A stretch of DNA of 33,413 nucleotides, taken from positions 1 to 33,413 of the IMG/VR virus record IMGVR_UViG_3300044655_000745, one strand, 5' to 3'. The position numbers and the translations under genes are program-made. The notes beneath the pieces are model-generated. The model did no database searches, had not been told where the DNA came from, and was given only the letters and a program-made list of their open reading frames with translations. This DNA is from a virus. Below, piece by piece: positions 1 through 33,413 of this stretch. Every line of letters starts with the position of its first letter. The first letter of the stretch is position 1.

Positions 1-1346
1 TCAATTACAAGTCTTTCATTAATGTAGTAATTTTGGGGTCTGCTAGATATAATCCTTTTATGCAGATGCCAGCGGCAGATAGAAGATCTATTATAGAAGA
101 ATTGTTAGATATTCAAATATTCTCTACGATGAATGTTTTGGTCAAAGACAAACTTTCCAAACTTAAAGAAGAAACTAATGATTTAAAATATAGTATAGAT
201 CTTACAACAGAAAAGATCGAATTACAGAGACAAAATTTAAAACAGCACAAAGAAAATACACAAGAAGAGATAAAGAAGAAGCAAGCAGAAATTGCCAAAT
301 CAAATGAGCAAATCAATTCTCTTCAGAAAGATATCGATTCTATTCAAAAACATATTGATATCTTGCAAACAAAGATTCAAGATAAACCTGTGGTTGAATC
401 TAAAAGAAATAAAATGATTTCTATAGAATCAAAATTAGAAACTAATCTTAGTAAGCTGAGAAAGGAATGTGAATTTTTTGAAAAAAGTCATAGTTGTCCT
501 ACTTGTAGACAATCTATAGATGAAGAATTTAAAGTGCAACAGATCGAATCTAATTCTAAAAAGAAGACTGAACTGAAAAATGGTCTTTTTAAACTCTCGG
601 AAGAGGCTACCAAACTAGAAGAAAGATTGACTGAAATACGGACGATTAATAAGAATATCCAAGATCATAATTCTGAAATTGTAAAATTGAATGCTTCGAT
701 TTCTGCCATTCAAACATATATTCAAAAAGAGTTGAAAGCTATTTCTGAAATAACTACTACATTTAGTTCTATCGAAGAAAATGATAATAAACTTAGCTTA
801 TTAACTTCCGAATTGGATAGATATAATGATAAACAAAATGAACTAACTAATAGTAAAAAATACTATGATTTCTCTGCTGTTCTTTTGAAAGATGGTGGAA
901 TAAAGACGAGAATTGTAAAACAATATATTCCAGTAATGAATAAGCTAATCAATGCTTATCTTTCACAGATGAATTTCTTTGTCAATTTTAATATCAATGA
1001 AAATTTTGAAGAAGTTATTAAGAGTAGACATAGGGATGAATTTAAATATGAAAACTTCTCGGAAGGAGAAAAGCTGAGAATTGATTTGGCTATTCTATTT
1101 ACATTCAGACAAATAGCCAAAATGAAAAACTCAGTAAATACAAATTTATTGATTTTTGATGAGACTTTGGATTCTTCTTTGGATTTAAATGGGATTGATC
1201 AGTTTATGGATTTGATTGAATCTCTAGATGTTAATACAAACGTCATAGTTATTTCTCATAAAGGAGATGCTCTCGGAGAAAGATTTGATAGAACATTAAA
1301 ATTTCAAAAGAAGAAAGACTTCACTAAACTAATAGAATTAAGGTAA
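1..1346 (+). CDS. 46: Recombination endonuclease subunit gp46 (SbcC/Rad50-like), 5' partial
   Basis: This is the ATPase subunit of the gp46/gp47 (Rad50/Mre11-type) nuclease, which resects DNA ends for T4-type recombination-dependent replication. The reading frame is open to the left edge (first full codon at base 3), and the codons before the TTG at 33 already resemble gp46, so the N-terminal Walker A part lies outside the window. Visible parts: the conserved segment reading PFMQMPAADRR, a long charged coiled coil, a zinc-hook CPTC (bases 495-506) in its middle, then a second coil. The C-terminal ATPase half has the ABC signature FSEGEK (about 1060), Walker B LLIFDETLD (about 1147-1173), an SLD D-loop and an ISHKGD H-loop. 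It ends 4 bases before the deformylase gene. Confidence is high; only the start is missing. Confidence 0.95.
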   Translation, partial: NYKSFINVVILGSARYNPFMQMPAADRRSIIEELLDIQIFSTMNVLVKDKLSKLKEETNDLKYSIDLTTEKIELQRQNLKQHKENTQEEIKKKQAEIAKSNEQINSLQKDIDSIQKHIDILQTKIQDKPVVESKRNKMISIESKLETNLSKLRKECEFFEKSHSCPTCRQSIDEEFKVQQIESNSKKKTELKNGLFKLSEEATKLEERLTEIRTINKNIQDHNSEIVKLNASISAIQTYIQKELKAISEITTTFSSIEENDNKLSLLTSELDRYNDKQNELTNSKKYYDFSAVLLKDGGIKTRIVKQYIPVMNKLINAYLSQMNFFVNFNINENFEEVIKSRHRDEFKYENFSEGEKLRIDLAILFTFRQIAKMKNSVNTNLLIFDETLDSSLDLNGIDQFMDLIESLDVNTNVIVISHKGDALGERFDRTLKFQKKKDFTKLIELR

Positions 1347-1350
1347 AAAT

Positions 1351-1956
1351 ATGAGTGGAATGATTACAATTGATACTGGCGATTACGCTACAAAAATTAC
1401 AGAACAGAAATATCAAAATTTCGATCTTGTAGAAGAAAACGATCCAATTTTAAAATCGATTGCAAAAGAGTTTGACTTTTCCTCTCAAGATGCTGTAGAA
1501 TTGTCTGGTAGATTGATTGAAACTCTGAAAATACATAGAGCATATGGAATTGCCGCTCCCCAATGTGGAATTTCTTCTAAAGTGTTTGTGATGGGATTGG
1601 ATAAAGACTTTATTACACTATTCAATCCTAGAATCGTTAGGTCATCTGTAGAAACAGTACATATGGAAGAAGGGTGTCTTTCCTTTCCATTTTTGGCGAT
1701 TTCTATCACAAGGCCAAAGGATGTAACTGTTTCATATCAAGATGAAGATGGAAACTTTAAAGAGATTAATCTCACTGGGATTTCTGCTAGAGTTGCTCAA
1801 CATGAAATCGATCATCTAAATGGTATTACATTTGATATAGTTGCAAAACCTCTTGCTTTAAAATCTTCTTTGAAAAAGAGAGAGAAACGAATTAAAAGTT
1901 TTGCCCGTGAATTAATCCAACAACGGAGAATAGAGAGTGAAAAGACTTCCGGCTGA
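1351..1956 (+). CDS. def: Peptide deformylase
   Basis: The enzyme removes the formyl group from the initiator methionine of nascent proteins and uses a bound metal ion. All three family motifs are intact in the 201 residues: GIAAPQ (66-71), EGCLS (107-111, metal-binding Cys) and HEIDH (151-155, two metal-binding His plus catalytic Glu). About 30 extra residues precede the usual start of the fold. The ATG at 1351 follows an AAGG-like site just after gene 46; Met4 is an alternative start. The 3' end overlaps the DNA ligase by 20 bases. Phage deformylases are known from marine T4-like phages, where they are proposed to help translation of host or phage proteins during infection. That role is inference here. 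Confidence 0.95.
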   Translation: MSGMITIDTGDYATKITEQKYQNFDLVEENDPILKSIAKEFDFSSQDAVELSGRLIETLKIHRAYGIAAPQCGISSKVFVMGLDKDFITLFNPRIVRSSVETVHMEEGCLSFPFLAISITRPKDVTVSYQDEDGNFKEINLTGISARVAQHEIDHLNGITFDIVAKPLALKSSLKKREKRIKSFARELIQQRRIESEKTSG

Positions 1957-3244
1957 TATCATTTTGGAATTGGAGTCCGATAATAGTAGACTTTTTAAAG
2001 AGTCTGTTATTCTGAGAGAAATGAAAGATGAAAATTTAGAATTTTATACTGGGATTACTCTAGCTTTGGACAAGTTGGTTACTTTTGGTGTTAAACAAGT
2101 TCCCGAAAAAATCTCTGATACGGAACATAAACTTTCAGCAGAAGAATTTAAAGCAAATGTCCAGCTTTTGATTGATAGAAAAGTTACGGGAAATAATGCA
2201 AAGAAGATGGTTTTTGATATGGCTATCAATTCTTCTATGCATATGTGGAATAATTGGTATCGTCGCATTCTAATGAAAGATCTTAAATGTGGTGTAGATG
2301 TAAAAACTATTAATAATTGTGCTAAAAAATCTGCAAATGGTTTTAATGGTATTCCCGTATTTTCTTGTCAACTTGCTTTTGATTCGAACAATTATAAATC
2401 TAAAATCGAAGGAGAAAGGATTCTTCAAGAAAAACTTGATGGAACTAGAATTCTCTCTGTCGTTTATCTTGATGGTAGAGTCGATCAGTTCTCTAGAAAT
2501 GGGAAAGAAATATTTAATTTCCAAAAAATAAAAGATCAATTGAGTTCTCTATCTTTTACATTGAGAGAACCTATGGTTTTTGATGGAGAAATTATGTCCG
2601 ATACCTTCCAAGCATTAATGACTCAATTATATAGAAAGGACGATGTAAAAACAGATGATGCTGTCTTATATCTATTTGATGCGATTCCTCTTGATAAATT
2701 CTTAAAGGGAGTGTATAATATAGATCAGAGATCTAGACTTGAAAATTTAAATGATATTGTTAAAGAACTTGATAATGTCAAAGTTTTGAATAGTATAACT
2801 GTTGATCTGAGTACAGATAATGGCAAAGATTCGTTTGAGTATTTTAATAGGAAATGTATTGAATCCGGGAAAGAAGGTATTATGATTAAAGATCCTTCTG
2901 CTCCTTATGAATGTAAGCGTTCTACAGCATGGCTTAAATTAAAACCAGTAATGACAGTAGATTTGGAGATTGTTGATCTTCAAGAAGGTGATGATAAATA
3001 TAAGGGCAAACTTGGTGCTCTTGTATGTAATGGATATGAAGGAGAAAAGGAAATTATTGTCAATGTGGGGTCTGGCTTCTCCGATGAAGAAAGAGAACTA
3101 TATTGGAATACTTCTTCAGAAGTTATTGGTAAAATCGCAGAAGTTAAATGTGATTGTATAACTCAAAATCAAAATGGAATTTATAGTCTTCGATTCCCAA
3201 GATTTAGTCGAATTCGCGGATTCGAAATTGGTGAAAAAATTTAA
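1937..3244 (+). CDS. lig: ATP-dependent DNA ligase (T4 gp30-like)
   Basis: The protein seals nicks, for example between Okazaki fragments, through an AMP-lysine intermediate. The 435 residues show the nucleotidyltransferase motifs in order: motif I EKLDGTR with catalytic Lys166, SRNGK (186-190, motif Ia), FDGEIM (215-220, motif III), EGIMIKD (313-319, motif IV) and WLKLKP (332-337, motif V). An OB-fold-like C-terminus follows. The N-terminal 150 residues resemble the helical domain of T4 gp30. Translation appears to begin at a GTG inside the last codons of the deformylase (20-base overlap), which suggests translational coupling. The length is slightly below T4 gp30 (487 residues). Confidence 0.93.
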   Translation: MKRLPADIILELESDNSRLFKESVILREMKDENLEFYTGITLALDKLVTFGVKQVPEKISDTEHKLSAEEFKANVQLLIDRKVTGNNAKKMVFDMAINSSMHMWNNWYRRILMKDLKCGVDVKTINNCAKKSANGFNGIPVFSCQLAFDSNNYKSKIEGERILQEKLDGTRILSVVYLDGRVDQFSRNGKEIFNFQKIKDQLSSLSFTLREPMVFDGEIMSDTFQALMTQLYRKDDVKTDDAVLYLFDAIPLDKFLKGVYNIDQRSRLENLNDIVKELDNVKVLNSITVDLSTDNGKDSFEYFNRKCIESGKEGIMIKDPSAPYECKRSTAWLKLKPVMTVDLEIVDLQEGDDKYKGKLGALVCNGYEGEKEIIVNVGSGFSDEERELYWNTSSEVIGKIAEVKCDCITQNQNGIYSLRFPRFSRIRGFEIGEKI

Positions 3245-3263
3245 TAAACTTGATAGGTAAATT

Positions 3264-4061
3264 ATGAAAATTGAAATTTCTGCTGAAAAACTTAGAACTA
3301 AAAAGTTGTTTATTGGTATGCCTTGTTATGGCGGTCAAATGACTGGTATGACAGCAAAAAGTCTGTTAGATCTACAAGCATTGATGATTCAATATGGAGT
3401 AGATGTTCGTTTTAGCTTTCTTTTTAACGAAAGTCTGATTCAAAGAGCTAGAAACTACATTGTCGATGAATTTTTGAATCGCTCTGATTGTACTCATATG
3501 ATGTTTATCGATGCAGATATCGCATTCAACCCACAAGATATTGTAGCAATGCTTGCTTTGGATAAAGAAATTATTGGTGGTCCATATCCAAAGAAGAGCA
3601 TCGAATGGGGTCAGTTGCATAAAGCAATTCAAAAAAATCCAGCACTTCCAATCGATGAATATCAAAAGCTAGTTGGTGCAATGGTATTCAATCCTGTTGG
3701 TGGGACACAAAGATTTTCTGTGACTGAACCATTGGAAGTCTCTGAAGTTGGTACTGGCTTTTGTATGTATCGCAGAGAAGTTTTTGAAAAGTTCCAAGAA
3801 GCTTATCCGGAATATATGTATAAACCAGATCATGTTGGACAGGCTCATTTTGGCGGGGATAGAGAAATTTGCTCATTCTTTAATGTGTTTATTGATCCCG
3901 AATCCCGTAGAACTCTATCAGAAGATTACTGTAACTGTCATCAGATGAGGAAGCTGGGGATCAAGGTTTGGATGTGTCCTTGGATGCAACTTTCTCATGT
4001 AGGAACATATATTTTTACAGGAAATCTTCCTGCTGTCGCCCAACATCTGGGAGAACTATAA
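3264..4061 (+). CDS. GT-A-type glycosyltransferase
   Basis: This is a 265-residue glycosyltransferase-like protein of a kind found singly in the replication region of marine T4-like phages. It begins LFIGMPCYGG, followed by SLIQRARN and a DAD metal/nucleotide-sugar motif at residues 83-85 (MFIDADI). A second conserved half contains GTGFCMYRREVFE, as in GT-A enzymes that must bind an acceptor. Donor and acceptor cannot be read from the sequence. It stands about 12 kb away from the sugar island, so it is probably a separate acquisition with its own target. The start is supported by a GATAGGT site upstream. Confidence 0.75.
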   Translation: MKIEISAEKLRTKKLFIGMPCYGGQMTGMTAKSLLDLQALMIQYGVDVRFSFLFNESLIQRARNYIVDEFLNRSDCTHMMFIDADIAFNPQDIVAMLALDKEIIGGPYPKKSIEWGQLHKAIQKNPALPIDEYQKLVGAMVFNPVGGTQRFSVTEPLEVSEVGTGFCMYRREVFEKFQEAYPEYMYKPDHVGQAHFGGDREICSFFNVFIDPESRRTLSEDYCNCHQMRKLGIKVWMCPWMQLSHVGTYIFTGNLPAVAQHLGEL

Positions 4062-4064
4062 TTC

Positions 4065-4093
4065 TTTACTTTAATTGATGGATAGTATATAAT
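4065..4093 (+). promoter_or_regulatory. Possible sigma70-type promoter
   Basis: TTTACT (4065-4070) and TATAAT (4088-4093) are separated by exactly 17 bases. The same pair of hexamers at the same spacing recurs at 7887-7915. The -10 overlaps the ATG of the next gene (4092), so a transcript from here would begin inside that gene and could serve the clamp gene instead. TATAAT is frequent in this AT-rich DNA, so chance is a real possibility. Confidence 0.3.
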
Positions 4094-4415
4094 GAAAGAA
4101 CATTCGCATTATTATAAAAAAGTCCCTTATGAATATATAGATGTTTATAGGGTGTTAGAATTGTTTAGTGTGACCGATCCAGCGATCCAACACGCCATAA
4201 AAAAGCTGTTGGTGGCTGGAGGCAGAGGTCATAAAGATCTTAAAAAGGATGTTAAAGAAGCGATTGATTCTCTCAATAGATGGATTGATATGAGAGAAGA
4301 AGAAGAAAACATCAAGATAGATGTTATTGGACCGAAAGGTAGTGATTATAATATGAATTCTTGTGCAGGAATGAATGGTCCTGCGGAATTTAGATATTTT
4401 GGTAATGATAATTGA
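4092..4415 (+). CDS. Conserved phage protein, DUF3310-like
   Basis: A 107-residue protein. The first 70 residues follow the pattern of the small helical DUF3310-type phage proteins: an HYYKKVPYEYIDV start, a central AIKKLLVAGGRG segment and DLKKDVKEAIDSLNRWID. In that family the order is HY-K, a YIDV strand, a loop, then K-x-L/I with a basic patch and a D-LKKA-YL helix. The assignment rests on remembered pattern, not on a search. The C-terminal 30 residues look unstructured and acidic to polar. It sits 12 bases upstream of the sliding clamp gene. No catalytic residues are evident and no function is claimed. Confidence 0.6.
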   Translation: MKEHSHYYKKVPYEYIDVYRVLELFSVTDPAIQHAIKKLLVAGGRGHKDLKKDVKEAIDSLNRWIDMREEEENIKIDVIGPKGSDYNMNSCAGMNGPAEFRYFGNDN

Positions 4416-4427
4416 GGTAACTTTATA

Positions 4428-5108
4428 ATGAAACTTAGTAATGAAACTTTGAATATTCTTAAAAATTTTTCCAACATTAATCCTGGAATTTTCTTTAAGA
4501 AAGGTAGCACATTGTCTACCGTATCTCCTCAAAAAAATATTTTGGCTGATGCAAGTATTTCGGAAACGATTTCTCAAGACTTTGGAATCTATGATCTTAA
4601 TAATTTTTTGTCTGTTGTCTCGTTGTTTAAAGATGGTCCAGAATTAGAATTTGATTCCAAACACGTTATTATCAAAGGATATGGTGGAAGATCTAAGATT
4701 AAGTATCGCTTTACAGATCCTTCTATGATTGTGGCGGCTCCAGATAAGCGTCCAAACCTACCAACTGTTGATGTAAAATTGAATCTCTCCGAAGAAGATT
4801 TTAATTGGTTACTTCGTACTGCTAATGTTCTTGGCTCTCCAAATCTGGCAGTAGAAAGTGATGGAGAAACAGTGAATCTAATTACCTTTGATGTCAATGA
4901 TGATTCTTCGCATACAAATTCAATTTTAATGCATGGTGTTGATGCTGGAGGACAGAAGTATAAGTTAATTTTTAAGACAGAAAATTTTAAAATGCTTCCC
5001 GGAAGTTATGCTGTAGAAATTTCTTCTAAGGGATTGGCTAAATTTACAGAATCTAATCTTGGACTTGTGTACTACGTAACTCTTGAAACTTCTTCAACAT
5101 ATAATTAA
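4428..5108 (+). CDS. 45: DNA polymerase sliding clamp gp45
   Basis: This is the trimeric ring that tethers gp43 to DNA. In T4 it also acts as the mobile enhancer of late transcription. The 226 residues align along their length with T4 gp45 (228 residues): MKLSNETLNILKNFSNINPGI at the start, FGIYDLNNFLSVVSLF in the first domain, FTDPSMIVAAPDK in the middle, MLPGSYAVEIS and a YYVTLETSST end. A GAGG ribosome binding site lies about 11 bases before the ATG. Late promoters of the T4 type (TATAAATA) occur elsewhere in the window, so the late-transcription role is likely kept. Confidence 0.93.
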   Translation: MKLSNETLNILKNFSNINPGIFFKKGSTLSTVSPQKNILADASISETISQDFGIYDLNNFLSVVSLFKDGPELEFDSKHVIIKGYGGRSKIKYRFTDPSMIVAAPDKRPNLPTVDVKLNLSEEDFNWLLRTANVLGSPNLAVESDGETVNLITFDVNDDSSHTNSILMHGVDAGGQKYKLIFKTENFKMLPGSYAVEISSKGLAKFTESNLGLVYYVTLETSSTYN

Positions 5109-5120
5109 TAGAGGATTATT

Positions 5121-5402
5121 ATGACTAAAACTGTTGCTTCAACTTTTGGCACTTTTACCGATGCAGAACTAAACACCCTTAAAAAAGGATTGAGAGAATT
5201 ATCGGATGTTATGACGATGCAAGAAGCTCAACGAGATACTTTAAAAGAAATCATAAACTCTGTTCATGACGAACTTAAGATTCCAAAGAAGATTATTCGT
5301 AAGATGGCAAAGACATACCATAAATCAAATTACTCGGAGGTAGTTGCAGAACAAGAAGAGTTTGAACTTCTTTATGAGGGAATTATTTCCGACAATTCTT
5401 AA
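5121..5402 (+). CDS. dsbA: DsbA-like double-stranded DNA binding protein
   Basis: This is a 93-residue charged helical protein. Its second half (residues about 40-90) matches the pattern of T4 DsbA, a small protein that binds double-stranded DNA at late promoters: I-x(4)-DEL-x(2)-P/D-K, then YHK-x-N, an E-rich helix and ELYE/D at the end. T4 DsbA is 89 residues, so the size fits. It is preceded by a GAGGA site and lies between gp45 and gp44, both partners of DNA-bound machinery. The match is from memory and only moderately strong; the alternative is an unrelated small helical phage protein. Confidence 0.6.
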   Translation: MTKTVASTFGTFTDAELNTLKKGLRELSDVMTMQEAQRDTLKEIINSVHDELKIPKKIIRKMAKTYHKSNYSEVVAEQEEFELLYEGIISDNS

Positions 5403-5456
5403 TATACCATAGCCAAGGATGGCATATTTGATGTTTTATATTTGAGGTTTTTTGTT

Positions 5457-6395
5457 ATGTATGATGATAATTTTTTATTTGTGGAAAGATATAGACCATC
5501 GAAGGTTCAAGATTGTATTCTTCCGGAAGCTACAAAAAATACTTTCCAAGAATATGTCAACAGAAAAGAGATTCCAAATCTTCTATTAGTTGGTGGTGCT
5601 GGTACTGGTAAAACCACCATAGCTAAGGCATTATGTAATGAGGTCGGTTGCGATTATCTTTTTATTAATGCATCTGATGAAAATGGAATTGATACGTTAA
5701 GAACGAAGATTTCGAATTATGCTTCTTCTGTATCATTATCTGGCGGAAGAAAAGTTGTGATTCTTGATGAGTTTGATGCTGCAACAAGAAATTTTCAAGA
5801 TGCTTTTAGAAATTTTCTTGAAAAGTTTTCTAATAATTGCACATTCATTCTTACTTGCAATTATGCGAATAAGATTATTGACCCTATTCATTCTAGATGT
5901 GCAGTTGTGAATTTTTCTATCAATAAATCTGAAAAGAAAAAATTAATTACGCAATTCTTTAAAAGGGTTTGTTGGATATTAGAAAAAGAAAATATTGAGT
6001 TTGATAAAGAGGCTGTAGCATCATTTGTTAATAAATGGTATCCAGATAATAGAAGAATCTTGAATGAGCTTCAGAGATATTCTGTTAATGGGAAAATAGA
6101 TTTGGGAATTCTATCACAAGTTGGCGAAATACAACTGAAAGATCTGATTAAGAATCTCAAAGAAAAGAATTTTACTGGAGTAAAAGAATGGGTTGCTAAT
6201 AACATAGATAATGATTGCAATCTAATTTATAGAAAGATTTATGATGGATTATATCATTTTTTAAAACCAAGTTCTATTCCAGCAGTAATTTTAATTATTT
6301 CAAAGTATCAGTTTCAAACTGGATTTGTTGCTGATCCGGAAATTCAATTGATGGCATTTTTTACCGAATTAATGATAGAAGCGGATTTTCAGTGA
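5457..6395 (+). CDS. 44: Clamp loader large subunit gp44 (AAA+)
   Basis: This is the ATPase of the gp44/gp62 complex that opens the gp45 ring and loads it at primer ends. The 312 residues show ERYRPSKVQDCILP near the N-terminus, Walker A GGAGTGKTT (46-54), Walker B VILDEFD (101-107), a TCN sensor 1 (133-135) and the SRC arginine-finger box (146-148), all as in T4 gp44. The frame can be read from a TTG at 5442, but the ATG at 5457 is better. It is followed at once by the conserved YDDNFLFVERYRPS, and TGAGGT at 5443-5448 then acts as its Shine-Dalgarno site. The stop TGA shares one base with the gp62 ATG. Confidence 0.95.
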   Translation: MYDDNFLFVERYRPSKVQDCILPEATKNTFQEYVNRKEIPNLLLVGGAGTGKTTIAKALCNEVGCDYLFINASDENGIDTLRTKISNYASSVSLSGGRKVVILDEFDAATRNFQDAFRNFLEKFSNNCTFILTCNYANKIIDPIHSRCAVVNFSINKSEKKKLITQFFKRVCWILEKENIEFDKEAVASFVNKWYPDNRRILNELQRYSVNGKIDLGILSQVGEIQLKDLIKNLKEKNFTGVKEWVANNIDNDCNLIYRKIYDGLYHFLKPSSIPAVILIISKYQFQTGFVADPEIQLMAFFTELMIEADFQ

Positions 6396-6787
6396 TGGAT
6401 GCATTTAAAGATATAATACCATCTATATTACAAACAAAAGAATATATTATTTCTCAAAACGAAGAAAAAGAATATAATCCTTTTATAATTAATAAATCCC
6501 TGTCACATTATCTGGATGTTTTATTCTATGTAAATCAGATGAATCTAAATTCCCATTTAGATAAAAAACTTCAATATGATTATCTTTTTCATTCTATAAA
6601 AGGATATAAGCGACCATATCAAAAATGGATTAAATATACAGAAGACTCGGATATAAAATATATTAAAGAGTATTATGGATATTCTTCGCATAAAGCCAAA
6701 CAAGTTAAAAGCTTATTATCCAAGCAAGATATCCAATTTATCAAAGAAAAATTGGATAAAGGTGGAAAAACGCCAAATAATAAATAA
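6395..6787 (+). CDS. 62: Clamp loader small subunit gp62
   Basis: This is the accessory subunit that completes the clamp loader with gp44. The 130 residues contain the family's conserved core: NPFIINKSLSHYLD, FYVNQMN, LDKKLQYDYLFHSIK, YQKWIKYTED, IKEYYGYSSHKAKQ, and an end of the form QDIQFIKEKLDKGG. It is shorter than T4 gp62 (187 residues) but typical of the short forms in marine T4-like phages. The start ATG overlaps the gp44 stop by one base, the classical arrangement for coupled translation. A GTG one codon upstream is less likely. The last codons form the left arm of a hairpin before regA. Confidence 0.9.
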   Translation: MDAFKDIIPSILQTKEYIISQNEEKEYNPFIINKSLSHYLDVLFYVNQMNLNSHLDKKLQYDYLFHSIKGYKRPYQKWIKYTEDSDIKYIKEYYGYSSHKAKQVKSLLSKQDIQFIKEKLDKGGKTPNNK

Positions 6788-6808
6788 TTAATACGTATTA
6801 TTATTTGG
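6773..6808 (+). promoter_or_regulatory. Inverted repeat over the gp62 stop and regA ribosome binding site
   Basis: An 11-base perfect inverted repeat has its left arm at 6773-6783 and its right arm at 6798-6808. The left arm covers the end of gene 62. The right arm ends in TTTGG, next to the GGAG used by regA (6807-6810). The loop contains the perfect palindrome TAATACGTATTA (6789-6800), which can form an alternative smaller hairpin. The structure could limit access to the regA start and link it to translation of gene 62. There is no U-tract after it, so it is not an obvious terminator. Confidence 0.55.
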
Positions 6809-6814
6809 AGAAAC

Positions 6815-7225
6815 ATGATGGATGATATATTTAAAGGACATGGAGTCGAAATCATATTAGAAAACGAAGAAGCTTTTCTAAAAATTAGAGAAACACTAAG
6901 TAGAATTGGAGTGGCATCTAGGAAAGAAAGAACATTATATCCAAGTTGTTATATTCTACACAAAAGAGGATTTTATCGAATTGTCCATTTTAAAGAGCTT
7001 TTTGCTCTTGATGGTAGACCTACAGATATTTCAGAAAATGATTTAGCCAGAAGAAATAGTATCGCTTTGCTTTTACAAGATTGGGAACTATTGAAACTGA
7101 CTAACGAAAAAAGTGTCCAAGAAAACACTGTAGATTTGGGTCAAATTAAGATTTTAACACATAAAGAAAAATCCGATTGGGTAATTGCACACAAATATTC
7201 TATAGGATCTAGAAAAAGTAATTAG
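6815..7225 (+). CDS. regA: Translational repressor RegA
   Basis: The protein binds the start regions of early phage mRNAs, in T4 including genes 44, 45 and regA itself, and blocks translation. The 136 residues align with T4 RegA (122 residues): FLKIRETLSRIGVASRKERTLYPSCYILHKRGFY, IVHFKELFALDGRP, RRNSIALLLQDWELL, and an end of the form WVIAHKYSIG. About ten extra residues sit at the N-terminus. Two adjacent ATGs (6815, 6818) follow GGAG; either may be used. The gene lies directly after 62, as in T4. Autogenous control is expected from the family, and the hairpin just upstream is a candidate part of it. Confidence 0.95.
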   Translation: MMDDIFKGHGVEIILENEEAFLKIRETLSRIGVASRKERTLYPSCYILHKRGFYRIVHFKELFALDGRPTDISENDLARRNSIALLLQDWELLKLTNEKSVQENTVDLGQIKILTHKEKSDWVIAHKYSIGSRKSN

Positions 7226-7229
7226 TTTA

Positions 7230-7237
7230 TATAAATA
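7230..7237 (+). promoter_or_regulatory. T4-type late promoter for hsp20
   Basis: A perfect TATAAATA, the -10 element read by the T4-type late sigma factor gp55, lies 5 bases after regA. With the usual 5-6 base distance to the start site, RNA would begin near base 7243, exactly where the first leader hairpin begins. By eye, the only other exact copies on the + strand are also intergenic (29005, 30681). Confidence 0.75.
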
Positions 7238-7242
7238 AAAGT

Positions 7243-7391
7243 GTTCGGGACTTAAAGCGAACTAAAATAAAAGAAAGCGTATCATGTAACCGATCCATAC
7301 GAAAAAGGGATGCTGGCGGCGGAACCAGCAATACTTTGCCTTCGGGGAAGTTATTTTTAAAATTAATCTTGCTTATTAAAGGAGAAATCAT
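7243..7391 (+). promoter_or_regulatory. Structured hsp20 leader, ROSE-like RNA thermometer candidate
   Basis: The leader holds four stem-loops: GTTCG/CGAAC (7243-7247 with 7258-7262), CGTAT/ATACG (7278-7282 with 7297-7301), TGCTGG/CCAGCA (7311-7316 with 7325-7330), and ACTT plus CC closed by a UUCG tetraloop (7333-7351). A last hairpin pairs 7367-7373 (TCTTGCT) with 7380-7385 (AGGAGA). It contains U-A, C-G, U-A, U-G, an unpaired G, C-G and U-A. This hides the hsp20 Shine-Dalgarno site opposite UUGCU. ROSE thermometers of bacterial small heat shock genes have several hairpins and a final U(U/C)GCU paired imperfectly to AGGA with an extruded G. The match is by sequence and layout; no folding was run. 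Confidence 0.65.
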
Positions 7392-7865
7392 ATGACACAC
7401 ACATACGGTAAAAGTCTATTACCTGCAACTGTTGGTTTTGATCGTCTATTTTCCACAATGGAAGAATTAGACAAAATGCTTGGGGCAACCAAAGCGCCAA
7501 CATATCCACCATATAATATCGTTAAATTTGATAATTATAATTATGAGATTCAAATTGCTGTTGCTGGATTTGGACAAGACGATATTAGTGTCGAAACAAA
7601 CCATAATAAATTATATGTTTCCGGAGTTTCCGAAAAGTCGGAATTGGATGGAGAATATTTACATCATGGTTTGGCTAAACGCGATTTTAAACACGTTTTT
7701 ACGCTATCTGATACATCAGTAGTCAATTCTGCTGAGATTAAAGATGGAATATTGAAAATTTCAATTGAAAATGTGATTCCAGAATCAATGCGTCCGAGAA
7801 AAATTCCCATTGGGATTCCCCAACAAGCCGCTCTTCTAACAGAAGATAAAGCGGAAGAAAAATGA
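7392..7865 (+). CDS. hsp20: Small heat shock protein, Hsp20/IbpA family
   Basis: This is an ATP-independent chaperone with an alpha-crystallin domain. The 157 residues show the class A (IbpA-like) pattern: YPPYNI (38-43), YEIQIAVAGF (51-60), ISVETNHNKLYVSG, a GLAKRDFKHVFTLSD segment, and the end motif GILKI (119-123) that holds the I/V-x-I type contact. A short Lys/Glu tail follows. An AAGGAG site ends 7 bases before the ATG and is the strand masked in the leader hairpin. In T4-like marine phages Hsp20 is a core gene, thought to aid capsid or scaffold folding. The late promoter here fits a role in assembly. A strong terminator follows directly. Confidence 0.95.
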   Translation: MTHTYGKSLLPATVGFDRLFSTMEELDKMLGATKAPTYPPYNIVKFDNYNYEIQIAVAGFGQDDISVETNHNKLYVSGVSEKSELDGEYLHHGLAKRDFKHVFTLSDTSVVNSAEIKDGILKISIENVIPESMRPRKIPIGIPQQAALLTEDKAEEK

Positions 7866-7867
7866 GC

Positions 7868-7896
7868 AAAGGGGGCGTTTGCCCCCTTTACTTTTA
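7868..7896 (+). terminator. Rho-independent terminator after hsp20
   Basis: A perfect 9-base stem AAAGGGGGC/GCCCCCTTT (7868-7876 with 7881-7889) with a GTTT loop is followed by ACTTTT. It is strikingly GC-rich for this genome and begins 3 bases after the hsp20 stop codon, so the hsp20 transcript is likely to end here. Confidence 0.92.
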
Positions 7897-7915
7897 TAGC
7901 AATATATACTATAAT
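7887..7915 (+). promoter_or_regulatory. Sigma70-type promoter restarting transcription after the hsp20 terminator
   Basis: TTTACT (7887-7892) lies on the right arm of the terminator. TATAAT (7910-7915) follows after 17 bases. The start site would be near 7922, just before a GGAAGG ribosome binding site (7926-7931) and the ATG at 7939. The position right after a terminator makes a promoter expected here. Confidence 0.6.
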
Positions 7916-7938
7916 AAACCATTATGGAAGGTAAAAGT

Positions 7939-8130
7939 ATGCGTAAAAATACTTCATCACCGCTAATACGAGTGCGTAGTAAAGTCAATAATGTAATTTA
8001 TTACACATCAAAGGATTTCCCATCTAAGATTATAGATGGAAATGATTTCATTGGAGTTAAAAAATCTGAAAAGGATAAACAGATCTTCTTCATGAAAAAA
8101 GATAGTATGGAACTTATTTCTAATGAATAA
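7939..8130 (+). CDS. Small hypothetical protein
   Basis: A 63-residue protein, not recognised. The frame also has an ATG at 7924, but GGAAGG at 7926-7931 is correctly spaced for the ATG at 7939 and the predicted transcript would begin at about 7922, so 7939 is chosen. It is basic at the N-terminus (RKNTSSPLIRVRSKVNN), then has a short YYTSKDFPSKIIDG segment and alternating charged and hydrophobic strands that suggest a small beta-rich fold. It is the first gene after the hsp20 terminator. The next gene follows after 11 bases with its own GAGG site. Confidence 0.65.
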   Translation: MRKNTSSPLIRVRSKVNNVIYYTSKDFPSKIIDGNDFIGVKKSEKDKQIFFMKKDSMELISNE

Positions 8131-8141
8131 TTGAGGTTAAT

Positions 8142-8555
8142 ATGTCGAATTTAAAATATTTGTATGTTCGGAATATGTATAGGAAAAGAGATATTACTAT
8201 TGTTTCCGATGTTTTTGATGAAAATGGAAAAGTTTATGTAAAAGCTGCATGGGCTTTTAGATGTAATCACGATAAATTCATTAAGAGAGAAGGTAGAAAA
8301 TTAGCTTTGGAGAGATTGGATTCTTCAGATCCAAATTATAGCACCATTTTTGAAACTGAAGAAGTAAAGTTTTATCATATTGCTGCTATTATTCTATCTG
8401 AAATTCTTGTCAATCCTTCAACTCCTAGAAAGTATCTGGAAGACATTCATGATGATCTTAGGTATTTTACGGAATGTGCGTTGAATGGAAAACCGACATG
8501 GGATAATATCTTTGAAAGAGAACCAATCTTCACGGAAGATGATATTGACGCATGA
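8142..8555 (+). CDS. Conserved hypothetical phage protein
   Basis: A 137-residue protein of unknown function. The first 60 residues look like beta strands (ITIVSDVF, KVYVKAAWAFRC). They are followed by CNHDKFIKREGRKLALERL, a basic stretch with the form seen in several phage proteins of unknown role that carry a K-x-x-GRK/R-x-A-x-x-R helix. The C-terminal half is helical and ends acidic (FTEDDIDA). No catalytic motif was recognised. Its stop overlaps the dCMP deaminase start by 4 bases (ATGA), which suggests coupled expression. Confidence 0.7.
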   Translation: MSNLKYLYVRNMYRKRDITIVSDVFDENGKVYVKAAWAFRCNHDKFIKREGRKLALERLDSSDPNYSTIFETEEVKFYHIAAIILSEILVNPSTPRKYLEDIHDDLRYFTECALNGKPTWDNIFEREPIFTEDDIDA

Positions 8556-8968
8556 AAAGAAAATTGATCTACTATTACATGGATGTTGCAAAAAGAACAG
8601 CGGAACTTTCTACTGCAACTAAATTGAAAGTTGGTGCTATTCTTGTTAAGAACGATAATATAATTGGATTTTCTTATAATGGAACTCCAAGAGGTTGGGA
8701 TAATGTATGTGAATATATTCATCCAGAAATAGGAATAAAAACAAAGCCAGAAGTATCTCATGCCGAAGAAAATCTGATAATGAAATTAGCATGTTCCCAC
8801 GAATCTTCAGAGGGAGCTATAATGTTTGTTACTCATAATCCTTGTTATGTGTGTTCTAGATTAATATATGGAGCTAAAATTTCCAAAGTATATTACGAAA
8901 AAGATTACAGAGATTCTTCTGGTATAGATTTTTTGGAAAAATGCGAAATTCCTGTAATAAAGTTATAG
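8552..8968 (+). CDS. cd: Deoxycytidylate (dCMP) deaminase
   Basis: The enzyme converts dCMP to dUMP and so supplies the dTTP pathway during phage DNA synthesis. The 138 residues contain the zinc-dependent deaminase motifs HAE (70-72; catalytic Glu72) and PCYVC (97-101), with the NGTPRGWDNVCE segment typical of dCMP rather than free cytidine deaminases. T4 Cd is longer (193 residues) with an extra zinc site; this short form resembles those of marine phages. No thymidylate synthase is in the window. The ATG overlaps the preceding stop. Confidence 0.9.
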   Translation: MKRKLIYYYMDVAKRTAELSTATKLKVGAILVKNDNIIGFSYNGTPRGWDNVCEYIHPEIGIKTKPEVSHAEENLIMKLACSHESSEGAIMFVTHNPCYVCSRLIYGAKISKVYYEKDYRDSSGIDFLEKCEIPVIKL

Positions 8969-8976
8969 AGGTAATA

Positions 8977-9372
8977 ATGGAAGATAATAAAAAAGAAATA
9001 GAATTTTTAAAATTAAATCTCAAACAAGATGATATTTTAATAATCAAAGTGGACACATCGGAAATGACTCCAGACGAAGCGACAGATAAATTATCATCTG
9101 TTCGTGATGATGATTTTGTTAATTATATTAAGGATAGAGGTAATCCTGTACTTGTCGCTTATTCTGGGCTAGATTTTGAAATTTTAAGATTGGATGAAAA
9201 AGATAAAGTTGTTGTTTACATGGATGTTTCATCTATGGATGACGATAAGGCGAAGAATTATGAAGATTATATTAAATTTAAATTAAATGAAACTCTTGGT
9301 GATAAACTTATTCCTATTCAAGTAAGAAATGGATCACCAGTTTTAAAAGTATCTAAAGGAGAAAAAGAATGA
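8977..9372 (+). CDS. Hypothetical acidic protein
   Basis: A 131-residue protein, not recognised. The frame extends upstream to 8941 inside the dCMP deaminase, but the ATG at 8977 follows a GAGG site at the right distance and gives a start comparable to the neighbours. The sequence is rich in Asp, Glu and Lys with two similar-looking halves: each has a strand ending in VDTSEMTPDEA or MDVSSMDDDKA and then a helix. This suggests an internal duplication of a small alpha/beta unit. It overlaps the next gene by ATGA. Confidence 0.65.
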   Translation: MEDNKKEIEFLKLNLKQDDILIIKVDTSEMTPDEATDKLSSVRDDDFVNYIKDRGNPVLVAYSGLDFEILRLDEKDKVVVYMDVSSMDDDKAKNYEDYIKFKLNETLGDKLIPIQVRNGSPVLKVSKGEKE

Positions 9373-9671
9373 ATGTAAAATGTTTTAGGTTGGTTACTGG
9401 TGAAGACATTATGGCTGAATTCGAAGATGTTGGGGATAGTGTGAAATGGAAAAATCCCGTTCAGATCTCTATGGTTAGATCTGGTTCAACACCAACATTT
9501 GGATTTCTGCCCTTTCCGATGTACACGGGACAAAATAAAAATATAGAGTTGACAATTGAGAAGAAGCATATTATATTTGATTCTCAAGCAGATGATGAAT
9601 TTGTCCAACAATACAACTCTATTTTTGGTGCTGGTATAATCACTCCATCCAAGAGTATTCTAGTAAATTAA
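9369..9671 (+). CDS. Conserved small phage protein with LSm-like pattern
   Basis: A 100-residue protein. The opening VKCFRLVTGEDIMAEFEDVGDSVKWKNPVQI looks like the first strands of an Sm/LSm-type SH3-like barrel (strand, GE-D-I/L-x-A/G, loop, N-P-x-x-I), a pattern shared with small conserved proteins of marine T4-like phages. The central FGFLPFPMYTGQNKNIEL and the end do not resemble Hfq. An RNA- or protein-binding role would be a guess. It is coupled to the gene before it by an ATGA overlap and lies 9 bases before gene 43. Confidence 0.65.
   Translation: MNVKCFRLVTGEDIMAEFEDVGDSVKWKNPVQISMVRSGSTPTFGFLPFPMYTGQNKNIELTIEKKHIIFDSQADDEFVQQYNSIFGAGIITPSKSILVN
9549..9577 (+). promoter_or_regulatory. 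Possible internal sigma70-type promoter ahead of gene 43
   Basis: TTGACA (9549-9554) and TATATT (9572-9577) are 17 bases apart, inside the gene upstream of the DNA polymerase. RNA would begin about 100 bases before gene 43. The -35 is perfect and the -10 has one mismatch, but it is within coding sequence and AT-rich DNA yields such pairs by chance. Confidence 0.25.
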
Positions 9672-9680
9672 GAGGTTTGA

Positions 9681-12272
9681 ATGTCCAGTTTTTATTTGAA
9701 TGCCAAGCAATATGGCGATAATATTTTATATATTGGTATTAAAAACGGGAAAAAAATAAGAACGAAAGTTCCATATTCACCTTCACTATATGTTCCTACT
9801 TCAGAGGAAACTCCCTATAAAACGATTTATGGGGAACCTCTGAAGAAGATTAAACCGGGATCGATTAAGAAATGTAAAGAATTTATTTCCCAATATTCTC
9901 AAGTTAATAATTTTTCGATATATGGTAATACAAAATATGAATATTGTTTAATTTCTGACTTGTTCCCGGAAGACATAGAATGGGATTTTTCTCAGATTCG
10001 TATTGCTATTGTTGACATCGAAGTAAACTCAGATCCAGATACTGGAGGATTTGCCACTACAGAAGATCCGCATCAACCAATTATTTCTATTGCTGTGAAA
10101 TTTTATGGCGAAGAAAAATCATATATTTTTGGATATTATGATTTCGATGCTCCGGATAATGTGCATTACATTAAATGCAAAGATGAATATACATTAATCA
10201 AGAAGTTTATCGATCTTTGGAGTTTGAATTATCCAGATGCAGTTTCTGGTTGGAATACTGCTGGATTTGATATTCCATACATGATCAATAGATTTAATAG
10301 GATTGTGGGTGTACAGGAAACCAAGAAACTTTCTCCTTGGGGAATTATCCACGAAAAATCTACTAGAAAATTCAATGAAAAATTTGGTAGATATGATGAA
10401 GAAAAAACATATAGTATTATTGGCGTTTCTTCGTTGGATTATATTGATTTATATAAGAAGTATCAACCGGGGGGACTTTCGCAAGAAAGTTATAAATTAG
10501 ATTCTATTGCAGAAGTTGAGATTGGAGAAAATAAAATCGATTATGAAGGATCTCTCCATAAACTTTATGAAGATGATAAACAAAAGTTTTACGAATATAA
10601 TCTAAAAGACGTTGAATTGGTTGAGAATATTGATCGCAAATGTAAATTGTTTGAATTGGGTCTAACATTAGCATATAATTCCAAAACTAATTTTGATGAT
10701 ATTTTTCAACAAACTAAGATGTGGGATGCTTTGGTTTATGATTATCTGAAAAAGAAAAATATTCAAATCCCACAGAATGTAATTGGAGAGGATCAACAGT
10801 ACGAAGGAGCATATGTAAAACCGACTAAACCTGGGATGCATAAATGGCTTGTAACTCTTGATGCAACTAGTCTATATCCTTCGATTATTATGGGAAAAAA
10901 TGTCTCTCCGGAGACTTTGGTTGATCCAAAGGATTATAATGAAGATATGAAAGATATTCTTTCTCAACCAATATCAGTTGATAATCTATTAGAAAAGAAG
11001 ATCAGATTGGATAAACTGAAAGAAAATAATATAACTTTGACTCCAAATGGACAGTTCTTCAGAACAGATCGTAAAGGATTTCTTCCAGAAATGGTAGAAA
11101 AGATGTTCAAAGCGAGACAAGATTACAAGAAGAAAATGATTTCTTCTCAAAAAGAATATGAATTGATTGAAACTAACTTAAAAACCGATAAAGACAATCT
11201 GGAGTTAATCAAAGAAAAATCAAGATTGAATTTTGAAATTTCTAAGTATAACAATCTTCAAAATGCTATGAAGTTATGTTTAAACAGTTTATATGGTTGT
11301 CTTGGTACGAAGTTTTTTAGATTTTTTGATGTACGACAAGCAGAAGCGATTACTATGGAAGGACAGCTTTCCAATAGATGGGTTGCTAATAAGATTAATG
11401 CATACTTAAATGAAATATTAAAAACCAATGAAGATTATATTATTGGTGGAGATACCGATTCTTTATTCCTGTCTTTGAATGGATTGGTAGATCATGTATG
11501 TCCTGTTGGAACTCCTCCTGATAAAATTGTTGATTTTTTGTTGAAAGCGGCAACAAATAAGATTCAGCCCGAAGTAGATAAGTTTTGTGATGAATTGTCG
11601 AGTTATGTGAATTCATATGATAATAAACTTAAATATAAATTAGAAAAGATATGTTCTACTTCTATATTTACCAAGAAGAAACGATATGCTCTTAATGTTT
11701 ACTCTAACGAAGGGGTTATATATTCAGAACCAAAGATTAAAGTTACTGGATTACAAATTGTGCAATCCACCACTCCGATATTGGTGAAACATGCTCTTAG
11801 GGAATGTTTGAAAATGATTCTAGATGAAGATAAGGAAAAATTTCAGAATTTTGTTTCGGATTTTAGAAAGACGTTTGATGGATTTAAAATCGAACAAATA
11901 GCCTTTCCAAAGGGGGTTAATGGGTTGAACAAATACTATGATTCTAGTATGATTTATAAAAAGGGAACACCTATACATGTTCGTGCTTCTATCATGTATA
12001 ATAAACTTCTCGATGATATGAAATTAAACTCTATCTATGAATATATAAAAAATGGGGATAAAATTAAATATTGTTACTTGAAAGTTCCAAACAAAATCAA
12101 AGAGAATGTGATTGCATTTCCGGAGAAGCTTCCAAAAGAATTTGATTTATTGGACTATATAGATTATAATATGATGTTTGAGAAGGTGTTCCTAGAACCA
12201 CTAAAGCCGTTGACAGAAATTGTTGGGTGGGATCTAGAAAAGAACAATTCGATAGAAGATTTTTTTAATTAA
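9681..12272 (+). CDS. 43: Family B DNA polymerase gp43
   Basis: This is the replicative polymerase with 3'-5' proofreading. Exonuclease motifs: Exo I VDIE (Asp112, Glu114), Exo II WNTAGFD (Asp197), and Exo III YNLKD (Tyr306, Asp310). Polymerase motifs: A LDATSLYPS (Asp394), B KLCLNSLYG (531-539), and C GDTDS (Asp591, Asp593). All catalytic residues are kept at T4-like spacing in 863 residues (T4: 898). The C-terminus, VGWDLEKNNSIEDFFN, resembles the T4 tail that binds the gp45 clamp. The gene is uninterrupted: no intein, intron or split, unlike some phage polymerases. A GAGG site precedes the ATG. Confidence 0.98.
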   Translation: MSSFYLNAKQYGDNILYIGIKNGKKIRTKVPYSPSLYVPTSEETPYKTIYGEPLKKIKPGSIKKCKEFISQYSQVNNFSIYGNTKYEYCLISDLFPEDIEWDFSQIRIAIVDIEVNSDPDTGGFATTEDPHQPIISIAVKFYGEEKSYIFGYYDFDAPDNVHYIKCKDEYTLIKKFIDLWSLNYPDAVSGWNTAGFDIPYMINRFNRIVGVQETKKLSPWGIIHEKSTRKFNEKFGRYDEEKTYSIIGVSSLDYIDLYKKYQPGGLSQESYKLDSIAEVEIGENKIDYEGSLHKLYEDDKQKFYEYNLKDVELVENIDRKCKLFELGLTLAYNSKTNFDDIFQQTKMWDALVYDYLKKKNIQIPQNVIGEDQQYEGAYVKPTKPGMHKWLVTLDATSLYPSIIMGKNVSPETLVDPKDYNEDMKDILSQPISVDNLLEKKIRLDKLKENNITLTPNGQFFRTDRKGFLPEMVEKMFKARQDYKKKMISSQKEYELIETNLKTDKDNLELIKEKSRLNFEISKYNNLQNAMKLCLNSLYGCLGTKFFRFFDVRQAEAITMEGQLSNRWVANKINAYLNEILKTNEDYIIGGDTDSLFLSLNGLVDHVCPVGTPPDKIVDFLLKAATNKIQPEVDKFCDELSSYVNSYDNKLKYKLEKICSTSIFTKKKRYALNVYSNEGVIYSEPKIKVTGLQIVQSTTPILVKHALRECLKMILDEDKEKFQNFVSDFRKTFDGFKIEQIAFPKGVNGLNKYYDSSMIYKKGTPIHVRASIMYNKLLDDMKLNSIYEYIKNGDKIKYCYLKVPNKIKENVIAFPEKLPKEFDLLDYIDYNMMFEKVFLEPLKPLTEIVGWDLEKNNSIEDFFN

Positions 12273-12283
12273 AAGAGGTTATT

Positions 12284-13369
12284 ATGAGTGTATTAGATAA
12301 GTTAAAGAAGAATTCCACAATTAAAGAATCTTCTATTCTAGCTAAATCCCGTTTTTTTGCGGAAAAGGATTTTGTTTCGACTTCCATCCCTGTATTAAAT
12401 ATTGCATTTTCTGCTAGAATTGATGGTGGATTTCATTCCGGATTTACTATGTGGGCTGGGGTTAGCAAAATGTTTAAAACCGGATTTTCTTTGCTTATGG
12501 CTAAAGCATATATGGATAAATATCCGGATGCGGTTTTGATGTTTTATGATTCTGAATTTGGTTCTCCACAATCATATTTTAATTCCTTTGGGATCGATTT
12601 AAATAGAGTATTTCATGTCCCTATTGTTAATGTGGAAGAGTTGAAGTTTGATATTATGCAACAAATGAATAATATTGAACGTGGAGATAAGATTATCATT
12701 CTTATTGATTCTATTGGCAACCTTGCTTCCAAGAAAGAAGTAGACGATGCTTTGGAGGGAAAGTCTGCTGCTGATATGACTCGTGCAAAACAATTGAAGA
12801 GTTTATTCCGTATGGTTACTCCGCATCTAACATTAAAAGATATTCCATTAGTTGCAGTCAATCATACATATAAAACTATGGAACTTTATGCAAAGGATAT
12901 CGTTGGTGGTGGTACGGGATCATATTATTCGGCAGATAATATCTATATCCTTGGTCGTCAACAAGAAAAGGATGGTACGGAATTATCCGGATACAATTTT
13001 ATCATTAATGTAGAAAAGTCTAGATATGTTCGTGAAAAATCCAAAATTCCAATTAATATTTCTTTTGATAATGGTGTTAGTAAATATTCTGGCTTGATCG
13101 ACATTGCTCTGGAACTTGGATTTGTAATGAAACCATCTAATGGTTGGTATTCCAGAGTTAATAAAGAAACTGGTGAAGTCGAGGATAAAAAATTCCGTTT
13201 AAAGGAAACCAATAATAGAGAATTTTGGGAACCAATTTTGAATTCTGAAAAGTTTAAAAATGATGTTTATGATCGCTACGCTATTTCTTCTCATTCTATT
13301 ATCTCTGATGGTGATATTGAAGAAGAATTTAACAAAAACCAAGATGATGAAGGAGAAGAAAATGACTAA
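12284..13369 (+). CDS. uvsX: RecA-like recombinase UvsX
   Basis: The protein catalyses strand exchange and starts recombination-dependent replication, using single-stranded ends made by gp46/47. The 361 residues follow T4 UvsX closely: FFAEKDFVSTSIPVLNIAFS, the P-loop GVSKMFKT (59-66), YPDAVLMFYDSEFG, IILIDSIGNLASKKE (Walker B region), DMTRAKQLKSLFR, AVNHTY, GGGTGSYYSAD (DNA-binding loop), NVEKSR and SGLIDIALELGFV. The C-terminal tail is strongly acidic. The P-loop lacks the canonical second Gly and reads FKT, as T4 UvsX reads FKS. The last 8 bases overlap the next gene. Confidence 0.96.
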   Translation: MSVLDKLKKNSTIKESSILAKSRFFAEKDFVSTSIPVLNIAFSARIDGGFHSGFTMWAGVSKMFKTGFSLLMAKAYMDKYPDAVLMFYDSEFGSPQSYFNSFGIDLNRVFHVPIVNVEELKFDIMQQMNNIERGDKIIILIDSIGNLASKKEVDDALEGKSAADMTRAKQLKSLFRMVTPHLTLKDIPLVAVNHTYKTMELYAKDIVGGGTGSYYSADNIYILGRQQEKDGTELSGYNFIINVEKSRYVREKSKIPINISFDNGVSKYSGLIDIALELGFVMKPSNGWYSRVNKETGEVEDKKFRLKETNNREFWEPILNSEKFKNDVYDRYAISSHSIISDGDIEEEFNKNQDDEGEEND

Positions 13370-13661
13370 TAATCAGTATACAGAAGGCACAGACTATAAG
13401 TTTATTATCCCAGAAGAAGTTTCCGATAATATTGATATTGAATTGTTGATTGGGGAATATAAAGGAGTTGTTTATAGGTATGGTGGAGTAAAGATTGATG
13501 AAGATGGTTCTGGTGGTGCGGTTCTTTCCTTTAATTATGATGTAATTGAAGATGCCGATATTGGAACATTGGAAGAGGATGAACAATTTAAAAACCACAT
13601 TGGGAATATTTTGGTTTCGCTAATTGAAAAGAGGATGGCTTCAGAAACCGAGGAGGTTTGA
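13362..13661 (+). CDS. Conserved hypothetical protein between uvsX and 41
   Basis: A 99-residue acidic protein, not recognised by function. A longer frame exists back to 13260, but AAGGAG just before the ATG at 13362 marks the start, with an 8-base overlap with uvsX. Short beta-strand-like stretches (KFIIPEEV, GVVYRYGGVKI, AVLSFNYDVIE) are followed by a helical acidic C-terminus. Small genes of this kind commonly lie in this position in marine T4-like phages. The end overlaps the gp41 start by one base and carries the GAGGAGG site of gp41. Confidence 0.7.
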   Translation: MTNNQYTEGTDYKFIIPEEVSDNIDIELLIGEYKGVVYRYGGVKIDEDGSGGAVLSFNYDVIEDADIGTLEEDEQFKNHIGNILVSLIEKRMASETEEV

Positions 13662-15037
13662 TGAGAATTGAACATGCTATACTAAAGCATTTGATATATG
13701 ATGAAGATTATACAAGAAAAGTATTACCTTTTATTAAATCGGAATATTTCTCTGATAGAGTAGAAAGGTTAGTATATGAACAGATTAAAGATTTTGTAAC
13801 GGAATATAATACAAATCCCACATATGAATCTCTGATAATTCAATTAAATGAAAAGAATGTATCTGAAGAAGAATATACTCAAAGTGTTGAAGTATTAAAC
13901 GAGATACATTCTACAAAAGAAGAACTTTGTAAACAAGATTGGTTGATCGATAAGACCGAAAAATTTTGTCAGGATCAAGCAATCTATAATGGTGTTCTGG
14001 AATCCATTTCAATCCTAGATGGAAAACATAAATCTATGGATAAGGGTTCTATTCCTCAAATTTTGTCCGACGCTTTGGCAGTCTCTTTTGACCAAAGCGT
14101 TGGTCATGATTTCATAGAGGATTTTGATTCTAGATATGAATATTATCATCGCAAGGAAGAGAGAATTCCGTTTGATCTAGAATACTTCAATAAGATTACA
14201 AATGGTGGACTTCCAAAAGGAACATTAAATCTTTTAATTTCTGGTACTAATGTGGGTAAAACCTTGACAAAATGTCATTTTGCTTCACATTATCTTCAGA
14301 TTGGAAAGAATGTGTTGTATATAACAATGGAAATGTCTGAGGAAGAAATAGGAAAACGCATCGATGCAAATTTGATGAATGTTTCTATGGATGATTTAAT
14401 GAGTATGTCAAAGGAAATGTTTGACAGAAAAATATCTAAGATCAAATCCAATACTATTGGAAAATTGATCATAAAACAATATCCAACATCATCTGCAGGA
14501 GTTATTCATTTTAGAAATTTATTAAATGAATTGAATTTGAAAAAGAATTTTGTTCCCGATGTTGTCATTGTCGATTATATGAATATCTGTTCTTCTTCTC
14601 GTTTAAAACTCAGTTCATCTGTTAATATGTACTCATATGTGAAAGCGATAGCAGAAGAACTTAGAGGTCTTGCTGTAGAATTTAAAGTTCCCATTTTAAG
14701 TTCATCACAATTCAATCGTGGGGGCGGATCAAGTTCAGACCCTAATATGGAAGATGTTTCCGAATCTCATGGTACGAGTATGACAGCAGACTGGATTGTT
14801 GCTTTAATTTCTACGGAAGAATTGGATTCTCTTGGTCAACTTATGATTAAACAGATCAAGAGTAGGTATGCAGATAAAAACATTAATAAAAGATTTGTCA
14901 TTGGTATTGATAGAGCTAAAATGAGATTATATGATGTTGAGAATTCTGCTCAGGTAGGAATAACGGATTCTGGACAGATGCCTATGATGTCTCAACAAAA
15001 AAGTCTTAAAGATAAATTCGAAGGATTTAAAATATAA
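13661..15037 (+). CDS. 41: Replicative DNA helicase gp41 (DnaB-like)
   Basis: This is the hexameric 5'-3' helicase that, with primase, drives the fork. The 458 residues have an N-terminal helical domain (about 1-140), then a RecA-type motor with FDLEYFNKITNGGLPKGTLNLLISG, Walker A GTNVGKT (195-201), YITMEMSEEEIGKRIDANLM, Walker B VVIVDYMNI, LSSSQFNRGG (H4 region, sensor Gln) and a C-terminal KDKFEGF. T4 gp41 is 475 residues. A TTG start one codon earlier is possible, but the ATG at 13661 has an excellent GAGGAGG site and overlaps the preceding stop by one base. The 3' end overlaps the next start in TAATG. Confidence 0.96.
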   Translation: MRIEHAILKHLIYDEDYTRKVLPFIKSEYFSDRVERLVYEQIKDFVTEYNTNPTYESLIIQLNEKNVSEEEYTQSVEVLNEIHSTKEELCKQDWLIDKTEKFCQDQAIYNGVLESISILDGKHKSMDKGSIPQILSDALAVSFDQSVGHDFIEDFDSRYEYYHRKEERIPFDLEYFNKITNGGLPKGTLNLLISGTNVGKTLTKCHFASHYLQIGKNVLYITMEMSEEEIGKRIDANLMNVSMDDLMSMSKEMFDRKISKIKSNTIGKLIIKQYPTSSAGVIHFRNLLNELNLKKNFVPDVVIVDYMNICSSSRLKLSSSVNMYSYVKAIAEELRGLAVEFKVPILSSSQFNRGGGSSSDPNMEDVSESHGTSMTADWIVALISTEELDSLGQLMIKQIKSRYADKNINKRFVIGIDRAKMRLYDVENSAQVGITDSGQMPMMSQQKSLKDKFEGFKI

Positions 15038-15591
15038 TGTTTGATTTTACTAGATTATATAAAAACGTTCTCAGCGAAAAAACATGTGAAACTATAATTC
15101 AAATGTTTGAGAATTCACAAGAAGAATATGAAGAACGAAATATCAATGAATATATTAAATTCACAGAATTGAATATCAATAATAATCCAGAGAAATGGGG
15201 CGATATAATCGAATATTTTCTATATATCTGTAAAGAATATACTAAAGAATATAAAGAACATTTCAATATAGATGATCATCAATTTCCAACAACATATGCA
15301 TTTGAGGAGATTCGAATTAAGAAATATTTGCCCAATGATCATCACGAATTTAAATTACACGTTGATGCTCAAAATAAAGAATCTGCAAAAAGATATCTAT
15401 CTTTTCTGTTTTATTTGAATACCGTAAAGATTGGAGGAGAAACTACTTTTGGTAGAGAAGATGAAATTATAATTCCTCCAGAACAAGGGAATCTTTTGAT
15501 ATTCCCACCTCTTTGGACTCATATTCATACCGGGAAAAAACCAATCTCTGGACCAAAATATATCGTGACAACGTATAACGAATACGTTTGA
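15037..15591 (+). CDS. 2-oxoglutarate/Fe(II)-dependent dioxygenase, prolyl-hydroxylase type
   Basis: A 184-residue protein with the double-stranded beta-helix pattern of 2OG-Fe(II) oxygenases. The iron ligands are His108-x-Asp110 (KLHVDAQ) and His164, and the 2-oxoglutarate salt bridge is Lys174 (GPKYIV). The His-to-Lys distance of 10 and the use of Lys rather than Arg match prolyl 4-hydroxylases. The segments YLSFLFYLNTVKIGGETTF and GNLLIFPPLWTHIHTG are typical of the family. Such genes are frequent in marine T4-like phages, with substrates unknown. Its start is coupled to gp41. Its last codons contain the -35 box of the next promoter. The substrate could be a protein proline or a nucleobase or sugar; this is not decidable here. 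Confidence 0.85.
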   Translation: MFDFTRLYKNVLSEKTCETIIQMFENSQEEYEERNINEYIKFTELNINNNPEKWGDIIEYFLYICKEYTKEYKEHFNIDDHQFPTTYAFEEIRIKKYLPNDHHEFKLHVDAQNKESAKRYLSFLFYLNTVKIGGETTFGREDEIIIPPEQGNLLIFPPLWTHIHTGKKPISGPKYIVTTYNEYV

Positions 15592-15616
15592 CAATTCTCC
15601 GATTTTCTGTTATCAT
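15588..15616 (+). promoter_or_regulatory. Near-consensus sigma70 promoter of the sugar island
   Basis: A perfect -35 TTGACA (15588-15593) and a one-mismatch -10 TATCAT (15611-15616) are 17 bases apart. The -35 starts on the last codons of the oxygenase gene. The start site is expected at about 15622-15624, which is the ATG of the next gene, so the transcript would be nearly or fully leaderless. It is well placed to begin the 16-gene island. Confidence 0.75.
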
Positions 15617-15623
15617 TTGTAAC

Positions 15624-16052
15624 ATGAAGATCGATTTTAAAATTATAGAACAACTAAAGACACTGGCGCTATCTGGAACACATCCAAAAGTCTGGATTGC
15701 GTCGGCAATTGTCCATAGAAATAAAATTATTTCTTATGGGACCAATCAAATGAAGTCTCATCCATATCAAAGCAAATATGCTCGAAATGAAGATGCTATT
15801 TACTGGCATTCTGAAACACTTGCAATATATAATGCTGACAAAAAAATGGGATTTGATAAATTTGATAGTGCTATTTTATATATAGCAAGAGTCAAATATG
15901 AATCTACAAAAAAAGACAATTATATTCCGGGGATATGTCTTCCTTGTGATGGTTGTATGAGATGTATAAAAGACTATGGAATAAAGACAGTTATATATAC
16001 AACAGATCCAATCGAAGGATCAAAAGAACATATTGGCATATTGAAATTATAG
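15624..16052 (+). CDS. Zinc-dependent deaminase-fold protein (dCMP/cytidine deaminase-like)
   Basis: A 142-residue member of the cytidine deaminase superfamily with the zinc motifs HSE (62-64, replacing the usual HAE) and PCDGC (107-111). The segment GTHPKVWIASAIVHRNKIISYGTN gives the strand pair before the active site. It differs from the dCMP deaminase at 8.6 kb and lacks that enzyme's NGTPRGWDN segment, so the substrate is probably different. The frame is open back to a TTG at 15588, but that overlaps the promoter. The ATG at 15624 has no ribosome binding site and lies at the predicted transcription start. It could be a nucleotide deaminase or a base-modifying enzyme. Confidence 0.78.
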   Translation: MKIDFKIIEQLKTLALSGTHPKVWIASAIVHRNKIISYGTNQMKSHPYQSKYARNEDAIYWHSETLAIYNADKKMGFDKFDSAILYIARVKYESTKKDNYIPGICLPCDGCMRCIKDYGIKTVIYTTDPIEGSKEHIGILKL

Positions 16053-16060
16053 GAAATATT

Positions 16061-16801
16061 ATGAATCAAACAGTGACAGTGATCACTCCTACTACTGGAA
16101 CAAAATATCTCAAACAAGCAGTTGAATCTATTCAAAAGCAAACTTATAAACATATTCAACATCTTATTGTAGTTGATGGGAAGAAACATCTAGATAAAGT
16201 TGCTGATATTCTAAAAGAAGTTGATATTTCTAATAGACTTGTTGATGTAATTCCTCTTCCATATCCAACTGGAGAAAATAGGTTTAATGGTCACAGAATT
16301 TACGGTGCTTCCATTTATCTGTGCAAAGGCGATTTTGTTTGCTTTTTGGATGAAGATAATTGGTATGATGAAACACATGTAGAATCGTTGACAAAGAGTA
16401 TCGAAGGAAAAGGATGGGCATATTCCCTTCGAAAGATTGTGGATTCTGATGGCAACTATGTTTGTAATGACGATTGCGAATCTCTTGGTGCATATCCGTC
16501 AATTATGGATGAAAGAGATTATTTTGTGGATGTTAATTGTTTCTTCTTACCAAAAGAAGTAGCTCTTCAAACCTCTCCTATTTGGTATAGAAAGGCTAGA
16601 GAACCGGGAGTTCCGGAAGTGGATAGATTTTTAACTCATGTATTAAGAAGTAATAATTTGACACAAGAATGTACCGGACAATATACAGTAAATTATCGTG
16701 CTGGTAATACGGAGCGTTCTGTGCAAAAAGAATTCTTTATTAGTGGAAATGAAATTATGATGGAAAAATATAAAGGCGGATTGCCTTGGAGAAAAAAATG
16801 A
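16061..16801 (+). CDS. Glycosyltransferase family 2 protein
   Basis: A 246-residue GT-A enzyme. The start VTVITPTTGTKYLKQAVESI, then TYKHIQHLIVVDG, is the classical GT2 nucleotide-binding strand and helix. FLDEDNW (DED at 97-99) is the metal and sugar-nucleotide motif. The second half has a plausible acceptor-site helix and an RKAREPGVPEVDRFLTH segment. The ATG at 16061 follows AGGAAA; the frame extends further upstream but overlaps the deaminase gene. The gene ends in an ATGA overlap with the next one. The transferred sugar cannot be predicted. Confidence 0.88.
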   Translation: MNQTVTVITPTTGTKYLKQAVESIQKQTYKHIQHLIVVDGKKHLDKVADILKEVDISNRLVDVIPLPYPTGENRFNGHRIYGASIYLCKGDFVCFLDEDNWYDETHVESLTKSIEGKGWAYSLRKIVDSDGNYVCNDDCESLGAYPSIMDERDYFVDVNCFFLPKEVALQTSPIWYRKAREPGVPEVDRFLTHVLRSNNLTQECTGQYTVNYRAGNTERSVQKEFFISGNEIMMEKYKGGLPWRKK

Positions 16802-17550
16802 AAATTAAATGCTTTATTTTTTCGTGGAAGGGGCAATATGAAAACGCCTTAAAGTTGGAAAAACAACTTAGTCCATATGTAAATACTCTTGTAATAAATT
16901 CTGATGATGATAATAAACCAGATCATTGGATTAATATTGGAAACGAATGTTATTTTTCGGATCAATTTAGAAAAGCACTTTCTTTATTTGATGATGCTGA
17001 ATATGATTTTTTCTGGCATGTTCAAGCAGATGCATCATATGATGATTGGGAATCTATTCTTAAATCTGCAAAAGAATCATATGAAAAATATAATTGGGGA
17101 GTATATGCTCCAAATGTAAATGATACTTATTACATATCGGAAAGAACGGATATGTTCGATCTTGAAGACAATTTAAGAGTAGTAGCAGATACTGATAATA
17201 CTTGTTGGATGGTTCATAAAGACATTATTTCTGATATGAAGAGTGAATTGATTTTGATGGAATCCAATCAATTAGGTTGGGGATGGGATTTGCTTATTTG
17301 TGCTTTCTCTCATTTAAGAAGAAAATATGTAATTAGAGATTATAGTTATGAAATAAAACATCCTGCTGGAACCGGATATAAGAAGGATCAAGCAGAAATG
17401 GAAATGGCTGAAATGTTCCAGAAATGTAATGATCTATTAAAATCGGTAATATATGATATGAAAATGGATCACAAGGCATTAAATGTTTTATATAATAAAG
17501 AAACAAAACAAGATTCTATTTTCGTATATGATACAAACGCAGGAATGTAA
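16798..17550 (+). CDS. Probable glycosyltransferase (GT-A-like)
   Basis: A 250-residue protein starting KIKCFIFSWKGQYENALKLEKQL. FFWHVQADASYDDWESIL carries a QAD (76-78) where GT-A enzymes have DxD, followed by TCWMVHKDII, a GWGWDLLICAF segment and HPAGTGY near the C-terminus. This order (strand, QAD/DxD, W-M-V, G-G-D, HP) looks like a phage or surface-polysaccharide glycosyltransferase of a poorly described family. The loss of the first Asp is unusual but seen in divergent GT-A proteins. GGAG before the ATG at 16798 supports this start rather than the TTG at 16786. It is coupled to the preceding GT by ATGA. Confidence 0.65.
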   Translation: MKIKCFIFSWKGQYENALKLEKQLSPYVNTLVINSDDDNKPDHWINIGNECYFSDQFRKALSLFDDAEYDFFWHVQADASYDDWESILKSAKESYEKYNWGVYAPNVNDTYYISERTDMFDLEDNLRVVADTDNTCWMVHKDIISDMKSELILMESNQLGWGWDLLICAFSHLRRKYVIRDYSYEIKHPAGTGYKKDQAEMEMAEMFQKCNDLLKSVIYDMKMDHKALNVLYNKETKQDSIFVYDTNAGM

Positions 17551-18399
17551 ATGAATATTTGTTACTTGGATTTTTGGCCCGGATTTGATCCAAATTCGAA
17601 TTGGTTCAATTTCGTATTTAAAGATTGCTTTAATAAAGAATTCAATTTCAATGCTACTCCAGAAGAAGCAGATATTATTTTTGCTTCTTCTTTTGGAAAT
17701 GAAAGACATAAAACAATCGATTCAAAAGCAATCAAAATATTTTATACGGGAGAGAATGAAAGACCCGATTTAATTTTTGGAGACTACACGCTTTCATTTG
17801 ATTTCGATACTTATGGGGGCAGAAACTTTAGATTGCCTCATTGGTATCTGTACGTGAATTGGTGGAATGAACCAAATTTTCCTCATGCAAGAATATCATT
17901 AGAGCAATTGAATCATAAATGGGAACCAGAAGAGGTTTGGAATAGAGATAAATTTTGTTCGATTATTATTGGAAATCCTGTTCAAAATAGAATTGAATTT
18001 GCACAAAAACTGAATGAATTTAAGCATATCCATACTTATGGAAGAGCATTTGGTAAACCATATAATGGATGTAAAGTAAAATTGTTGGAAGAATATAAAT
18101 GGAATATTTGTTTCGAAAATTCCATTACTGATGGATACACAACTGAAAAATTATTTGAAGCAAAAATTGCTGGATGTATTCCAATTTATTATGGTCCTGT
18201 AAGCACAGAAATGGATTTTAATGGACAATGTTATATTAATTGTGCCGATTACGATTCTTTTGAAACCATAGTGGATATGATTTCTAAATATGAAACTAAT
18301 AAGGATTCTTTTATGAGGTTAGCTTCGAAACCATTATTTAATAGAATTCCAGATTTGAATGGACTATATAATTTTTTAAAATATATTATTGGTAAGTGA
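17551..18399 (+). CDS. GT10 family fucosyltransferase
   Basis: A 282-residue GT-B enzyme of the alpha-1,3/1,4-fucosyltransferase family (CAZy GT10), like the Helicobacter enzymes. Signatures: IFYTGENERPD (63-73), followed by a GDYTLSFDFD strand, and the C-terminal donor site NICFENSITDGYTTEK then LFEAKIAGCIPIYYG (185-215). This site binds GDP-beta-L-fucose. The family match is strong in both halves. The protein is soluble, with no membrane segment seen. The same island encodes Gmd and GDP-L-fucose synthase, so the phage supplies its own donor. The closely related GDP-L-colitose is an alternative donor if the ColD-like enzyme at 27.0 kb is active. The acceptor is unknown. Confidence 0.92.
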   Translation: MNICYLDFWPGFDPNSNWFNFVFKDCFNKEFNFNATPEEADIIFASSFGNERHKTIDSKAIKIFYTGENERPDLIFGDYTLSFDFDTYGGRNFRLPHWYLYVNWWNEPNFPHARISLEQLNHKWEPEEVWNRDKFCSIIIGNPVQNRIEFAQKLNEFKHIHTYGRAFGKPYNGCKVKLLEEYKWNICFENSITDGYTTEKLFEAKIAGCIPIYYGPVSTEMDFNGQCYINCADYDSFETIVDMISKYETNKDSFMRLASKPLFNRIPDLNGLYNFLKYIIGK

Positions 18400-18400
18400 A

Positions 18401-19321
18401 ATGTATATATCGGATAACTTTTTTGAATTGAATGATACCATTTCTACGTGGGTACAGGAAAATAAACCATTTTCTTTGGTTAGAATAGATAATACGGCAG
18501 GATATGTTCTTGATTGTATTAGTAAGGGAACACTTCCTGTAAAACAATTCTTTAACGAAAATACTTTAATTGAAGCTGGGATCAATCCACGATCAATGGA
18601 TTACGTTTATTCCTATGTATATCCAGAAACAATTAAAGCAATGAAGAATTCTGATATATTGGGATTTGTTGATATTTCTGGAGATATCTCTAGAAATGCG
18701 GAATTTCTATCTCAATTTCCGAATAAGCCTATATTCTATTCTGGACATACCTATCATGTTTTAGATCCCGGATTATTGGTTGGAGAGGCTGAAGTTGGAT
18801 ATGTGGAAAATCCGTGGACACAATATCTAAAAGGAAAAAAAGTATTAGTAATTTCTTCACACTATGAATCTATAATGAGTCAGTGGGAAAAAATGGATTT
18901 AGTTTGGGGACAAAAAAAGGATAAAATAGTTCCTTTTGATTTGGTAGGATGTATTCGTTCTCCATATCATCCAATTTTAGATGACCGACAATATCCCGGT
19001 TGTAATACTTTTGAGAAGTTGTTGGATTATACTAAAAAAGAAATTGATAAGTATGATTATGATGTCTTATTGACTTCCGTCTCTCATCAATCTCCCTTTT
19101 ATGCCGATTATGCAAAACAGCAAGGAAAAATCGGAATCCAAACTGGAGGAATACTACAACTATATTTTGGTATTAAGGGAAATCGTTGGACTCAAAATAT
19201 TGGATATGCGAAATGGCAAGAAATGTTTAATGAACATTGGATATATCCATTAGAAGTTGATGCTCCGCAAAGAAGAAAAGAATTCTCTTTCTTAGAAACT
19301 ACATTTGCATATTGGGGATAA
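18401..19321 (+). CDS. Putative sugar transferase, possibly GT-D-like
   Basis: A 306-residue protein. The early segment KPFSLVRIDNTAGYVLDCI has the shape of the SLVR-(F/L)-GDGE motif of GT-D-fold (DUF1792-like) transferases, but the acidic GDGE is replaced by DNTAG, so metal-dependent catalysis by the known route is doubtful. The end has YADYAKQQGKIGIQTGGILQLYFGIKGNRW, a G-x-LQL-x-FGIKG-RW block that I associate with polysaccharide-cluster proteins of unknown function. No DxD or HAE-type motif was seen. The ATG at 18401 lies 1 base after the GT10 stop. Function is uncertain; location in the island is the main clue. Confidence 0.6.
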   Translation: MYISDNFFELNDTISTWVQENKPFSLVRIDNTAGYVLDCISKGTLPVKQFFNENTLIEAGINPRSMDYVYSYVYPETIKAMKNSDILGFVDISGDISRNAEFLSQFPNKPIFYSGHTYHVLDPGLLVGEAEVGYVENPWTQYLKGKKVLVISSHYESIMSQWEKMDLVWGQKKDKIVPFDLVGCIRSPYHPILDDRQYPGCNTFEKLLDYTKKEIDKYDYDVLLTSVSHQSPFYADYAKQQGKIGIQTGGILQLYFGIKGNRWTQNIGYAKWQEMFNEHWIYPLEVDAPQRRKEFSFLETTFAYWG

Positions 19322-19323
19322 TT

Positions 19324-20646
19324 ATGGAACATTTGGAATCGATTTTATCACAAGTTGAAGCGTTTATTAAAAATAAAAACGCAAGTAAGAATTGGGTGGC
19401 TGGTGAAGATTATGTTAATTATGCTGGACCATATTTTGATCATAGTGAATATGTAGCGGCGGTAAAAACTCTATTAGCTGGATGGCTGGTAATGGGAGAA
19501 GATTCTTTAAAATTTGAAAGAAAATTTCCTAAACTATTTGGGAAGACGCATGGCATTCTTACTAATAGTGGTTCCAGTTCAAATTTATTAATGATGAATG
19601 CAGTAGCTTCAAAAAGATATTATGGGTTTCCAAAAGGGACTAAAGTATTGATGCCCATTGCTGGATTTCCAACAACACTAAATCCAACATTACAAATGGG
19701 ATATGAACCAATATTCCTTGATATCGAATTAGATACGTTAAATCTTGATCTAACTAAGGCAGAAGAATTAATCAAAAAACATGATGTAAAAATAATTACA
19801 TTCGCACATGTACTAGGCAATCCTCCCAATATGAATCAAGTAATGGATTTGGTTAATAGATATAATCTAGTTCTTCTTGAAGATTGTTGTGATGCTCTTG
19901 GTTCAACTTATAATGGAGAACCTTTGGGAAGTTTTGGAGAGATGGCTTCGTGTAGTTTCTATCCTGCACACCATATTACAATGGGAGAAGGTGGATTTGT
20001 TGCTTCTAAGACGGCAGAAGCAGAGGTCGTTTTACGGAGTCTTAGAGAATGGGGACGAGGCTGTTATTGTGTTGGACCAAAAGCTAATACATTAAAATGT
20101 GGAACTTGTAAATCAAGATTTAAAAATTGGATTCCTGCTCTCCCAGAAGAAACATTCGATCATAAGTATGTCTATGATGAAATTGGATATAATTTAAAGC
20201 CAATTGAACTCCAAGCATCTATGGGATTACATCAGTTGGAAAAACTTGATGAAATTACTTCTCTTAGAAAAAGGAATTATAGTCTTCTATTCGATATATA
20301 TAAGAAATATGAAGAATATTTCCATCTTCCGAGAGCAACAGAAGGATCAGATCCAAGTTGGTTTGCATTTCCTTTAACAATTAGAAAGAATGCTCCCTTC
20401 AAAAGATTTGATTACGTTAACTTTTTGGAAGATAAAAAAATTCAAACTAGACCATATTTTGCTGGGAATATTATGCTACAGCCAGCATATTCTCATATGA
20501 TGGATTTGGAAACTGCCAGAAACGATTATCCCAATGCAACATTTTCTACAACAAATACATTATTTCATGGTACTAGTCCTGTTATAACTCCGCAGCAGAT
20601 TGGATATATTGGAATTTGTGTTGATGAATTCATGAGTAAAGTATGA
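19324..20646 (+). CDS. PLP and [2Fe-2S] dependent sugar 3-dehydratase (RfbH/DdhC/E1-like)
   Basis: A 440-residue DegT/DnrJ/EryC1-fold protein. The lysine that would hold PLP is replaced by His in FYPAHHITMGEGG (His216-His217), the mark of the B6-dependent 3-dehydratases that remove the C3 hydroxyl of 4-keto-6-deoxysugars. Cys189, Cys247 and Cys249 are spaced C-x57-C-x1-C, as recalled for the cluster of E1 of the CDP-ascarylose pathway. Cys259 or Cys262 can be the fourth ligand. RfbH-like features LREWGRGCYC and DHKYVYDEIGYNLKPIELQA follow. A TTG at 19312 is rejected for the ATG at 19324. It heads a coupled set with a TPP enzyme and SDRs. An RfbI/E3 reductase is not in the window, so reduction may use host ferredoxin-type proteins. 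Confidence 0.85.
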   Translation: MEHLESILSQVEAFIKNKNASKNWVAGEDYVNYAGPYFDHSEYVAAVKTLLAGWLVMGEDSLKFERKFPKLFGKTHGILTNSGSSSNLLMMNAVASKRYYGFPKGTKVLMPIAGFPTTLNPTLQMGYEPIFLDIELDTLNLDLTKAEELIKKHDVKIITFAHVLGNPPNMNQVMDLVNRYNLVLLEDCCDALGSTYNGEPLGSFGEMASCSFYPAHHITMGEGGFVASKTAEAEVVLRSLREWGRGCYCVGPKANTLKCGTCKSRFKNWIPALPEETFDHKYVYDEIGYNLKPIELQASMGLHQLEKLDEITSLRKRNYSLLFDIYKKYEEYFHLPRATEGSDPSWFAFPLTIRKNAPFKRFDYVNFLEDKKIQTRPYFAGNIMLQPAYSHMMDLETARNDYPNATFSTTNTLFHGTSPVITPQQIGYIGICVDEFMSKV

Positions 20647-21269
20647 ACGCAAAAGAACTAATTAAATTTGAAAAGGAAATCGCAGATAGATTTAATAATA
20701 AAGAAATAAGATCGCCTGTACATCTATATCATGGGAACGAAAAGCAAATGCTTAAAGTGTTTCAAAAGGTAGATATAGAAAATGATTGGGTATGTTGTAC
20801 TTGGAGAAATCATTACCAATGTCTACTAAAAGGAGTTCCAAAAGACGAATTGGTGGATAAGATTATTTCTGGTAAGAGTATGGTAATGAATCTAGCCAAA
20901 TATAGAATTGTTTCATCTTCTATTGTTGGAGGAATTCCGTCTATTGCTGTTGGTATAGCCGAATCTATTAAGCGTAAAAAAGAGCATAATAGAGTTTGGT
21001 GTTGGGTTGGTGATATGAGCGCAGAAACTGGTGCTTTTCATGAGGCATATAAGTATTCTGTAAATCATGAATTACCAATAACATTTATTGTAGAAAACAA
21101 TAGACTTAGTGTAACAACACCAACAGAAAAGATTTGGGGAAGAACGGTTCCTTGGTATCTTCCAAAGAATTATTCAAAAAAATGGTATGAATCATCAAAT
21201 TTGATTTATTATGAGTATAGTAATAATGTATATCCACATGCTGGTGCTGGAATTAGGGTTCAATTCTAA
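20643..21269 (+). CDS. TPP-dependent enzyme, E1-alpha-like subunit
   Basis: A 208-residue protein with the thiamine pyrophosphate/Mg site of transketolase and 2-oxo acid dehydrogenase alpha subunits: WVGDMSAETGAFHEAYKYSV to IVENN, i.e. GD(M)-x(26)-NN (123-153). TWRNHYQCLLKGVP, GGIPSIAVGIAESIKRK and SVTTPTEKIWG are typical E1-alpha blocks. At about two thirds of the usual length it is a minimal PP domain. The start overlaps the 3-dehydratase stop (ATGA) and its stop overlaps the beta-like subunit (TAATG), which argues for an equimolar complex. In sugar clusters, E1-type pairs attach a two-carbon unit from pyruvate to a ketosugar; that role is inferred here. Confidence 0.82.
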   Translation: MNAKELIKFEKEIADRFNNKEIRSPVHLYHGNEKQMLKVFQKVDIENDWVCCTWRNHYQCLLKGVPKDELVDKIISGKSMVMNLAKYRIVSSSIVGGIPSIAVGIAESIKRKKEHNRVWCWVGDMSAETGAFHEAYKYSVNHELPITFIVENNRLSVTTPTEKIWGRTVPWYLPKNYSKKWYESSNLIYYEYSNNVYPHAGAGIRVQF

Positions 21270-21811
21270 TGAATGATCAATTAATATATAAAAATGAGCT
21301 ATCGTCTGCAATGGCATGGCTTGCAGAACAACAAGATACTATCTTTATCGGACAAGCAATTGAATATGAAGGAACGGGATTATATGATACCATGAGTCTT
21401 GTTCCAGCCGAAAAGAAAATGGAATTCCCTATCGCAGAAAATTTTCAAGTGGGATTTTCTGTTGGAATGGCTTTAAATGGTTATGTTCCAGTTTCTATTT
21501 TCCCTAGATGGAATTTTCTGATATGTGCAACGGATCAATTGGTGAATCATTTGGATAAAATGGTTTTAATGTCTGATATGGAATATATTCCAAAAGTTAT
21601 TATCAGAGTAGCTGTTGGTTCAGAAATTCCTATCAATCCCCAAGATCAACATAAAGGAAATTTTTCGGATTCTTTTAGAAAGATGTTAAAGAATACTGAT
21701 ATATTAGAACTAGATTCTCCTGATAAAATTCTTCCATCGTATAAATTAGCTTATACTAGAACTGATAGAAAGAATACTATATTAGTAGAATTTTCCGATT
21801 ATGGGAAATAA
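21269..21811 (+). CDS. TPP-dependent enzyme, E1-beta-like (pyrimidine-binding) subunit
   Basis: A 180-residue Pyr domain of the E1-beta/transketolase type. PIAENFQVGFSVGMALNGYVPVS contains the Glu57 expected to activate the TPP pyrimidine ring, followed by CATDQLVNHLDKMVLMS, which is typical of E1-beta. The usual C-terminal transketolase domain (about 130 residues) is missing, so this is a compact form. No lipoyl E2 or E3 gene is nearby, so it is unlikely to be a normal oxo-acid dehydrogenase. Carboligation onto a sugar is more plausible. It overlaps the following SDR gene by 11 bases. Confidence 0.8.
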   Translation: MNDQLIYKNELSSAMAWLAEQQDTIFIGQAIEYEGTGLYDTMSLVPAEKKMEFPIAENFQVGFSVGMALNGYVPVSIFPRWNFLICATDQLVNHLDKMVLMSDMEYIPKVIIRVAVGSEIPINPQDQHKGNFSDSFRKMLKNTDILELDSPDKILPSYKLAYTRTDRKNTILVEFSDYGK

Positions 21812-22586
21812 AATTTTAGTTTTGGGATCATCTGGGTTTATTGGTAATTACTTATCCAAAAACCTAGATGCTGTTCCAGTATCAAGAAAAGATGTTAATT
21901 TGGAAGACTTTGATGAAGTAAGAGCTTTATTTAAAATTCACAAACCCGATGTAATTATAAACTGTGCATCAAACACAAATGTCAAAATGGAATTTGATGC
22001 ACAGGTCTATAATCAAAATTTAACTTTGTTTAATAATCTATATTTGTTGAGAAATGAATTTGGAAAGTTAATAAATTTTGGTTCTGGTGCTGAATATGAT
22101 AGAAGATATCCTATCAATAATCTGAAAGAAGAAAGTATTTTTGCCTGTTCTCCTTTTGATCATTATGGAATGAGCAAGAATATTATTTCCCGTATAATGT
22201 TCCCAATAGAAAACTTTTATAATTTACGACTTTTTGGTTGTTTCCATGATTCGGAAAATGAAACAAGATTGTTTAAAAGGATTATTTCTAAGCAACCTAT
22301 AAAATTGGATAACAAATATTTCGACTATATATCTTTGGATGATGTTTTGGCGGTAGTTGAACATTACATACATAAAGAAGTATTTTATAAAGATTTAAAT
22401 TTGGTATATTCTACTAAATTGTTATTAAGCGAAATTGTAAACGAATTCTTAAAGATTCATAAATTAGAAAATAAAGTTATTATAAAAAATCTAGGTCTTA
22501 ATTATACCGGGAATGGTGCTAGATTAGCTACTCTTGGTTTGAAATTGAAGGGATTAGAACAAAGTATTATAGATTATAAAATATAA
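21801..22586 (+). CDS. NAD(P)-dependent SDR sugar reductase/epimerase (RmlD-like)
   Basis: A 261-residue extended short-chain dehydrogenase. It has the nucleotide-binding GSSGFIG (9-15), DVIINCAS after the fourth strand, FGSGAEYD, and the catalytic YGMSK (Tyr122, Lys126). It is shorter than 4,6-dehydratases and lacks their TDE triad, so a 4-ketosugar reductase or epimerase/reductase role (as RmlD, YerF or ColC) fits better. The start overlaps the E1-beta-like gene, tying it to the TPP pair. Its likely job is to reduce the ketosugar at the end of that branch, which is inference from order. Confidence 0.82.
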   Translation: MGNKILVLGSSGFIGNYLSKNLDAVPVSRKDVNLEDFDEVRALFKIHKPDVIINCASNTNVKMEFDAQVYNQNLTLFNNLYLLRNEFGKLINFGSGAEYDRRYPINNLKEESIFACSPFDHYGMSKNIISRIMFPIENFYNLRLFGCFHDSENETRLFKRIISKQPIKLDNKYFDYISLDDVLAVVEHYIHKEVFYKDLNLVYSTKLLLSEIVNEFLKIHKLENKVIIKNLGLNYTGNGARLATLGLKLKGLEQSIIDYKI

Positions 22587-22598
22587 TGGAGAAGTTTG

Positions 22599-23552
22599 GT
22601 GTCTAAAAAAATTGTTTATGTGACGGGATGTTTGGGTTTTATAGGATCTCATGTAACAAAAGAGTGTTTGGATAAGGGATGGTATGTTATCGGAGTTGAT
22701 AAGATAACATATGCGGCAAATAGGAATTTGATAAAGACATTTTCCGAATACGATAAATTTAAATTCATTGAATCTGATATTAATGATTTAGATTACCTTT
22801 ATGATTGTGATTATGTTATTAATACTGCGGCAGAAACTCATGTTGATAATTCTATAATAAGTTCTAACGAATTTTTAAATTCTAATATAAATGGCGTTCA
22901 CCATTTATTGGAGTTAATTAAACAAAAGCATAAATTTAAAATGCCAGTATTTTTGCATTTTAGCACAGATGAAGTTTATGGTGATATTACGGAAGGAGCG
23001 CATAAAGAAACAGATTTATTAAAACCTTCCAATCCATATTCCGCATCAAAAGCATCTTCTGATATGTTGATTTTGGCGTGGGCTAGAACGTTCAATGTTC
23101 CTTATATAATTGTTAGACCTACTAATAATTATGGAGTGGGACAATATGTAGAAAAGTTAATTCCCAAGGCATGTAAAAATCTGACATTAGGAAGAAAAAT
23201 TCCTTTACATGAGAAAGGCGAACCGAAAAGAACATGGTTGTGTGTTAAAGATACATCGTCTGCGGTTATGAAAATAATTGAGACTGGTGTTATTAATGAT
23301 ATATATAATATAGCAGGAAATTATGAAGAAAAGAATATTAATGTTATCAAGTTAATTATTGATAATTTCTTTGACGAAAAAGTACGTGACTATTCTGACT
23401 TTATAGATTATAATTATACAAGAATGGGACAAGATGTTCGGTACTCAATTGATGATTCGAAATTGAGATCTCTCGGATGGAAACCCGAAACTAAGTTTGA
23501 TCAAGAAATCAAACATGTTGTAGATTATTACAAAAACAATTTTATTTGGTGA
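22599..23552 (+). CDS. NDP-glucose 4,6-dehydratase (RmlB-like SDR)
   Basis: A 317-residue extended SDR. GCLGFIG (10-16) binds NAD, AAETHVDNSI is the family's active-site strand, STDEVYGD (122-129) gives the Thr-Asp-Glu of sugar 4,6-dehydratases, and YSASK (Tyr147, Lys151) is the catalytic pair. RPTNNYGVGQYVEKLIPK and GEPKRTWLCVKD are as in RmlB. It should form an NDP-4-keto-6-deoxyhexose, the substrate class of the 3-dehydratase at 19.3 kb. dTDP, UDP or CDP cannot be told apart here. The start is set to the GTG at 22599, 7 bases after GGAG; a TTG one codon earlier is possible. Confidence 0.87.
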   Translation: MSKKIVYVTGCLGFIGSHVTKECLDKGWYVIGVDKITYAANRNLIKTFSEYDKFKFIESDINDLDYLYDCDYVINTAAETHVDNSIISSNEFLNSNINGVHHLLELIKQKHKFKMPVFLHFSTDEVYGDITEGAHKETDLLKPSNPYSASKASSDMLILAWARTFNVPYIIVRPTNNYGVGQYVEKLIPKACKNLTLGRKIPLHEKGEPKRTWLCVKDTSSAVMKIIETGVINDIYNIAGNYEEKNINVIKLIIDNFFDEKVRDYSDFIDYNYTRMGQDVRYSIDDSKLRSLGWKPETKFDQEIKHVVDYYKNNFIW

Positions 23553-23567
23553 TATGGAGAATTTGAT

Positions 23568-24587
23568 ATGAGTAAAGTGGCTTTAATTTTCGGAGTTACT
23601 GGTCAAGATGGTAGTTATCTATCAGAAATCCTTCTAGAAAAGGGATACAAAGTTCATGGTGTTAAGCGTAGAAGTTCTTCGTTTAATACTGATCGTTTAA
23701 ATCATTTATATAATCATAAAGATTTCAAACTTCATTATGGTGATGTTACAGATTCACTAAATGTTACAGGATTGATTCAATCTATTAAACCCGATGAGAT
23801 TTATAATCTCGCGGCACAATCACATGTTAAAGTTTCTTTCGAAATTCCAGAATATACTGGTAATGTTGACGCACTAGGAACTCTTAGAATTCTTGAATCG
23901 ATTCGACTGCTTGGAATGGAAGAAACTGTAAAATTTTATCAAGCATCAACGTCAGAATTATATGGTTTAGTTCAAGAGATTCCTCAATCAGAAACCACTC
24001 CATTTTATCCTAGAAGTCCATACGGTGTTGCTAAACTTTATGGCTTTTGGATTCTTAAAAATTACAGAGAAGCATATAATGTTTTTGCTTGCAATGGTAT
24101 TCTGTTCAATCACGAATCTCCTAGAAGGGGAGAAACTTTTGTTACCCAAAAGATTGTTATGGGTTTGAATGCTATTAGAAAGAAGACCGAAGATTGCTTA
24201 TATCTTGGTAATTTGAATGCTCTTAGAGATTGGGGTCATGCAAAAGACTATTGCGAAGCTATGCATCTTATGTTACAACATGATACACCAGATGATTATG
24301 TAATTGCCACGGGTGAACAATATTCTGTTAGACAATTTGTAGAATCTTGTGCGCCAATCTTTGGAATGAATATTGAATGGTCTGGCGAAGGATTGGATGA
24401 AGTTGGGGTTGATAAAAATTCTGGCAAGACGGTTGTTAGAGTTGATCCAAAATATTTCAGACCTACCGAAGTTGCTACATTGTTGGGCGATTCTACAAAG
24501 GCTCGTACTACATTAAATTGGAAACCAAAATATACATTTGAAGATCTTGTTATTGAAATGTGCCATCATGAAATGAATAGGAAATAA
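23568..24587 (+). CDS. gmd: GDP-mannose 4,6-dehydratase
   Basis: The enzyme converts GDP-D-mannose to GDP-4-keto-6-deoxy-D-mannose, the entry to GDP-L-fucose and GDP-L-colitose. The 339 residues show [10 protein letters not shown] (9-18), the signature segment [32 protein letters not shown] with Thr128/Glu130, and YGVAK (Tyr152, Lys156). [32 protein letters not shown], and YFRPTEV near the end leave no doubt about the family. The length is slightly under that of the E. coli enzyme. A GGAG site precedes the ATG. The gene is well conserved and shows no truncation, so activity is likely. Confidence 0.97.
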
Positions 24588-24588
24588 T

Positions 24589-25287
24589 ATGAACAAGATA
24601 ATTTCTATGAGTGTCTGGGGCGATGATCCCAGATACATTATCGGAGCAAAGAAGCAAATCGAATTGAGTAAAAAATATTATCCTGATTGGAAAGTTAGGA
24701 TTTATACGGATAATGTGAACAATTACAAAGAATATAGTAATGTTGAAGTGGAGAAGATTTCCGATCTTAGTTATGGAATGTTTTGGAGATTTCTTCCTAT
24801 GTTTGAAGATGAAAATAACGTTGTAATTGTTAGAGACTCTGATTCAAGAGTGACAATTCGTGAAAAAATGTGTATAGATGAATGGATGAATTCTGATAAG
24901 AAGTTCCACACATTCAAAGATCATGATGCTCATTATGAATTTCCAATCATTGGATGTTCATTTGGTTATAAAGGATCATTTGGTAATGACCTGTTGAGAG
25001 TTATGATCAATTATATGAACACTAATAAGTTTTATTTGAGTGATCAATTCTTTTTAAGAGATTTTGTATATCCTATTATAAAAGATGATACATTATTGCA
25101 TTCTATGAGAGACGAAGGATGGTTTAAGGATACTAGAAAGTTACTGAAGAATAAGTATTCTTTCTGTGGTAATGGGTATGACGAAAATGATATGCCTTTG
25201 TATCCAGAAAGTTTATCAGAAACGGGCTTTGATCATAAAACACTTTCCGAAGAATATAAGTTTGATGAAGGAGTAATGAATGCGTAA
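24589..25287 (+). CDS. Probable glycosyltransferase with DSD motif
   Basis: A 232-residue protein beginning KIISMSVWGDDPRYIIGAKKQIELSKKYYPDWKVRIYTD. The block VVIVRDSDSR (DSD at 83-85) and HTFKDHDAHYEFPIIGCSFGYKG follow. This order (SVWGD-P-Y-GA, YPDW, R-D-D/S-D-SR, DH-H) is one I associate with uncharacterised GT-A-like proteins of phages and surface-sugar clusters. AGGA precedes the ATG and the gene follows gmd by 1 base. Its 3' end overlaps the next GT by 8 bases. Confidence 0.68.
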   Translation: MNKIISMSVWGDDPRYIIGAKKQIELSKKYYPDWKVRIYTDNVNNYKEYSNVEVEKISDLSYGMFWRFLPMFEDENNVVIVRDSDSRVTIREKMCIDEWMNSDKKFHTFKDHDAHYEFPIIGCSFGYKGSFGNDLLRVMINYMNTNKFYLSDQFFLRDFVYPIIKDDTLLHSMRDEGWFKDTRKLLKNKYSFCGNGYDENDMPLYPESLSETGFDHKTLSEEYKFDEGVMNA

Positions 25288-26095
25288 TTCATATTATATA
25301 TTGCCAGTACACAATAAAGAAGAATTGATTGAAAATGTACTAAAAGGTATTGAAAGCAGTCATTCAAATAAAACCGATCCAGTTATTATTTGTGTATTGG
25401 ATGGATGTTTTGATGGTACTGAAGATAGAGTTTTGAAGTTTAAAGAGAATTACAAATATAAGGACAATTTCCACATTTTATACATGAATGACGTTCATGA
25501 AATAGAATGTCTTAATACGGCACTAGAATATATAGAAAACAATTTTTCTCCAAATGACGAAGATTTGATCTTTTCTATCCAAGATGATGTTATTTTGGAC
25601 GAACCAAATATTGACTTAAAATTCGATGAATTGTTTAGCGAAAATGATTCGTTAGGTTATATTTCAATGAGATTGGGGGTTGATGTATTTGCTTCTGGTG
25701 GAGATTTAAAAGAAGAAAATTATAAAGAATCGGAATTCGGCCATTGGAATCAACTGAAATGGGATTTTCACGAATCGGTTTCCCATAACCAATTCAAACA
25801 AACCGAAGTTGCTATTAGAAGTCCAACGTGTATGCTTTGGAATAGATATAGAGAGGTTGGATTTTTTGATATGAATCTTGCTCCGTGTGGATTTGATTGT
25901 CATGACATGAGTATTCGTCTTAATAAAGCTGGATATGTCAATGGTGTATATGCTCTCAAATTTAGAAGTGATGTTAATTGGGGAACTATGAGGTCATCCA
26001 AACCCTCTTCGTATAACGATAAAGTTGGAGCTATATATGAAAGAAATAGAAGATATTTGGTTATAAAACATAAAGATTATTTTGGAGTTAAATGA
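25280..26095 (+). CDS. Glycosyltransferase family 2 protein
   Basis: A 271-residue GT-A enzyme. YYILPVHNKEELIENVLKGI is the GT2 N-terminal strand and helix, and VLDGCFDGTEDRV the UDP/GDP-binding turn. FSIQDDV (QDD at 101-103) is in the DxD position. A second half with SPTCMLWNRYREVGFFD then CHDMSIRLNKAGY matches the acceptor site of GT2 enzymes (the ED/HD-W-type acid and the R-x-x-x-AG helix). It overlaps the GT before it and is followed by the fucose synthase in an ATGA overlap. Donor unknown. Confidence 0.87.
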   Translation: MRNSYYILPVHNKEELIENVLKGIESSHSNKTDPVIICVLDGCFDGTEDRVLKFKENYKYKDNFHILYMNDVHEIECLNTALEYIENNFSPNDEDLIFSIQDDVILDEPNIDLKFDELFSENDSLGYISMRLGVDVFASGGDLKEENYKESEFGHWNQLKWDFHESVSHNQFKQTEVAIRSPTCMLWNRYREVGFFDMNLAPCGFDCHDMSIRLNKAGYVNGVYALKFRSDVNWGTMRSSKPSSYNDKVGAIYERNRRYLVIKHKDYFGVK

Positions 26096-27033
26096 TGGAA
26101 AAGAATAGTAAAATTTATGTTGCGGGACATACTGGATTGGTTGGTTCGGCAATTGTTAGGCAATTACAACATCAAGGATATGAAAATATATTAACTAAGA
26201 CTCGCAAAGAATTGGATTTAACGGATCAATTTGCAGTAGAAAGGTTTTTTGATCTTGAAAGACCAGAATATGTATTCTTGGCGGCGGCAAAGGTTGGTGG
26301 GATTAATTACAATAAGTTATATCCAGCGGATTTCATTACTGAAAATCTTCAAATTCAAACTAATATTATCAAGAGCGCATATGATTATAAAACTAAGAAA
26401 TTACTTTTTCTTGGTTCTGCTTGCATCTATCCAAAGATTACAGAACAGCCGATTAAAGAAGAATATTTAATGACAGGACCATTGGAACCTACAAACGATG
26501 GTTATGCAATTGCTAAGATTGCTGGATTGACAATGTGTCAAAAATATAAAAGGCAATATGGTTTTAATTGCATTAGTTTAATGCCGACTAATCTTTATGG
26601 AATTGGGGACAGATTTAATATAGAACATGGACATGTTATTCCGGGATTAATTAATAAATTTGTTACAGCAAAAGAAACCAATGACGACTTTATTACTTGT
26701 TGGGGAGATGGATCTCCAACTAGAGAATTTTTGTTTGGAGATGATTTAGCAGATGCTTGTATTTTTGCTATGAACAATTATGATTCAGAAGAAATTATCA
26801 ATGTTGGTATTGATAATGAAATTACAATGAAAGATCTTGCGGAAAAATTAAGAGAACTTACAGGATTTGAAGGTACGATTATTTGGGATACTTCGAAACC
26901 AAATGGGACTCCTCGTAGGAAAGTGTGTAATGAAAAGTTATATGCTCTTGGGTGGCGACCTAAGTATGATCTAGATGAAGGATTGAAGATTACTATAGAA
27001 TGGTTTAAAAACAACCGGGAGTTGTGTAAATGA
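26092..27033 (+). CDS. fcl: GDP-L-fucose synthase (Fcl/WcaG)
   Basis: This epimerase/reductase turns the Gmd product into GDP-L-fucose. The 313 residues match E. coli WcaG throughout: GHTGLVGSA (12-20), AAAKVGGI, LGSACIYP (Ser109, and Cys111 for epimerisation), EPTNDGYAIAK (Tyr138, Lys142), MPTNLYG, and GHVIPGL (His181, the second epimerisation residue). It ends DTSKPNGTPRRK then LGWRP. The catalytic set is complete. Two ATGs (26092, 26095) are possible. ColC, which makes GDP-L-colitose, is a relative, but the resemblance here is to Fcl. The gene overlaps the next by ATGA. Confidence 0.95.
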   Translation: MMEKNSKIYVAGHTGLVGSAIVRQLQHQGYENILTKTRKELDLTDQFAVERFFDLERPEYVFLAAAKVGGINYNKLYPADFITENLQIQTNIIKSAYDYKTKKLLFLGSACIYPKITEQPIKEEYLMTGPLEPTNDGYAIAKIAGLTMCQKYKRQYGFNCISLMPTNLYGIGDRFNIEHGHVIPGLINKFVTAKETNDDFITCWGDGSPTREFLFGDDLADACIFAMNNYDSEEIINVGIDNEITMKDLAEKLRELTGFEGTIIWDTSKPNGTPRRKVCNEKLYALGWRPKYDLDEGLKITIEWFKNNRELCK

Positions 27034-28196
27034 AATGGCAATTGATGGAAGATGCAATATCCTTCTCGGATAGATTAAAATTGGCTAAGTTTGCTTTAAC
27101 AGCAGAAAGATTCACCAATGGAGAAAAAGTTAGAGAACTTGAATATGAATGGAATACATGGTTAGGTAGTGAAAATACATTATTCGTTTCTTCTGGTAGT
27201 ACAGCTAATTTTCTACTAATTGCCGCATTGAAGGAATACCTTAAATTAAAAGATGGTGATAAAGTTCTAGTTCCTGCTTGCACATGGATGACTAATGTTG
27301 CGCCTATTATGCAACTAGGATTGACTCCAATTTTCTGTGATATCAATACAGCGGATTTTAGTTTCAATTACGATAATCTAGATTATATTTCCAAACAACA
27401 TCCTGATATCAAACTAATTTTTGTTACTCATTTGCTAGGATTTACGTCAATTTCTAGAATTTCTGGTATATTATATGATCTATTTCCAAAAGCACATATT
27501 ATTGATGATGTTTGCGAATCTCATGGATGTAAAGACACAAATGGGAATAAAATAGGATTTAATAGTCTTGGTGCAACATTTTCTACATATTTTGGACATC
27601 ATTTAACTTCGATTGAAGGAGGATTCGTTTCCACACATGATAAGAAATTATATGATTTAATGAAGATGAAACGAAGTCACGGAATGGCTAGAGAATCACT
27701 AAACTTTGATTATTATGCAAATAAACACCCTAATGTTGATAAATCGTTTTTGTTTATTACAGATGGATATAATTTCAGAAATACCGAAATAGGTGCTGTA
27801 TTAGGGTTATCTCAATTAAAAAAGTTGGATAAATCTATTAGTATCAGAAATAAAAACTATAAAAGATTTTGTTCTATTATGGATAAGTATAACAAATTAT
27901 TCTATCCAGTAAATTATACTGATACATGTAGTAATTTTTGTTTGCCATTTATTGCAAGATCGAAAAATACCAAATTAATTCTTCAAGAAAAATTTCAAGA
28001 TAATGGTATAGAATATAGACCCATTGTGTCCGGAAATTTATTAAAACAACCATTTTTGAAAGGATATAAGATTTGCACAGACAAAAAAGTGACCAATGCT
28101 GATTTGATTCATAATAATGGATTATACATTGGAAATAGTCAATTCGTTGGCAATAAACATTTAGATAAATTAGAAAATATATTGGAATCGTTATGA
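27030..28196 (+). CDS. ColD-like PLP-dependent GDP-sugar 3-dehydratase
   Basis: A 388-residue DegT/DnrJ fold protein. The Lys that forms the Schiff base in aminotransferases is His in STYFGHHLTSIEGG (His190-His191), as in E. coli ColD (SFYSHHIATMEGG), GDP-4-keto-6-deoxymannose 3-dehydratase. Other ColD-like blocks: FTNGEKVRELE, VSSGSTANFLLIAALK, DGYNFRNTEIGAVLGLSQL, IEYRPIVSGNLLKQP, HNNGLYIGNSQF. There is no Cys cluster, unlike the 19.3 kb paralogue. It follows fcl directly. If active it would draw Gmd product toward GDP-3,6-dideoxysugars such as colitose. An aminotransferase is less likely without the Lys. Confidence 0.85.
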   Translation: MKWQLMEDAISFSDRLKLAKFALTAERFTNGEKVRELEYEWNTWLGSENTLFVSSGSTANFLLIAALKEYLKLKDGDKVLVPACTWMTNVAPIMQLGLTPIFCDINTADFSFNYDNLDYISKQHPDIKLIFVTHLLGFTSISRISGILYDLFPKAHIIDDVCESHGCKDTNGNKIGFNSLGATFSTYFGHHLTSIEGGFVSTHDKKLYDLMKMKRSHGMARESLNFDYYANKHPNVDKSFLFITDGYNFRNTEIGAVLGLSQLKKLDKSISIRNKNYKRFCSIMDKYNKLFYPVNYTDTCSNFCLPFIARSKNTKLILQEKFQDNGIEYRPIVSGNLLKQPFLKGYKICTDKKVTNADLIHNNGLYIGNSQFVGNKHLDKLENILESL

Positions 28197-28987
28197 AAGA
28201 TGTAAGACAAATTGCTAAACAATATTCTGTTGTATTCGTTGGTCCTGTTAGGAATTGTGGAAGGTTTCTACCAGATGTGTTTAAAAATATAGAAAAGATA
28301 GGAAATTTATTTAAATCATATACTTGTGTATTCGTTGAAAGCGATTCGACGGATAATACTCTAGAAATATTGGAAGAGTATTCAAGAAAAAATAGTAATG
28401 CTGTTTGTATTACATTGGGTAGTTTGGAAAAAACAATAAATTCTAGGACAATCAGGATTGCTTCTGCGAGAAATGCTGGAATTAGATTTTGTGAAGACAA
28501 AGGAATTTTGGATACCCACGAATATTTTATCCAGATTGATGTTGATGATGTTTCTGCCCAAGAAATTGACGAAGAAGCAATTTTGAGTTGTTTTAAATAT
28601 GATGTTAATGAATGGGATGGAATGACGGCAAATCAGAATACATATTACGATTTATGGACTCTGAGAAAAGAGGGATGGTTGAATTATGATTGTTGGTATG
28701 AGGTGCAACATAGACCAGATTATATGTCTTTAGAAGATGCTAAGAACATTTTTGTTGGTTCTAGATTTATTAAAATTCCAAAAGATTATGGACTAATAGA
28801 AGTGGATTCTGCTCACGGAGGATTATCTTTATTCAAGTCATCGACAGCAAAGGGATGTAGATATAAGGGATATAACTCGGATACAAATTTTGAAGAGTCG
28901 GATCTCTTAGAATTCAATAGAAATATTAAAGAAAAAGGTGGTAAAATTTTTATTAATTCAGAAATGATTAATATCAAAAATAATTAA
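28193..28987 (+). CDS. Glycosyltransferase (capsule-type, GT-A)
   Basis: A 264-residue protein starting YSVVFVGPVRNCGRFLPDVFKNI. VESDSTDNTLEIL is the nucleotide-binding turn, SARNAGIRF the conserved AR-N helix, and IQIDVDDV (DVDD at 116-119) the metal site. DSAHGGLSLFKSS and FEESDLLEFN form the acceptor end. The pattern (VRN, ESDSTDNT, RN, DDD, GG) is that of capsule-associated mannosyltransferase-like GTs, though I cannot fix a CAZy family. It is the last gene of the island, coupled to the ColD-like gene, and is followed by a hairpin terminator. Confidence 0.82.
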   Translation: MKDVRQIAKQYSVVFVGPVRNCGRFLPDVFKNIEKIGNLFKSYTCVFVESDSTDNTLEILEEYSRKNSNAVCITLGSLEKTINSRTIRIASARNAGIRFCEDKGILDTHEYFIQIDVDDVSAQEIDEEAILSCFKYDVNEWDGMTANQNTYYDLWTLRKEGWLNYDCWYEVQHRPDYMSLEDAKNIFVGSRFIKIPKDYGLIEVDSAHGGLSLFKSSTAKGCRYKGYNSDTNFEESDLLEFNRNIKEKGGKIFINSEMINIKNN

Positions 28988-29004
28988 TAACAAAATCAAT
29001 TTAT

Positions 29005-29012
29005 TATAAATA
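29005..29012 (+). promoter_or_regulatory. T4-type late promoter at the start of the late region
   Basis: A perfect TATAAATA lies in the 70-base gap after the sugar island. Transcription would start near 29018, within the left arm of the terminator hairpin, so the new RNA would lack most of that arm and escape it. The next gene begins at 29058. Confidence 0.7.
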
Positions 29013-29046
29013 CTCTATAGAATTCCGTTTTATAGAGTATTTTCAT
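29008..29046 (+). terminator. Hairpin terminator at the end of the sugar island
   Basis: A perfect 12-base stem (29008-29019 with 29031-29042), extendable to 16 pairs with two G-U pairs and a TCC loop, starts 20 bases after the last island gene. A short T-run (to 29043) follows. The stem is AT-rich but long. It probably ends or reduces read-through from the island. Confidence 0.75.
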
Positions 29047-29057
29047 ATATAAAGAAC

Positions 29058-29897
29058 ATGAAACAAGCAATTTTTCTAGTAGGTGGTCCAGGTTCTGGTA
29101 AGGATATTATCCTCAAGAATATACCACAATTCGAACAATATTCGGAATATAATATAGAACAAATAAAGAATATAATATCCGAACATAAAATAATTATAAC
29201 AGCAAATTCTTATTCTTATGATAGGATTAAATCTGTAAAGGATTTATTGGAATCTTTGTATTACAATACGTCTATGATATATGTAGATGTATCTGATAAT
29301 ATTAGTTTTCAGAGAATGTCCACAAGAAATTTAAATGAAGACATTAGAAGAGAAAAATTAACTCTTTCCAAATTGAATCTTGAAGAGTTTAGACAAATAT
29401 TCTCGCCAGTCCATTATTTTAACAATAGTTTTAATTTAAAATCGCCTCAAATAAAGATTCAGTTGGAGGCGTTGGAAAAGAAAATTATGTCTTGTGACGA
29501 AAAACCAGAAGATAAATTTAAAAAGAAATTATCCAAAGTTCTTGTACAGAAAAGAATGAAAAATGATAATATAAAAGAAGTTCCTTGGAATCCTTTATCA
29601 GCATCTAAAGATGGATTTAATCAAACTTTTGATACAAGAGATGCTGGGAATGGAGATTTAATGAGAAATTATGAAGCATTCGATCCCGCACCAATGATGG
29701 ATTCTGGTATTGGATTTGGGTCTATGTATGGAAATACTTCTAAACAAGAACCGACAGATGCCACCCATAGTGCAGTAATACCGCCAAGAAGAGACAAGAA
29801 AAGAAGCAATTTTGAAAAAGATAAAGAAGTAGAAAAAGAAATAAAAACTCCAACTTTTAGTAGAGTAAAACGCATAGTTTTTAAAAGAGAAGAATAA
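29058..29897 (+). CDS. P-loop protein, kinase-like, of the late region
   Basis: A 279-residue protein with an N-terminal P-loop GGPGSGKD (9-16) on a first strand AIFLV, then ITANSYSYDRIKSVKDLLESLYYN and MIYVDVSD (a second strand with Asp). This is the layout of small nucleotide-kinase-like ATPases found before the structural genes of marine T4-like phages. Asp16 replaces the usual Thr/Ser after the P-loop Lys, so metal coordination may be altered. The C-terminal 120 residues are low-complexity and charged (Lys/Glu/Pro-rich), with WNPLSASKDGFNQTFDTRDAG. The substrate is unknown. Confidence 0.75.
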   Translation: MKQAIFLVGGPGSGKDIILKNIPQFEQYSEYNIEQIKNIISEHKIIITANSYSYDRIKSVKDLLESLYYNTSMIYVDVSDNISFQRMSTRNLNEDIRREKLTLSKLNLEEFRQIFSPVHYFNNSFNLKSPQIKIQLEALEKKIMSCDEKPEDKFKKKLSKVLVQKRMKNDNIKEVPWNPLSASKDGFNQTFDTRDAGNGDLMRNYEAFDPAPMMDSGIGFGSMYGNTSKQEPTDATHSAVIPPRRDKKRSNFEKDKEVEKEIKTPTFSRVKRIVFKREE

Positions 29898-30658
29898 TGG
29901 ATTTTTCAGATAAGTTATTAGAAATATATTTAAACGAAGGTAGAAGAATAAGTGCTCTACATAGATTTATTAATTCTACAGGAATGGATTATGCTCACAT
30001 GGATCGAAAGAAGTTGAATAAAATTGCTAGACAAAAGCGATATAAGCAATGGAGAAGAATAAAGCACGTTCAAAAGATAATGGCTAAAAATGGAGAATTG
30101 CAAACAGAATCCAAGTTTGATCAATTTGATTTTGAACCACATAAAAAATATAAACATTTAGATCCAACTTCAATAAGTAGACAACAAGTAATTTCTAAAT
30201 TAATCGGAAAGGGGTTTTCTCCAGACAATTATATCAGAACTGCTAGAAAATATAATAAATTTGGAAAGAAAAAAGTTACTGTAGGAAAGAGAGCATATCA
30301 GGCTCCCAAAAAAGGTGTTTTTCGTTTTAGACGATCTTTAACTTCTCCTGGTTTGGTTGGACAAACAACGACGATAAAATTGCCTAGTAAACACAGAGAA
30401 TTGGTTGGTAAAACCGCTAAAAAGTTCAAAGCTTTGGAGAATATAGAATCTATGAAAAATAATTACATTTTAGAACAAGAATCTCCCGATAGAGATTATA
30501 ATTTTTCTTCAAAAGTGGATAAACTGGTTTCTAAGAATAAAGAAATTAAGACAAAAATGAATGATTCCAATGTTAATAATCATTGCGAGTATCAAGTTGC
30601 AAAAACTTTGTCTGGTAAAAAAGGACAAGATGTCATAGAAATAAATCCAAGATCTTAA
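29897..30658 (+). CDS. Basic hypothetical protein
   Basis: A 253-residue protein, not recognised. It is strongly basic (many Lys/Arg, for example KKLNKIARQKRYKQWRRIKHVQK and GKKKVTVGKRAYQAPKKG), without membrane segments or known motifs. Its start overlaps the P-loop gene stop (TAATG), so the two are probably made together. Charge and position before virion genes would suit a nucleic-acid-binding or internal virion protein, but nothing proves it. It is followed by a small hairpin and a late promoter. Confidence 0.65.
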   Translation: MDFSDKLLEIYLNEGRRISALHRFINSTGMDYAHMDRKKLNKIARQKRYKQWRRIKHVQKIMAKNGELQTESKFDQFDFEPHKKYKHLDPTSISRQQVISKLIGKGFSPDNYIRTARKYNKFGKKKVTVGKRAYQAPKKGVFRFRRSLTSPGLVGQTTTIKLPSKHRELVGKTAKKFKALENIESMKNNYILEQESPDRDYNFSSKVDKLVSKNKEIKTKMNDSNVNNHCEYQVAKTLSGKKGQDVIEINPRS

Positions 30659-30665
30659 TAAATAT

Positions 30666-30680
30666 AGAACTTTTGGTTCT
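30666..30680 (+). repeat. Small hairpin abutting a late promoter
   Basis: AGAAC and GTTCT (30666-30670 with 30676-30680) form a 5-base stem with a TTTTG loop, ending one base before TATAAATA. It repeats the hairpin-beside-late-promoter layout of 29005-29042, but the stem is weak and has no U-tract directly after it. Confidence 0.4.
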
Positions 30681-30688
30681 TATAAATA
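30681..30688 (+). promoter_or_regulatory. T4-type late promoter of the virion gene at 30.7 kb
   Basis: A perfect TATAAATA in the 69-base gap. RNA would start near 30694 and carry a T-rich leader with AAAGGA (30714-30719) before the ATG at 30728. The gene it serves is a likely virion protein, as expected for late control. Confidence 0.75.
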
Positions 30689-30727
30689 TAGATATAAATT
30701 TTTTAACTTTTTTAAAGGAAAACGAAT

Positions 30728-31243
30728 ATGTCACAATGGGGTAATAAAGATTACGCTAATAACGTACCAAAATATTTAAATACCGGAGCTTCTGGTGCTT
30801 ATATTTCTAACAGCAATGTTTTTCTTGTTGATTCTAAAAGAATTGCTAATGCTACTTTTGGTTCTGGGAAAGCTGTTGCACACCAAGGATGGATTAAAAT
30901 CGTTCAAGGAAAGGGATATGTTGCCGGATTGACAGTAGCTAATGTTAATACATCATTAACATATGCAAATGCATATTTATCATTTACTGGTGCCAATACT
31001 ACCACTGCAAATGGTCAAATCGTAGTTCATGGTGGTAACAACATTACTATCGTTCTAAATTCAACTGGTTCGGGTTATAATACTGCTCCTACTGTTGCTG
31101 CAACTGGTGCTAATAACGCCACTTTGGTATTTACTGTTCTTCCTGGTGGAAGAATGGGTAGAGTTCAAGCAGAAACCTTAGTGGCTCTTTCTGATCCAAC
31201 TCTAACTGCTCCAACAACTTCTGGTTTACCATATTTTACCTAA
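30728..31243 (+). CDS. Probable virion structural protein
   Basis: A 171-residue protein rich in Thr, Ala, Asn, Gly and Val and poor in Lys/Glu, clearly unlike its neighbours and typical of beta-rich virion proteins. MSQWGNKDYANNVPKYL at the start and the end PGGRMGRVQAETLVAL resemble a family seen in T4-like marine phage particles (G-R-x-GRV-x-E-LVA end block). The core has repeated TG/NTT/ANN turns. Its own late promoter and a good AAAGGA site suggest high late expression. It could be a decoration, neck or tail protein; the exact place in the particle cannot be told. Confidence 0.75.
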   Translation: MSQWGNKDYANNVPKYLNTGASGAYISNSNVFLVDSKRIANATFGSGKAVAHQGWIKIVQGKGYVAGLTVANVNTSLTYANAYLSFTGANTTTANGQIVVHGGNNITIVLNSTGSGYNTAPTVAATGANNATLVFTVLPGGRMGRVQAETLVALSDPTLTAPTTSGLPYFT

Positions 31244-31249
31244 TAAATT

Positions 31250-31660
31250 ATGAAAACATTTAAACAATTTTTAGAATCTGCTGGATATAATGTCCCAGTA
31301 GTTTCTATCGAAAAGAGACGTAACAGTTTAAATAGACCGGAAACTCTTCGTGAATTGAATAAGAATCTTTCTATTGCATTGTCTGTAGGATTTCCCTCTG
31401 TAGGGAATGCTGTACTGAAAGCTAGAAAAATTCTATCGATGTATGGGATTGAACTACCAAAAATCGAAGATGAAGATTTGGATTGGTCTGACAAAAAAGG
31501 TAAATTTTCAAAGGAATTTCATTTTAGAAATGTATCCGGAGAAAAATTCGATGGTTCTGTTGATAGTCCAGATGAAGAAGACACGGAGTATAGGTTGGAT
31601 TTTGAATATGAATTAAATGGCGGGAAATATGACATTTCAGCCGAGGTAAAAGCTATATAA
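31250..31660 (+). CDS. Hypothetical late protein
   Basis: A 136-residue protein starting MKTFKQFLESAGYNVP. Openings of this form (MKTFxQFLE) are common in small T4-like late proteins, some of which are prohead-associated and cut by the gp21 protease. No clear cleavage site is visible here. A helical middle (NLSIALSVGFPSVGNAVLKARKI) is followed by an acidic C-terminus with beta character (FHFRNVSG, YRLDFEYELNGGKYDIS). It is not recognised further. It begins 6 bases after the virion gene and is probably part of the same transcript. Confidence 0.65.
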   Translation: MKTFKQFLESAGYNVPVVSIEKRRNSLNRPETLRELNKNLSIALSVGFPSVGNAVLKARKILSMYGIELPKIEDEDLDWSDKKGKFSKEFHFRNVSGEKFDGSVDSPDEEDTEYRLDFEYELNGGKYDISAEVKAI

Positions 31661-31666
31661 TTTGTA

Positions 31667-32053
31667 ATGCTTGATAATTTAACTAATGATAATTTTATTT
31701 TGTATGCGGCGAGAAATTATATCTCGCCGCATTATATTGAACAGGAATTTTTTGCAGATCTAAAGCGAATTAAATATATAAAAAGGCTTATCCAGAAATA
31801 TAGTACTTCTGGAGAATTGCGAGAAAGATTAATTCTCAATCATATTATATTAGTGTATAATGTTTTTCAAACAGAATCTTGTACAAAAATGTTGTTTGTG
31901 AAAATTAGACCAAAAGATTATTCTTGCCTAAAAACCTTTTTGGTATATTTGAATTATATGCCAGATGTCATAAGAAATGTTAATGGGAAAAATATCATTT
32001 CTTCTGATATTCCAATAGATTTTAATGTAGCTAACGTATTGAGACAAATATGA
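31667..32053 (+). CDS. Conserved T4-like phage protein of unknown function
   Basis: A 128-residue mostly helical protein. FILYAARNYISPHYIEQEFFADLKRIKYIKRL, then SGELRERLILNHIILVYNVF and LKTFLVYLNYMP, is a strongly patterned sequence I recognise as a conserved hypothetical of many T4-like phages, without a known role. There are no membrane segments or catalytic motifs, though hydrophobic helices suggest oligomerisation. The ATG at 31667 has only a distant GAGG. The stop overlaps the next start (ATGA). Confidence 0.75.
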   Translation: MLDNLTNDNFILYAARNYISPHYIEQEFFADLKRIKYIKRLIQKYSTSGELRERLILNHIILVYNVFQTESCTKMLFVKIRPKDYSCLKTFLVYLNYMPDVIRNVNGKNIISSDIPIDFNVANVLRQI

Positions 32054-32259
32054 GTAAACTCAAGAAAATTAGAAAAATATTAAGGGAAATTAAACATATC
32101 AAAGAAGAAGGCGTTGCTGGAATTGCTCCGGTTAATTCCGTTGGATCTGGTAATATTGCTGGTGCTGTTCCTGGAGAATCTCCTCCAGTTAGATTAGCAA
32201 CTCCGAAAAAAAGAATCCCGGATTTCCCAAAACTTAGAAGATCAAAACCACAAATTTAA
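32050..32259 (+). CDS. Small protein with a PxNxxGxGxIAG motif
   Basis: A 69-residue protein. A basic helix (SKLKKIRKILREIKHIKEEG) leads into VAGIAPVNSVGSGNIAGAVPGESPP and a basic Pro-rich tail ending RRSKPQI. The PVNSVGSGNIAG block resembles short motifs I recall from several small late proteins of marine T4-like phages. Its meaning is unknown; a role as a linker or protease-cut peptide is possible. It is coupled to the gene before it by ATGA and lies 11 bases from the next. Confidence 0.6.
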   Translation: MSKLKKIRKILREIKHIKEEGVAGIAPVNSVGSGNIAGAVPGESPPVRLATPKKRIPDFPKLRRSKPQI

Positions 32260-32270
32260 GAGGAATTAAA

Positions 32271-32690
32271 ATGATTACATTTAGAGAAATTCATGAAGAA
32301 CTTGTTGAAGATGTACAAGATCCAAGTTCTGCAAAAGCAAAATGTGCTGAATTAATTGCAAGATGTAGAGCAGCTTCGACTGCCGCTCATTTTGCACATT
32401 TAATGACTCCAAGTTATGCTGCTCATATTGCTCTCAATGCATTTTACGATGGGATCATTCCATTAGTTGATACTGTTGCGGAATCATTCATTGGAAGATA
32501 TGGAAGATTTGAAGCATTTCCGAATGTCAAGGAAGCATCAACAGATGGATTACAGATTGTTGGTAATCTAACTAAATGGATTGATGCAAATAGAGCTATG
32601 ATTTCCGATCTTTCAGAAATTCAAAATGATATTGACACTATTCTTGCATTATGTAACTCTACTGCTTATAAACTAAGAGAACTCAAGTAA
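32271..32690 (+). CDS. Dps/ferritin-like helical phage protein (DUF5856-like)
   Basis: A 139-residue all-helical protein. The core RCRAASTAAHFAHLMTPSYAAHIALNAFYDGIIPLVDTVAESFIGRYG has His, Asp and Glu residues in a four-helix-bundle pattern that resembles ferritin/Dps proteins, as in the DUF5856-type conserved proteins of T4-like phages. Candidate metal-facing residues are His40, His43, His52, Asp60 and Glu70, but no canonical di-iron motif is proven. A GAGG site precedes the ATG. A virion or DNA-protection role has not been established. Confidence 0.72.
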   Translation: MITFREIHEELVEDVQDPSSAKAKCAELIARCRAASTAAHFAHLMTPSYAAHIALNAFYDGIIPLVDTVAESFIGRYGRFEAFPNVKEASTDGLQIVGNLTKWIDANRAMISDLSEIQNDIDTILALCNSTAYKLRELK

Positions 32691-32693
32691 TAT

Positions 32694-32834
32694 ATGACCA
32701 GTGAAGAACGATATGAAGTTTGCAAAAACTGCGAATTTTTTAATGTCGTTTTAAAATTGTGTGGAAAATGTGGTTGTTTTATGCCAGCAAAAGTCAAATT
32801 GAAAGATTCTAAATGTCCTGCTGGAAAATGGTAA
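32694..32834 (+). CDS. Small cysteine-rich (zinc-ribbon-like) protein
   Basis: A 46-residue protein with six cysteines: CKNC (10-13), CGKCGC (23-28) and Cys41 in CPAGKW at the end. The order C-x2-C, C-x2-C-x-C, C, closing with KW, is a small zinc-ribbon-like family that recurs in T4-like phages. It could bind Zn and contact RNA, DNA or protein; this is not shown. It starts 3 bases after the preceding stop and ends 4 bases before the next gene, so it fits the operon despite its length. Confidence 0.75.
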   Translation: MTSEERYEVCKNCEFFNVVLKLCGKCGCFMPAKVKLKDSKCPAGKW

Positions 32835-32838
32835 AAAT

Positions 32839-33413
32839 ATGGACTTTAAAAAAGAGTTCAAAAATAAATTAAAAGAACAAACCAAAGGACTGGATATACA
32901 AAAATCAAGTCCTTTGAGTCTATTTGATCAAATAAATGAAGAATATAATTCGGAAATTAATCGTAATCCAATATTAAAATTTAAAAAAACTCTATCAGAA
33001 TCTAAAAATGAAGTAACACAGAATGTTTCAATGTCGGGATTATTCGACTTATTGGAACAAACAAAAGAAGAGTTTCAAGAATTAAATAAAGAAGAATTAT
33101 CTGAAGTATTAATAGAAGAGGTGTTCTTTGAAAATGAAGAACCCTCAACAAAAGATTTAATATCTTTGGCAATGGATTCAATATCAAAAGAAGAATCTTC
33201 TAAATTTACCCAAGAACATACAAATCTTTTTTCTCAACCGGATTCAAAAAAACCAGATCCAAATATAAAAGCACTTCAAGCTAAACTAAAAATGCTTGAG
33301 GATTGGGTTTCGAAAATTTCAATGGCTGGTCCCGGAGGAGGCGAAGTTAATTTCAGGTATCTTGACGATGTTAATTCGGGTTCTATTGGGGAAAATAAAT
33401 ATCTAACATATAA
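32839..33413 (+). CDS. Large virion/tail protein, N-terminal part (3' truncated)
   Basis: The reading frame stays open for 191 codons to the right edge. The first 150 residues are charged, Glu/Lys/Ser-rich and helical. A short coil KALQAKLKMLEDWVSKIS (about 143-160) then leads into MAGPGGGEVNFRYLDDVNSGSIGENKYLTY. This coil followed by the GPGxGEVN-x-x-x-LDDV block is a hallmark of fibre, neck or baseplate-associated proteins in T4-like marine phages. The rest of the protein lies outside the window, so size and exact function cannot be stated. Confidence 0.75.
   Translation, partial: MDFKKEFKNKLKEQTKGLDIQKSSPLSLFDQINEEYNSEINRNPILKFKKTLSESKNEVTQNVSMSGLFDLLEQTKEEFQELNKEELSEVLIEEVFFENEEPSTKDLISLAMDSISKEESSKFTQEHTNLFSQPDSKKPDPNIKALQAKLKMLEDWVSKISMAGPGGGEVNFRYLDDVNSGSIGENKYLTY

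Follow-up and report, generated by a model that had tools for sequence, protein, structure and literature searches.

The hsp20 Locus and Its Leader

The window, that is, the whole stretch of 33,413 nucleotides analyzed here (IMG/VR virus record IMGVR_UViG_3300044655_000745), is a genome fragment from a T4-like phage, with the gene order gp45, gp44, gp62, regA, hsp20, gp43. In this set, gp45 encodes the clamp, gp44 and gp62 the clamp loader, and gp43 the polymerase. The hsp20 product is 36% identical to IbpA of Escherichia coli. hsp20 is a core gene in T4-like cyanophages (PMC3037559), but no role has been agreed for it. The gap of 166 bases between regA (stop codon at 7223–7225) and hsp20 starts with the motif TATAAATA. 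As hsp20 is also followed by a terminator-like hairpin, it resembles a late unit of its own. A sequence-only reading of the window had proposed that this gap encodes a ROSE-like RNA thermometer under a late promoter, and all the coordinates that it gave were correct. The features of the locus are as follows.

7230–7237, + strand: T4-type late promoter TATAAATA, directly 3' of the regA stop codon (sequence)
7243–7262, + strand: 5' hairpin GTTCG (7243–7247)/CGAAC (7258–7262), at the predicted transcript start (sequence; kept in loci L010, L011, and L015; window clade only)
7278–7311, + strand: candidate H-type pseudoknot, CGTAT 7278–7282/ATACG 7297–7301 and ATCC 7293–7296/GGAT 7308–7311 (sequence)
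7312–7329, + strand: hairpin GCTGG/CCAGC of the clade-specific 5' module (sequence; conserved in L010, L011, and L015)
7333–7351, + strand: ROSE hairpin I, ACUUU-(G7338)-CC-UUCG-GG-GAAGU, with bulged G7338 (covariation; YGC..GG motif; ROSE_3 consensus)
7367–7385, + strand: ROSE hairpin II, the putative thermometer, UCUU-(G7371)-CU 7367–7373 with AGGAGA 7380–7385, loop 7374–7379 (conserved pairs; R1 match)
7380–7384, + strand: Shine-Dalgarno (SD) sequence AGGAG of hsp20, the masked element (sequence)
7392–7865, + strand: hsp20, IbpA-like small heat shock protein (sHsp) of 157 amino acids (Pfam PF00011, 1.1e-15; phrog_432, 2.2e-38)
7868–7889, + strand: intrinsic-terminator-like hairpin 3' of hsp20 (terminator scan)

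The proposed late promoter fits the sequence. The late consensus in use in cyanophages is TATAAAT (PMC3037559). With the spacing that is usual for T4 late promoters, the predicted transcript begins at the 5' base of the GTTCG/CGAAC hairpin, position 7243; this start, also part of the earlier proposal, stays an inference from T4 spacing. Of 165 hsp20 leaders, 43 have an exact copy of TATAAATA within 200 bases, versus 11 of 209 controls, and a further 71 have a form with one mismatch. Late promoters are thus common among phage hsp20 leaders without being shown for all of them.

The SD Sequence of Phage hsp20 Genes Is Masked by a Conserved Hairpin

In the window, UUGCU faces AGGA with G7371 left unpaired, and the helix also contains a U-G pair. 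This confirms the final hairpin (7367–7373 with 7380–7385, one G left out) noticed by the sequence-only reading. The arrangement of CU(U/C)GCU opposite the SD AGGAG with a single bulged G is the ROSE signature. The leaders compared were taken from viral IMG/VR loci found by hsp20 and regA searches and from 15 named phages. An alignment of 17 diverse Hsp20 proteins was too divergent as a query, and two narrower alignments were used instead.

Nearly every hsp20 leader carries CU(U/C)GCU a few bases before the SD, followed by a loop of 3–8 bases and AGGAG. The shorter motif U(U/C)GCU occurs just 5' of the SD in 134 of 156 hsp20 leaders, versus 7 of 217 other genes. Of 165 distinct leaders of phage hsp20 genes, 163 have all five pairs of hairpin II. 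The full stem forms in only 3 of 217 SD-bearing genes from the same loci and, after shuffling of the sequence 5' of the SD, in 4.1% of the leaders. The stem counted here has a fixed set of five pairs and one extra G on the 5' strand; the count is pattern-based, so the bulge is required in each stem counted. As MAFFT misplaces hairpin II by at least one base in some rows, pair counts were made from a motif-anchored extraction or a selected set. In the giant Pseudomonas phage PA5oct (L113), the SD hairpin itself has four pairs and the five pairs counted lie elsewhere; one leader first scored as motif-less (L166) had a wrong start.

Locus L024 provides a natural control. Its regA is followed by a late promoter and a comparable first hairpin; the next gene, however, is a different one of 90 residues, and the anti-SD hairpin is missing. 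This arrangement at the usual place of hsp20 (L024:3880–4040) is also seen in L025.

The predicted folding energy of the whole window leader is no better than that of its shuffles (z 0.12), and the case therefore rests on comparison. A DNA-level search for the leader in phages returned chance matches only.

Compensatory Changes Support the Pairing

Among the 165 leaders, the outer pair of hairpin II is CG in 128, GC in 35, and UG in one, with one off-site AT in PA5oct. The next pair is UA in 144 and AU in 20, with one off-site GC, and the third is CG in 148 and UG in 17. The outer C-G is exchanged for G-C in the S-CAM4 group (GUCGCU..AGGAC). In a second variant group (AGACGCU..AGGUCU), the outer and the next pair are both reversed, and in S-CREM2 (CUUGCC..GGGAG), the inner U-A has become C-G. 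Most leaders first scored as motif-less proved on inspection to be such variants with compensatory changes, and we regard them as the best support for the pairing. A tree of the Hsp20 proteins puts the number of changes at about five (four to five) for the outer pair and about three (two to three) for the next pair; the partner strand changed each time, apart from one U-G wobble. A sign test would need more independent events than these, and the resolution of the tree is poor. The sequence-only reading would have been refuted by a lack of compensatory changes in related phages; it passes this test in both hairpin I and hairpin II.

As a side observation, the AGAC-G-CU/AGGUCU helix of L131, L133, L138, and about 17 others overlaps only the second half of AAGGAGG.

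Hairpin I Completes a Two-Hairpin Unit

Hairpin II belongs to a conserved two-hairpin unit whose first member, hairpin I (7333–7351), the sequence-only reading had not picked out. Its YGC..GG motif is present in 153 of 156 leaders. The outer stem covaries strongly, the core Y-G-CC/GG-G with its unpaired G is fixed, and two-sided changes affect four of the seven pairs. The covariation score of the whole structure is 0.366 versus 0.131 for shuffled alignments (0/500). RNAfold draws hairpin I with either a bulged G or a G-G mismatch, which involve the same bases. The Rfam ROSE_3 consensus holds the same hairpin (GAUGCCGAAgUCGGGUC).

An unpaired G sits beside a Y-G pair in both hairpins. Such a repeated motif could signal binding by a protein, possibly Hsp20 itself.

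Searches with Covariance Models

No Rfam ROSE model reached its gathering score on the window, and no Rfam ROSE family did so in the 15 named phages. On the window, ROSE_2 (RF01832) scored 12.1 bits against a gathering score of 65, which does not meet the threshold, and ROSE_3 (RF02523) gave no match at E ≤ 1. Five of the named phages have ROSE_3 matches below the gathering score of 43: Melnitz-3 (34.1 bits), MED4-213 (29.2), Atu_ph07 (28.0), C48C1 (26.8), and Syn1 (21.6). All five lie exactly upstream of hsp20, the best with an E value of 9e-4. The Rfam scan, which the sequence-only reading had named as a check, therefore leaves the window below threshold but gives correctly placed subthreshold matches in these phages. 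A plain Rfam scan gave no family at its gathering score, and low-scoring matches to freshwater-2 and PsrR1 were dismissed as chance.

We built a covariance model, R1, from 19 leaders, leaving out the window's clade. Its sole significant match in the window is 7331–7390 (28.5 bits, E about 1e-6; next best E 0.67). In 18 whole phage records, R1 found exactly one site in 13, always the hsp20 leader; under strict whole-genome filters it missed L010, which belongs to the same clade as the window, and also four named phages out of the 15. R1 also matches the leader of E. coli ibpB, directly upstream of that gene, with 19.3 bits and an E value of 0.0015. This bacterial leader (L277:651–702, − strand; CUCGCU..AGGAG) is thus recognized by a model built from phages.

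A Clade-Specific 5' Module

The leader part 7243–7329 is specific to the window's clade. Positions 7273–7332 are nearly invariant in the window and its three closest distinct relatives, L010, L011, and L015, even though the Hsp20 proteins of these relatives share only 66–72% identity with that of the window. The sequence-only reading had suggested a 4-base pseudoknot pairing with 7308–7311. The complementarity is present, but the paired bases are invariant in the four clade members, so there is no covariation evidence for it. Loci L002, L016, and L023 carry at the same place a different sequence with an H-type pseudoknot, for which three two-sided changes are seen among the three sequences. 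These sister-clade sites (L002:2695–2739, L016:2898–2942, and L023:3318–3363) lie 5' of hairpin I and show compensatory changes in both stems. A search of IMG/VR for either 5' module away from these leaders returned the same hsp20-leader clades and no others. The module might protect the 5' end or provide a second input. The sequence GCTGGCGGCG (window 7312–7321) is identical to a 10-mer near the 5' end of 16S rRNA, probably a coincidence.

A ROSE-Type Thermometer as the Likely Function

The sequence, conservation, covariation, and location of the leader element are shown by these data. We consider it likely, with a probability of about 0.8, that the element is a short two-hairpin ROSE-type RNA thermometer controlling the translation of the phage IbpA-like sHsp; its response to temperature is inferred, in the absence of temperature data. 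It meets the ROSE criteria, namely U(U/C)GCU/SD pairing in the 3'-most hairpin, an unpaired G opposite the SD, two to four hairpins, and compensatory change, although in few events. The interpretation of the sequence-only reading is supported, its temperature response and transcription start being inferred only.

In the proposed mechanism, late transcription would supply the hsp20 mRNA. At normal temperature, hairpin II would hide the SD through CU(U/C)GCU, in a helix kept weak by its unpaired G and by the U-G pair present in the window. Warming or partial unfolding would free the SD, and Hsp20 would be made. Hairpin I would act as a stable 5' companion, probably aiding folding and mRNA stability.

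Between 25 and 42 °C, the predicted open probability of the four core SD bases increases 18-fold (median); the increase in control genes is 2.4-fold. However, in a longer context the mean accessibility of the window's SD changes little, being 0.23 at 25 °C and 0.33 at 42 °C, and the same short-segment calculation on E. coli ibpA shows no opening with heat. For these two reasons, the energy estimates are only suggestive. The thermometer reading rests mainly, by analogy, on tested ROSE elements that have the identical motif and architecture: Pseudomonas two-hairpin ROSE leaders with the same motif are proven thermometers (PMC3669281).

A thermometer or proteostasis sensor in nearly every copy of the gene would imply that Hsp20 must be made on demand. 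Control through the leader would make the development of the phage depend on temperature or on damage to proteins.

Alternative Explanations

The best surviving alternative is that the leader is mainly autoregulatory. Hsp20 would bind its own leader and repress translation as long as it is not titrated by its clients; the leader would then sense protein aggregation rather than temperature; it could also act alongside a thermometer. In E. coli, IbpA binds its own 5' UTR through Arg93, a residue that it needs to repress ibpA translation (PMC10474464), and the equivalent residue is kept in 155 of 162 phage Hsp20 proteins, including that of the window. The conserved bulged G of both hairpins could be a repeated protein-recognition motif, and a capsid-assembling phage in water of stable temperature would gain from sensing client load. 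On the other hand, Arg97 is kept in only 121 of 162 proteins and Lys98, the charge of which IbpA needs, in none of the 162. Furthermore, the pairing is kept by compensatory change, which is not required of a pure sequence-specific binding site. The argument is by analogy, with no binding data, and we consider this reading less likely than not, but it remains a serious addition or rival to the thermometer.

A bolder reading, no more than possible, combines both in a two-input viral sensor. The ROSE hairpin pair would integrate temperature and Hsp20/client load, in addition to the 7243–7329 module. In this scheme, this near-invariant and possibly pseudoknotted module would sense something else or shield the 5' end.

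Hairpin II could also be a fixed translational brake that lowers or delays Hsp20 synthesis without any response in the temperature range of the host. In agreement with this, the core SD in isolation is, according to nearest-neighbor energies, still mostly closed at 42 °C, with a median open probability of 0.015. However, nearly all members keep the bulged G, for which a fixed brake would have no need, and the same motif is heat-responsive in Pseudomonas (PMC3669281). We consider this explanation unlikely.

Still weaker is the possibility that hairpin I and a U-run form an intrinsic terminator, 7243–7357 being a separate small RNA and the hsp20 mRNA mainly a read-through product. The UUCG hairpin of the window is indeed followed by UUAUUUUU, and the 7273–7332 core is very conserved in the window's clade. 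However, most phages have no U-run after hairpin I, the terminator scan lists the hairpin 3' of hsp20 and not hairpin I, and the same hairpin belongs to bacterial ROSE_3 leaders. This reading is very improbable.

Finally, chance complementarity to the SD, which the window alone would not rule out (z 0.12), is all but excluded by the count of 163/165 versus 3/217 together with the covariation.

Origin and Comparison with Known Systems

The open-access literature that we searched, which leaves subscription papers uncovered, contained no mention of a viral ROSE element or of an RNA thermometer controlling the small heat shock gene of a phage. On that provisional basis, this would be the first ROSE element described in viruses.

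The nearest bacterial homologs of the phage genes are proteobacterial ibpA-like genes. Among the 80 closest, U(U/C)GCU precedes an SD-like GGA/GGT in 77, and hairpin I occurs in several as GATGC..GGTC. This shared motif indicates that gene and leader were probably acquired together. In bacteria, ibpA is transcribed with a heat-shock sigma factor (PMC3669281). We infer that the phages likely hold gene and leader from a proteobacterial ibpA, with the heat-shock promoter exchanged for a phage promoter. This suggests the capture of a host stress gene with its RNA control, the promoter being replaced.

Several other known leaders can be compared with the phage element. In the phage lambda cIII RNA switch, translation of a phage mRNA also depends on temperature (PMC4166951), but the architecture is different: two alternative folds are involved and expression is repressed at high temperature. 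The cyanobacterial hsp17/hspA leaders are likewise sHsp thermometers, and one Anabaena leader is ROSE-like. However, they are structurally diverse, and that of Synechocystis hsp17 is a single short hairpin. ROSE_2, found at ibpA of E. coli and relatives, has an identical core (CUCGCU..AGGAG) but is longer, with three to four hairpins. The E. coli ibpB leader, although matched by R1, precedes the second gene of a chromosomal operon, unlike the phage case.

The closest counterpart is ROSE_3, which groups the short two-hairpin Pseudomonas ibpA thermometers. Like the phage element, it consists of two hairpins in the 5' UTR of an IbpA-type sHsp gene. Hairpin I (GAUGCC..GGGUC) has an unpaired G, and in hairpin II CU(U/C)GCU faces AGGAG, again with an unpaired G; the phage hairpins are alike. 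The phage element differs by belonging to T4-like lytic phages, by the late promoter often found nearby, by its subthreshold score, by its mostly AU-rich spacers and short loops of 4–8 nt, and, in the window's clade, by the extra 5' module. It represents a viral branch of a known ROSE-type element, distinguished by its near-universality in phage hsp20 genes.
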